64,000 nt of DNA from Dichotomocladium elegans (taxonomy: Eukaryota > Mucoromycota > Mucoromycetes > Mucorales > Lichtheimiaceae), in contig JAIXMN010000016.1 in the NCBI GenBank assembly GCA_025716815.1, positions 558,001 through 622,000 on the forward strand. The letters run 5' to 3'. The translations under genes and the position numbers were made by a program. Below are positions 1 through 64,000 of the stretch, one piece after another. Numbering within the stretch: position 1 is the first letter of the stretch; each line of letters begins with the position of its first letter. Below the pieces are notes generated by a model. It was not told where the DNA came from. It ran no database searches and saw nothing but the letters and a program-made list of their open reading frames with translations.

Positions 1-1462
1 TCACCAACAACGCTGAGGTCCTCAATCACCCGCTGAAGATCCTTTTCAGCGCTATCGACACCAAGGGCCATAGAGACGTGTACCTCGGACGTGGAAATCA
101 GGTCGACAACGACACCATATCTGTCAAGGGTCGAGAAGATCTTTGCAAAGAAACCATGACTGACGCTCTTGCGGTTGGAGTGAACGTTCAAAACAATGAC
201 ATTATCCTTGATGGTAACAGCGGTTGGGTACTTGCGGGACAGGTCAAGGTAGTAGCCATTCTCTGCGAGGACCTTAGGAGAATGCGGGGGTGTCGAAGTA
301 CCGTCTTTGGAAACGGTGTTATCAGTGGGGAACACGACAGTGCCCTGACCGCGTGGGTTCTGGACGTTTTTAATGCGAATTGGGATGTGGGCGCGGATGA
401 CCTGCTCCATGGTGAATGGGTGGATGACTTCGGAACCATAGTACGTCAATTCTGAGGCCTCCTCGGGCGTGATGATCGACAAAAGACGGGCTCCCTTGAC
501 CTTGCGGGGATCAGCTGTGAAGATACCGTCGACTTCTTTCCAAATCTGGAGTTCTTCAGCACCCAGACCCACTGCTGTCAAGGCTGCACAGAGGTCCGTG
601 TAACCACGACCAACAGTACTCAGCAGACTTCCGGGAACAATGCCAAAGAAACCTTGAATTAGGCGACGTTAGCAGGGCACGAAATGTGAAAAAAGCCATT
701 GTTTTCTTTTAACTCACCAGTGACTACAGGCACCTTGTCGCCGCAAGCACGGATCCTCTCTGCCATGCGTTCCGCAAGATAATCATAGAAACGCTGGTCA
801 AGAACTTCGAAATCACGATCAACAATGTTCTCAAAGGAAACAAACGTAGCATCGACGTCCTATACCATGGGGTCCATTCAGCTCCTGAAGTAATCAATAA
901 TTGCTTCCCACTACTTACCCGATCTTGCAAAACTGCAGCTACAATTCTGCATGATAGCTTCTCGCCAACGCCGATGATGATATCTCGTGAACGAGGGGAA
1001 ATCTCATTGATGATTTGAGCTGCTTCCAAAAAGGATCTGAGCTTGGTGCAGTCATCGGTGATATCCTTTTTCAGTTGCAGTTTAATCTCTTCGTTTGCAA
1101 TCATTGCGTCTGAGACTTCAAGATGGTCTTCGAGAAGTTCGTTCAGAATCGTCTGATAAGCTGTTGATCCTGGTCGAAGAGCATCACCCGCGGCTCGGAT
1201 AAGTCGATTCGTTGTTCCCGTTTGCTTGCTCTCCCCGCTCCTGGCAGAGCATACGACAACAAGACGGTTTGACTTGACGTACTCCCTGGAGACAAAAGAA
1301 TTAGCAATCGATCATATGTTCAATCGATGTTGTAATGATGCTTTACTTGATGACTTGATTCGCAATATTGTCCAGAAATTTGCCGACGCTCGTGCCGCCG
1401 AATTTTTGGACAACATACGGAAGATCGGGTGAATTTTGGAACATTGGCGTGGCAAAGGGCAT
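1..1462 (-). CDS. HOM3: Aspartate kinase, C-terminus beyond the left edge
   Basis: Phosphorylates L-aspartate in the first step of threonine, methionine and isoleucine synthesis. Exons (complement) 1462..1347, 1285..919, 859..718 and 652..1 keep phase and give at least 425 residues. The N-terminus carries the kinase signature KFGGTSVG. Next come SRDIIIGVGEKLS and the PVVTGFFG and TVGRGYTD segments, all typical of fungal aspartokinases. The last exon runs through TYYGSEVIHPFTMEQ into the first ACT regulatory domain. The start at 1462 is the upstream of two in-frame ATGs (the other is 1444); either leaves a short leader before the kinase motif. The end of the ACT region is off the window. A TATA-like element and a Gcn4-type site lie upstream. 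Family assignment is secure; the exact start is not. Confidence 0.93.
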
Positions 1463-1575
1463 TTGCGTGAGACAGCTGACGAAGCGTCTGGGGTGGGGGA
1501 GAAGTGGAGGGAATGAATGGAAGGGTTGGCCTTGTTTGCGGCCTTATAAAGGAATTCGATCAAAGAAATCGCCTG

Positions 1576-1582
1576 TGAGTCA
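1576..1582. promoter_or_regulatory. Gcn4/CPC1-type site TGAGTCA upstream of aspartate kinase
   Basis: A perfect TGAGTCA lies 114-120 bp upstream of the aspartate kinase start. Proteins of the Gcn4/CPC1 bZIP family bind this heptamer in promoters of amino-acid biosynthesis genes. A TATA-like element (TTTATAAGG on the minus strand, about 1544-1552) lies between the site and the gene. Function is inferred from position and gene identity. Confidence 0.5.
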
Positions 1583-1748
1583 GGGGGGCTCACTTATCCA
1601 ATAGGCAGTGCGCAGGCCATGGCATTTGAGATCCGCACGATACCATGTTCCCGATAAATTCCACAGCCCCGATTGGATGCAAGTGTCCTGCAGAGCCCAT
1701 TGAAAACAGAGGAAAAACAAGAAAAAAAAAATTTAAACAAGCATGGGT

Positions 1749-3479
1749 TCAGTACCCGTTATTTGCTTTCTTTTGCTTGGGACGATAACGAAGAAAGACT
1801 AAGGCGTAGCCACTGAATGTCATCGATGCGCACAGGCTGAACATGCTAGTGACTGACAGCGCATCGACCTTGAAAAAAAAACCCCCCCACATAATGCAAA
1901 TATGTCCCCATGTGAGTGCATCGATGCGATTGATGATTGTCAGCAACTTACATGCCACATGACGATGCCAACCCCGATATTCATGGGGATCCTTAAAAGG
2001 GTCATGACCGAAGCACGGGTCTCTTCGGGTATTACCTCGGCCCTCAGCCACGAAAATGAAGGGTAATACAGTCCCGTGGTGAACTCAAACACGTGATATG
2101 CAATGAGCAGTACTGGAAACTGTAAGATGCAGAAGCTTTTAGTACATTGAATAAGGTATCATGAACGGTGGTATTCTCTGTAGAAAGATGACTTTACCGA
2201 TGTTGACCTGTTATACACCATGGCAACAAATGCCCCGCTTGCGATGCCAAGCGCTATCATCAGAATACGTTCCTTATTATACTTGAATACCGGCCACTCC
2301 TCCAACTTTTGGAACACCATTGACCCTGACATCACAGCGCACATCAAGGTCGAAAATAGGTACCCAAACGGGAATTCTTGACCTTGTGCGGTCTCTCCTG
2401 AATAAGTCTTAAGTTGAGACCAGCGCTCTATCGTTCAGCCAGTGCTGTCTCCCGATTACCAGAATAGATACTCGCAGCACTCTCAATCGAGGGCGTGTAA
2501 AGCAAAACAAAGATGTACATTGCACACTCGAACATCGTCTGGGCTGCCCCCAAAACGAGGATATTCGAATCTATGCATATTCCAGTTTGTCAAGTCTTTG
2601 CATGTGCACTTGACTAAGGGGAAAAAAGAGAGTGCGTACCGGTCCACAAGGCATGAAAGCCATCGATCAGCGTCCGTCTGAGCTGGATCTTCCCATGACC
2701 ACCATCACCGTAGTTCTCTGACCACAGACATGTAATCATGAAAGCTGCGATAATTAGCAGCACAATAGCCAGCACAAACGGTGCCTTGAGGCCCCACAGA
2801 TCCACTGCGTTGTTGGCCACCATGCCGGCCAGGATTGCAACAAGACCGTTCAGAAAAGTACCCGTCGCAAATGTGCTGGCCATCCATTCCTCCGGGATAT
2901 CTTGGCGGGCATGCGCAGAGACGTACCATGCTTCGAATACGCTATGCTGCATTGAGGCCGCCATACCCGACAGTACATGGGACATGAACAAAAGACCAAA
3001 AGTTTCTCGAAGACGCATGACGAGGGCAAGAACGGCTGTTCCGCAAAACGCTATGCAAACACGCCGTCGCCCCCTTTCCTCCCCCCCCAAATTCTTTTGT
3101 CAGTCTTCATACCCTCTTCTCTTTTGAGCAAGATTGAGAGAGTGTCTTACCAGGTGTCTGCCGTGCTGCTTGCTATGGTACCGCCAATTGCACCGCTGAC
3201 AAACCCGGTCAAGAACAGGAATGCAATGTCAACCAAATCAAAACCGAACGACCGATAGAGTTTATAAAGATACGGTCCCTGAAGCCAATCCGCTCCTATA
3301 CGGTTTCGTCGTATCAAAGGGGCTATGCACACATACACACACACATCCATGCACACTTTTGCGGAAGCGGAAGCAAATTTCATACCCATGACGACAAGGT
3401 AGACTGAAAGGTACCTTAGACTCAGCTTTCGGTACAACTCCTGGGCCTGAGGACTTGATCCTAACAGCTCTGCTGCCAT
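1749..3479 (-). CDS. MFSD5: MFSD5/molybdate-anion-transporter family membrane protein
   Basis: Major-facilitator-type multi-span membrane protein of the MFSD5 family, whose members are annotated as molybdate-anion transporters. Seven exons (complement) 3479..3386, 3295..3151, 3073..2640, 2570..2460, 2397..2198, 2119..1952 and 1868..1749 sum to 1272 nt and encode 423 residues. Family landmarks in order are DWLQGPYLYKLY, GRRRVCIAFCG, FEAWYVSAHAR, a PEEWMASTF segment and LLRIPMNIGVGIV. Hydrophobic segments recur along the whole length. Introns are short with GT-AG ends. It starts 293 bp from, and divergent to, the mS33 gene, so the two probably share a promoter. Substrate specificity cannot be read from the sequence. 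Confidence 0.88.
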
Positions 3480-3772
3480 GCTCAGAAGATAAGAAGTGTA
3501 TGAAGGAAGAAAAGGACACTATTATTATATTTCGGGAATATTGTTTTATTGGTAAAAAGATTTGCTTTTTGCTGCACGGGTTGAATATGAAGGGGGGGTG
3601 TGCAAAACCCCATCCCCATACCCATTTGAATTGGAAACGTTTTGTGACGGTGTTTAGATTTTCAGTGGCAAATGTTCTCCCGCACAACCACCTGCCCCCC
3701 AAACGGCTCGCTCCGACGGGTGCAAAGTTCATTTTGGGCTATCCCAATTTTTGTTTTGTTTTATTCTCGACT

Positions 3773-4163
3773 ATGGCAGCACCGGCACCGGCACGATTAA
3801 GTCAATTGGCTCAGCTTTCTTGCAAAATATTTCAAACTGTATATAACCCAACGGCTGCCCGTACCGGCAATAAGGTGCTCCGTCAGCGCCTTGTCGGCCC
3901 GACCATGACCGCTTATAATCCACAGAAACTTGTGCATTTCCGTGACATCAAGGCATTGTATCCTGATCTGGGTCTTATTGACATGGACGAGAAGGCCCGC
4001 CTCGATGAAATTGCTAAAAGAAAAAGACGTGGCAAGGGTGCACCGAAGAAGGGTAAGTGTCATTTAAGGACCAGTTGCTGCGGCTGGCGGCTTCTATCGC
4101 GTGTGCCTGATGCGTCTCTTTCGTTTAGGTCAGGGAAAGCGTGCTTCCAACAAGCGAAAGTAA
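3773..4163 (+). CDS. MRPS33: Mitochondrial ribosomal small-subunit protein mS33
   Basis: Component of the mitochondrial 28S/37S ribosomal subunit (MRPS33 in animals, Rsm27 in yeast). Exons 3773..4052 and 4129..4163 encode 104 residues, a normal length for the family. The hallmark is a basic patch followed by LRQRLVGPTM, then a HFRDIKALYPDLG segment. The lysine/arginine-rich tail is completed by the small second exon, which ends ASNKRK. The intron is 76 bp with GTAAGT and TTTAG ends. The N-terminus is basic and Ala/Ser-containing, as expected for a mitochondrial protein. It is divergent from the MFSD5-type gene. Confidence 0.88.
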
Positions 4164-5638
4164 AATTTTGTACTATAAACCTATCATTAAAATTACAAGT
4201 AACAATACGACGAATGCATGTGCGAGAGAAAGAAGTGGAGAGAGAAACTGTGCAGAAACGAACGTGTGAGTAGCTAAATAGCACGAGCGACATCAAATTA
4301 TGTGCACCTCAGCATAGTTTTAAGTCAGTACTCAGTGCTGGGTCGATGTCATCTCATTACGTGACGATAGACATCATTGCCGTTCTACGATGATCCTCAG
4401 ATACTAACTCATCCATCACCCGGCATGATATCTCAGTCTGTCGCCATATCGTTCTCTTCGAATACTATGTTTGCTTAGTCTGTGCAGATAAATAAGTACT
4501 TCCGAATAAAGGAAACATGCCACTAACCTTTGGACAAAACAGTGTCATTAAAATATGTATCAGCCGGTCATGATTGTACCGAATAAACCGTGCATGGATG
4601 TCACTTCTTTGCTGAGTTGGTACAGACTTTATCTTCCAAAATAAATTTTTGTGCACACGAGGTAAAAGAAGAGACGCATAAAAAAGTTTCGCATCGACGG
4701 ATTGGTATCCATTAGCCAGCCGAAGACAACAACTCTTTAACTCAACACTCTAGAGAGGAAAGAGCGGAAGGGCGTCCAGGAGTTTCTCTCTTCCATGGCA
4801 CATCAAGTACGGGCACGATTGATCATTTTGAAAAGGGAAGTTGATGTTAGGCTGCAATCATACCAGATAGGAGAAGGTCAGGCTGGGCTTCAAATGGGAG
4901 CCGATCGCTCGACTGTCGAGTGCGTACTTGTAGAAAATAAGATATAACAGCCGATCGCGCGTGCATCATAGATTGCGTTTGTTCAACCGTTTGCTCCAGT
5001 TCAAACATGAGATATGCGTACAGTAATCCTCGAGTCTAGTGTGCATGTATAGTAGCTAACGGTTCACCAGTTTTCATCCGTGGGGACAACCTAGTTTTTA
5101 CTTAACCCATATATGGGTAATTAGTTTTATCTCCCGATGCGTGCAGGACGCGGTGGGGGGAGGTAGTTTAATTATCCTCATCGTCGCGTTAAAATGAGCA
5201 CATCCTGATTTTGATTAAGTAGCGATACAAGGGGATTATTCTCATTTCTCGACGATTGCCCGTCTCTCTCGAATTGTTGAACACAACATTCGTCGAAAGG
5301 GTTTACAAAGACTGCTCTGTTGATAATAGTTTGCGGAGCTTTTCCAAACGCAAGCTTGTTTCGTGTATGCGACGTTTGGTTTGTGGTATTGCGCAAGTGT
5401 CTACTTCTATTGTTGTTATCCAACAACTGCTGAACTGAGGAGCATGTGGCTTTGACTTTGAGAAAATGCCGAAGTCTATACGTACAGTAGTAAAGGAATA
5501 AGTCAATCTGGTGACGCCATCTGTCGGGGTTATTTGCGAGCGAGACGCGTATGTCGGAGTTTGTTGCCCAACGCACTTGGACCTCGAAAGCTTGTTGAAG
5601 TAGATCTTGACTCCTTCTTCGAACGAGATTACTATACC
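4164..5638. other. Intergenic region, no supported gene
   Basis: About 1.5 kb between mS33 and the RING gene. No reading frame here resembles a family I know. Around 4794-4930 on the plus strand a short stretch reads like an eroded helix-turn-helix (RARLIILKREV ... GADRSTVE), possibly a transposase remnant, but it is too short to assign. The 3' untranslated sequence of mS33 and the promoter of the RING gene must lie here. Confidence 0.4.
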
Positions 5639-8153
5639 ATGGACTCATCACGTGATAGGCCGACATACTCTCAAGATCGACGCCTTAATCTATCAATAAC
5701 TTACCAGGGCAACCGCAGCCCACTAAATGGTGAAATGCCTCCAATAGACATGGACGCTTTAAAAGAAGGTGACTATAAAACGACGCTTTTGACATTTCCG
5801 CAGCAGTATACATATACGCTACTACATGCCATAATTGGTGTCCATGGAGATCTGGAAATGCTAACACTCGGTCTCTGATCTGGAAATAGCCTTTCTCTGT
5901 CAGATCTGTGTTGACTTCTATGTCATTCCATATACACTCGAGTGTGGTAAGAGAAACGTTTAGTTGCTAACCTACATGCGCATCGGTAACTAATGCAGAA
6001 AAATCTTTTAAGGGCACACATTCTGCTCTGCATGCATCCTAAACTGGCTGGGAAGACGGCGAACTTGCCCCCATTGTCGAGCGAATATCAATTCCCGCCC
6101 TGTGCCTGCCTTTACTGTACATAATCAAGGTATAGTTAGGTTTCGAGAGGAAATAAGGCGAAGACAAAAGAAGCAGGAAACCCACTAAAAGATAAAAAAA
6201 AGTAAATACGGTTCGATCCATGATATTTGGCCACCAGGTTACAAATGATAACGAAGCCATCCGCATTGCACAGCAAGAATTTGAAGCAATGTACCCAAAC
6301 GCGCGAGCGTCAAACTTTATCCGAGACGAACAAGACAATGTGTGAGTATGCACAACGATGAACCCTTAAGTACGCGTCGTACTGACGACGTGGATTAGAA
6401 ATCGATGTGGAGCGTGCGCCTGGGAACTCAACGAAAATGGACGGTGCTATCAATGCGACAACGTGTATGGCGAAGCTGAAAACAGCACACAAGACCAAAC
6501 CAATATTGGCTGGTTAACCAGCACCGATGAGGAACTGGGTGACGATTTGGACGGTTTTATCGTGGATACAGAGAGCTCCTCGTATGTTCATAAAAATCAA
6601 ATGTAGGAGAGAGTCGGTCCTAAGCCTCTTTTTTCAGTAGTTCCTCGGATGAGAGCGACTATGGGCCAGCACTGACAGATACAGAAGGGGAGGAAGAAAT
6701 AAGAAAGGCAGAAGAAAGTCTTGCGGCATCTCAGAGCGCTGGCTCCCAAAATGATCAACGATCTACACGATATTCATCCATGGCAACTCGGTCATATGAC
6801 CCTTTGAACGTTCATAGCAACAGCGATAGTCATGGTGGAGATCTCTATCCCGATAATGTAAGGGCTGTTCGCAGACTTCGTAACGTCGTTATTTGCGGCA
6901 GAGATGTGGATTCTGCCAACGAAAGCTCGAATCATCCGGTGATGTCAGGCCAAAGCAATGAAGAAAGCAGTGGTGCTGCATCTACTAGTGGTTACTCGGC
7001 TTACAACTTGTTAACCGGACATACCGGCCATGGAAGAGTACCGAATTTCTTTGCGACTACCATCAATACCTCTCCCGAATCCAAATATAATAGCAGGAGC
7101 AGGAGCAGCAGCAGCGGCAGCGGCAGCCGCGGCGAAAGCTCGGATCATCTGGTGATGTCAGGCGAAAGCAGTGGTGCTGCATCTACTAGTGGTTACTCGG
7201 CTTACAACTTGTTAACCGGACATACCGGCCATGGAAGAGTACCGAATTTCTTTGCGACTACCATCAATACCTCTTCCGAATCCAAATATAATAGCAGGAG
7301 CAGGAGCAGCAGCCGCGGCAGCGGCAGCCGCGGCGAAAGCTCGGATCATCTGGTGATGTCAGGCGAAAGCAGTGGTGCTGCATCTACTAGTGGTTACTCG
7401 GCTTACAACTTGTTAACCGGACATACCGGCCATGGAAGAGTACCGAATTTCTTTGCGACTACCATCAATACCTCTCCCGAATCCAAATATAATAGCAGGA
7501 GCAGGAGCAGCGGCAGCGGCAGCGGCAGCGGCAGCCGCGGCGAAAGCTCGGATCATCTGGTGATGTCAGGCGAAAACAATGAAGAAAGCAGTGGTGCTGC
7601 ATCTACTAGTGGTTACTCGGCTTACAACTTGTTAACCCGATTCACCGGCCATGGAAGAATACCAAATTTCTTTGCGACTACCATCAATACCTCTCCCGAA
7701 TCCAAAGATAATAGCAGAAGCAGGAGCAGGAGCAGCGGCAGCGGCAGCAGCAGCAGTGGCAGCGGCAACATCCAATCTACCATCTATGGGAACACCGATG
7801 ATGCTTCAGGTAGCAATGATACCACAAACAATACGCAAACAAGCAATTCCGATTGCGACAGACAAAGACATCGCGCTATGTCCTTCTTCTCTAATTTCTG
7901 GAGCTCTGGGAGATCCTCGGAAAGTGAAAGTGAACAATCGATGGAAGGCACGAGCAGGTCCTCAAGCATTGATCCAGATGATTATTACACAGCGCGAACC
8001 AGTTTCCCCGAAGAACCTGAAGTGACCTCGAGCGAAGAAGATAATTGCGACACAACCGATAGTGAAGACTATATTGTTCTACCACGCAGCCGGAAGCGAG
8101 TAAATATGGAATACCACGGCAATCCCCGCCAAAAGCAAGCAAAAAGGCGATAA
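5639..8153 (+). CDS. RING-finger E3 ubiquitin ligase with long Ser-rich tandem-repeat tail
   Basis: Probable E3 ubiquitin ligase. Exons 5639..5837, 5890..5946, 6013..6129, 6203..6341, 6399..6581 and 6638..8153 sum to 2211 nt and encode 736 residues with all phases kept. A C3HC4 RING (about residues 70-110) is split over exons 2-3: CQICVDF, ECGHTFCSACI and CPHCR. A second small cysteine cluster, CGACAW ... CYQC (about 174-190), follows in exon 5. The last exon is acidic and serine-rich and contains four near-identical tandem repeats, then a basic tail ending KQAKRR. I recognise the RING but not the whole protein. The first exon is the least certain because it has no recognisable domain; its phase and the downstream branch-like CTAAC support it. 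Confidence 0.75.
6940..7740 (+). repeat. Four in-frame tandem repeats (201/201/219-bp spacing) in the RING-protein gene
   Basis: The same coding block begins at 6969, 7170, 7371 and 7590, giving periods of 201, 201 and 219 bp (67, 67 and 73 residues). Each copy carries SGYSAYNLLT, then NFFATTINTS, then an Arg/Ser/Gly-rich low-complexity stretch of variable length. Copies 2 and 3 are almost identical at the nucleotide level, which indicates recent unequal exchange. Length differences fall mainly in the (AGCGGC)-like serine/glycine tract. Confidence 0.95.
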
Positions 8154-8919
8154 AAATAAGTGTACATATATTTCCTTGATGTAAATACCTGGGGCTTTTC
8201 AAATAAACGAAAAGAAAGGCTGGAAAAGCAGCTCGAGATTCCTGAGAGAGGAAAACCAAATAGCTAAAGCTCCACTATTCCGAGGTATAGCGACCGCTAT
8301 ATGGGAACTAAGATTATAAGCAAGCATTGGCTCACGCCAAGGGATACATGTCATACACAGAGAAATTAGAGCACCCTCTTGTGGGATGATTGTGTCTACA
8401 GAGGAGGGTGTTTATCGTCGATGTATAAGCGCCATACTGTACACGGATCCAGCTTTTACAACGCATGTCGGGCAAAATCAACCATGCATGAACGAAAAGA
8501 AAACTGGCATTTGTTTGCCGGCTCTGCCTTTATTCCCGCAGGTTTGGCACCCTGCTTATTCTCAAAAAGCAACCCCCCCTTTTTTTGGCTGCCACTTCTT
8601 GTGCCTCTAGTTTCCGTAGCTGGTTTTGATCGCTTACATGGGCATGGAAAGAGAACATGGTAATGAGCTTAGGAAAGAAGCCATGTGCTTCACTCTGCTC
8701 TCTAATACGTAAACGGGAACGTGGCCGGATTCACGACGGTATATGTACGTATTCCAGTGAGAAAAAGCAGGCCTGTCACACACTGGTTGCTCTAGAAGCC
8801 AATGGGGTGGATCTTTCTCCAAATCGGCAATGCAGAGTTACGCTCTTGTGCTCCGCATTGAGAATATTATTATTTGAGTGTAAGAACTGTTTGTGATACA
8901 GTAGAAAATAAATTGATAT

Positions 8920-11900
8920 TTACAAGAGTCTTTTTTCTGTTGCCATTAAAGAAAGTTGTGATTCGGTATCGTCGTCGTTGTCTCTCTGCTCAGATGGTTG
9001 ATCGGATGCCGACCGTCGGTGTCGACGGAAAAATGTCGTCCGCCATCGGCTTGATGTCGCCATCTGTGCAGTTGCTGCAGTACTATTACTACTGCAATCT
9101 TCTGAAGCATTGGGTCCACTGTACTCCCTATGTGCCTGATAGAGCCGATAAAAGACTTCGTCATCGATATAATAGGCCTTGAACATGTTCTCCATGAGCT
9201 GCAGTCTTCTTTTCATTTCTGAAATCTCTCGGGGGTCGACGAGGTATGTAGACGACGGTGGTGGCGGTGGTGGAAAAGATACAGGGCGCGTGTTATCCAA
9301 TGGAACGCTCCTTTTCCTTTCATCTTCATCCCCCACTTTTGCTGAGAAGTGCAATCCCGATGATGACTCGGCATTCCTGGTGGCGGCCGATGATGATGGT
9401 GGAAGAAGGTGGGAGGGAACATTGACAGGCTCGACGAGCGGAATGGGTCTGCCAAAGTCTCCGTAGCTGGTAAGAAGGTTGCGGTTAAGCGAGCGACGCA
9501 ATCGACCGATGGTCCAGCTGTGGACTATGCCCAGAGGGGATGCAGGTCGAGTGCCGAAAAGCAATGCATCAAAGACGAGCAGTATCGAAAGGAGACCGCT
9601 GACGGGACCAATGATGGAGACGAATGTGGTTATCTTGGATTCCTTGTCATTGACCTGGAGGAATGCTGCCGGGTAGAGATCGAGGGTGTTGACTGCACGA
9701 ACTTGGGCATCGGGCGAGCTCGTCTGGAATGTGGTGTCCACAGCAGGCACCTTCCGCGTGATCTCCGCAAAGCCAACATAGTTCCATGCGTCAGATTGAA
9801 CGAGGGTTTCCTCCGTTTTGAGTTGATAGCTAATAGAGCTGATCGTGTTGTACTCGGCAGTGTAGCTGTTTGTCGTCTGCAGGTTGTTATTTTCCATGAA
9901 CAACCAGCGCTGTACATCATCAAAATCGAGATGGGGCTCCTCTTGACCGAGGTAGACAACCTTATTGGGATTCATGCCTCGCGGGTAAACTGAGATATAG
10001 ACTCGGCTACCGTTGTAGCTGAACCCGTCCGGACTGACATACCAAAACTTGAGCCGTGTGCCGTTATTGCCTGTTCCGATCTGATCAGCAAGAGTGAAGT
10101 CATCCGGCGCAGAAAACAAGTGACACGAGATATTCTCGGCTCGGCTGCTCAAGAAATAGGGCGTGTGCACAGTCATGTTAAGTCTAGTTATTACATTCCA
10201 GCTGCGCGCTTGGACGGCAGAGACAGAGTCGCTTTGGACAAAGAGGGCATCAACCCCATGCCAGTTGTCAAAACAGAAACGAACGTCTGTAATAATAAAT
10301 TGCATGTCAAAAAAAAATGCTGCAGTCGCAGTGAACGTTTTGTCAAAAATGCTTGCCTGGTACTTGAACACTCGGCACCTTCCTCGTCAATGAGTTGATA
10401 CTGGTTGGACTGCTCAGCACAAGGCCAATGTTGTAGACCAAGTAGGCCAGAAGCAGAAGACATAGAGAAACACGTTCAATGGAATGTAGAATCACTGCCC
10501 AGGTTGGTTCAGCCTGTCTTTTAAGAAGCAAAAGCCATGTTCTCTGGTTAGTGATAGCCTTAGGGAAAGGACGGCGACCTAAGAAAGCTTTCCTCACCTT
10601 GGTCTCCAAAACAAGCCAATGACAGAGTCCATCACCGCACGCAGTCCGCTGGACGCCACGAAGATGAAGCAAGGAATCATGAGCAGTAGGCCAATCACGC
10701 CAAAACCGACTGAAATGCCAATTAGCGACCCCTTGCTTAACCCAATTGCCTCGTCATCGGCTGCTAAGAGATAGTTATAGGCGAGTACTCCCTCGCCGCC
10801 GGTATTGGAAAGCCACTGAAAGAGGGTTTCGTTTGACTGATCGGTGCTCTCCAGTGGAGGAATTTCGACCACATTCAGGTCGTTAAGGACTCTGCTTTCC
10901 GAATAACCTACAATGTGGAAAAGAATCCATGAATATCGCCTTCTCGGAAAAAGAAACATGACATCGCATGGTTTTGTGTGTGTGTGTGTGTGTGTTACTT
11001 TACCGCCCAAGATAACCCAGTATTTCCCATAGAGGAGTTCAGCTGCAAAGTCGGCTCTCGGTTTGGCGGGACTGCCATGCTCTACATGTGATTTCCATTG
11101 CCAAGTCTCGGTATCCACGACAGCCAAGGTATTGAACACGAATTTCTGTGTTGATTGTTCAATGGGAAGATTTGCAGAGCCTGGGGTGGTTTTGAGCGTG
11201 GTGATTGGTTAACAAGGTCTTTCTTTTCCTTGGGGATGATAAACAATTCTACTTGCCACCGAAATAATAGATCGATTTATTGTCTGGTCCCAGAATGGCC
11301 CGACCGCCTCTTGTCAACGTAGGCACTGTCACATCCGATGTAGGCTCTTGCGCGCCCGCCACAGTTGGGCTTCGCGTGATCCACGTACGGTTATAAATGT
11401 CAAAGACCCAGGCTGATTCACAGGGCGAAGGATCTTGACGATCTGTTACGAGAACCTCGTCCTCCGCAGAAGCACCCATCATGAATATGATCTTTCCATT
11501 CCTAGTGTTGTACATTTTGCTTAAGATTGATGTATTGTGCTACTCTGCGCGGTTATTTATAGAAGAAACTTACGGAAGAGCAACGGCGGTGTGGCCGCGC
11601 GAATAAGGCAGGCTGGCTCCGACAGTACCATCAACCGAGATGGCATCATTAAGGTAAATGAATTCTTCAGTGGTAGTGTTGTAGACCCATAGGTCGTTGA
11701 GAACAAGCCTCAGGTAATCATCGGTGCTTGCATTATGTACGCGTGACAAGCCACCAAAAATGTAGATGTTATTGTCAGCCGCAAGTGTTGCTGTGAAGTC
11801 GTAGCGTCGTGGAATGGTACAGCGCGTAGGGGGCATGCATCTAGTAATTATTGCCGGTTGTTCCCAGGTTTGGCTTGCGATATCAAGCTGGTGGAATGCC

Positions 11901-12313
11901 ATTGGATACATAGCCTGGTCCTGATAGATGGTGGTGTTGTAGCCGCCAAAGACCAACACCCGATTCGATGAAGGGTGGACAACTGTTTGAGCATAGGCAA
12001 GGCGAGGCGGTGGGTTTGAGGTGACATAGTCAGCAACTGAGGTCTCACCCGTAGTGTCGTTGAGGGTGATAACAATGGCTCGGTTAGTGACTTCGCCCGT
12101 AATGGATTTTCCGCCGATAATATAGACACTATTGCCTTGTGCAAATGAAATCGGTGCCTCGAACGCTAGTCGGTTATTGGCAAGCAAAGAAGCGCTGATA
12201 TTATAATCAGCGTAGACGGTTGGTGCGAGGAGAGAGAAGACAGCAAAGACCAGTACCAAGAAGAAAGCTGATACTGGCTGTTGAGTTGCTACTGCCGCAA
12301 CCCTGGGAGACAT
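8920..12313 (-). CDS. Kelch beta-propeller protein with signal peptide and three predicted membrane spans
   Basis: Six exons (complement) 12313..11574, 11519..11257, 11180..11004, 10907..10598, 10517..10357 and 10286..8920 total 3018 nt, or 1005 residues. An N-terminal signal peptide (about 1-35, ending TVYA) is followed by kelch motifs (VYIIGGK, VLVFGGY, IYIFGG, YYFGG) to about residue 430. Membrane spans follow near 453-475, 513-532 and 765-790. The loop between spans 2 and 3 has several N-glycosylation sequons. The cytosolic tail is polyproline-containing and charged. Introns 2 and 5 are GC-AG; only these choices keep frame. I do not recognise a named family for the C-terminal half. A cell-surface sensor or scaffold is a guess. 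The start at 12313 was chosen because it places the signal peptide at the N-terminus. Confidence 0.82.
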
Positions 12314-13813
12314 TGCGTAAAAGAGGAGCAAAGGAACAGATAAACTGTATTTCTCGCGGCGTAATAACAATGCAAGAGCGAACGGTAGAGCGTGTGACTG
12401 ACGAATCAGCCTCTCAGTGCTGAGCCGCATCGCGCTCGGTTATCGACAAAGTTGGTTCCATCTTGTGTAGCATGGTGCATCGCAATGTATTACCTCACAT
12501 CAAACCCAGGCAACAGCCCGCAGTTTCGTCTGAACCGACAGAACTCCTAAAAATAAAGAGAGAAATCAGTACGTCGCACCGAACGTGGCAATTCATTCAG
12601 CCCAGTTTTTGAACCTCCATCAGCAAAATATCCTTTGGATTTTGTCACTGGACTCACAAAACCCTAATTCTGCACATACTCCTCGTTTCCTGCGCTTTCA
12701 CTGATAGGCTTAGAGCAACCCGCTTAAAAAAAAGGCTCTTCGTCGAGAGATAACCCATCTGCCTTCTCGCTTCGAGGAGGGAAGCATCGTAATATCCGTG
12801 TTCCCGCTGGATAAGCTATGCAGCGCAAACTATCTTTCGCGTTATATAGTATTCGTGATGAGCGACATGATAGCCTTTGAGACACATGTGCGACTGTTAC
12901 CGGCACGAACCTGATCGGCAAAAGCGTAAGTCTTCTGATGCAGGGAAACCAGACGAGAAAGGCTCGCGCTGCAAAGAAAACACATTGGTGAAAGGCTTCC
13001 ATTATGTTCTTTCACGTTTCTGTTAAGCTGTCGTTACTGATGGGAGACGGTCAAGTGCGAGGCTACAGATACAGTAAAAATTAGAAAAAAGCCTGATGCG
13101 CCCGATAAAACACAAGATTGGCAGCAACAAATTTTTGGCAGTATCGCATGGCAACATGTCTGCCTTCGATCAGATGTCGCTTTCCTAAGCACCTACGTGA
13201 ACCAAGTGCTGTCAAAGAGATGTTTTTGCTCAATAGGCGGCTGCTCCATAGCCCTGTTATTGTATCCAGTATACGTAAATATAGCAAGAGCTTTCGATTG
13301 GATTTATAAATCATACTACTACTTCAACCCATTTGCACGTAATCCCCACAAATAGATTCATTATCGCGACGAAGTGTGTACGACATGGCGCCTTCCTTGG
13401 AGGGCTGGCTCATTGATATTTATGGTTTAGTCCATTCAAGAACGTACCTGGCAACTAACCAAGCCGATTCACATGGTGCAAGGTTTCGGTTTCGGCGGTC
13501 AAAAGAGCCCTACCAGAGTGCACAAAGGGTGAAGTTGGAATACGTCTACCATAGGTTCCTCCGTTCTCGAACGTGGTATCGTTTCTCACTGCCATCAGCG
13601 CGACGCGAAAGATGAAGCATCTAAGTGCGCACATCCCGGGTTTCTAGAGGGTTGAACGCTAGTTGATGATCACCTCGAGCGTCTTTGCGGGGGCTGAGGA
13701 GGATGGATCGTCGAGTTATCGAATAAATCGAACACACACACAAGTTGTCAAAGTCGAATTTTTCTGCTGACATTTTCCCGCTTTTTTTTTTTTTTTTTTA
13801 ACAAGAATCCTCC
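12314..13813. other. Intergenic region, no supported gene
   Basis: 1.5 kb between the divergent kelch and methyltransferase genes. No convincing coding frame or RNA gene is seen. A long T tract (about 13783-13799) sits just before the methyltransferase start and may be part of its core promoter. Confidence 0.5.
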
Positions 13814-14413
13814 ATGTCAGCCGATCGGTTTCTTCAGGTGTTCACAGAGCAGGATAACGCGGCACATGACGAAGCCGAGGCAGCACCCTTTCCTGCATAC
13901 ATTGACGATGACTTGGACAAGAGCCTTGCGCCTTTTTGTCCGACATCAGCAAGACGGGTGCTGAAAGCATTAGCCATGGCCAAAGTGTCCGATTGTGATC
14001 AGGTGATTGATCTCGGATCAGGCGATGGTCGATTCTGCACGGGCGCCGTGGCGGTTATGGGGGCTGCCCATGCTCTTGGCATTGAAAGCGACCAAGAGTT
14101 GGTTGAGCGATCTCACGCGCTGGCCGATGCGGTGTTCCATGGTGATCAAGCCCGTCGAGATCAAGTGGTGTTCCTCCAAGGCGATCTTGTGGAAATGGCC
14201 GAGATTGTGCGTAATCCACGATGGACAGTGATCGTCCTGTTTCTGTTGCCGGATCACACTGACAAGTACGCTGATATGCTCCTTGCACACTATCGAAGGG
14301 GCGGCCGGATCATCAGCCTGGTGTTCAATCTTGCCGAGATCAAAGAACTCGAGCTACAGAGCGCGGACGAAGCTGATGGTATTTATGTATACAGCCGCTC
14401 TGCGGGCAAATAA
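13814..14413 (+). CDS. SAM-dependent methyltransferase, FAM173/ATPSC-KMT-like
   Basis: Intronless gene of 199 residues. The SAM-binding motif I is VIDLGSGDGRFC (about residues 64-75), followed by an acidic motif-II residue in LGIESD and a LQGDLVEM segment. The stretch VLFLLPDHTDKYADML resembles the post-motif region of FAM173-type lysine methyltransferases, which modify mitochondrial proteins such as ATP synthase subunit c and ANT. There is no obvious membrane anchor, unlike animal FAM173 proteins. The ATG at 13814 is the first after a T-rich promoter stretch. Class assignment as a methyltransferase is secure; substrate is inferred from family resemblance only. Confidence 0.82.
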   Translation: MSADRFLQVFTEQDNAAHDEAEAAPFPAYIDDDLDKSLAPFCPTSARRVLKALAMAKVSDCDQVIDLGSGDGRFCTGAVAVMGAAHALGIESDQELVERSHALADAVFHGDQARRDQVVFLQGDLVEMAEIVRNPRWTVIVLFLLPDHTDKYADMLLAHYRRGGRIISLVFNLAEIKELELQSADEADGIYVYSRSAGK

Positions 14414-15758
14414 TGCAGAGAGTGAATTCTCTCAACAATACCTGGAAGACCCGTTCTATGGAACGACTACACAAACAATACACAATAGCCACACATATGC
14501 ACACATCTATCGCCTCCCTTATAGTTTGCTTCCTCCACCACGGCTGCCTTGTCTGAGCCGAAGACACGCGTTTACTGGCGTCTCAATATCGCCCAAATCC
14601 TCCTTCAGAATGCATTCCTTTTTCTTATCTGAATAACGGTACTTGGATGACGGTCCTGTCTTTTATATTTCTTGTCGCGTTAATGTGGTTGCAGGGGGTA
14701 ATGGCCATCATAAGCATGTCGAATTTTGATACTCATTCTCTTTTTATTAAGGAATGGAACGGTTCGTCTCGTCTTCCTTCCCTGCAAACATCACCATGAA
14801 GAACAGCGAGACATGCGGTATAGTGAAGCATCGACATGGCTGTTACAGTGTGGAGCAACGAAAAATGGATGTTCGTTGGGAATCCATGGTATATTTTGCT
14901 CATGGGGTACGAAACCAGGCCGCTGTTGAGAAGCAATAGAGAGGGAGGGAGCGAGAGCCAGAGAGCCGACATAAATAACATGGCAGAGCCTGGATCGATG
15001 TAGCAAGTGCATCCTACATACAGGATAACCGTTCTTCTGGTCATGATTCTGTCATTGTCTCATGCCATCGTTTGAAACAATGGCGTGGTCATCTCCCCAA
15101 CAGTCAAGCTCCGCTGGATGGCCCTTTTTATTGGCTGACGCACTTGCTCCGGCTATGCACAGGTGTTGCTGCTACTTCAAGGAATGGGGTATTTTTACCT
15201 AGCCCCTTAACCTGCTACCACCCCGTGGAGGAGGACACTGACTGCATCATGGCCTCTGCCGGTTGGATGCGGGTTTCTTTACCATTGCAGGGGGTGGAGA
15301 AGGGAAGCATCAACACAATGGCTTAGACGGTTATGCTGAATGCAAGATCCTCTCGTGTGCCTCATAAGGAAAGGAAGCACACATACGAGCACCCGAAATT
15401 GCATGACCCAAAGGAATGAGTGACGAAGGATGGGCAACTCTTTTTTGAAAAAGGAATAGGCAGGGTGAGGAGGGGAAGAGGATGTTATCATCATCATGTG
15501 CTTAAAATGAGATGAAAGCGTATCTCTGTGCATGGAAAAAATATTTATTGGAGTTCTTTTTCAGACCACATGCCTTCATAGTTCTTTCACACACGCTCAC
15601 GCACACCGCAGGCACGCACGTACGTTCACGCACGCTCACACACGCTCGAAAAGAGTACCTGAACGAGATAAAGAGCACAAGCACATTCATCTCTTTCTAT
15701 TTTCAGTTTCCCTTTTTATTCAGGTTATACTTCCTCTTCTCTTTCAGCCTACACATAC
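14414..15758. other. Intergenic region with microsatellites, no supported gene
   Basis: 1.3 kb between the methyltransferase and F-box genes. It contains ACGC/ACAC-rich simple sequence near 15590-15650. No reading frame resembles a protein family. Confidence 0.5.
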
Positions 15759-16486
15759 ATGTCCCGAAGAAAGTCCGTTCAGGAGCTGGTCAGGCCATTA
15801 AAGAAATTATCACTTCTTGTCGGCACCAAGAGGTCAGAAGAAGCGTAATAAAAACAGGGACAGAGGCTTAATATTCCCCGCCTTGGACTTACCTGCCATA
15901 CATATATATTAAACACACACACACACACACATACATACCTATTGTTTTAGCAATGCAGAACCTCATGCGCGAGACGCAAGCTCCCCGTCAAAAGCAGAGG
16001 CCTTTTCGCCTTTAACACCGGAGCATGACCAGCATGACATCATCAGCTGGCTACCACGAGAGATCGCTCTCTCGATCTTTGCCATGCTACCGTTCACAGA
16101 TCTCGTCAATGTCCAGCTGGTAAAATAAGTAAAATATTGGAGAATTCACACACTAAGGGGAAAAGATACATGCTCTTTTAGACGTGCCGCTTTTGGAAAC
16201 GGATAGCAAAGGATCCTTCCCTTTGGCGAAGACTTTACCGCGATCTAAAAAAACGTCATCCCGACCTCTATCTCCACCAACGACACCAGCTTTATGACCA
16301 CCCCGATGACCGGCACCTCTCCTGGCAGGCCAGATACTGCCGGGCGCAGACACATGTAAATTGGCGCATGGGAAGTGTACAGCGGGCTGTACGCATCAAC
16401 GACCATGATGGGAGCAGAATCCTCTCAGTGAAGCTCAAGCACGATTGTCTTGCGACGCTTTCTGAGGTAAGTGTCCTGAATGGGAC

Positions 16487-16520
<34 letters not shown>

Positions 16521-17499
16521 CAGGAAGAACGCTTGGAATGATGGTAACACACACATATACATCGGGCCATTGCAGAACAATCGGGTTAATTTATACAGGT
16601 ACCTGCCCGACTCCTGCATCGGGTTTCAACTGCAGATGAGTTGGAATTTTGGTGAACGCTCGCCGAACATCGTCGAGTGCATAGACCTCTTGCCGGAAAT
16701 CAACATTCTGGTGGTAGCCATGCGCGGATCGTAGGTTCCTCTCCCTTCTTCCTCACGCATCATCTCACTGTATCCATTCTTCTCGACAGAAAATGCATCT
16801 TTTACGATATCAGCAGCCAGCAATCCTCTTCAGAACCTATCCAGGTGCTCAAAGGCGGTAGTCATCCGTGGTTTATGCCTGACTCAATCGCACTCACTCA
16901 AGACTATTTCGCGGTTTCCGGCAGAAAACCATCGGCCGTATTTATTTGGAACTGGCGCAAGGGCGTGCGCTTAACAAACCGGGTATGTAGATTCAAAGAC
17001 ATATCGTGACCCATCCGCAGGAAACTGATTTGTATCACTCAGGCTTTTGACAATCAACCCCACAGCGTTTACATCTCCGGAACACATATCATAACCGCCA
17101 GCGTCGATGGGCTGCTCCACACCTTTGATATGCTTGATCCGACCCGGGCAGCAACAACCTTCACTCTTCCGCCATGTAACATGCCATGCTTGACGTATGA
17201 CGGGTCTGTCAATGTGGTTCTGGCACCTTACGCATCTAGACGCATCCACCAGTTTCACTGGGACCCGTCCTCACCAAGCAGACATCCAAGTAACCATCCG
17301 ACGCCGTCCCTTTCCGACCCGCATCGCCGAGGCTCACCGCCAGCAGCGGAGGCGCCAGCGTCTCAACCACCGCCACCGCAGAAATCGCTGTCGTCGTCCG
17401 TTTACAGCTCGATTTTCAGGCGGAAATCAACACATCATTCGCTGTCCTCGTCCTCTTCAGCAAAACGCGCACGCATCTCGGGAACTAGTTCCAGCAGCG

Positions 17500-17535
<36 letters not shown>

Positions 17536-18023
17536 CGCGCAAAATGGGGCTACGACGCCATTCATCATATAATGACTATGGGTACGCCTGCCAGGCCCGC
17601 ACGGCCCAGTACATCAACAAGATGAGTCCCTCGGCAACACCGATCGAGGTGCCCGACTTCGCAAGCCGACTCCAACTATCGAGATCTATCCGGACCACGC
17701 CCCTTGGTTGGACGGCCCACAAGGTGGTCAGTATCGCAATACACAACGGGCGCATAGCGACCGTGAATCGGTATGGCGATATAGCCCTCTTTGCGATGAA
17801 TGGCACCACCGCCGCTCACGTGACATCACCCAAAGGCGAAAGGGTGTGGATGGACGAGCGCACGGAGAGTAATTTTAGGGAGGAGGACGAGCTATCGGAC
17901 GGGTACGACTTCATACGCGGACGTCTCGCCATGGGATCCATGGGCATCGTGTATGGAGGCAGAAGCGGGTGTTTGTGGTGGCTCGACTTGGGCTGTCGGT
18001 CGGATAGTGACACTGTCTGGTGA
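15759..18023 (+). CDS. F-box protein with Ser-rich insert
   Basis: Likely substrate adaptor of an SCF ubiquitin ligase. Exons 15759..15832, 15951..16119, 16182..16466, 16576..16730, 16790..16982 and 17043..18023 total 1857 nt (618 residues). The F-box (about 55-95) reads SWLPREIALSIFAMLP and continues across the exon 2/3 junction as VNVQL then TCRFWKRIAKD. The remainder has beta-strand-rich, WD-like short repeats (VYISGTHIITASVDG; VVSIAIHNGRIATVN). These are interrupted around residues 370-470 by a Pro- and Ser-rich low-complexity insert with a poly-Ser run. The tiny first exon (74 nt) was found by reading phase upstream of the acceptor at 15950 and has a non-canonical GTCAGA donor, so it is the weakest part. 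Confidence 0.78.
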
Positions 18024-19488
18024 AAACAAGGGGTCCCTAAACAAAACCATTTCTTTTTTATAATAATCCATGATAATATCAGCCATGCTGTTTCATAAAA
18101 CTTGCGTGCGAACCTGGAGAGAAACCGTCAGATGACGTCACCGCATCCACGCTATTTCGCATTCCTATCCGTACTGAACACAGGCATTGGGTGTTCTGCG
18201 GCTGTGCGAGTTGATCCCAGCAGAAATATCCTTTTGGGTGTAACATGAGGCCATCGGTTCGTGTTTGCCTCAGATGGATCAGAGGTGAGATATCGTGAAA
18301 AGGCAGGGGATGGAGGAGGTTGTCAGGGGATGACGGGTGCTGCAAGCACGCAAATGTACTCCACATGCGTTGTTATTTTTTCATCAAACTCTGCGATGCG
18401 CTTGTAGTGGTGGGAAAAAAAAGGGGGGGGAGAGGGCGAGAACCGATCCCCACTAAGCCGATGATTCGAGGGCGGATGGAAAGCATTGTACGGGCGGATG
18501 GGCCGGGCCGGGCAGGACGCGGGTGAGTGCCGATCTAAAATTTTCTTTCGTTCAAGTTCCGCAATGCTTCATTCAATGGGGGGGGGTTGTTTGTGTGGCA
18601 GATGTGAGTGTGCTCCCGGCCCATCAGCTACCCGCCACTAAAAGAACGGCAATCTTCGGTAAGGAGAACAAGCGTTCATGCAGATCTGCCGTTGTTTTGT
18701 TTGATGCATATTCAAAGGAGATGCGGATTATCCGAGAGAATCATCATAGTGGGTTGCGGAAGGGAGAGTGATACAATGGATGGGCTAGCAGCTGCATTTT
18801 GAACACGGCAGTTTGGGATTGGGTTGTACCTTTGTGTTGCACTCACCCAAACCGCTTCCCCCTCCCTCTCTCAAAGCAAAGGAAAGCGAAGGCAGGTCGT
18901 AGCGTACTGGTATATCGAGCTCCCAACCGTCTCGTATGTCTATATCCTTCTCATATTAAGAGAGGGAAGGTTCGTCAACCTTCAGCCCAAAAAAAAAAAT
19001 CTCTCGGAAAAAGTCCGACAGGGGGAGCCATCTAACTTTTTTTTTTTTTCTGTATGAAAAAAAAAATCCCTTGGCGCTCCTTTTATTTCCTTATTCACGG
19101 GTCCACCTAAGCTTTTTGATGCGGCTTGAATAGCCCCGATTTCAGAAATCGCTCCATGTGGGCAGGGCATCGTCTTCATCCAACATCGGTACTTGCCTCA
19201 TCTGCCGTCTGATAAAAAAGAACCGCAGTGAAAAACCTGTGCAATGGGGATGCGACAAAGAATGACCAGCCTAAAAGCGGAAAAGCATAAAAAAAAGAGC
19301 GGTCAGTCGCTGTGCCCAAGTAAAAAAGCTTAAAATAGGTCACATCACACAGGGCTTGCTTTTCTGGTTTGTTTTCGTCCCTTGGCAACTTTGGTGACAC
19401 AGGGCTTGAAGACAACACCAACAAACGATCAATCAGGAGTCACCGCGAAGTTATATATATTCCCTATTACCTTCTCTTTCTTTTCTCT

Positions 19489-19519
<31 letters not shown>

Positions 19520-19529
19520 ACCCATCCTG
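18024..19529. other. Chitin synthase upstream region
   Basis: 1.5 kb between the F-box and chitin synthase genes, with homopolymer G, A and T runs. No gene is supported. A TATA-like TATATAT occurs near 19452-19460. Confidence 0.5.
19471..19519 (+). promoter_or_regulatory. CT-rich tract abutting the chitin synthase start
   Basis: An almost pure pyrimidine tract ending in about 12 CT dinucleotides finishes 10 bp before the chitin synthase ATG. Such CT blocks are common just upstream of, or at, transcription starts of highly expressed fungal genes. Confidence 0.5.
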
Positions 19530-22376
19530 ATGTATCCTAACCACACTCCGCCTGCACCTGGCCCACCCCCGCCGGGTCACAAAGCAGAATACGATCAGTA
19601 CCCATTGCAGGACACCCAGTTTGCTCCTCAACAGGTCGACCGCGCGGATCCTTTCAGGTCCCCGCCTACGGACCCCTTTGCGGATCCTTACATCGACCAT
19701 CACCACCAGCACCAGCATCAAGCGTATGACAATCAGCCGCTGCTGAGAGATGCGCCTTCTTACCCATCGTCGGACACTTATCAGCGTCCAGTCTTTGCTG
19801 CTCCTCCTTCCCCGAATATGCATTATGGTGTGGCTCCCCGTCGTCAACCCCGTCGATATAAGACGAGTAAGTAGCCAGATGGTTTGTCTCTGCGTGTGTA
19901 TATATATACTCACCTCTCGCACACCCATTTAGCTCGTAAGGTGAAGCTGACCAGCGGCAACTTGGTCCTTGACTGTCCGGTCCCGTCTCGACTTCTTGAC
20001 TCTGTTCCCATCAAGGAAGGCAAGGAATTCACTCATATGCGCTACACAGCAGCCACGTGCGATCCCTCCGACTTTGAAAAGGATGGGTTTACACTGCGCC
20101 AGCAGCTGATGGAGCGCAAGACTGAACTGTTTATTGTCCTGACCATGTACAATGTAACTTTCTGGAACGCAATGCGGTCTTAGAGGAAGGAAGGGAGAGG
20201 CAATGGTTTTAAGATGAAAACTGATCCGGTGGGCTGCTGATGCTTCTAGGAAGACGAGGTACTTTTCGCACGCACAATGCACGGAGTGATGAAGAACATT
20301 GCCTATCTTTGCGCACGGGACCGATCCCGTACATGGGGTGCAGATGGCTGGCAGAGGATTGTTGTGTGCGTCGTGTCCGATGGACGTAACAAGATCAACC
20401 AGCGCACGCTCTCGCTCCTTGCCACGCTTGGCGTTTATCAGGACGGTGTCGCGAAGAACATTGTCGGCGACAAGGCCGTGACGGCTCACATCTATGAATA
20501 CACAACACAGCTCTCTGTCGATCCGGACATGAAGTTCAAGACCGCAGACAAGGGCATCACTCCCTGCCAGATGCTGTTCTGCCTGAAGGAAAAGAACCAG
20601 AAGAAGATCAACTCCCATCGTTGGTTCTTCCAGGCTTTTGGGCCCATCGTCCAGCCTAATGTTTGCGTGCTCATTGATGTGGGCACGCGACCTGGACATT
20701 CGTCTATCTACCATCTGTGGAAGGCCTTTGATATCAACTCTAACATTGCAGGCGCTTGCGGTGAAATTAGAGCTATGGCCGGTAAAGAATGGTTTTTGGA
20801 AGGAGGGGAAGAAAAAAAAAATTGATTCGTGCGCATGTTTCAGGTACGGCTGGCGTGGCTTTGCTCAACCCTTTGGTGGCGGCTCAGAACTTTGAATACA
20901 AAATGTCCAACATTCTCGACAAACCGCTCGAGTCTGTCTTTGGTTATATTTCAGTGCTTCCCGGTGCATTCTCGGCGTATCGCTTCACTGCGCTCCAGAA
21001 CGATGCGGATGGCCATGGTCCTCTCGAGAAGTACTTTCTGGGCGAGACAATGCACGGCGGCGATGCGGATATCTTTACGGCCAACATGTACCTTGCGGAG
21101 GATCGTATCTTGTGTTACGAGCTTGTTGCGAAAAAGAACGCGCACTATGTGCTCCATTACGTGAATCGGAGTTATGGTGAGACGGATGTCCCGGACGGCG
21201 TGCCGGAGTTCATCTCCCAGCGTCGTCGATGGCTGAACGGCTCCTTTTTCGCGGGCGTCTATGCGCTATGGCACTGGCGCAAGGTCTGGGCTTCCGATCA
21301 CTCCTATATCCGCAAGTTGATGTTCATGGTTGAAGATGTTTATAACACGTACAACATGCTTTTTGCATGGTTTGCCATGGTAAGGGGTGAAAAATAAATC
21401 ACGTGGATGAGAGAGTCTGCATCGCTGACGGGCACCTGTTTTCTCTCTGCAGGGAAACTTTTACCTTACGTTCTTCATCCTCACCCGAGCGCTTGCTTCC
21501 GACACGCTTGACCCTGCGCCGTTCTCGTCCACCGTGGCAAATGTCCTCCACACGGTTTTCAACTACATCTACCTCCTCCTCCTCATCGTGCAGTTCATCC
21601 TCGCACTCGGCAACCGGCCCCAGGGTAGCAAATGGGCTTACACGGGAAGCATGGTGTTCTTCGCGGTCTTGATGGTATATATGATGTTTGCAACGATCTG
21701 GATCACGGTGGTCGGTGTGCAGTCTGCGGTTGACGGCGCGCAGGGGTCGGTGCTGGCGATGTTCGGCAATGCGATGTTCCGGAACATTATCATCTCGCTC
21801 CTGTCGACATATGTGATGTATTTCGTAGCCAGTTTCCTGTTCCTCGACCCCTGGCACATGTTCAGTTCGTTCATCCAATACATCCTGCTGTCGCCGAGCT
21901 ACACGAACGTGCTGAACATCTACGCCTTCTGCAATACGCACGACGTCTCATGGGGTACAAAGGGCGACACGAAGGTCGCTACGGATCTCGGCGTCGTCAA
22001 GGCCAAGAAGGACGGCGATGGCGAACACCATGTCGAGGTCGAGGTGCCGACCGAACAAAAGGATCTCAACGACCAGTACGAGGCCGCCTGCCTCGAGCTC
22101 CAGACCAAGCCGCCGGAGGAAGAACAGCATCGCGATGCGCAGACCAAGCAAGAAGACTACTACAGGGCATTCCGTACGCGCATTGTCCTCTGCTGGATCA
22201 TCAGCAACCTCGCCTTGGTTGCTGCCATCACCCAGTCCGCATTCGACGCCATTGGCACGTTTGAAGAGCGAAGTGTGATCTATCTCGGTTTCGTCCTGTG
22301 GTCCGTTGCAGGTCTCTCCCTCGTGCGCTTTACCGGTTCCTGCCTTTACCTCGTCTTTAGGATCTTTACCGGCTAA
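19530..22376 (+). CDS. Chitin synthase (division 1, class I/II type)
   Basis: Polymerises UDP-GlcNAc into chitin at the plasma membrane. Exons 19530..19866, 19933..20153, 20250..20781, 20844..21379 and 21453..22376 total 2550 nt, or 849 residues. The N-terminal ~110 residues are Pro/His/Gln-rich and disordered. The catalytic core follows with LTMYNEDE, a LIDVGTRPG acidic motif, AEDR (about 449) and the acceptor-binding QRRRW (about 488). The C-terminal third has about seven membrane spans, with a hydrophilic [13 protein letters not shown] loop before the last ones. Length and motif order fit division 1 enzymes. It is convergent with the NUFIP1-type gene, with only 238 bp between the stop codons. 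Confidence 0.95.
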
Positions 22377-22614
22377 GTTCAATGCCGGTATGCCCAGCCG
22401 GCCATCTTCACCTTGCTCATCACCCCACCCTCCTTTCTTCTCTCTATATATACACACACGCACTCACACACATATATATATATATTATTGTAAGTAATAC
22501 TTTTTATTATTGTACACGATACTACACAAAGTACAGTACCATCGATTCCCTCCCTTTGAAAAAAAAAAATGTATAATACGAGTCTTTCTCTTTCTCCACA
22601 CACCAAAAGTAAAA

Positions 22615-24337
22615 TCACGGTTTGGACCGACCAAAAAATTGCTGATCGACAATGTGTCGGAAACATTGGAGGATCACATTTTGCTCCTCACGGATCTCCT
22701 TTGTCAGTAGCTGATATGAAAAGAAAGAAGCCCTTGGCGTTAGCTATGGGCGTGTGTGTGTGTGTGTGATATACACCTGGAACAATGGTTCCGAACTTTA
22801 CCATGCGTAAGAGATTGGGCCGCCTCTCGACCGGACGAGGCGCGTGCTGTCGCTTTTCCTGCTGCTTGAGACAGATAGTCCGGCAAAAGATGAGTCGTGA
22901 CCCCTTTACCCTACCTCCTCCTCCAAGAAAACTCACCAAAGGCTTTTCGTGCACATAACGGCATCGATCACCATTCTTGCAACGACCCCGCGCAAAAAAC
23001 TTACACCGCGGGCCGGGACGAGGTTTGTTGACCTGCGGTAGCGCAATCTTGCCCATCGACGACGGGTCTTTGGACGTGACGGCATCATTTTCTGGATCAA
23101 CCACGCTATTGCTGTCATCGCTAGTATTGCTACCGTCATCATCATCTTCGTCGTTGCTACCGGACGCGGCATACGCGTTCACGAGCGCATCCATGCTTGT
23201 GGATGGCGCGGCAGCGCCTTGGGCTGCTACAGCACTCCTATCATCATCATCACCATTCTCGTGGCGTCGTTTCCGCTTCCTGCTGTCCGACGTCTTCTCA
23301 AGCTGTCCCCGGCTTGCCCGTTCTGCCTTTTCGCGTTCCTTGCGTTCCACGTTCGATTGGCTAGGCCAGTTTTTCTTCCGCGCCTCGATCCAAGCCGCCA
23401 GTTCCTCCGGAGTGTTTATCTTTGGCGCGTTGGGCGGGATCACACCGTCTGGTTTGCTCCTGTATAAATGTTCACGCTTTAACGGGTCCACAGACGAAAA
23501 GCAGAGAGTATCCCTCATTATTTACTTTTTCCGTGTGCTCCCACCAGGAGGAATGATACCATGCTCCACTTCCTTATGCTCTTCCAAGATCGACTTGATA
23601 CCCGCGAAATTGCATTCTGTGCATTGCAGGTGGCTTTGCGCATGCTGTGCTCTTGCTGCAGCAGTCCGGTACCATCGATTGCAACAAAACGTGCTTATAA
23701 CACACATATTACCCCCCCCACACACACACACACAAGGAGAGAAAACAGGGAAAACAACATCAGTCCCGCGAACGCGCACGGATTAAGATAATCGACATCA
23801 AGGTCAAACATCTTACCTTTGAGAAGGAGGAGGAGGAGGCGGCGCAGATGGGGTGGACCCCTCAGCAGACGCCAGATCATGATAATTAACGGCTTCTCGC
23901 GAAGGCGGTGGCGGCAACGTTTGCTGCTGCTGCTCTTGGGTATACATGCTATGCTGGTGAATGTCATTGTGTGATTTTTGTAATGCAGAGGTGATAGATG
24001 CTGCGGCTATAGCAGCGAGCGCTTGGCGTTGCTGCGTTTGTTCATGCAGCTGATGCACAACGGCATGAGAAGAATATTGTTGCTGCGGTGATGGGTATGC
24101 ATACTGATAATAGGAAGAATACGGATATGGCTGCTGCTGCTGCTGCTGCTGCTGTTGTTGTTGTTGATGCGGGAGTGGAGGAGGAGGATAATAGATATTC
24201 TGCGGTTGCGGGTTATAACTATAATACTGCTGTTGCGGTTGCTGTTGTTGCTGTAGCTGTTGCTGCGAGTAGTATGGATTATTCCATGCTCCGTAACCGG
24301 AGGGATCATTGTCCCAATGCTGTTGCTGGTAGCTCAT
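22615..24337 (-). CDS. NUFIP1: NUFIP1/Rsa1-like protein with polyQ N-terminus and CCCH zinc finger
   Basis: Probable box C/D snoRNP assembly factor. Exons (complement) 24337..23817, 23693..23526, 23459..22937, 22864..22802 and 22710..22615 total 1371 nt (456 residues). The N-terminal ~170 residues are Gln/Pro/Tyr-rich with a run of about 12 Gln. A degenerate C2H2-like segment follows (AQSHLQCTECNF ... EEHKEVEH). The NUFIP1 core is next (TPEELAAWIEARKKNWPS, then NVERKEREKAER). After an acidic stretch there is a CCCH finger (CKFFARGRCKNGDRCRYVH) and the conserved tail EIREEQNVILQC. Exon 4 has an AAGCAG tandem acceptor, so one Gln may be optional. The first Cys of the C2H2 pair is not obvious in this model, leaving the exon 2 boundary somewhat uncertain. 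Confidence 0.82.
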
Positions 24338-25343
24338 AAAGGAAGAATTTATGCAGAGGTATGATACAGAAAAAAAAACACGTGTGAGATCCGCGCTAGG
24401 TTGCTGAGGTGCGGAAAGTGGCTTTATTTTTGTGACCACTTACCCAATAAAAAAAAAGCTTCTTCTCACACACACGCCTTGATGGCGGGTATGGAGTCAA
24501 GGTCAGGAGACTCACAGCAAGCCAATGGATGCATAATGTACCTAAGTGGGCACGCATAGCATTCGACGAAAAGCCGTCCAAGGGAGTGGGCATCAGGAGG
24601 GAGAATGGACATGAGGATATCTTTTCTTATCGCTTATGTGCTGCCAAATCACTTTGTGATAAGAGACGACGAATATATATATGTATACATACACCGCACG
24701 GGAGTTCCGTATACGTAATGCGTCATGAATCTACGACACAGCCCAAGAGAATAACAGCAAATCTCTCTCTCTCTCTCTGAAAAACAAGCACGCCTCGAGC
24801 TTCTGCCGATAGACGGCTTCGCCTGTTCATGGACCCGGGGTAGGAATAAAAAGGCTTTAGGCAAAAGGGGGGGGATCTTTGCCTTCCAACGTATGAACGG
24901 TAGATAGCCTCTCTAACCGTTCAATACCGTTACATACATTCACTACCTTTCCTTCTTCTCGCTGCCTTGCTTGGAGAATCATACTACTTTTCCCTCGATA
25001 TTATCGCATGTAAAGATGGCAAACAAATCCCTCGAGATCATCGTTCCCAGTGTTTCGGCTTCTTGGCCCCCAGTCGAGCATATACACACCATTATTCCAA
25101 TCATGTTTTTTTTTTTTTTGCAGAAACCTGTACTGTATAGATTCCGTCCATGATGTTTTAGCCGCTCGGTGTTCATTATCGTCATGGCAAATGAAATGCC
25201 AAGGAATGGAACAATCGATGGGGATGCACAGCTCGTGCCTTGTTCTTTTCCATCTCGGGCAGGGGGAGAATGTGGGAGAACGGGGAGAAGAGTCTCTCCC
25301 TTCTGTTTTATTAATATCGTTATTGGAAGTGGAATCCTCTTGC
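24338..25343. other. Intergenic region, no supported gene
   Basis: About 1 kb holding the NUFIP1-type promoter and the eL37 3' end. A short plus-strand frame from 25016 is followed by a T-rich acceptor-like sequence, but no matching exons or family resemblance were found. Confidence 0.45.
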
Positions 25344-25933
25344 TTAAGCAGAAGCCTCAACAGCCTTGACGCGCTTGACGGCCTGGGTACCTATAGTGTT
25401 CCAACGACATTGAATGTAAGCCATGCTTTGTTTCTCTCTGTCCTGCCTTGTGTTTCCCATTTCCCTCAATATTTACCCTCTCGGAAGCCGTTAAGGAAGC
25501 GGCGATGGACGAGCTTCAGGTGAGCCATGCGGCCGGTACCGGTGGTCTTTCTGCGCTTGGCCTTCTCGGACCAGTTGTCTATTGATGCATAATGAGTATC
25601 CCCAATGTTCCTCCTCCTCCCCTTCGAATGGCTTACACTTGCGCATCTTGGCAGCAGGGTAGCCGCAGCTGGCACAGGTCTTCTTCTGCTTGTGGTAGGC
25701 GCGATTACCGCAGCGACGGCACAAGGTATGGGTCTTGGTCTGACGCTTACCGAACGAGGTGGTACCCTTGGTCTAATGGTCGTCGTTCGCAAAACCTCGC
25801 ACGTTAATCCATATTCATCCATCCATCCATCCATCCATCCCCATGAGAGTTGTCTTTTTTTTTTGTTTCCAAATAATCGCCTGTGGATCAATCTCGCAAT
25901 ATCCTTCTCCCCTCCTCCCTCCATCCATACCAT
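25344..25933 (-). CDS. RPL37: Large-subunit ribosomal protein eL37
   Basis: Cytosolic 60S ribosomal protein. Exons (complement) 25933..25931, 25772..25637, 25578..25477 and 25390..25344 total 288 nt, or 95 residues. The first coding exon is only the ATG, followed directly by the donor GTATGG; exon 2 begins [11 protein letters not shown]. The zinc-binding cysteines are plain: [12 protein letters not shown] and [13 protein letters not shown]. The conserved [16 protein letters not shown] follows. The tail is slightly extended (VKRVKAAE-like), as in other fungi. The one-codon first exon is common in ribosomal protein genes of intron-rich fungi. Confidence 0.93.
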
Positions 25934-26802
25934 TTTTTCGCAGACCTGTTTAGAAAGGAGGAACCTTTGACCTCGTTAGCGCCCCCCCACGTTTCTCACC
26001 CAACGGGCAGCAGCAGCGCGCGCACCCTCTCCCGCCCCAACACGGGTGGGGGGTGGAGTTTTTGCCGCTGCCTATTCACCCCCCTCCCACCCCCCACCTG
26101 CTGACAAGGCGGCACCGGTCAATCCCGCCGCCCCAACCTATTGGGGAATTTTTTCTCGGCTATTCAGCAAGTTCGGCAACATTGAATATAGCTTAGCAGT
26201 GGAGCAGCCAATGACATTTCACGCCATGGCAAATGATGTTGAATTGTGCATTGCCATCACTGCTGCCAGCCGCTGCTGGCTACGTCGTCGTTATCCTGGC
26301 ATCAAGAGTGCCCTCGAAATCACTGAACGCATCATTGTCAGCAGCGAGGACAGTGTTTCTTGGTGGTTCATTGATATCTTTGTGAATATAAAGATTGCCA
26401 GGTACCCTGTTCACACACCCCACACACAAAGGCCTTCTTCCATGGATGACGATAGACGGGAGGTCCAACGCAGGAAGGTCTTTATTGTGCGATGCTATAC
26501 TGTATTGTACTTGGAATGGTACTTCCACTCATCAGTAACATATGCTGGCTATTGATCCAAGTCATATGCTGTTCAACTTGTTGCTTGATGAAGACAGGGT
26601 GGAATTTTCTCGCTGGCAGCCTGTTGTGTGACAACAAATAGGCTCGAGTCTGCCGACATCATCATTCATCGGCGCACACGCATAAATTGCCTCTATTGAA
26701 CTGCAGATACTATCTACTGATGGCGTGAAAATAAAACAAAGCGTCAACAGCATCATTTCATTCCCCGTCACTCTTTTACAGGCAAACTATTATAACAAAA
26801 GG
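25934..26802. other. Intergenic region, no supported gene
   Basis: 870 bp between the eL37 start and the G-alpha stop. GC-rich near 25990-26100, consistent with the eL37 promoter. One 169-codon plus-strand frame exists here but resembles nothing and was not accepted. Confidence 0.45.
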
Positions 26803-28465
26803 TCACAGAATGCCCGAGTCTTTAAGTGAGTTCTTTAGGATGGAGTCGCCAATCACCTGGAATACGAGTCTATCGTTTCTTTCTCGCGTTAGTTTTCCTG
26901 CGCTGCCTTTTTTGTTCTTACGATACATGCTTTATCTAAAAGAAAAAAAAAAAAGATTGATGAGGATGATTCATTTTGTTTTGGTGGGTACTTACGTTAC
27001 TTGTACTGGTTGCTTGGGTTAAACTACAGATGAGATGGTTTCGTTAATAAAAGGTCGTATGACCGGATCTTGAGGTTGTGCGTACTGAGGATAGATCTGG
27101 ATTTTCATCCGGTTTGTCTGGTTGAAGCGCCAGAGAAGGTATTTTGTGCCCTTTTGGGGATCATCGCCACCGGTGTAGTCGGGGAAGTAGCGAACGAGCG
27201 GTGTCCGTTGTATTTTCTTTAGGAAGAGATCAATTTTGTTTAGCAGCAGGATGACCGAGGTCCGCAAGAACCATCGTGAGTTTATGACTGATTCAAACAA
27301 GACTAGACTTTCTACCATCCTATTCTATGTAAACAGTATACCGTTTCGCGAAATGCACAATGGGCGATCCAATGAGTACATCTTTTGGTCCGAACCCTTG
27401 CGCGAAGAACTCCTCTTTACCTGCTTTGTCTGTTCCTGCAGGACTTGGTCATATTCGCTTAATGCAACACAAAAGATGATGGATGTAACCGCCTCAAAGC
27501 AGTGGATCCATTTTTTCCGCTCAGAACGTTGTCCACCCACGTCAAACATGCTATCCGAGATGACAGTTATTCTTTCCTTCTTCTCTGTTTCTCTCTCTCT
27601 CTCTTTTTAAGGGTACAATAGAATACCCACTGAACATTCAACTGGCCCATTAGAAAATACGTTTCCGAAATTCCGGTTGTCTTTAGACGGGCATGAAGGA
27701 CATCGTCAACGGTTGGCAAATAGTCCGGTGCCGATACGCGTCGTGCATCAGCCAAAAAACTTTTTGTTCATATATTCATGCCTTGTCAGCCAGAAAAAAA
27801 AAGAGAGAGAGAGACATACTATGCAGCAGGATCCATTACATAGAACTGACTTGAGCCACGTTCGAGAATATCAAGTGTCTTGTCATCCAGCCAGAGTTCT
27901 TCAATGGCATTCACGACTTCCTCGGGCAGACCCTGGCCAGTGTCTTCAATAGGGAACCTGTAAGCTCGGATAATGGCCGCTGCCGAACCCTTTGTGGCCA
28001 TAAATATTGAGCATATATATATATATATATATAGAAACTGAACAGCAGAAACGGGTTAAGGTCCCACTCACTTGAATACGGGTCGGATTACTAAACGATG
28101 TTCCTAATCTGTCCGCACATGCAATCAAGTCAAGGGCAGAATCAACAAGATTCTTACGTACAATCGGACGCCAGGCCCGCAGCTCATCCTCCGTGTAGCC
28201 ATTCTGATGAATAATCTTCATTTGTTTCACAATCGTTGACTTGCCCGATTCGCCACTGCCTAAAGAATAGTAGGCCAGGCGACTTAAATGTTTCTTCCTC
28301 TCCGATGGATCTACGTATCTCTGAGGATATCAAACCTAACAGCAACAATTTGCATTCCCTCTGCTGCTTAAGGTGATCCTGCTCGAGCGTCCTGTCAATC
28401 TGGATGCTACGTTGCCGACTTTCGCGCTCCTCTGAAGAGATACAGATATCGAGAATAGACAGCAT
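26803..28465 (-). CDS. Heterotrimeric G-protein alpha subunit
   Basis: Signal-transducing GTPase of the plasma membrane. Nine exons (complement) 28465..28336, 28259..28072, 27989..27820, 27759..27631, 27550..27421, 27324..27086, 27023..26996, 26935..26922 and 26869..26803 total 1095 nt (364 residues). G-box motifs are intact: GSGESGKST (about 44-52), the switch-I arginine in HARLKTTG (about 187), [12 protein letters not shown] with catalytic Gln about 213, LNKIDLF, and the C-terminal KDSGIL. A 14-nt micro-exon in the alpha-5 coding region is needed to keep frame. The protein starts [10 protein letters not shown], so it lacks the Gly-2 myristoylation site but has Cys-8. The C-terminus lacks the pertussis-toxin Cys. 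The N-terminal exon is less certain because upstream ATGs exist after the TATA box. Confidence 0.9.
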
Positions 28466-28663
28466 GGCAGCAGGTTGTGCACAGTAGACAAAGAGGATGC
28501 GAGAGTAGAAGAAAGCGAAAAGAACGTGGGTACGTGGCAATCCCCACGTTGCAAGGAGAGAGGAAATAGGGGGCCAGAGCGAGAAACAATCATTTGCAAT
28601 AGCCATTTTGGCTTTTTCATGTTTTAGGAGAAAGAGAAGAATCAGGGGCTATCATGGAGGCGC

Positions 28664-28670
28664 ATTTATA
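28664..28670 (-). promoter_or_regulatory. TATA box of the G-alpha gene
   Basis: TATAAAT on the minus strand, 199 bp upstream of the chosen G-alpha start. It overlaps no other gene. Several out-of-frame ATGs lie between it and the start, so the leader may carry upstream ORFs. Confidence 0.45.
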
Positions 28671-28772
28671 CCCTTTCTCCGGAGGAAAAGGCCCTTTTCA
28701 ATCTGAAGGACTCCCTGATCTCATGCGCTTCGTCGGGCCTCTTTCACTATCCTTACCTTGAGGAGGAGGGGA

Positions 28773-30739
28773 TCAGATATCAGGAAACGCATGCCTTTCC
28801 GATTGCGCTACGTGGGACTTACAGACACTTGACGGCACAGGATTGAGCAACCAGGACTGCCTTCCAAGACCAAAATGCGCGCTAGGTGACTGGATCTCGT
28901 TCTTTTCATCCTCGTTTCCTAAAAGAATTTGCCAATAAACATACACATACAGGGAGCACCATTTCGTTCCGCTTACCATCGCGTTCAGAGATACAGCGGT
29001 CAATGGCTGATGTGCAACACCCGTTGTTCGCCGCACACATCGAAGCAACATCCTTGCTGTCTTCCGGTACAGCAGCGTTGAACAACGTACGCTGCAGCAA
29101 CGAGCCTCCCCCATCATGAAACTCGTTGATGAGGCCTGTTTCCACCATGCTAATGGATGGCAAACGGCGTTGAGAGGGCGATGACGGGAGGGGCAAGCCT
29201 GCCTGCATGCTGCGGGAACGCGAGGGCAATGGCGGACCGCCAGAGGCTACTACCGTCTGGATAAGACCAGGTCGCGGGTCGGTCGCCGCAAAAGACGACC
29301 GTGGTTGGAATTGCAATCCCTCCTCAGTGTTTCTGACCTCGGGCAGATCCTGGCGGCAATGAATGCATTCCAAATGCCTATGTAAAGCTTCACCGACAGC
29401 CTCCGCGTGCTGCTTGATATCTTCTACTGCGTTTAGTTCAAAATCAGCCTAATCTCTTAATTCTCGATCGGTTGGGGGAAGAAGCCACTGTTACCTCTCG
29501 TGTTGTGCATAGGTTCTTTTGATCGCTATTAGTGATTGACATCTGTGTACTACAGAAGCAGAGATACTATTTACCTCGCGCTAGCTCCAAGAGAACATCT
29601 GCGACGCGCGCAATAATCTAGATAGTTTCTCTTCCACCGTCAGCAACCTCGTATACAAATACTTCACCCCTGAAAGGATCATCATGCCCAAATATTTATA
29701 CCTCTTGCTGCCCTGAGATCACCGATTTCAGGGCCATGGTTTCATCGTGCAACGCCTTATAAGCCTTCGCTGTAGCTTGGAGGCGGTCCTCTGCATTCAT
29801 GAGATGGCTATAAACGGAGCTATAGGCAGAGCTACTGGCTCCTGCTGCTGCTGCTGCTGCTGCTGATGCGGCTGCTGCTGCTGAGGAGGCAACCGTGGCC
29901 ATAGACTGACCTGGAGCAAGAAACTGTTGATTGCTCTCTGACTGATGACGGGATTTGACACTTTTACGTTTGATGTTCTTGAGTTCCTCCACCGCGCCTC
30001 GCCGAAAATGTGGATGCTGAAACTCCCAATTTTGATTATCACTGTTCACGCTGCTAATATTGGAGTGGATCATATCATTCACTTTGTGAAAACCATACAC
30101 TTGTTGCATCATAAATAATCAAATCTATAAGCACAACGACAAGAAGAGCATCAAAAGTATCTTCTGGAAACTTACTATTCAACTGTCGCACGAAGCTTTG
30201 CCAATTATTGTGTTTGAAATACTGAGGTAGCACGGATGTCGAGAACACTGCCGGGTTGGTGACGCTAAAAACATCTCCATTCTTGGACCAACAGATAAGA
30301 TGTCGGATACTTGCATCCTCCAGCATCCTGTGGTGCCCACGTATATAAATCAGGGTACGATCAGGGCTATCAGTCGCTGTTGACAGTTGTACATACGCGC
30401 GCGATGACTTCAGAAGAGAGGGGCGCGGACTGACAGATAGAAAGTGAGTCAGTACCTGTAAAGCTTGCTCACAAAGGCTGCTTGCGATCGATTTGACGGT
30501 CCTGCTGAAAACTCAAGCTCCTCGCCTGATCTAATGAGGACATTGGGCGAGGTGACGCTAGATAGGGACGATCCCAGAGGTTAGGAAGGATGGTTGTCAT
30601 TGCAGTGCCCCTCATACCGTTCATCCAATTCAGAGAGCGGTCTGCTGTTGCCATCGTCAACATCCTCGCAATCGTTGCCCATGTCTTCGCTCCCTTGATT
30701 TATGCGTTTTCTGTTTTCGTTAATGTTGCTCCAGATCAT
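28773..30739 (-). CDS. Heat-shock factor-type transcription factor
   Basis: Nuclear DNA-binding protein with an HSF domain. Eight exons (complement) 30739..30618, 30557..30456, 30327..30176, 30099..29702, 29617..29575, 29515..29495, 29426..28977 and 28918..28773 total 1434 nt (477 residues). The HSF domain (about 66-157) runs AAFVSKLYRMLED, HLICWSKNGDVFSV, FKHNNWQSFVRQLNMYGFHK and HPHFRRG. A poly-Ala stretch separates it from a hydrophobic-heptad region (ARVADVLLELAR) likely to oligomerise. A small Cys pair, CIHCRQ, and a Ser/Pro-rich C-terminus follow. The 43- and 21-nt exons were placed by phase. Whether this is the canonical Hsf1 or an Skn7/Sfl1-type relative is not settled; no receiver domain is seen. 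Confidence 0.85.
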
Positions 30740-31640
30740 CAGTGCAGGCACGCGGCCATTATCGACATGTACTTTTTGGAGGTTTTGCTGGTCGAATCGA
30801 GGGAGGGAAAAAATAAAATAAAAAAGTATGCCGTCTATTTTATACCGGCCGCCCTTCCTTCCTCTTTTCTTTTCCTGTCTCTGTCTGTCTCTCTCACTCG
30901 CTCTCTCGCTCACTCACGCACTCACGCACACTCTCTCTATGCCACGCTCTTACCATAGAGTTGCTTAAATTCTAGCCCAGCCGCAGATGATCGACCGATC
31001 AGATGTATCCAGCGTCGCTGTATTTCACATGATGCCAACTTCCTTCCCCCAACGTCTTCGTTCTTTTCATAATACTACAGCTCAGACTCCCGCATCCTCG
31101 ATAGTTGGCATGGTTGATGCTTTCAAAAATCGTCCCATAGCCGGCCTACAGACTTTGGATATCTCTTTACTCCATGGAAAGCGACCCGTTCTGCAGCCGA
31201 CGTTCCAATCCACATGCGCGGTACAGCTAACCAACCACCTGGACCAATATTTACTTGTGCGCGTACGCTAACGCTACAGGCAGAAAAAAAAGGGCGCATA
31301 GTGAGTAAATTACCACCTCGCATGGGAACCCACTCCTTACAGCACGCGTGTCAGGTCAACACCTGGCAGCCCAGCCTCAAACCTGTCAGCATTTAATTAT
31401 ACCAATCTAGGTCGCTTGAATCAGCTGACCTGGTCAAATGTCACTCTGTCTATAAGTTGGATGACCGTCTGCAGATGGCATTCTTTGGTAACCGTCAAAG
31501 ATCATTAGACATTGTTGAAGTAATTAATCGCGTGCGGAAAAAAGTGACACACGCATGTTACGCTTTCCTCCCCAGGAGGGAAAAAAATCCGCGTTTGCTT
31601 CCGACAAGACAGGTTCTCAGAACGTCAACAACAACAATAT
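30740..31640. other. Intergenic region upstream of the HSF gene
   Basis: Contains a TCTC/CACTC-rich microsatellite at about 30880-30945, probably in the HSF promoter or leader. No gene supported. The decayed repeat region begins near its right end. Confidence 0.45.
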
Positions 31641-31647
31641 CGTTTCC

Positions 31648-32120
31648 TAAAATTGAAAGCCGTGTCCTAACAGTTCTGGAAGTCGCAGGATCACGAAAAT
31701 AGAATATTGCATGCACGGCAAAAGATGTCGCACAAAAAAGGCCTCCATATCTATAAATGTTAGTCCTTTCTTTTTATACCCATTTAACATTCGGAAACGA
31801 ACAAACTATTTTTCTTTTACCGATGGCCAAGGCCATGTCGTTGATGAGAAAATGGATTCTTTTCAATCCGTTTGTTCTCACACACACAGAATATCTGCGA
31901 GGTCTATCTTGCAAGAGTGACCGTGATATTGTTGCTACGCATATCCCCAAGCGAAAGGATTCGGATCGTAGAAGCAGACTTTAAGCGCAATTACACACTG
32001 TACACCTCGACGAGACAAGGTCTATGGTCGTGCAGCAGAGCACTGGGCATTAAAGTATGAAAAGGACCCAGGCAGCCAATTTAAGAAGTGGACCTTCAGT
32101 GAAGAGCATGAGACAGTGTT
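31648..32120 (+). pseudogene. Relic of the Tc1/mariner-like transposase (N-terminal part)
   Basis: Nucleotide stretches here read DGQGHVVDE, then THTEYLRG, the same order as DGHGRVVDE and THTEYLRT in the intact transposase at 46416..47699. Frames are broken by several shifts and stops. Upstream sequence (about 31648-31745, GTTCTGGAAGTCGCAGGA onward) is shared with the relic at 37285, so the two descend from one repeat family. It abuts the TnpB/Fanzor-like relic. Confidence 0.65.
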
Positions 32121-32149
32121 GATAATATATATATATGTGAGATATCACT

Positions 32150-33390
32150 ACTGTCGTCGTGGGCTCTGTGACACAGGTGGTGCCTGTCGATGTCTTCTGG
32201 AGACGACGGCCCTCCAGAAACACGCAGGCTGCGGATGATGTATATAAATTTGAAGCAAGCGGCAAGGTCTCGGTTCCACATCCGATATATATTGGGCCGT
32301 CTTCTTTGGTGTGCAGTATGCAATTTTCGCTGTAAATTTCATACCTCAGAAGGCTGTGACAAAGGCCACACTGGTGCCGAGGATTTAATACCATCCTGAA
32401 TCTTGCCAGGTTCCCACAGCTGCACTTGCTGGTTTTAAACTCGTCTATGAGGTAAACCTCGAAATCCATGCTTCTGCAGGAGTTCCCTGAAGCTCTTGCC
32501 ACATACGGGCTCATGGAATTGAGTCATAGGCGCTGTCATACTTCTCTTTTAAGTCTTGCACAAGCTCAATAACAGGACAAGTTGTTTGTTGAAATAAGAT
32601 GACAGACGTGGGTTTTCGGAAGAGAGATCCTTTCGGCATGCGATCGGTCATGGTATGACCGTCAACCCCCCTCCCCCGGAGAACGTCTGACACTTGTGGA
32701 CATTACACGCAGAAAGCAGCGGAAAGTCATCCAGCACCCGTGTGCAGCTTCGCTAAGGCTGTTGTACCCTGCGCAGTTGCTTCAACCGACCGGAACTTTT
32801 TGCTCTTGCGTTCCTTGTCCTGCTGGGATTTGGTATGCCGGAACTGCCGAGGCTCGATGACTGTTGGATTCTCGGGCACATGGTATCGTCGACTTGGATC
32901 GACAGCTATATACTGACTTGATATTTCTTCATGGCCCGTCCGGTCCAGGCTTGTGATGTAAGGGATAAGCTTTTAGAGGTATCGCCGTTGACATCGGAGA
33001 TGCTCTCCACTTTTCCAAAACACAGTAATGCCGACGCCATCTGTACTGATCATGCCATGGTCAACTATCCTGTACCAATAGTCCAAGTCCACGAGTTCGC
33101 TGTCATTGTTCCAGGATCGTTGCAGAATGTTTTGGCAAAGTTTTTCATGTCGATAAACATATACCACAAGGACCATCTGCGACAAAGTGGGAAACAATGA
33201 AAAGCAGGTAATTCGAGAGACGTTGAAACAACAAGTAGATATTATCTTTTTGAAATCTGTAGTCTTCAAGACAAAAGTTGAGAATAGGCAATAGGGCCTC
33301 CAAAGCCTCTCCCCCCCCCATCCAAGAAAAACATCCGGTTGCTGCCTTATGGGATTCGCATTCATCTGTCGGCTATGGATTGCCAACTTG
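32150..33390 (-). pseudogene. Relic of a TnpB/Fanzor-like RNA-guided nuclease gene
   Basis: Fragments in successive frames follow the order expected of the OrfB/TnpB-Fanzor fold. First, STDGVGI (33027-33050). Second, a RuvC-I-like IAVDPSRR with the Asp codon at 32898-32900. Third, a segment VYLIDEFKTSKC leading into a zinc ribbon (KCSCGN at about 32420, QCGLC at about 32370). Last, a RuvC-III-like MWNRDLAA with the Asp codon at 32267-32269. Stops and frameshifts separate the pieces, so it cannot be functional. TnpB/Fanzor proteins are nucleases guided by an RNA made from the element end, and eukaryotic versions occur in IS607-like and other transposons. Motif order is what I see; the family call is inference from it. 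Confidence 0.65.
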
Positions 33391-33792
33391 AAGCGCCTGG
33401 GAAGGCTCGATCACGCTTTCCAGACTATGGGCGCTTATTTCTTGGGTACTCTGGCCCTGATCGAACAGGCCTTTCCCCCATTGCAGCCTTTCGAACCTCG
33501 AATGAACAGCTGTACGCTATATTTATCTTGCCGCCTTCATATGTCAAGCACTGCTGTCCATGCGGAAAAGATGGAGGTATCCAGGAAAGTACAGCTAGTT
33601 CTTGATCGTGATAGGTACTCGTGTAAGGAGAGCCATATTCCAGAAAAACGGGTTTTTCAAGAAAGTCGTAATGTCGAAGTCTTCAGTCCTGGTTATCGCC
33701 AGGACACACATGCTGCTCTTCGGAGGTAAGTTAAAGAGTATAGAGAAAGGTAGTATTTTGTTGTTTAACATGTCCCAATTCATGGATCCGTT

Positions 33793-33893
33793 TTACCTGT
33801 TGATACAACATCTTTTTACAATTCTATGCCTCTTTTTTTGTATTTCGCATGTCATTATGTTTACGAAATTATTTTGGAAAATAAAGTATTCTT
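33793..33893 (+). repeat. Dispersed repeat, copy 1
   Basis: Shares TTTTACCTGTTGATAC, followed by AT-rich sequence and TATTTTGGAAAATAA, with the segment at 45786-45889. It probably marks the flank of an old transposon family. Confidence 0.55.
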
Positions 33894-33989
33894 CTTGACG
33901 CAATACGCACACACACACATATATATATACGGCATATCCATCATCTCTTCAAGCAAAAGAAGGTGATTATATATATGTTCAAGGCGTGT

Positions 33990-35961
33990 CTAACAAATTA
34001 TGCAGTTTTTCTGTTTGGAAGACGAAGCTGTTGCTGCTGCTGCTTTACGTTCTGTATGTTGTTGTTGCTGTTGTTGTTGTTGTTGAGGGGCGGAAGGTGG
34101 CTGTGCGAGCTGCGAACGTCGTCTCTCGTCTGCGGACGAGATTTCTTGCTGTTGCAGCGATAATGCCAAAGCATAGCTGGAAAAGAAGGGCGCCGTCAGA
34201 CACGCCGATTTGCTCGCGCCACTCACACTTACTCTAACTCATCGTTCTCTTCGGAAGACATATTCGGAAGGGCTTGGGTGATTTGCGGTTTGTTGAACTT
34301 CCCGTCAAAGAACTCGGACGAACCTTGATCAATATCACCTAGACTCTCCCACACAATCGACTTTTCGTTCACCAGACCTTGATCCGTCACCAAAATGAAT
34401 AATCCGCCCGTATCGGGGTGCTTGAACAAGGTTGAAAACTATGTGTTGGCAAAGTCTCAGCTATTGATTGCTTTCCTTTGTCGGATGCGACCCTCGTTCT
34501 GATACGTACATGATTATTGCGAAATAACACAAAGAGCTTGTTCGCTGGGACGGTGTCAGCTAGCATCTGTAGACCATAGTAGGTGAGTTGTGTCGCTGTG
34601 TCGTCTAGAAATGACGTGGCCACAAGACCTATATTGCGTTTCTTTCAGCCCTACAGGACTGGCATGTTCGCGCATTGGACAAGCAGAAAACTTACCTTCG
34701 TGAATCTGTCGGTCCTCGTCAGCGGTCCAATGCTTATTATTCTGGCTATTGCTACTGCTCAGCGTGTCTCCACGAACAACACATTCCACTACTGAATTGT
34801 ACGACCCGCATTTTTCCACTACAACTCGGTATGTCTCGTAATCCTAATTTTTCAGCCAAATGAGTTACCTAGGATGGCCCCTGCCGCAATAGAAGATGGG
34901 TATTCTAATTCTCACCTGCGGATCAGCCACCCATCCATGTACGAGATCGACTCCAAAAAGATCAAACATGGCCAGCTCGTCAGTGGGCTCAAAGCCACGG
35001 ATAGAAGAAAATCGCACGTTCACGTCTTGTTGATTATAGTGAGGATGAGTCGTTATGCTGTAATATCATTTTGTGTGTGTGTGTGTGTGTGTGTGATACC
35101 TAGTCCCATCTGTAGATTAGGTAGTATAGAAAGAGCAGCATCAAGATTATAACGGTATGTCAGGACGTATTCTGGTGCGTTGGACTGCTTTGAATCCGCC
35201 CTTAGCATACGAGGAGCATCGGTATCTCCTTCTTGCTGAATTGGTGATGGGCTATCCTCAGCTGACGGCTGAGCTCTGACGTTATTATTGCGAAATCGTG
35301 TCCTTTTGTTTTCCTCACCTTGTTGGAATCATGTGTTGGCCCATGGCTTAATAAATAATCTCCAAGCCTCTCAACGAGGTATTCAAAAGTAACGACATTT
35401 CGGTCGGGTGGTTGGATCTCTAGATCACCCCGCAGGAACAGGACGTTGCCTGAAAGATAAGGACAAGTGGTATCATTAATAACTCACTTTCGGGCCCCCT
35501 CCCGTCTGCTTTCTAAAGAAGAATAAACATGGGCAACTTACAGATAGCCACGAGTGGGCACGGGCCATTCTCTTAAAATAAGGGAGGATCAGACGTCATC
35601 TATCTCTATCGTTCTGTATTCCATATCTAACCATTTTGCGTAATTATACGAACATCCTTTATCCGTCCCGAAGGGAAGTCAAACCATTGTATTGCCTTCA
35701 CTAAATACTCCTGTGCCGGCCCAGCAATGACCGATTGTCGCTGAGGATTTTCCGAGACGGGATCATTAGGAGAGAGCGCATCAGTACTGCCGGTGGTGGA
35801 GACAGCATTGGGTTTAATCGCTGTCCGGAGTGGCGGGGAAGGTGAACACAATGCCGCGTGTCCATCTATAGATTAGAGGAATGAGGAAGAGATCATTATG
35901 TAATTATGACGATTCGTTACATGCCTTTTTCTAGATGAGGGACTGAAGACTCGTTTGCCAT
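33990..35961 (-). CDS. MINDY-1/2-type deubiquitinase with MIU motif and CaaX-like tail
   Basis: Cysteine protease of the MINDY family, which trims K48-linked ubiquitin chains. Ten exons (complement) 35961..35925, 35865..35632, 35571..35542, 35449..35319, 35268..35100, 35025..34916, 34843..34696, 34628..34510, 34438..34233 and 34176..33990 total 1371 nt (456 residues). The catalytic block ITQNENGPCPL (Gln about 89, Cys about 95) and the His in LFRNNH (about 326) match MINDY-1. LVHGWVADPQ and LVTDQGLVNEKSIVWESL are also family landmarks. The C-terminal part has a ubiquitin-binding MIU (DYALALSLQQQE), a poly-Gln run, and ends CIIC, a possible prenylation signal. Intron 1 is GC-AG. Start chosen at the only ATG giving an in-frame first exon. 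Confidence 0.88.
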
Positions 35962-36271
35962 TACTATTGAGATTGGTTTAAAGGAAAGAAGGGGCGTAGG
36001 AGTGCGTGAGTTTGGGGTAGGGCATGATGGTTGGTTCCACAAAAAAAAATACCCAAACGCGCGTAGTGTGAGTGCGAATATTGGGGGGGTGGGTGGCAGT
36101 GGGGACGAGAGATCGGGAGGGCGTTGGAGGGCAGAAGGGGTCTTATCATCATCGACACAATAAAAGCTTGTGTTCTGGAGAGGTCACCTGACCCACGAAT
36201 TGTGTCGTTTATGCTTTCTTACCCCCGCTACATGGACTGTTCCCATCTCTTTCTCGATTCCTCTTGCAAAC

Positions 36272-36945
36272 ATGGATACTATATCCATTGCTATAGCGCA
36301 GTACGAGTCAAATCTGGACAGGTCGCTCTCGCAGCACAAGTTCTTTCGCGACATTGAGGCACGTATAAATATCCGTAAAACGTATGTTGCGATCGGTGCG
36401 GTGCTTCTTTTCCTGTTCCTCGTCTACTTCAACTTTGCTGGCCAACTTCTCACCGGTCTAATGGGTTGGGCATACCCCGGTAAGTAGCGTATATCTTTCT
36501 CTCTTTGGACTATATTAAACGCTAAGTGTCACTCCTTGACAAAAGCCTATGAATCGGTATGTCCCTTCCCCCCACCGACCAAAAAAAAAGTAAAAGCTCA
36601 TTCTTTTTTTCGGCAGTTTAAGGCGGTGGAGGTACCAGGAGCGCATGTCAAGCGTCAGTGGTTCACATACTGGTCTATCTTTGGTCTTGTTCAAACGCTC
36701 GAGTACTTTTCACGCAGCATTGTGTACTGGGCACCCGCTTATTACGTCTTCAAGACCCTCTTCTTGCTTTGGCTTGCCTTGCCGCAGTTCAAGGTAACAC
36801 AAAATAATTTCATTCAATTTCATTCTCAAGGCATTTGCGTAAGTAGGGTGCCGAAATGATCTATCTTCATGCTGTGCTTCCCTTGAGTGCGAGGGCATCG
36901 CCTCCACCTGCTCAAACGCCCAACGTTTTGAAGAAAGATAAATAA
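36272..36945 (+). CDS. YOP1: Yop1/REEP (TB2/DP1/HVA22) ER-shaping protein
   Basis: Wedge-like membrane protein that curves ER tubules. Exons 36272..36479, 36546..36556, 36617..36793 and 36847..36945 total 495 nt, 164 residues. The second exon is only 11 nt (CCTATGAATCG) and is required for frame. Landmarks are GLMGWAYPAYES, the charged VKRQWFTYWSIFGL turn, and a third and fourth hydrophobic stretch ending WLALPQFKGAEMIYLH, all canonical for the family. The C-terminal tail is short. The gene lies divergent from the MINDY gene with 310 bp between starts, so the two may share a promoter. Confidence 0.93.
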
Positions 36946-37284
36946 AACAAGTTCCCTACATCCTGTGACCCTTCTTTTTTTTTATAAAAAAAAAAGGGAC
37001 CCCCATTCAGCCCCTTTTCCTGGTCTTCAGTCAGCTTGTCTCTCATAAATTACATTATGTACCATCGACAGATCGTTTCTATATTAATGAGACGAGCGCA
37101 CTGTATAGCATCTTTTATCTTGCAAACACGTCGGTTAATCTTGCCATACTCATTGGATTTTTCTATCTAAAATTTAGCTTCATATTTAAGTAGTGAACTT
37201 GTGCGAATAGAAAAAATACAATGAAGCCAAAGTAGTTGGCGAACTGGAGACAGTCCGGAAAAGAAAAGAGGCATCCAGTGTTTC

Positions 37285-37640
37285 CCCAAAATTGAAGTTG
37301 CGCCCTAGCCGTTCTGGAAGTCGCAGGACTGAGTCCTTTACGCATGACGATAAAGCATGTATGGCAAAAGATGTTGCACAAAAAAAAAAGCTTGGCAAAT
37401 CCATTTTACATTCTGAAACGAGCAATCTATTTCTTATGAAGGTGGCGGAAGTCATGTCGCTGATGAGGAAATGTACTCTCTTCCATCCTTTTGTTCTCGC
37501 ACGGAATATCTGCATAGACTATCTTGCAGAGGGGCCCTGACCTTGCTGATACGCATACACCCAGAGCGAAATAATTCAAATGAAAGAAGCACACTTTAAG
37601 ACCGGCTACACCCTGTTTGTTTTTGTATCATAAAAGAGAA
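37285..37640 (+). pseudogene. Relic of the Tc1/mariner-like transposase (N-terminal part)
   Basis: Shares GTTCTGGAAGTCGCAGGA and following sequence with the relic at 31648. It also contains CATGTCGCTGATGAGGAAAT, matching the GTTGATGAGAA region of the intact transposase gene. It is broken by frameshifts and ends near 37640. Confidence 0.6.
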
Positions 37641-38639
37641 CTCTGTATTTTATGTGCCTGCTTCGTTTGGGTGTGGATTCGCTTGCCTTCATCAAGTCAT
37701 CCAATCATAAGAATAAACTACGCAAAACAAAAACGAAGAATTGTCCTCTCATGTCGCCACTCTGTTTTCTTTCCGATTGGCAGAGTAAGTGAACAGAAAA
37801 GTATCAGTATGAATTAAAGGAAACGATACATCATCATTCCGAGCTCTGTTTGCGTTCATCAAGTCAATCCATTATTTCCTGTTTGATTTTATTATATATA
37901 ACGGGCACTTGGGCAAGTGGTTTCCTTTACCAGATCCATTTTTCTCCTCTCTCTCGTATGCCTTCGCCGGTATGTGCAGCCCTATCATATTGACTTTTTT
38001 CCATTCTGCATCTTCTAATATATCAAATTTTCTGTACATAATAATACCAACCTAACTCAAGCACCCTGGGAGGGAGGATACGGCTTTGGATGGGACCGTG
38101 ATTTGGCTGCACCCGCGCAGGTCTCCTACTGTCTTCATCCATACAGAAAATCTATATTGTTATGTGGTATTCATTATACCTTATTTTACTTTGTATGCGT
38201 CAGAAGTTTCCTACATCGTGAAACTTACATTTTGAAAACAAAGTACGTACTGGACCTACACAACCCATTTGTATACAGCAGCCGAAGCGTTCAAGAAAGC
38301 AGGTCCAAACTTTCCTTAGGCTAAACGTATCGAATTGCATTCCAGATATAATTCAGCATATATACCTCATCAGACATATACTCTACACGCATGTTTATGA
38401 AAAATAAGGCTTTTTCTTATTGCATTTTTGATCCGTATCTTCTGGATTCGACAGGGTTCTGCTGGATATTTTGCATGACATCGGAAGCTGTTTCGAATTA
38501 AATGTTTATCGGGATACCTTTCTACTACAGAATTAACCAGGACCTCTACGTTTCTTTTATTTGTGCTTGTGCTTGTGTGTGTTTGGGGGGGGATTGCCAC
38601 CGGTAGATGAACACGACCGGCTCAAGAGAGCCATGTCAG
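37641..38639. other. AT-rich intergenic stretch, possible tiny gene unresolved
   Basis: A TATATATAA motif near 37894 is followed by an ATG at 37959 and a GTATGT donor-like site. A short later frame reads WEGGYGFGWDRD (about 38070-38110). The phases do not join in any model I tried, so no gene is called. Confidence 0.3.
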
Positions 38640-39990
38640 AGACATCAAGGTCTGCTATATATTGTACTTTCATGCTCTACCAGGACGGTATTAAAAGGAT
38701 GGGTAAGAGTTGCAGCCCTCCTTCCACGGTGTAGGAAGGTCACGTATGCAACCTTACCCAGTGACAAGTAGAGGCACTCTATCTCGACCAGAATATCAGG
38801 TTTGAGATAATTGTCCTTGGTAACATCCATATATTAGCAAATGCAACTGGGACAGCTGGTTGCAGCCTCTTTAGGCTACTATGGGTGCTTGATGCATCAG
38901 TACTTGTTTTAGCATCTTCATGCTCATGTCAATCTGCTCAGGAAGCCAGAGTTTGCTTGAAAATTTTTGTCCTCTGGCCTAAAAAAGGAATACATACATA
39001 ACAAAGAGCAGCATGTACCCCATCAGACACATCCAAACGATCAAGTTAAATGTGAAAAAAGAATAGAGACAACGATATTTATCAAGACCTCTCCGGACAT
39101 TAACACATGGTTGTTGTTCTCGAGGGAAGATCTAGGCAGAGTCTAATAACATTTACGTCCTAAGAGCCGCCGAGAACATCTGCAAGAACGATTTGCGTAA
39201 AACTCCTTTTTTTTTAGATGACTCTCGGCGCACTCGTTCAAGAGAAACTGAATATATCTGTCCACACACGGCTTATCGTGAAAGCCCATGGCATCAGTAT
39301 ATCTGATGATGGACAGCTCTCTGTAGATCTGTGAATGTATGAAAACATTTCGAGTCACGTACTGGATATTCAAAAAGGAGGACGTCGGGAGAGAATTGGG
39401 TACAGTTATCGGCGACTCATATGCGGAGAATGATGATCTTTGAAAGATATGTCTGTAAAGAAACATCTTCAATGTAACACAATGATATACACATGTTTCC
39501 CCTCATCTCATTACACCTCATCTCATTGCCCTCGTCTCGCTTCGCCTGGATCTCACCCGGTTGGGGGTTACAGTTCATTGAACGAGCAAACTCTATTTCA
39601 CATTGCTGCGCTGTGACCATGTTGCGAATACAAGGGTTCCTGCGCGAATGGCTGTATTACGGATGACCTCGGATGGAAACAGCAAACCTCACCTATTGGG
39701 AAAATCACCTCGAGTGTTCCATTCTTGGGCATCTGTGGCCTCCACAAATTGAAAAAATGTCGTACCCATTGCTTTGAGATGATATGCTCGAACACATACA
39801 GTCGATTAAATCACTGTTACATAAACAATTCATGGGTGCCCTGCAATTGCAACTGAGCTGTTGTGATCGACAGCAAATGTTGTCCATTTGCTTGGTCTTG
39901 GGTTTTCTTTTTCTTTTTTCGGCGTCAATGACACTGCATTTATTTCTACGCAATGGTTCTTCCGACACGATGGTAAGCAAGGAGCCATTG
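38640..39990 (-). pseudogene. Fragmented coding-like sequence of unknown family
   Basis: Several minus-strand frames of 60-110 codons lie end to end here: 38830..38645, 39472..39143, 39620..39417, 39795..39598 and 39980..39705. Locally they look protein-like, e.g. HSQIYRELSIIRYTDAMGF and ISKQWVRHFFNLWRP. Together they suggest one decayed gene broken by frameshifts, or a gene with introns I could not place. I do not recognise the family. Confidence 0.35.
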
Positions 39991-40188
39991 CTTGCTGGCT
40001 AGACGTACGAGGGAATCAGGGAAGTAGGGATGGCTTAGTTTCTCTCTTCCTCTCCCAACCATCCTTAATCGACTCGGGAACAATTGAACGATACATATGA
40101 AAAGTGGGTTACAAGGAAGCATTTTCTTGTGGAACGTCCTTGAGAAGTTACTTTTGTACACAGCGTCACACAATGTGAATTTTGACGA

Positions 40189-40196
40189 TTATAAAA
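40189..40196 (+). promoter_or_regulatory. TATA box TATAAAAG of the Kre9/Knh-like gene
   Basis: A consensus TATAAAAG lies 78 bp upstream of the ATG at 40274, followed by pyrimidine-rich leader sequence. This implies strong regulated transcription of the wall-protein gene. Confidence 0.65.
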
Positions 40197-40273
40197 GACG
40201 GCCGTTCGGCCTTAACCACTGATCTTTCCCTACTCTCACCGTCCTGTCCTTTCCTTTTTTATTACAATCATCC

Positions 40274-41139
40274 ATGAAGTCCATTGTTGCTGCCCTCGCT
40301 GCTTTTGCTTTTGCCGCTGTCTCTGCTCAGCAAACAGGCATTGTGTCCGTCACCAGTCCTGTCAAGGGCACTGTCTTCACTGCTGGCGAGGATGCCGTCA
40401 TTTCCTGGTGAGGCTCGAGTGGGGTTCGGTGGGTGGGGTTGTGAATTCCCTTTCTCGACACAAATCAGTGCTGACGTTCGACATCCCTCCCTTCTCGTTT
40501 CTTTTCTTAAACACCAGGAATCCTGATACCGCCACCGTAGACACGATCGATCAGATCCAGCTTGCCAGCGGCGACCCCAACAACCTCGATCTTCTTGACG
40601 TGATTGCCAATGACATTGATGCGGCCGATGGCTCCTATACCTGGACAGTCCCTGAAGACATCGAACCTGGCGTTACTTGTGAGTAGAGACGACGAAACAA
40701 AAGAGACAGAGCTAATATCATCTGTCATGCCTTGATTAGACGCAATTGTCTTCGGCTATGCCCCCAAAGCCGCGTACTCCCCGCAATTCACCATCACCGG
40801 TCCTGACGGTTCGCGTGAGTAGCCTCAGATTGTTTCCTGGTGTGAAACATTGACCGACTCATATTTTGTACAATGTTAGTCCCATCTTCCTCTGCTCCGG
40901 TTATGAGCAGTGCCTCTTCTAGAAGCGTTGCCGCTCCCAGCGCCTCGTCTGCTTCGTCCCATCCGTCCTCGTCTGCTGTCCGCTCTTCGGCGGTGAGATC
41001 TGCCTCGGCCTCTCGCTCAGCTCCTTCCAAGACTGCCAGTGCTTCTGCCACGCCCTCCGATAGCGCAGGTACCCAGTCAAAGCCTGCTGCTGTTGCCGCC
41101 CTCGCCATTGTTGGTGCTGCTGCGATGATCATGGTCTAA
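40274..41139 (+). CDS. Secreted GPI-anchored Kre9/Knh-like cell-wall protein
   Basis: Exons 40274..40407, 40518..40678, 40740..40814 and 40880..41139 total 630 nt, 209 residues. A signal peptide (about 1-19, ending VSA) precedes a compact beta domain of the Ser-Thr-rich GPI-anchored Kre9/Knh1 type: VTSPVKGTVFTAGEDAVISW near the start and SPQFTITGPDGS near its end. A Ser/Ala-rich stalk then leads to a hydrophobic C-terminal tail (AALAIVGAAAMIMV) typical of a GPI-attachment signal. It probably acts in or on the cell wall; related yeast proteins influence beta-1,6-glucan. Phases are kept at all three introns, and a strong TATA box lies upstream. Confidence 0.88.
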
Positions 41140-42629
41140 ATCCACAATCCAAGCTTTCGTTCTTTCTTTCTTTCGCCTCAGTACACTCTTTCCCCCAATC
41201 TTATTGTTACTAAATACAGCTTATTCTAATCCATACTGACAATCCAAACAAAAAAGTGTGTTCTGGATAACACAATGGCAATAAAGAACGAATGGGCTTC
41301 TGTTCTTTCCTCTAATTCCTGTTTTTCTACTTGCTTTTATTTACTTTGGCTCAATGTTACACGAGTAATATTGCCCTTTGTTCTCCTTCTCATATGAATT
41401 TCTTGTTGTGTTTTATGCCTTTACAAGGCATGTCTATTTACTTTTGCGCCACTGAAAACGTCACACAAGCATAAGCGATCACACAAATGAACCCTCGCTC
41501 TCTCCTGCTTTCTATCATTCTTGCATTTATGTGTGCTACGGATGTGGCATTTCATCGCCTGTGTCATATTGTTTCAAAAGATGGCCCGATCCTTGGTTCT
41601 AGCCAATCGTATTGTCTCGGTAAAGGTGTTGCCCGTTCACCGAAAAGATAGAGGAATCTTTTTATTTTGAGTACCCTCCCGGCTGACATATGGCCCTACT
41701 TTTTTTCAACATTGCATGATTCTCTGAAATGATATGGTCTGTACCACTTTAATGAAGCACGACTCATCATTTGCAATTGGATGTCTTTGCGGGGGCCATA
41801 TATATGTGTATGCCTCCTTCGAACGCTTCTCCTGCCGCCCTTTCAAGTTCTCCTACATCCTGTTTTAATCGGACTTTTCTAAAGCACGTACTATCGAAAG
41901 AAAAGCACCCTTTTCCGGCGCTCAGCTTCTTGTATTAAAATTTCTGGTCCGTGATCCAACAAAATAAAACTACCAAAAAATTCAAACACTGCGAACACGT
42001 GACCAGTCCCGCACAGCATGCGCCATTCGTCACGAAGCATCTATCTAACGTTTTGGCCGTTATCCTACATGGACAAAGTCGCTTATACTATAAATCCTGC
42101 TTTCCCCTATTGCATCAACCTATATAGTACAGCATTTATTAGATACTCTCCTGCATATTTAAACACCCAAGTCAGTGCTTGCGGGCCTGCTCTGTAAGAA
42201 AAGATAAATGGGGGATGACCAATACATATCGTTTGCGTGAGTTTTGTCAGTGAACGATGTTTTCTAAACCCTGTGCTGTAACGTCAGACATAGGCTTACG
42301 CCAAAACACCTGTCTGATATGATTCCGGAAACTAAATGCGCGCGCGCATGCAAGGCTGATGCTTTTTAGAACCAAGACCGTAAAGAAGGCTTCTGGTGTT
42401 CTTAACGAAAGGTAATACATACCCTTATCTTCACCCTAGGCTTTCAGACAAACAAGGAACATCTGCCATAGGACCATCCCCTTCGTGCTGAGGCCATTGC
42501 TTAAGCGGGATATACGTACGTACACCGTTTTCACCCCGCGCACTGGTCGCATGCAAATACATCTCTATAAAAGTTAGCCTGTAGCCCTTTTGAATCCTTT
42601 TCTTTTATACCCATTTTTCTTTTGAAATG
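41140..42629. other. Intergenic region, no supported gene
   Basis: 1.5 kb of AT-rich sequence downstream of the wall-protein gene. No coding frame, RNA gene or clear repeat is recognised. The transposase relic begins at its right end. Confidence 0.5.
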
Positions 42630-43950
42630 GGCAATCTATTCTTTTTTTTTTAAAAAAAAATTGTGTGAGGTCATGTCGTTGATAAGCATGGTTATCCTGG
42701 ACCTATGAATTGTGCCGCTGACGAGGAAATGTATTCTCTTCACTCCATTTATTCCCCCACAGGATATCTGCGTAGTACATCTTGCCGGGGGGAGGGGAAC
42801 CTTGACCTTCTTGTTACGGATACGTATTACCAAGCCAAGGAGGCACATAGACATTCAGATGAAAAAAAGCAGCAGACTTTAAGCGTGGCTGTACAATGCA
42901 TACTGACAAGGATACTGCAAGATCAGCTTTTTCAGATTGATGTTTGACAAAGTCTTGAGTGCATAACTGCTGCGAAACAGCCTGGAATCCATGTTCGATC
43001 GGCACAGCGATGGGCTTCACAATATGAAAAGAACAGTGACAATGCTTTTAACACCTGTAGAGGCAAAGGTCGTTCATTTTTATTCTTAAAGAAGGATACA
43101 AAGACGTCATTTTAGACTGCGCTGTTGAGAAGCCATTGATTGTCCTAAAACAACTGATGTTGCAATCGCCCAAGACGCTTGAAGGGTCTCCAAATATCGA
43201 AAACAACACTTATCGATTTATGAAAAATGGATGTAGCCCTTGCCATAAAGAAGACTCGTTTTCGGTCTGTCGACAGGAAGAGTTATGCAAAGATCCAAAG
43301 GTGCCTTGATTGGGTGCGCGTATTGGATATGAATAATATTGACTTTAGAGAAAAAAAAAACTGATGAGCTTGGATTTCGTATTAACATGATACGCAGCAA
43401 TAGGATGGTCCAAGGAAGGGGGCTTTTGCAGTAGTTACAGTGCCAAAAAACAAGAGCAAAAACAACTACCGTCTTCGAAGCAATTTCGGCATCAGGCATC
43501 CATTAAATGGAGCTTGAGAATCCCACAACCAGCAGCTATATATAAAAAAAACGGGCCAATTTATAGCTGCAAGCAAAGGAACTGTAGCTGGTCATTATTT
43601 CAGTTTTGCTAAGACTACCATGGATGAAATGGAGAAGTATGGCCATACAAAAGGCCATTCGTTACGTAATGGATAATACACCTATTCGCAAGACCGAGGA
43701 TATCTCTAACTACGTACATCGAATCTCGGAAATATCGATGTGCCTATGTATCCTCTATCCTACTCGCCTGAACTCAATGCAACTGAACAATTTTGGTCGG
43801 TTGTGAAGAGAAAAGTAAAATGCAATAGATTTTTTTTTTTTGAAAAGCAAGACGCTGACGACCCGAATCGGTGAAACAATGAGCGGGCAATGCAAAGAGC
43901 TGAAAATTCTGTAAAGACATTGGACGGTAGCACGCTCGGTACAAGACGAT
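42630..43950 (+). pseudogene. Nearly full-length dead copy of the Tc1/mariner-like transposase
   Basis: Pieces in changing frames match the intact transposase in order. GHGRVVDENGGPEPM corresponds to a VVDKHGYPGPM-like piece. The HTH KQLGIHIRTAQRW corresponds to KQPGIHVRSAQRW near 42975-43015. DWVCKWENTDMNF corresponds to DWVRVLDMNNIDF near 43305-43345. The second catalytic Asp region (VMDNTPI, about 43665) and the third (SPELN/NEQFW-like, about 43760-43800) are also present. Many stops and frameshifts show it is old. Confidence 0.75.
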
Positions 43951-46204
43951 AGCTTTGATGCCGTAGGGGGTTTAATGCACAGCTCGTGGCTCGTAAGCGC
44001 GGGCTTTATCCCTTACCTGGGCTGCATGTGGATAATCTTAGCGCTAGATCTCCATTTATTCAAATAATATCTCTTCTGGGACATTACTGTCATGACCCAA
44101 AATGGGATTATTCGAGAGCGTTCGCCCCTTACCCTGGGTACCCCTTTCACGAATGCATTTATTGTCCTGGTTGCATTAATTTTGGTCGATTGCATTTATT
44201 ACTCCGTCTACATTTATTAATTCTTCAAGTCATTGCAACGAACCTCAGTATATCCCATACGCCTCTCCCATAAGATCTAGTATAAATACCCTCGTATTTG
44301 TTATAATAAAATATCATCAGATTATCCTTCGTCATATATCATCCCTGGTCATCAGTTCTCTGTCTATCCGGTCTATCGATCCATACCTATCCTTTGTCCT
44401 GCCTCTTGGGCTCTGCCTTGTTCCTGGTAGCTATCCGAATTGGTGCATGCTGTGTGATTGGGAGTACCTAACACCCACCCCCCGTAGTGTAGTTCTTGTC
44501 TTGTCCTCCATCTCTTGTCCTGTCTTGTCTTGATTCTTTTCTGTCAGGCACAATTCTGGTTAGTAGTATAGTATTGTTCTCTAGAGTAGTTCCTGATCTT
44601 TCCCTCTACTCCATTGCCAGCACTATCACTGCCAACCCATTCTCGGTCTGTGCCTGCCTTCTGTTCTCCTGTCTTGTTCCTGCGCTACACTTTCTTGTCT
44701 GTCTGCCCTGTATCCGCGACAATTACCCTTGATGCGATGTTTCGCAGCTGAGCACACAGAGAGACATACGATCGCTCTCTCGGATCATCGCCTGTGTGCG
44801 TCCTGAGCATATATGAAAAGGATGGAAATGGGTTGCAATGAGATTTGTAAGTACATGCAACCAATTGACTGCGCGCATTGTTGCGCATCATTATGGGTGC
44901 CTTCATTACGACACGGCTGAAGCCATCGTTATCCATTTCTCCGTTTCCCTCACTCTCTGGAACCTCGGTGGTTGCTCCTTTTGGTGGTTTTAAGGCACCT
45001 TTCCATAGAATGGTGTTTTGTTTATCTGTGAGATGATCCCTTCCTTGTGCCAGATTGTCCTAATTCAACCGCTGAATATGACTCGTACCCGAAACAAAAC
45101 AAACTTGATTATTGCAGGAGACGATGGAAACCCCAGAGAAAAGACGTCTGTTGACAGCATAACCAAGTTTACCCACGAAAAAAAAAACGGACTGTTTACA
45201 TTTGTCCGAAGCAAATTTTATATTGAACATTTGATATATGCCATCGTCGTGAAGTGAAAGCGATGAGAGTTATAGATCTAAATTTTCTGACGTAGGAGAT
45301 CATCCGATACATCACAGTACTTGTTGCAGCGTTGTCAATTACAAAGAAAATCATACATGGTTTCCTATAAATAATGGAGGCTCCGGGCCAACTGATCAAA
45401 TCCATCCTTGGCCTTTCTTCCATGGGGTTACCCGGTATGGATCTTTATATATCAACTTGGATTTTTATTTGATCGAACACCTTCGGTCCTTTGTAGATTA
45501 ACCAATCGCATCCAAACTTGATGTGCCATGAAAGAGAGGTCAAAAACGGATACCGGGTTTACTCGGTGAGGCACGCGATTTGGCTGCCTTCGAGCGGGGC
45601 CTTACCAGTTCTACGAGGGAGCCGTTGCTGTTGTCTTTCCTTGCTCCTGGGAACAGCACTCATCCTTCGCCATGGTTATCGCCACGTCTACATCTGGATA
45701 CGCCTGGTACGTGTGAGCTGGGTCGGTATTAAGTCAAAATGTAAAGGGGATGGCGCCAATGTTTTTCTGTTGACTAAACGAGATCTTTTTACCTGTTGAT
45801 ACGACAATTTTGTATACATTCTTTTTTGTGTTTTGAACGACATTATTTTCTCGTGTGTACTTTATATTTTGGAAAATAACGTATTGGGTCTACGGTTTGA
45901 AATACAATGACCACCCCTCCCCCCCGTGGTTTAAAAATATACCGAACAAAAAGGTCCCTGATATTATCAGAGGACCAGATGCAGCCGAAAAAGCTTCATT
46001 TTGGGACGGGCGGAGGGGTCTTCCCCGGTTCGAAAACCCTATTTTTATCGATAACATTGCTGAAGGGGGATTAGATCGAAGTGCGTGATACATGCAGGAT
46101 GCAGGATGGCAGACTATTATTACTATTATTGTGATGAGTCACGATGCGAGTAAAGATCAATTTCGTTCACCAAATATTTATTCTGTTTACAACATTACTT
46201 ACTA
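43951..46204. other. Gene-free repeat-rich stretch left of the composite element
   Basis: 2.2 kb without a supported gene. It includes a TTATT/CATTTATT-rich block at 44150-44230 and a CCTGTCTTG-rich block at 44500-44700. The dispersed repeat copy at 45786-45889 lies near its right end. The right part is directly adjacent to the element insertion site. Confidence 0.45.
45786..45889 (+). repeat. Dispersed repeat, copy 2
   Basis: Same anchors as the copy at 33793-33893 (ACCTGTTGATAC at the left, TATTTTGGAAAATAA at the right) with divergent sequence between. Confidence 0.55.
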
Positions 46205-46224
46205 TACAGTGCTTCCAACAAGCA

Positions 46225-46337
46225 ATGTCGCAGCCAATCAAAATCGATGTCGCAGGCCAATCAAAATTAATTTCATATTTTCGGAAATAGAAATCGTTAT
46301 TTTTAGAAACCATGTCGCCTGCTTAGAAATCATGTCG
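46225..46337 (+). repeat. Subterminal ATGTCG repeats of the element
   Basis: ATGTCG occurs at 46225, 46247, 46312 and 46332. The first two head near-identical 22-23-bp tandem copies (ATGTCGCAGCCAATCAAAAT type). The same set is mirrored at the right end. Repeated subterminal motifs are typical transposase-binding sites. Confidence 0.55.
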
Positions 46338-46415
46338 TAAATCTTGGCACTGGAAAAAAAATATAAATTGAAGAGTGGTTTTTTTTTTTTCTTCATCAAT
46401 ACTTTACAATTTAAC

Positions 46416-47699
46416 ATGAGTACAATATTTTTATATGAAGATGGGCATGGAAGGGTTGTTGATGAGAATGGCGGCCCTGAGCCTATGGACTACATTGTTG
46501 ATCAGAATGAATTTATTGTTGAGACAATTGCTACACATACTGAGTACTTGAGAACTACGGCCTCCAGTGAATCATCTCTGACTTGCCCAATGTTGATAGA
46601 AAAGACAAAAGACAAAGATATTTGTATGAAGGAAGCAAACACGAAACGAGATTATGTGCGTTATACTGTTCAGGATAAAGCTAGATTTTTTGATCTGAAG
46701 ATCGAAAAGTGCATGAGTGCGTCAGCTGCAGCGAAGCAGTTGGGTATTCACATTCGAACAGCGCAGAGATGGGTTAACCAGTATAATGTGTGTCCTGATA
46801 GTATTTTTGAGAGTTGTAAAAAAGTAGGTCGTAAGTGCATCTTAACTGAAGAGCATAAAACGACTGTTATCAACTTCATTGATGCTAATCCCTCTGCTAC
46901 TGTTGTTGAAGTGACCGAGCATTTATCAACGCAATTTCATGATCTTAAAGTCTTACGCAGCACTGTCTATAACTTTATGAGAAGTGAATGTAACCTTTCG
47001 TTGAAGAAAGCAGATTTTCATTCTATTGAGAGAAACAGTTCGGCAAAGATTGAGGAACGACACGATTGGGTTTGCAAATGGGAGAATACCGACATGAATT
47101 TCCTGACAAATTGCGTGTTTCTTGACGAGTCTGCGTTTGATATTAATATGAAACGCTCACGAGCTTGGTCCAAAAAAGGTTCTCGTGCCATTGTTACCAG
47201 ACCCACTACGAGAGCAAATACAACGTCTATATTGGGCGCTATCTCCGCTTCAGGTTTGATTGCAGTTGGCGTGAAAAAACCAAGACCTGTTAAGAAGAGA
47301 AAAGCTGATGGATATATAAGCTCAGGAACTGTCACAGGCCACTACATCAGTTTCTTAAAAACGACTCTCGATGAAATGGACAAGCATTTGCATATGAAAG
47401 GCCATTATATAGTCATGGATAATGCACCCATTCACACGCACGAAAACATAAAGAAGTATATTGAATATCGAGGATACAAATGTGTGTATCTTCCTACTTA
47501 CTCTCCTGAGCTTAACCCAATAGAACAATTCTGGGCAGTGGCAAAGAGTAAGGTTAAGCGCCATAGGTTTTTGCAGGAAGACACTTTATCAAAAAGAATT
47601 ACAGAAGCCTGCAACAGCGTGGAAAAAGGTCACTTCAAAGGCTTTGTTTCGCATTCTTACAAGTGCTGGGATAAATGTCGAAACAAGGAGCCTATGTAA
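46416..47699 (+). CDS. Tc1/mariner-like DD34E transposase, left copy
   Basis: Intact 427-residue transposase that would excise and insert the element at TA. A helix-turn-helix (SASAAAKQLGIHIRTAQRW, about residues 102-120) and further DNA-binding segments precede the catalytic core. The acidic triad is clear: VFLDESAFD, VMDNAPIHT and SPELNPIEQFW, with 34 residues between the second Asp and the Glu (DD34E). The start is the first ATG after a T-rich leader; no intron is needed. The predicted protein is identical to that of the inverted copy at 52242..53525, so both are probably still functional. The stop codon overlaps the start of a small downstream ORF (TAATG). Confidence 0.93.
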   Translation: MSTIFLYEDGHGRVVDENGGPEPMDYIVDQNEFIVETIATHTEYLRTTASSESSLTCPMLIEKTKDKDICMKEANTKRDYVRYTVQDKARFFDLKIEKCMSASAAAKQLGIHIRTAQRWVNQYNVCPDSIFESCKKVGRKCILTEEHKTTVINFIDANPSATVVEVTEHLSTQFHDLKVLRSTVYNFMRSECNLSLKKADFHSIERNSSAKIEERHDWVCKWENTDMNFLTNCVFLDESAFDINMKRSRAWSKKGSRAIVTRPTTRANTTSILGAISASGLIAVGVKKPRPVKKRKADGYISSGTVTGHYISFLKTTLDEMDKHLHMKGHYIVMDNAPIHTHENIKKYIEYRGYKCVYLPTYSPELNPIEQFWAVAKSKVKRHRFLQEDTLSKRITEACNSVEKGHFKGFVSHSYKCWDKCRNKEPM

Positions 47700-47878
47700 T
47701 GGCATCGACAACCACACCAGAAGCCAATAACACAGCGATTAAGAAAAAGGTAAGCTACAATCAGATCAGCAACAAACAATTTTAACTTTATTATATATAT
47801 TTTTTTATGTAGGTCATACAACATTGGCAAGTATTTTTAAGAGCACCAAGTGTAGGACACTTGAGAAAGAAGATGTAG
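47699..47878 (+). CDS. Small spliced ORF running into the tandem array
   Basis: The ATG at 47699 overlaps the transposase TAA. Exon 47699..47749 ends at GTAAGC; an acceptor TTTATGTAG precedes exon 47813..47878. The 38-residue product would end inside the first array units as VGHLRKKM. The same module is repeated in the inverted right arm, and a further linker copy without the ATG is fused to the truncated cargo gene. Translation is unproven; it may instead be a spliced 3' untranslated region. Confidence 0.3.
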
Positions 47879-48683
47879 GACACTTCAGAAAAGATGTAGG
47901 ACACTTGAGAAAGAAGATGTAGGACACTTCAGAAAAGATGTAGGACACTTCAGAAAAGATGTAGGACACTTGAGAAAAGATGTAGGACACTTGAGAAAGA
48001 AGATATAGGACACTTGAGAAAGAAGATGTAGGACACTTCAGAAAAGATGTAGGACACTTGAGAAAGAAGATGTAGGACACTTGAGAAAGAAGATATAGGA
48101 CACTTGAGAAAGAAGATGTAGGACACTTGAGAAAGAAGATATAGGACACTTGAGAAAGAAGATGTAGGACACTTGAGAAAAGATGTAGGACACTTGAGAA
48201 AAGATGTAGGACACTTCAGAAAAGATGTAGGACACTTGAGAAAGAAGATGTAGGACACTTCAGAAAAGATGTAGGACACTTGAGAAAAGATGTAGGACAC
48301 TTGAGAAAGAAGATATAGGACACTTGAGAAAGAAGATGTAGGACACTTGAGAAAAGATGTAGGACACTTGAGAAAAGATGTAGGACACTTGAGAAAGAAG
48401 ATGTAGGACACTTCAGAAAAGATGTAGGACACTTGAGAAAGAAGATGTAGGACACTTGAGAAAGAAGATATAGGACACTTGAGAAAGAAGATGTAGGACA
48501 CTTGAGAAAAGATGTAGGACACTTGAGAAAAGATGTAGGACACTTGAGAAAGAAGATATAGGACACTTGAGAAAGAAGATGTAGGACACTTCAGAAAAGA
48601 TGTAGGACACTTGAGAAAGAAGATGTAGGACACTTGAGAAAGAAGATATAGGACACTTGAGAAAGAAGATGTAGGACACTTGA
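47851..48683 (+). repeat. Tandem array 1: about 38 copies of a 21/23-bp unit
   Basis: Consensus TGTAGGACACTTGAGAAAGAAGA (shown split: TGTAGGACAC + TTGAGAAAGAAGA, 23 bp). 21-bp variants end TTCAGAAAAGA or TTGAGAAAAGA. One 23-bp variant has ATATAGG in place of TGTAGG. Units are contiguous with no spacers. The 21-bp units encode the heptad VGHFRKD or VGHLRKD; 23-bp units shift the frame. Confidence 0.97.
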
Positions 48684-48972
48684 ACTGCGCGCAAATGATG
48701 GGAGAAATCTGGCAGTTCATGTTCATAGCATCGTGGACAGTTATTTTTTTTATACATACACGCCATGGATGATAAGTAGACATCGCTCTCATTCAAATAA
48801 CAAATGTCAGTCGCTGGACAATTGAAATTGATGTTATTGACCAGTCAAAATTAATTTTGTATTTTCTCGATTATTTTTTAGTTGCTTGGAAATAAGCAAT
48901 TCGTGTGATCTCTTATTGTTTTCTCTTTTTTTTCTTTCCTTTTTTTTCAGTTGTAATTCTCTTGCCTTGAAA

Positions 48973-50308
48973 ATGTTAACTTTAGGTCAAGCTTCCTGCC
49001 TTGTCCTTGGATACAAACCCAATGATCCAGAAGAGAGAAAAAAGTGGCTTAATTGCAGTACACATACGTAATCACGATCCTTTTCAACCGATGGCCATTG
49101 GTATCAATGTACACGAGCGAGATCCCTTCAAATTCATAAGTTATCCCGATTCTCCAACAATGCCACCTACAGATTTACCTGATAACATTGATGATCACGA
49201 TGGCAACGACAACAACGGCAATAACGACGATAGCAACAGCAGTGACAGCGACGATAGCAACAGCAGCATCTATAAAAATAATAATAGCAACAACAGTAAC
49301 AAAGACAGGTCTAAAAAACGGAAGCTTGATGACACGGTTATACCATTCTGCAAGGATCGTCTGCTGAACCTTATGAAAGAAATTGCCACCGATGAAAATC
49401 CTTTGAACGACAATTGTTATTCCAAACAATTCCTAACTGCAGAAGATCAATACCAACTAATGTGCAGTGTGTTCCCGCGTCTTAAAAATCATTGTACCGT
49501 AAATCAACTTCAATATTGGATTGGACAGGCAAAGATCTGGGGAAAATCAGGACGCTCACGAAAAAATCAGCGAAAACCTGGACGAAACTTATGGGTGGTT
49601 GATGAACAGCTAAGGGGTAAAAACACTTCACTAAATTTTGGGTTTCCATATTTTAACAATCTATTCTGTAGCGTTCGCAACGGATACTTCCGACTCGGTC
49701 AAGGCATACTGGAAATATTTACAACATGATACCAAATACATAACAATTGGATACGCACGTAAATCGCCAACTGCCGAAACAAAAGAATCACGAATACGTT
49801 TATTACAGTTAATGGTGAACAAACTATACTTCCGCGGAAAGTGCGAAGAAGTATTCGTGAGCCCAATTTGCAAAGCAGACCAACCAATATTAGAAAGAGA
49901 CTCGCCAAAGCAGGATGATTTACTGCTGCATTTAAAAGGATCCCATGGCGATATCTCAGGTACATCAAGGTTCAGTATAATAGTTATAATAACTGAAGAT
50001 TTCCTATAGATTTAGTTGCACGCGTCCATTTCAGCCAAAAACACTTCCGCCTTGTCATCATTGACTACGCCGGGCTTTCAACGTCACCAAATGATATTAG
50101 GATTTTTTGGAGTAAGTCGAAAAGAATACTGATTGCAGCAAGTTTTTTCATGCTAATTAATTTGAATACTAGACAATGCAGCAATATCAAAGAAGTTGTT
50201 GTAGACCATGGCTCTTCGTTTGAGATCTTATCACGTTTTGATCTTTTGAAAAATATGAAGCTGGAAAAATTTAAATGTCGACATGCCAACGTTAAACGAT
50301 CAAAGTAA
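48973..50308 (+). pseudogene. Cargo gene with serine-recombinase-like domain, frameshifted by a 23-bp deletion
   Basis: Exons 48973..49616, 49672..49959 and 50010..50308. With 23 nt present in the inverted copy (lost here at about 49034) the sum is 1254 nt, an open 417-codon gene; without them the frame breaks early. The N-terminal ~90 residues precede an Asp/Asn/Ser-rich linker and a KDRSKKRKLDD nuclear-localisation-like patch. A DNA-binding-like region ends GRNLWVVDEQL. Then TIGYARKSP (Ser codon 49764-49766) starts a domain with ESRIRLLQLM and LVIIDYAGLST segments, resembling the catalytic-Ser YxRxS motif of resolvase/IS607-type recombinases. Family call is inference from short motifs; the protein otherwise is unknown to me. 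Confidence 0.6.
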
Positions 50309-50481
50309 TTTTTTTTCGTGCTAATGGTTTGTCTAATAAAAAACGAAAAAGAAGTTGTTTATTGCAAGTTTATTTTCCCTTTTTTTTTTTAAAAAAAAAA
50401 TAAAGTGCTTACACCGCAGTAATCCAATTTGATATTGTAATGACATGTTGATCTTTGGGAAATTTGAAAAGAATACAATTA

Positions 50482-50531
50482 GGTCGCTCTCATTGAAAAG
50501 ATGACGTATGTTATTTTGAATGAGAGCGACC
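50482..50531. repeat. Perfect 13-bp inverted repeat in the element centre
   Basis: GGTCGCTCTCATT (50482-50494) and its exact complement (50519-50531) flank a 24-bp loop. The core CGCTCTCATT also occurs at 48784-48793 and, inverted, at 51701-51710. It bounds the cargo-gene segment, so it may be the terminal repeat of a nested element or a rearrangement junction. Confidence 0.75.
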
Positions 50532-50647
50532 ATTTTTCGATGCAATGGCTACTTATCATCCATGGCGTGTATGTATAAAAAAAAATAACTGTCCACGATG
50601 CTATGAACATGAACTGCCAGATTTCTCCCATCATTTGCGCGCAGTTG

Positions 50648-50927
50648 AAGTGTCCTACATCTTTTCTGAAGTGTCCTACATCTTTTCTCAAGTGTCCTAC
50701 ATCTTTTCTGAAGTGTCCTACATCTTCTTTCTCAAGTGTCCTATATCTTCTTTCTCAAGTGTCCTACATCTTCTTTCTCAAGTGTCCTACATCTTCTTTC
50801 TCAAGTGTCCTACATCTTTTCTGAAGTGTCCTACATCTTCTTTCTCAAGTGTCCTACATCTTCTTTCTCAAGTGTCCTACATCTTTTCTGAAGTGTCCTA
50901 CATCTTCTTTCTCAAGTGTCCTACACT
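50648..50927 (-). repeat. Tandem array 2: 13 copies, inverted
   Basis: Same unit as array 1 in reverse orientation. Its order of unit variants differs from arrays 1 and 3 after the first three intervals, so it diverged earlier. Confidence 0.95.
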
Positions 50928-50990
50928 TGGTGCTCTTAAAAATACTTGCCAATGTTGTATGACCTACATAAAAAAATATATATAATAAAG

Positions 50991-51521
50991 TTAAAATTGT
51001 TTGTTGCTGATCTGATTGTAGCTTACCTTTTCCTTAATCGCTGTGTTATTGGCACAATTGTCGTTCAAAGGATTTTCATCGGTGGCAATTTCTTTCATAA
51101 GGTTCAGCAGACGATCCTTGCAGAATGGTATAACCGTGTCATCAAGCTTCCGTTTTTTAGACCTGTCTTTGTTACTGTTGTTGCTATTATTATTTTTATA
51201 GATGCTGCTGTTGCTATCGTCGCTGTCACTGCTGTTGCTATCGTCGTTATTGCCGTTGTTGTCGTTGCCATCGTGATCATCAATGTTATCAGGTAAATCT
51301 GTAGGTGGCATTGTTGGAGAATCGGGATAACTTATGAATTTGAAGGGATCTCGCTCGTGTACATTGATACCAATGGCCATCGGTTGAAAAGGATCGTGAT
51401 TACGTATGTGTACTGCAATTAAGCCACTTTTTTCTAGATGTTCTTTTGCCTTTTTTCTCTCTTCTGGATCATTGGGTTTGTATCCAAGGACAAGGCAGGA
51501 AGCTTGACCTAAAGTTAACAT
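50991..51521 (-). pseudogene. Truncated inverted copy of the cargo gene, fused to the linker
   Basis: 176 codons from the ATG at 51521. It matches the first part of the gene at 48973 but retains the 23 bp (with KAKEHLEKS) deleted there. After GACAATTGT (51054) the cargo sequence stops and the array linker begins, adding a foreign tail ending ISNKQF. The serine-recombinase-like domain is missing, so it cannot be a complete protein. Confidence 0.7.
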
Positions 51522-51811
51522 TTTCAAGGCAAGAGAATTACAACTGAAAAAAAAGGAAAGAAAAAAAAGAGAAAACAATAAGAGATCACACGAATTGCTT
51601 ATTTCCAAGCAACTAAAAAATAATCGAGAAAATACAAAATTAATTTTGACTGGTCAATAACATCAATTTCAATTGTCCAGCGACTGACATTTGTTATTTG
51701 AATGAGAGCGATGTCTACTTATCATCCATGGCGTGTATGTATAAAAAAAATAACTGTCCACGATGCTATGAACATGAACTGCCAGATTTCTCCCATCATT
51801 TGCGCGCAGTT

Positions 51812-52090
51812 CAAGTGTCCTACATCTTCTTTCTCAAGTGTCCTATATCTTCTTTCTCAAGTGTCCTACATCTTCTTTCTCAAGTGTCCTACATCTTTTC
51901 TGAAGTGTCCTACATCTTCTTTCTCAAGTGTCCTATATCTTCTTTCTCAAGTGTCCTACATCTTTTCTCAAGTGTCCTACATCTTTTCTGAAGTGTCCTA
52001 CATCTTTTCTGAAGTGTCCTACATCTTCTTTCTCAAGTGTCCTACATCTTTTCTGAAGTGTCCTACATCTTCTTTCTCAAGTGTCCTACA
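51812..52090 (-). repeat. Tandem array 3: 13 copies, inverted
   Basis: Read from its linker end, the twelve successive unit variants are the same as the first twelve of array 1. It is therefore array 1 minus about 25 units, a contraction after the arms were duplicated. Confidence 0.95.
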
Positions 52091-52241
52091 CTTGGTGCTC
52101 TTAAAAATACTTGCCAATGTTGTATGACCTACATAAAAAAATATATATAATAAAGTTAAAATTGTTTGTTGCTGATCTGATTGTAGCTTACCTTTTTCTT
52201 AATCGCTGTGTTATTGGCTTCTGGTGTGGTTGTCGATGCCA

Positions 52242-53525
52242 TTACATAGGCTCCTTGTTTCGACATTTATCCCAGCACTTGTAAGAATGCGAAACAAAGC
52301 CTTTGAAGTGACCTTTTTCCACGCTGTTGCAGGCTTCTGTAATTCTTTTTGATAAAGTGTCTTCCTGCAAAAACCTATGGCGCTTAACCTTACTCTTTGC
52401 CACTGCCCAGAATTGTTCTATTGGGTTAAGCTCAGGAGAGTAAGTAGGAAGATACACACATTTGTATCCTCGATATTCAATATACTTCTTTATGTTTTCG
52501 TGCGTGTGAATGGGTGCATTATCCATGACTATATAATGGCCTTTCATATGCAAATGCTTGTCCATTTCATCGAGAGTCGTTTTTAAGAAACTGATGTAGT
52601 GGCCTGTGACAGTTCCTGAGCTTATATATCCATCAGCTTTTCTCTTCTTAACAGGTCTTGGTTTTTTCACGCCAACTGCAATCAAACCTGAAGCGGAGAT
52701 AGCGCCCAATATAGACGTTGTATTTGCTCTCGTAGTGGGTCTGGTAACAATGGCACGAGAACCTTTTTTGGACCAAGCTCGTGAGCGTTTCATATTAATA
52801 TCAAACGCAGACTCGTCAAGAAACACGCAATTTGTCAGGAAATTCATGTCGGTATTCTCCCATTTGCAAACCCAATCGTGTCGTTCCTCAATCTTTGCCG
52901 AACTGTTTCTCTCAATAGAATGAAAATCTGCTTTCTTCAACGAAAGGTTACATTCACTTCTCATAAAGTTATAGACAGTGCTGCGTAAGACTTTAAGATC
53001 ATGAAATTGCGTTGATAAATGCTCGGTCACTTCAACAACAGTAGCAGAGGGATTAGCATCAATGAAGTTGATAACAGTCGTTTTATGCTCTTCAGTTAAG
53101 ATGCACTTACGACCTACTTTTTTACAACTCTCAAAAATACTATCAGGACACACATTATACTGGTTAACCCATCTCTGCGCTGTTCGAATGTGAATACCCA
53201 ACTGCTTCGCTGCAGCTGACGCACTCATGCACTTTTCGATCTTCAGATCAAAAAATCTAGCTTTATCCTGAACAGTATAACGCACATAATCTCGTTTCGT
53301 GTTTGCTTCCTTCATACAAATATCTTTGTCTTTTGTCTTTTCTATCAACATTGGGCAAGTCAGAGATGATTCACTGGAGGCCGTAGTTCTCAAGTACTCA
53401 GTATGTGTAGCAATTGTCTCAACAATAAATTCATTCTGATCAACAATGTAGTCCATAGGCTCAGGGCCGCCATTCTCATCAACAACCCTTCCATGCCCAT
53501 CTTCATATAAAAATATTGTACTCAT
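52242..53525 (-). CDS. Tc1/mariner-like DD34E transposase, right inverted copy
   Basis: 427 residues, same predicted protein as 46416..47699 including the HTH and the DD34E triad. Distance from the outer end to the start of the array is 1,644 bp in both arms. One mismatch (G/A) is visible in the terminal 140 bp. It ends a short distance from the DAHP synthase gene. Confidence 0.93.
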   Translation of the reverse strand: MSTIFLYEDGHGRVVDENGGPEPMDYIVDQNEFIVETIATHTEYLRTTASSESSLTCPMLIEKTKDKDICMKEANTKRDYVRYTVQDKARFFDLKIEKCMSASAAAKQLGIHIRTAQRWVNQYNVCPDSIFESCKKVGRKCILTEEHKTTVINFIDANPSATVVEVTEHLSTQFHDLKVLRSTVYNFMRSECNLSLKKADFHSIERNSSAKIEERHDWVCKWENTDMNFLTNCVFLDESAFDINMKRSRAWSKKGSRAIVTRPTTRANTTSILGAISASGLIAVGVKKPRPVKKRKADGYISSGTVTGHYISFLKTTLDEMDKHLHMKGHYIVMDNAPIHTHENIKKYIEYRGYKCVYLPTYSPELNPIEQFWAVAKSKVKRHRFLQEDTLSKRITEACNSVEKGHFKGFVSHSYKCWDKCRNKEPM

Positions 53526-53844
53526 GTTAAATTGTAAAGTATTGATGAAGAAAAAAAAAAAACCACTCTTCAATTTATATTTTTTTTCCAGTGCCAAGAT
53601 TTACGACATGATTTCTAAGCAGGCGACATGGTTTCTAAAAATAACGATTTCTATTTCCGAAAATATGAAATTAATTTTGATTGGCTTGCGACATCGATTT
53701 TGATTGGCTGCGACATTGCTTGTTGGAAGCACTGTACATTTTTCTGGCTTGGTCGAGTTCTTTTTATAGATGGATACACACACACACACATGCGCGAGCG
53801 CGCGAGAGATAGAGGGGGGAGAGAGAGGAAAAGAGAAAAAGGGA

Positions 53845-55153
<1,309 letters not shown>

Positions 55154-55228
55154 GACAGAAATGATAAGAGAAGAGTTATATGAAAAAAAGAGTGGGGGGC
55201 AGAAGAAGACGTATAAACACTAGAGGGT

Positions 55229-55237
55229 CTTTATATA
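55229..55237 (-). promoter_or_regulatory. TATA box TATATAAAG of the DAHP synthase gene
   Basis: Minus-strand TATATAAAG 76 bp upstream of the ATG at 55153. Confidence 0.6.
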
Positions 55238-55782
55238 GATGATGGTTTTCAAGGCACAGGCGTTATGGAAGCAGCCCTTGAACCTGTCCAAAAGGCACAT
55301 GACCGGTTGCATTTCGGATCTAAGCCGGAAAGGTTACCGGTAAAAAAAAAACCAAAGCAACATAGGATACCATTTCTGTGGCCCGATCGAGAGGATTCAC
55401 TTTATGTGCAAAAAAAAAACCCATCGTTTCCTTTATCATTGTCACTCTCGAATAGGATAAAGACCAAACTTAGCATCCCTATCGAGAGCAGAGAAACGTC
55501 ATGATCAATGTTTTAATAGAAACTAGTCATCCCACTCAAACTACCTAAACCAATTGAGGCTGAGGTGTTGGTGCTGCTGCTGCTGCTGCTGCAGGTTCAG
55601 CCGTCAGTGCAGGAAGATGCACCAGACTTGCATAGGCGTTTCTGCGTGTGTGTATGTGGGGGAAGGGGTTGTGGGGGTGCAAAGAGTGGAAGGAAGGCAG
55701 GTTGGGTTGTTTGTTTGTTAACTTTTTTTTTTTTTAACCCTGCCTCTCTGTCACTTTCTGCCTTTGCTTTTACGCTGATTGC

Positions 55783-56214
55783 TTACTTGAGCCATCGAGA
55801 AATACCATACTTGAGCCCGCGAAAATATGAAGGGGATGATGCATGATTATCGGGCGCAAGGCGCCGAGGAAGCCGGGAGCGGACTCTCCACCACTGCCAC
55901 ATGTGTGACGCGAGACACCAGGTGAATCCATTGATGAAGGGCATCACGAACTGACCAACAATTACTTCGCGACAGAGGATCTCTAATGTTGTCGCGCCAT
56001 TGGCTTTCATGGTTGCAATAGATTTGTTGAACTGTTGCTCAAATCGCATATCCGGAACCTGCGGTCGTTTCATGGCGCGGGCGTGACGCTCGTGATGGTG
56101 CTCCTCGCGCTCAATGTCGAATATCTCGCCACTTTCATAAAATCGTTGATATTCTTGACGCTGCAGCTCAAGGAGTCGAATCAGATCTTCGTCATCTTGC
56201 TGCTGTGCGGCCAT
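55783..56214 (-). CDS. Small DUF1770-like protein
   Basis: Intronless 143-residue frame starting MAAQQQDDEDLI. The first half is acidic and coiled-coil-like with a His-rich EEHHHERHAR stretch. The central PDMRFEQQFNKSI followed by a hydrophobic REVIVGQFVMPFINGFTWCL segment resembles fungal proteins of the uncharacterised DUF1770 family, as I remember it. One possible membrane span lies near residues 85-105. Function unknown. It is divergent from the P4-ATPase gene with 1.1 kb between starts. Confidence 0.6.
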   Translation of the reverse strand: MAAQQQDDEDLIRLLELQRQEYQRFYESGEIFDIEREEHHHERHARAMKRPQVPDMRFEQQFNKSIATMKANGATTLEILCREVIVGQFVMPFINGFTWCLASHMWQWWRVRSRLPRRLAPDNHASSPSYFRGLKYGISRWLK

Positions 56215-56421
56215 TGTTGGGCAAGTACGCAGTTGGTTGAAGAAAAGACGGGAATTAAGGGGTGGGTTTGCGCCAGAGAGGCGGGGGAGTTGTGATTGTT
56301 GGAGCCAATTGCGGGTGGTATGTGTGCGGTTCAAAAATCCGGATTCCGCCAGCCAAGCGCAAGCGCGAGCGCGTGCAAGAGAGAAAGATAGAGAGACAAA
56401 CAAGTCGTTGCCCCCCCCCAC

Positions 56422-57337
56422 ACGCTCTGCAGCGCCTACGATGACAAATAGGCGAGAATTCCTCGCTTGAATGGATTGCTATGGATTTGACTTCGATTGA
56501 GCAAAAAAAATGTCAAAGAAAGACGCTATATCCACTGTTTGCTATGGGCAAAAGGGCGTTTCCTCTTTTTCTTTCCGCACTCTCTGGATCGGCGTAAGGT
56601 AAACAAATCCGAAATTTCGGATACATTGAATACGGGGCCTTTGGCAATATTTTTCAGACCATGACATATTCCTCGATACGTCATAGCTTATTTTCCGCTC
56701 AATGGTAGTCTCAATCGCATCTTGTGAATTTTTTATATATATAAAAAAAGCAAGGAAACAATAACAGTAGCGTATATAATAAAGAAAGGCGCAGATGAAA
56801 CTGATACATTTACCTTGACCGTCTTTCTAAACGGCAGCAGCTGAAGTGATAAATAAAAAAGGCCATATCGTATCTCCTGTCGCTCTCCCCAAATGAACCC
56901 GGCCATGACCTGTGGTCGATAAAAAGCTAAGCGTGGTACCTATTACTCATTGGTTAAGTCTCAGATCATGCAATGTCGTCTTAGGACACAAGGACAAAGC
57001 GGATGAAAGGACAGGCATAACCGGAGATCACCTGGGCCACGGGAACAACGGAACTGCTATCGTTACAAATATGAGAACTCGGTCACCTTGGAATAGAGAT
57101 AGAGTTTCCAAATAGAGCAGATGAAGATAAGTAACACATCGTTTTTTCGTGATCTCACACGGCTGTGCCCAATCCTTAACAAGCATTTGGCTAATAATAG
57201 CTAGCTTTTTGCTATTCTTTTTCAGTTGGATTCCGCTAAACTCTTCTCCCCTCTATTTTTACTTTTCGGTGGTAGTGGTGGGGGGGTTCTCCTCACCCGT
57301 ATTCCTCCTTTCTTCTCCCTTCTCCTATACAGCCCCT
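56422..57337. other. Intergenic region upstream of the P4-ATPase
   Basis: AT-rich divergent promoter region. No gene or RNA supported. A pyrimidine-rich block (57290-57330) precedes the flippase ATG. Confidence 0.5.
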
Positions 57338-59475
57338 ATGTTATTTAATAGAAAGAGTGCATATCCTCGTTGGTGGCAGCGGACTAACCGAACATCCGAC
57401 AGGCTCATCGATGAACCTGCGCGCCAGGATGATATGTACGAGGAGATCGTGATGACTCGGCGCTCACCATCACATCATCTTTCTACCCCGAGCGACACGA
57501 GCAGTAACCACACCAACACCCGATGTCCTGCCGCATCTTCTTCTAGCACGCCCCACGCAACCACTTCTTCGCAGCACCACCAACAACAGCCGGCTATCCA
57601 ACTTCGGCGGATCTACAATGGTGCGCGCCGAGTGTTTGTCAATTTGCCACTTCCGAGATATGAGCTCAACAAGAAAGGCAACCCACAGACGACATATGTA
57701 TCGAATAAGGTGCGCACCTCGAAATATACCGTCTGGTCATTTATACCCAAAAACCTTTTTGAACAATTCCGTCGTGCTGCGAACATGTACTTTCTGGGCC
57801 TTGCAATCCTCCAACTCATACCTTATTTCGGCGTGGATTCACCCGTACTGACATTACTCCCCATTTGTGTCGTCGTGGTTGTCACAGGCCTTAAAGATGG
57901 CTTCGAAGATTACCAACGCCACAAAGTTGACGCACGGTACAATGGCAGCATCACCTATACCCTGATTGGCTACGAAAACACGAATTACCCTACGCGTCAC
58001 GTCCAATCGTCGTCCTTTTTCTCGGGCATGCGATGGCAGGATCAACAGCCATCAGCAACGGTGAAAGAAGAAGACGAAGAAGAGAAGAAGCGCGGTGTTT
58101 TTGGCCGGTCGCTGTCGATGAATGTGCGCGTCGGGGACTTTGTTCTGCTGAGGAACGGGCAGAGTTGTCCTGCGGATTCGGTGCTCCTCTCGAGCTCTGA
58201 TCCGGCCGGCGTCTGCTTTGTCGAGACAAAGGATCTGGATGGCGAAACGAACCTCAAGCCGCGACATGGGATCCCGGAACTTTCTCATATTCAGTCCGGC
58301 GTCGAGTGTCTCGATGACGTCCACATGTACATCGAGGCCGGCAAACCCAGCCCTGATCTTTACACCTTCGAGGGCACCCTGGTCCTCTTTGACAAGGACC
58401 CGAACGGGAATTACGTAGAACGTAAAAAGACACCCATAGGAATCGACAATCTGCTTCTTCGGGGCCATGTCGTACGGAACACCCATTGGGCCATTGTGGT
58501 GGTTCTCTACACCGGCTCCGAGTCAAAGATCATCCAGAACTCGGGCGCCACGCCGAGCAAACGGAGCCGGATCGAAAAGCAGATGAACCAAGAGGTATTA
58601 TACCGTAGCCCGGAATATCTATAATAGCTGATCTTGTTACAGGTGATTATTGCATTCGTGGTTCTGTTTATTTTGTGTTTGGTATGTGCTATCCTAGCAG
58701 GTGTCATGAAGGCTCAGGACGATGCGGATGGCGGCGCGGATCTGTACTCACGCCAAAATTCGAGTACGGGCTTGTATGGATTTACCAACTTCTGGTAAGT
58801 CGATTTTCTCTTGGGGGTGGGGCGGGTTTTATGTGTGTATATGCTTTTTTGTTTATATGGCTGCAGGTCGAGTATGATCATTTTTCAAAACATTATCCCC
58901 ATCTCGCTGTACGTCTCCATTGAATTTGTGAAGACATTCCAGGTAAAGCATCTATCGCCAACAACGACGAGCTCAGCGCTTTCTCTCATCCTTTCCACTG
59001 CCCTTTTATAGGCTTATTTCCTTTGGAGCGATCTTGATATGTATGACGAAGCTTCTGACACTGCCTGCATTCCTAAATCCGTACGTGACCGCCAAAAAAC
59101 CACGGCTTCCACAGTCGCATAGCATGCTCAAAAAGTTATATATATATATATATATCTATATATACACGTGTATGTGCAACGATCCGCCTTCCTCTCTTAT
59201 AGTGGAACTTATCAGACGAGCTTGGCCAAGTGGAGTATCTCTTCTCAGATAAGACCGGCACGCTCACGAGAAATGTGATGGAATTCCGAGAATGTTCGAT
59301 AGCAGGAAAGCGGTATGGGAACAACGGCTTTTCCCCCGAATCGGAGGGTGCGCGCGGAGCCAAGCTGCGCAAGAAAAGAGATGAGCGCCAACAGCGGCTG
59401 CGATCGACAATCGATGAGGAAGGAAGCCAACAAAAACAACAATTGCCACAAGCGCACGCGCAGCAGCAGCATCAA

Positions 59476-59507
<32 letters not shown>

Positions 59508-61986
59508 ACAGCATGAAGACCCCCACGCAAGTCTGCTGATCAACGAGGAAAGTTCGGTTCAGCAAGACGAGGAGGATTTTGAACAGCGCCGAGCGGCCAT
59601 CTTTGAAGACTATCGGCGCGCGCTGTACTCGGTCTTCCGGCCGCGATATAGCAGTGTCGACCCTAGCCGGCTGCCCTTTGCGGATCCGCGCATCTTCTGG
59701 GACATGCAGCCCAAGACGAGTCCGACGACCACCCACGCATCAGAGCGCACGGCTGCTGCTACATCAACGGCCGGCCATCCTGGTACTGGTGGGGAAGGAG
59801 GACAGGGGGAGCAGGTGCATGAGTTTATGATGCTGCTGTCGCTCTGCCACACGGTTGTGGTCGACAAGATCGACAAGGAGGGCAAGGTGATCTCGGAGGT
59901 TGATCCAGATCAGGAGACGGACGAGGAACGCCACGTGCCTGAGGTGACAGACGAGAAGAGAACGGGCCAGGCAGGAAACGAAAAGAGGCAATTGCGGGAC
60001 GCCATGCGCGAGCGGCGGCGCAAGCTGAGGAAGAACTTCAAGCTCTCACGCAAGGCGAGCGGGCGCAGCAGCCGCGGCGAAGAGTTTGATTCGCTCGTCA
60101 ACGTGAGTCGGCCCGATATCGTCGATCCAACGGTCGAGGTCCAGCTGGTCTACAAGGCCGAGTCGCCTGACGAGGCTGCGCTGGTAAGTGCTGCTCGCGA
60201 TCTCGGGTTTTCATTCCTTAGCCGCAACGGCAAACAGCTCCGGGTCGATATCCTTGGAACAGAGTACGAGTTTACGTTGCTGAATCTCCTCGAATTCAAC
60301 TCGACCCGAAAGCGGATGAGCGTGATTGTCCGACGCCCTGCCCCTTGGAACGACATTATCCTATATTGCAAGGGAGCTGACAATGTCATCTTTGAGCGGC
60401 TCGGCGACAATAACAAGGACGTGCTTCAGATGACCCATCGCGACGTTGATGCGTTCTCAAATGATGGTCTGCGGACGCTCGTGCTGGCGTACAGGGTCCT
60501 GAGCGAGGACGAGTATATGCGCTGGAACCACGAGATGGAGTCCGCGGCCACTGCGTCTGAGAATCGGGCCGAGAAGGTCGAGGCGGTCCAGGACGCGATT
60601 GAGCGCAACCTGACACTGCTCGGAGCGACCGGTATTGAGGATAAACTGCAGGAAGGCGTGCCGCAATGCATCGAGGACCTCCGGCGAGCTGGCATCAAGA
60701 TATGGGTGCTGACGGGCGACAAGTTGGAGACGGCGATCAACATTGGCTACGCAAGCAATCTGCTCGACAATAACATGCACCTCTGGACCCTTCGCGGCAG
60801 CGACGAGATCGAGACCGACCTTGCGAACATTGCTACGCAGATAAAGGCCGCGATGACCAAGGTGCCTGAGAACGGCGAGGAGCAGGCGCTGATCATTGAT
60901 GGTGCGGCGCTCACAAGGCTATTCGAGACGCCGGAGCTCAAATCGCGTCTGCTTGACGTGTCACTCCTCTGCAAGAGTGTGCTGTGCTGCCGCGTGAGCC
61001 CGCTCCAGAAAGCCCTAGTCGTTGCGATGGTACGGCAGGGCAAGAACGCTGTTACTTTGGCGGTCGGTGACGGCGCAAACGATGTGTCAATGATCCAGGC
61101 TGCCAATATCGGCGTCGGCATCGCTGGACAGGAAGGCGTGCAGGCATCGATGGCATCGGACTATGCGATCGCACAGTTCCGGTTCCTGCGCAAGCTGATT
61201 CTTGTCCAGGGCCACTGGAACTACCATCGCATTGCGGAGATGATCCTCAACTTTTTCTACAAGAACGTTCTGTGGGTATTCCCATCGCTTTGGTACCAGA
61301 TCTACAGTCGGTTTTCGGGAAATATCTTTTACGACTATGCATTCCTGCAGCTTTACAATGTCATCTTCACCGTTGCGCCTGTCGTGGTCCTCGGTGCATC
61401 CGACCAGGACGTGACAGCACCGTACCTGAAGCGGTACCCGCAGGTGTACGAGGTTGGCACAGATCACAGGCTGTATACCCGAGGCCGATACTGGCTCTAT
61501 TTCGGCGATGCTGTCTGGCAATCGCTGGTCCTCTTTTATGGCTTCTACTTTGCCTACGACGATATCAACCCCAACCCAAGCGGCTATCCTTCCTCGATGC
61601 TGCAGTTCTCGTCTGCTGTCGCGCTATCGGCGGTCCTGGTAGCGAATCTTATGCCGGGTTTCAACACATACTACTGGACCTGGTTTCAGTTCGTCTTCAT
61701 TGCCCTCGAACTCCTTGTGACCTTCCTGTGGGTCATTATTTACGGCCAGTTCAAATCGGTGACTATCTACGGCGTGTGGCAAATGGTCTTTGGCGGCTGG
61801 AACTTTTGGCTGCAGTTGCTGCTTTCGACCATCGTATGCTTTTTGCCTCGCTATGTGGTTACCTTTGCGAGGCAATGGTGGTATCCCGATGTCATGGCCA
61901 CTGCTCGCCATATTGAGAAGTACGAAAAAATCCAGGCGCGAAAGAAAACAATCGCGTTGTCGCCATCCTATACGATACCCGCCTAG
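57338..61986 (+). CDS. P4-type ATPase phospholipid flippase (Dnf1/2-like)
   Basis: Moves phospholipids to the cytosolic leaflet of plasma-membrane, Golgi or endosomal membranes. Exons 57338..58594, 58643..58794, 58867..58942, 59012..59080 and 59203..61986 total 4338 nt, 1445 residues. Key motifs: [48 protein letters not shown], the phosphorylated Asp in DKTGT (about 534), [15 protein letters not shown] and [11 protein letters not shown] (about 1140). The [19 protein letters not shown] context and length fit Dnf1/2-like enzymes. A Gln-rich insert (about 605-622, with a run of 13 Gln) and a Lys/Arg-rich insert interrupt the region after DKTGT. The C-terminal half has the expected membrane spans. 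A partner Cdc50 subunit is not in the window. Confidence 0.95.
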
Positions 61987-62344
61987 TTCCCCTTTCATCC
62001 TAATGTAGTTTCTTTTTTTTTTAATTGATGTCTTATTTCCTAGCTTAGAAAAGGAGAGAGCAGGTGTGTGTGTGTGTGTGTGTATATTTTTCATGATCAA
62101 CACTAATCATTCTATGAGCTAAAAAAAAAAAAAAAAAGACCGGAGCGTCAAGAAGTAATATTTTTTCTTTTCTTCTCGAGAAGAAAAGAAAAGAGGCGTC
62201 CTCATGGTGGAGCGGGCCTGGTGGCTGATGATGCTTGACGAGGCAAATCAGGGGAGGGAGCAAAGAAAGAGCCTACTGTAGAAACAAATATCCAGCGTAT
62301 GGCTCATACCTACCCATTTCGTCGTTCATGGTTCTGTTTGTTTA

Positions 62345-62816
62345 GGCCCAGATCATTGTCATTGGCATCTCGCTTATTGTTCTCATCTGCTTCACGTCTG
62401 TTCACTTGATTTATTTTTTCGTCGGCGCGGTCCTAAGCGGCTTGACAGCGAAAATGCTCAAGCGTGTCATCCGGCAGCCACGACCCAAGACCATGCTGCG
62501 CCAGCGCAAGATCCCATCGTACGGCATGCCATCGTCGCATTCGCTGGTGATGGCATTCTTTTCAATGTACTGCCATCTCAGTCTGTCCCTGCCGACCTCG
62601 AGCTCCGTGAACCGGTCATCGCTGCTGCTGCTGCTGCTTGTCAAGACGGTCCTCTATACCGCAACTGCATTGGTGGTTTGGTCACGAGTTTATCTCGGCT
62701 ATCATTCGCTGTCCCAGGTTTCGGTCGGTTGCTTGGTGGGTGTCACCATGGCGTATGGCTGGCATCTGCTGTGGCAAAAGGCTGTCGTTAAGGGCCATGT
62801 TCTCCTTCCAGAATGA
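62345..62816 (+). CDS. PAP2-superfamily phosphatase, dolichyldiphosphatase-like (5' end unresolved)
   Basis: Membrane phosphatase. From an acceptor at about 62344 the frame runs to 62816. Catalytic motifs are complete: KRVIRQPRP, GMPSSHS and SRVYLGYHSLSQV, as in Cax4/DOLPP1-type dolichyl-diphosphate phosphatases of the ER. At least four hydrophobic segments are present. The sequence directly upstream of the acceptor is closed by a stop, so a first exon must lie upstream. The only phase-0 candidate I found is an isolated ATG before a GT at 62201-62203, which is weak. About 157 residues are supported. It is convergent with the GRWD1-like gene. Confidence 0.72.
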
Positions 62817-63105
62817 TATTAAGGGCACCGGTCGGAGGAAGACGGGCGTTTTTTTCCCTTTCTTTTCTTTTTAATAATAATAACAAAATGGACATGTAGA
62901 GAAAAAATGTATCAGTGGTGTGGGGTGAGCGTTATTATTCTGAAGAGGGGGTGAGATTTCGTTTTTTCATGTGTGTGTGCTGTGAACGGGTTAGGACGAG
63001 GAGGAGCATATGCTTCTTTGTATACACGTGGGAATGAATGAATGAAAAAAAAAGTTCTGCGTTTTATACATACATACGTATCATACGTGCATGTATAATA
63101 CAAAC
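62817..63105. other. Short convergent intergenic region
   Basis: 289 bp containing the 3' ends of the PAP2 and GRWD1-like genes. AATAATAATAA-type polyadenylation-like sequence occurs near 62872-62884. Confidence 0.4.
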
Positions 63106-64000
63106 TTAGACGGAGATGGTCTTGAAAATGTTGAAGCCCGTGTTGGCTGTGCTAAGGACACAGCCGGGAATCTGCTTGTGCCAGTGGATTTCCTTGATCT
63201 CATTCTGACCCTGATGAACAAACAGAAGCTGGGGTGGTACCTGGATACCTTCGCTAGTGAAACGGCCTTCCTCTTCCGCATCAGGCTCCACTGACAAATC
63301 CCACAAGGTCACCTGGTCGTCAGCGCCCGACACGCCAAGGACAGACTCCTCGGTCGGATGCCACTCGATCGATGTGATGGGCGCACTGTGCCACTTGAAG
63401 GTGGCCACTGGAGTCGGCGCGCTGCCCTTGAACTGCCGCAGATCCCACACCGAAAATACACCGTCGTCGTGTCCGCTTGCCAAGAGATAGCTTGCCTTGC
63501 GATTCCAGGTAATGACGTTTACATCCGACTGGCTTGCCTGGATGCTCACAGCCGAACGCTTCTTGCTGCGCATGTCCCAGATTTTGACAGTATAATCGGC
63601 AGAACACGACGCAAAGACGTTGCGTTCGGTAGGTGACCACTGAAGATCCTCGACAGACGACTGGTGCTCTCTGAACGCACCCGAGTCGGTGCTCGCTCCC
63701 GTTGGCGTCAGCGTCGTGTTGTATATCAGACCCGCATTGTCGCCTGACAAGAGCTTTCCGGTATCTAGCGGGGACCAGTCGAGTGCATAACCTTCATATC
63801 GCCCGTGATTGTTGATCGTCGCAAAAGGCCGGTAGCTCTTTGGCAGAGACGTGCCTGGGACATCAAGACTTTTCATGTATGGTGACAGGTCATGGACATG
63901 CACCTTGCCAGTCTCTGACCACGTCGCGGCAATATGTCTCTGCTCTTGCTGCGGCATCACCCGCACACGGTTCACACATCCGTTGTGAGGGATCGATCTG
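63106..64000 (-). CDS. RRB1: GRWD1/Rrb1-like WD40 ribosome-assembly factor, N-terminus beyond the right edge
   Basis: WD40 chaperone of ribosomal protein uL3 in 60S assembly. The window holds about 298 C-terminal residues with no intron. It starts at the edge with SIPHNGCVNRVRVMPQ, the landmark preceding the propeller in GRWD1/Rrb1. Several WD repeats follow: VFASCSADYTVKIWDMRS, YLLASGHDDGVFSVWDLR, VLGVSGADDQVTLWDLS. The typical end QNEIKEIHWHKQIPG is present. The acidic N-terminal region is outside the window. Confidence 0.92.
   Translation of the reverse strand, partial: RSIPHNGCVNRVRVMPQQEQRHIAATWSETGKVHVHDLSPYMKSLDVPGTSLPKSYRPFATINNHGRYEGYALDWSPLDTGKLLSGDNAGLIYNTTLTPTGASTDSGAFREHQSSVEDLQWSPTERNVFASCSADYTVKIWDMRSKKRSAVSIQASQSDVNVITWNRKASYLLASGHDDGVFSVWDLRQFKGSAPTPVATFKWHSAPITSIEWHPTEESVLGVSGADDQVTLWDLSVEPDAEEEGRFTSEGIQVPPQLLFVHQGQNEIKEIHWHKQIPGCVLSTANTGFNIFKTISV

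What the first reader, a model, noticed from the sequence alone, without database searches (positions are those of the whole stretch)
46207..53734. A 7.5-kb composite Tc1/mariner-like element with two inverted, identical transposase genes as its arms
The whole structure is bordered by TA and by one pair of CAGTGCTTCC ends; no such ends occur inside it. Both transposases are intact (DD34E) with identical predicted proteins. This is not a simple Tc1 element (normally one gene, 1.3-2.5 kb), nor two separate insertions, because inner ends are absent. It looks like a Tc1-type element that grew by inverted duplication and could move as one unit with cargo. The arms match to the base in length up to the array (1,644 bp each), so the event is recent.
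Basis: partly seen in the sequence, partly recalled or inferred. Interest (0 to 1): 0.88.

Follow-up and report, generated by a model that had tools for sequence, protein, structure and literature searches.

The report
Two-armed fungal transposon with recombinase-like gene
A 7.5-kb fungal jumping gene carries a full copy of its own mover enzyme in each of two mirror-image arms, and between them a gene for a protein shaped like a second, quite different kind of DNA-recombining enzyme; related two-armed copies elsewhere in the genome suggest this is a design and not an accident.

Summary
Window 46205-53736 has one pair of TA-CAGTGCTTCC ends; its inverted arms differ at 1 of 1926 bases and each encodes an intact DD34E transposase. 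The reading changes in three ways. (1) Not a one-off: the genome holds other inverted transposase pairs. In 8 pairs aligned over the transposase gene, arms agree at 97-100%, against at most 88% between pairs; two older pairs have drifted to 83-90%. Three relatives (L009, L024, L025) share the order transposase - tandem array - central gene - inverted array or transposase, so arm identity need not mean a recent event. (2) The 'cargo' is a conserved second gene of Mucorales and Umbelopsis; 12 of 19 places in this genome lie near this transposase. (3) Two AlphaFold models of its protein show a serine-recombinase fold behind a possible winged helix, the domain order of IS607 TnpA; catalytic Ser and Arg8 are kept, Arg68/Arg71 seem lost. 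Best reading: a foldback-like Tc1/mariner family with a serine-recombinase-like accessory protein, perhaps an arm-pairing factor. In this copy the second gene is broken. Mobility, pairing and homogenisation are inferred.

The parts
46205..46220 (+). left outer end: TA target site + CAGTGCTTCCAACA...
53721..53736 (-). right outer end, same sequence inverted, bordered by TA
46205..48130 (+). left arm (1926 nt, 1 mismatch to right arm)
51811..53736 (-). right arm
46416..47699 (+). left transposase gene, 427 aa from ATG, DDE_3 + HTH; DD34E by eye
52242..53525 (-). right transposase gene, identical protein
47851..48683 (+). left tandem array, 23/21-bp units, about 37 copies
51811..52090 (-). right tandem array, inverted, about 12.6 copies
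50648..50925 (-). third array, part of a 1165-bp tandem duplication in the right half
48973..50308 (+). central second gene, several exons (exon limits approximate); serine-recombinase-like protein with a possible winged helix; this copy is broken by a frameshift after about 24 codons
51054..51521 (-). 3'-truncated inverted copy of the second gene (5' half only)

Best explanation
This is one copy of a foldback-like family of Tc1/mariner-type (DD34E) DNA transposons of Mucorales-type fungi. SHOWN: one outer pair of ends; a transposase gene inside each long inverted arm; a tandem array at the inner end of each arm; a conserved central gene whose predicted protein has a serine-recombinase fold; a like plan in three diverged relatives (L009, L024, L025), with three array units among the window and these relatives. 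INFERRED: the transposase cuts at the outer ends only, so the whole unit moves; while an element is young or active its arms are kept alike by gene conversion or pairing; the second protein is a DNA-binding, arm-pairing (synapsis) factor acting on the arrays, much as IS607 TnpA coats subterminal repeats. Because two catalytic arginines of serine recombinases appear to be lost, strand exchange by it is doubtful. In this copy the second gene is broken, so any present movement would rely on the transposase alone or on second protein from elsewhere.
Against: Most transposase loci are single: 87 of 97 are not in a facing pair under 5 kb. Not every inverted pair is near-identical: L014 arms agree at 85% and L027 at 83-90%, L011 at 93%, and the C43b pair at 92.5% when non-coding parts and gaps are counted, so homogenisation, if real, does not last in decayed copies. 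The inner limit of the arms differs between the window and L009, as independent duplications would also give. Foldseek E-values for the fold are weak (top row a non-recombinase at 1.6e-2, recombinases from 1.7e-2; 2.5e-3); no Pfam or PDB sequence match; profile comparison with gamma-delta resolvase gave probability 13.7. Arrays right behind the transposase were found in 7 of 20 fetched loci that keep its 3' end (8 with a weak 2.1-copy repeat in L036). Of 19 second-gene places, 7 have no transposase hit within 6 kb. No empty site, no second copy of the window's centre, no activity data. A simple one-gene 1.7-kb relative, Tc1-MP1, is in print (PMC9977792).
Confidence: 0.6

Rival explanations
1. 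One reading: a one-armed element (end - transposase - array - second gene - end) recently formed an inverted duplication here; the other pairs formed independently by the same accident.
For: Arms here differ at 1 of 1926 bases. Inner limits of the inverted arms differ between the window (into the second gene) and L009 (ending in the array). Each of the 8 pairs is its own clade. The one-armed Tc1-MP1 is published (PMC9977792, section 5 read).
Against: Arrays inverted on both sides of the central gene occur with three different units (window, L009, L025), and pairs with arms drifted to 83-90% (L014, L027) show that two-armed copies can be old; repeated independent origin is less economical.
Confidence: 0.27
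2. Two neighbouring ordinary elements in opposite orientation whose inner ends were deleted, now a macrotransposon-like or bacterial-composite-like unit.
For: Two complete transposase genes face each other; the right half contains a tandem-duplicated piece, so rearrangement occurred.
Against: No inner ends found with up to 2 mismatches; near-identity of arms; a like arrangement recurs with the central gene.
Confidence: 0.09
3. Assembly artefact (a fold-back or chimeric read duplicated the arm).
For: Arms are almost identical and no reads could be examined.
Against: The two halves differ in array length, in a 23-bp indel and in a 1165-bp duplication; L009, with the same plan, carries 12 private substitutions between its arms.
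Confidence: 0.03

Closest known systems
Tc1-MP1 (Mucor piriformis; Rhizopodaceae and Mucoraceae), PMC9977792: abstract, passages and section 5 read
   Same: DD34E Tc1-type transposase of similar length (434 aa) in Mucorales; homologues in genera that the search also lists
   Different: Tc1-MP1 is 1,688 bp with 141-bp inverted ends and one gene; here two transposase genes in 1.9-kb arms, arrays and a second gene. Membership in its clade was not tested
Tc1-OP1 (Ogataea), same paper
   Same: enlarged Tc1-type element, called in 2023 the largest of the superfamily at 5,659 bp
   Different: one fused ORF, 169-bp inverted ends; the window element is 7.53 kb and two-armed
Galileo / Foldback-like elements (PMC3688188 and Tm1 PMC3169594, abstract and passages read)
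   Same: long inverted arms holding tandem repeats; in Galileo these repeats hold transposase binding sites
   Different: P- or Mutator-type transposase; the passages read mention no transposase gene within each arm and no serine-recombinase-like gene
IS607-family TnpA (PMC6188088, abstract and passages read)
   Same: serine-recombinase fold with the DNA-binding domain on the N-terminal side; TnpA binds multiple subterminal repeats
   Different: there it is the transposase of an element without terminal inverted repeats; here it accompanies a DDE transposase and seems to lack two catalytic arginines
Mariner elements with extra proteins (Fanzor1, endonuclease, methyltransferase; PMC3627910, abstract and passages read)
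   Same: precedent for accessory proteins in Mariner-type elements
   Different: different accessory proteins; no two-armed plan in the passages read
Bacterial composite transposons such as Tn10 and Tn5 (recalled)
   Same: two inverted transposase-bearing arms around other genes
   Different: there each arm is an insertion sequence with its own inner end; none found here

Membership tests
IS630/Tc1/mariner superfamily | DDE transposase with DD34E/D and HTH DNA-binding region | tested here: met
   PF13358 DDE_3 E 6.7e-30, PF13384 HTH_23 E 2.2e-05; 34 residues between second D and E counted by eye
IS630/Tc1/mariner superfamily | TA target duplication at both ends | tested here: inconclusive
   TA present at both ends, but no empty site was available
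IS630/Tc1/mariner superfamily | single gene, about 1.3-2.5 kb (usual form, not obligatory) | tested here: not met
   7.53 kb, two transposase genes and a second gene
Tc1-MP1 clade | transposase falls inside the published clade II | not tested
   the paper's sequences were not compared; homologues are from the same genera
Foldback-like elements | long inverted arms with internal tandem repeats | tested here: met
Galileo / Mutator foldback elements | P- or MULE-type transposase | tested here: not met
   DDE_3 Tc1-type; no other transposase family at E 0.001
Bacterial-type composite transposon | each arm a complete insertion sequence with its own inner end | tested here: not met
   no inner ends with up to 2 mismatches
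Serine recombinase superfamily (second protein) | catalytic-domain fold | tested here: met
Serine recombinase superfamily (second protein) | nucleophile Ser10 and Arg8 | tested here: met
   R268 and S270 invariant in the 23-row alignment; R209 and S211 at 90% or more in the 41-row alignment; aligned ranges put S270/S211 on residue 10 of gamma-delta resolvase if the first ten residues are ungapped
Serine recombinase superfamily (second protein) | Arg68 and Arg71 of the DRLGR motif | tested here: inconclusive
   mostly DYAGLST, with variants, at what looks like that place; aligned by eye, no superposition available; it points to loss
IS607 family (second protein) | DNA-binding domain N-terminal to the catalytic domain | tested here: inconclusive
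IS607 family (whole element) | no terminal inverted repeats, no target duplication | tested here: not met
   clear inverted ends bordered by TA
Serine recombinase superfamily (second protein) | strand-exchange activity | not testable with these tools
   needs biochemistry

The most novel reading that the evidence does not exclude
A eukaryotic transposon system in which a DDE transposase does the cutting while an element-encoded, perhaps catalytically altered serine-recombinase relative binds fast-evolving tandem arrays in two inverted arms, pairs the arms and thereby keeps both transposase copies identical; a DDE transposase and a serine-recombinase-fold protein working as partners in one eukaryotic element.
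Probability: 0.25. Interest if true: 0.85.

Novelty: new variant of a known kind. Interest (0 to 1): 0.66.

Why it matters
It would widen what a Tc1/mariner element can be: two transposase copies inside long arms, tandem arrays and a conserved accessory gene with a serine-recombinase fold, in a group usually described as one-gene elements. It gives a testable case for how long inverted arms stay alike, why foldback-like elements keep arrays in their arms, and whether a recombinase fold has been re-used as a pairing factor. It also groups some tens of uncharacterised Mucorales proteins into one family with a likely fold and context.

Full report
WHAT IS THERE. The window is bases 558001-622000 of contig C31 of an unnamed 39.4-Mb, 122-contig genome. 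Between TA dinucleotides, from 46205 to 53736, lies a 7.5-kb structure with one pair of CAGTGCTTCC ends. The arms 46205-48130 and 51811-53736 are inverted copies with one mismatch in 1926 bases; two further blocks continue the inverted match towards the centre with 1 mismatch in 557 and none in 382. With up to two mismatches the 18-base end occurs in this contig only at the two outer borders. Each arm encodes the same 427-residue transposase with DDE_3 and HTH domains; counting residues by eye gives DD34E.

FINER ANATOMY. Behind each transposase gene is an array of 23/21-bp units: 833 bp on the left (47851-48683), 280 bp on the right (51811-52090), and a third array of 278 bp (50648-50925) that belongs to a 1165-bp tandem duplication in the right half. 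The centre holds a second gene in several exons (about 48973-50308, +), and the right half carries an inverted copy of its 5' half (51054-51521, -). The two copies differ by a 23-bp indel; the left, otherwise complete copy is frameshifted after about 24 codons and the right copy lacks its 3' half. So in this element both transposases are intact but the second gene is not.

NOT A ONE-OFF. A protein search of the genome gave 119 transposase hits (a lower bound: 98 of 2573 candidates were scored), merged into 97 loci. Five facing (+ then -) pairs lie within 5 kb against about 0.3 expected at random, and 7 within 20 kb; 3 pairs within 20 kb have the opposite (- then +) arrangement. I held DNA of 8 of these 10 opposite-strand pairs (the 7 facing ones and C53). 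Over the transposase gene, gaps left out, their arms agree at 97.1, 98.6, 99.1, 99.1, 99.5, 99.6, 100 and 100%, while the best match of any arm to another pair is 84.3-88.2%; every pair is a clade of its own, in several lineages. Three kinds of result cut the other way. Most loci (87 of 97) are not in facing pairs under 5 kb. With non-coding parts counted, the C43b pair falls to 92.5%. And inverted pairs too broken to be in that list have drifted arms: L014 85%, L027 83-90%, L011 93%, L018 85-95%. So two-armed copies can be old, and any homogenisation does not last in decayed copies.

A LIKE PLAN IN OTHER COPIES. The C68 copy (L009, 5.45 kb) has its own TA-CAGTGCTTCC ends, both transposase arms, a 30-bp array at the inner end of each arm and a relative of the central gene in the middle. 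Its arms share 247 substitutions and a 1-nt deletion that shifts the frame, relative to the window, with only 5 and 7 private substitutions and a few private indels: a disabling change is present in both arms, as copying between arms, or duplication after decay, would give. L025 has the end of a transposase gene, an array of about 44 units of 32 bp, the central gene, then the same array inverted; no right-hand transposase was found there. L024, with a similar unit, has a transposase remnant and array, a central-gene remnant and an inverted transposase remnant. L026 has the array only beyond the gene, and L016 has an array of 34-bp units between transposase and second-gene pieces, and matching ends. 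In the 15 window-lineage loci I looked at (window, L009 and the 13), 7 show arms in both orientations: window, L009, L011, L014, L018, L024, L027. A tandem array directly behind the transposase was found in 7 of 20 fetched loci that keep its 3' end (L009, L010, L016, L024, L025, L035, window), or 8 with a weak 2.1-copy repeat in L036. Units differ between most of these copies (L024, L025 and L026 share one) but agree between the two sides in the 4 copies that have arrays on both (window, L009, L025, L035). That is the pattern of concerted evolution of two arms, though repeated independent duplication is not excluded; the inner limits of the arms do differ between the window and L009.

THE SECOND GENE. 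Its protein had 34 homologues in the first search and 60, in part the same, in a profile search. The named ones belong to Mucorales genera or Umbelopsis (orders recalled), among them a 413-residue protein of Gilbertella persicaria 90% identical over the whole query. A transposase homologue of the same species (P0067) lies on a contig of the same length, 89,436 bp, and in Rhizopus arrhizus the two proteins bear consecutive tags, G6F29_011779 and G6F29_011780; gene neighbourhoods could not be viewed. Three protein queries found 19 places in the window's genome (the L009 gene is not among them). Of these, 12, two of them in the window itself, lie within 6 kb of a transposase hit, against about 4% expected; 7 do not. 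In the C57 pair each inverted arm holds both genes, in convergent orientation.

HOW IT MAY WORK. Shown: anatomy, recurrence, linkage, predicted fold. Inferred: the transposase acts at the outer ends only, so the unit moves whole; pairing of the arms, or gene conversion, keeps them alike; the second protein binds the arrays. Precedents from reading: IS607 TnpA dimers associate with multiple subterminal repeats and capture the second end (PMC6188088, abstract and passages); Galileo's long arms hold transposase binding sites in their tandem repeats (PMC3688188, abstract and passages); Mariner elements with other accessory proteins are known (PMC3627910, passages). The broken second gene here means that this copy either manages without it or uses protein from elsewhere.

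AGAINST WHAT IS KNOWN. The transposase is of the Tc1-type DD34E kind; in Mucorales, Tc1-MP1 (1,688 bp, one gene, 141-bp inverted ends) is the published example, and the same 2023 paper calls the 5,659-bp Tc1-OP1 the largest of its superfamily to date (PMC9977792, abstract, passages and section 5). Whether this transposase falls in the Tc1-MP1 clade was not tested. The two-armed plan resembles foldback elements and bacterial composite transposons, but differs in superfamily, in lacking inner ends and in the second gene. I rate it a new variant of a known kind. The literature searches cover an open-access library only.

Noticed in passing
window 42669-43835: A second, diverged Tc1/mariner-type transposase stretch (28-33% identical), outside the element.
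   Followed up: partly
window 20952: A lone exact CAGTGCTTCC in + orientation, far from the element; not among the 2-mismatch matches of the longer end pattern.
   Followed up: no
window 53845-54543: DAHP synthase gene (PF00793) whose stop codon lies about 110 bp from the right end of the element.
   Followed up: no
L011 3675-5404 (C101): A 1.73-kb palindrome (arms 93% alike) with the same kind of ends, two truncated transposase arms and no centre: a miniature derivative of the family.
   Followed up: partly
L023 1580-5103 (C2): A 3.5-kb element with both ends of this subfamily but only a short left arm and a partial right arm.
   Followed up: partly
G000 C57:1596996-1615653 (L039, L040): An 18-kb structure with inverted arms 98.9% identical over the 2.3 kb held, each holding a transposase and a second gene in convergent orientation; its centre could not be fetched.
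   Followed up: partly
L041 (C53): A pair of 99.2% identical inverted transposase copies in the opposite arrangement, N-termini facing inward.
   Followed up: no
P0152: A protein named cytochrome P450 of Mucor mucedo contains a short stretch identical to the second protein over 10% of the query, probably a gene-model fusion.
   Followed up: no
window 50483-50532: A short hairpin (GGTCGCTCTCATT...AATGAGAGCGACC) at the junction between the end of the second gene and the right half.
   Followed up: no
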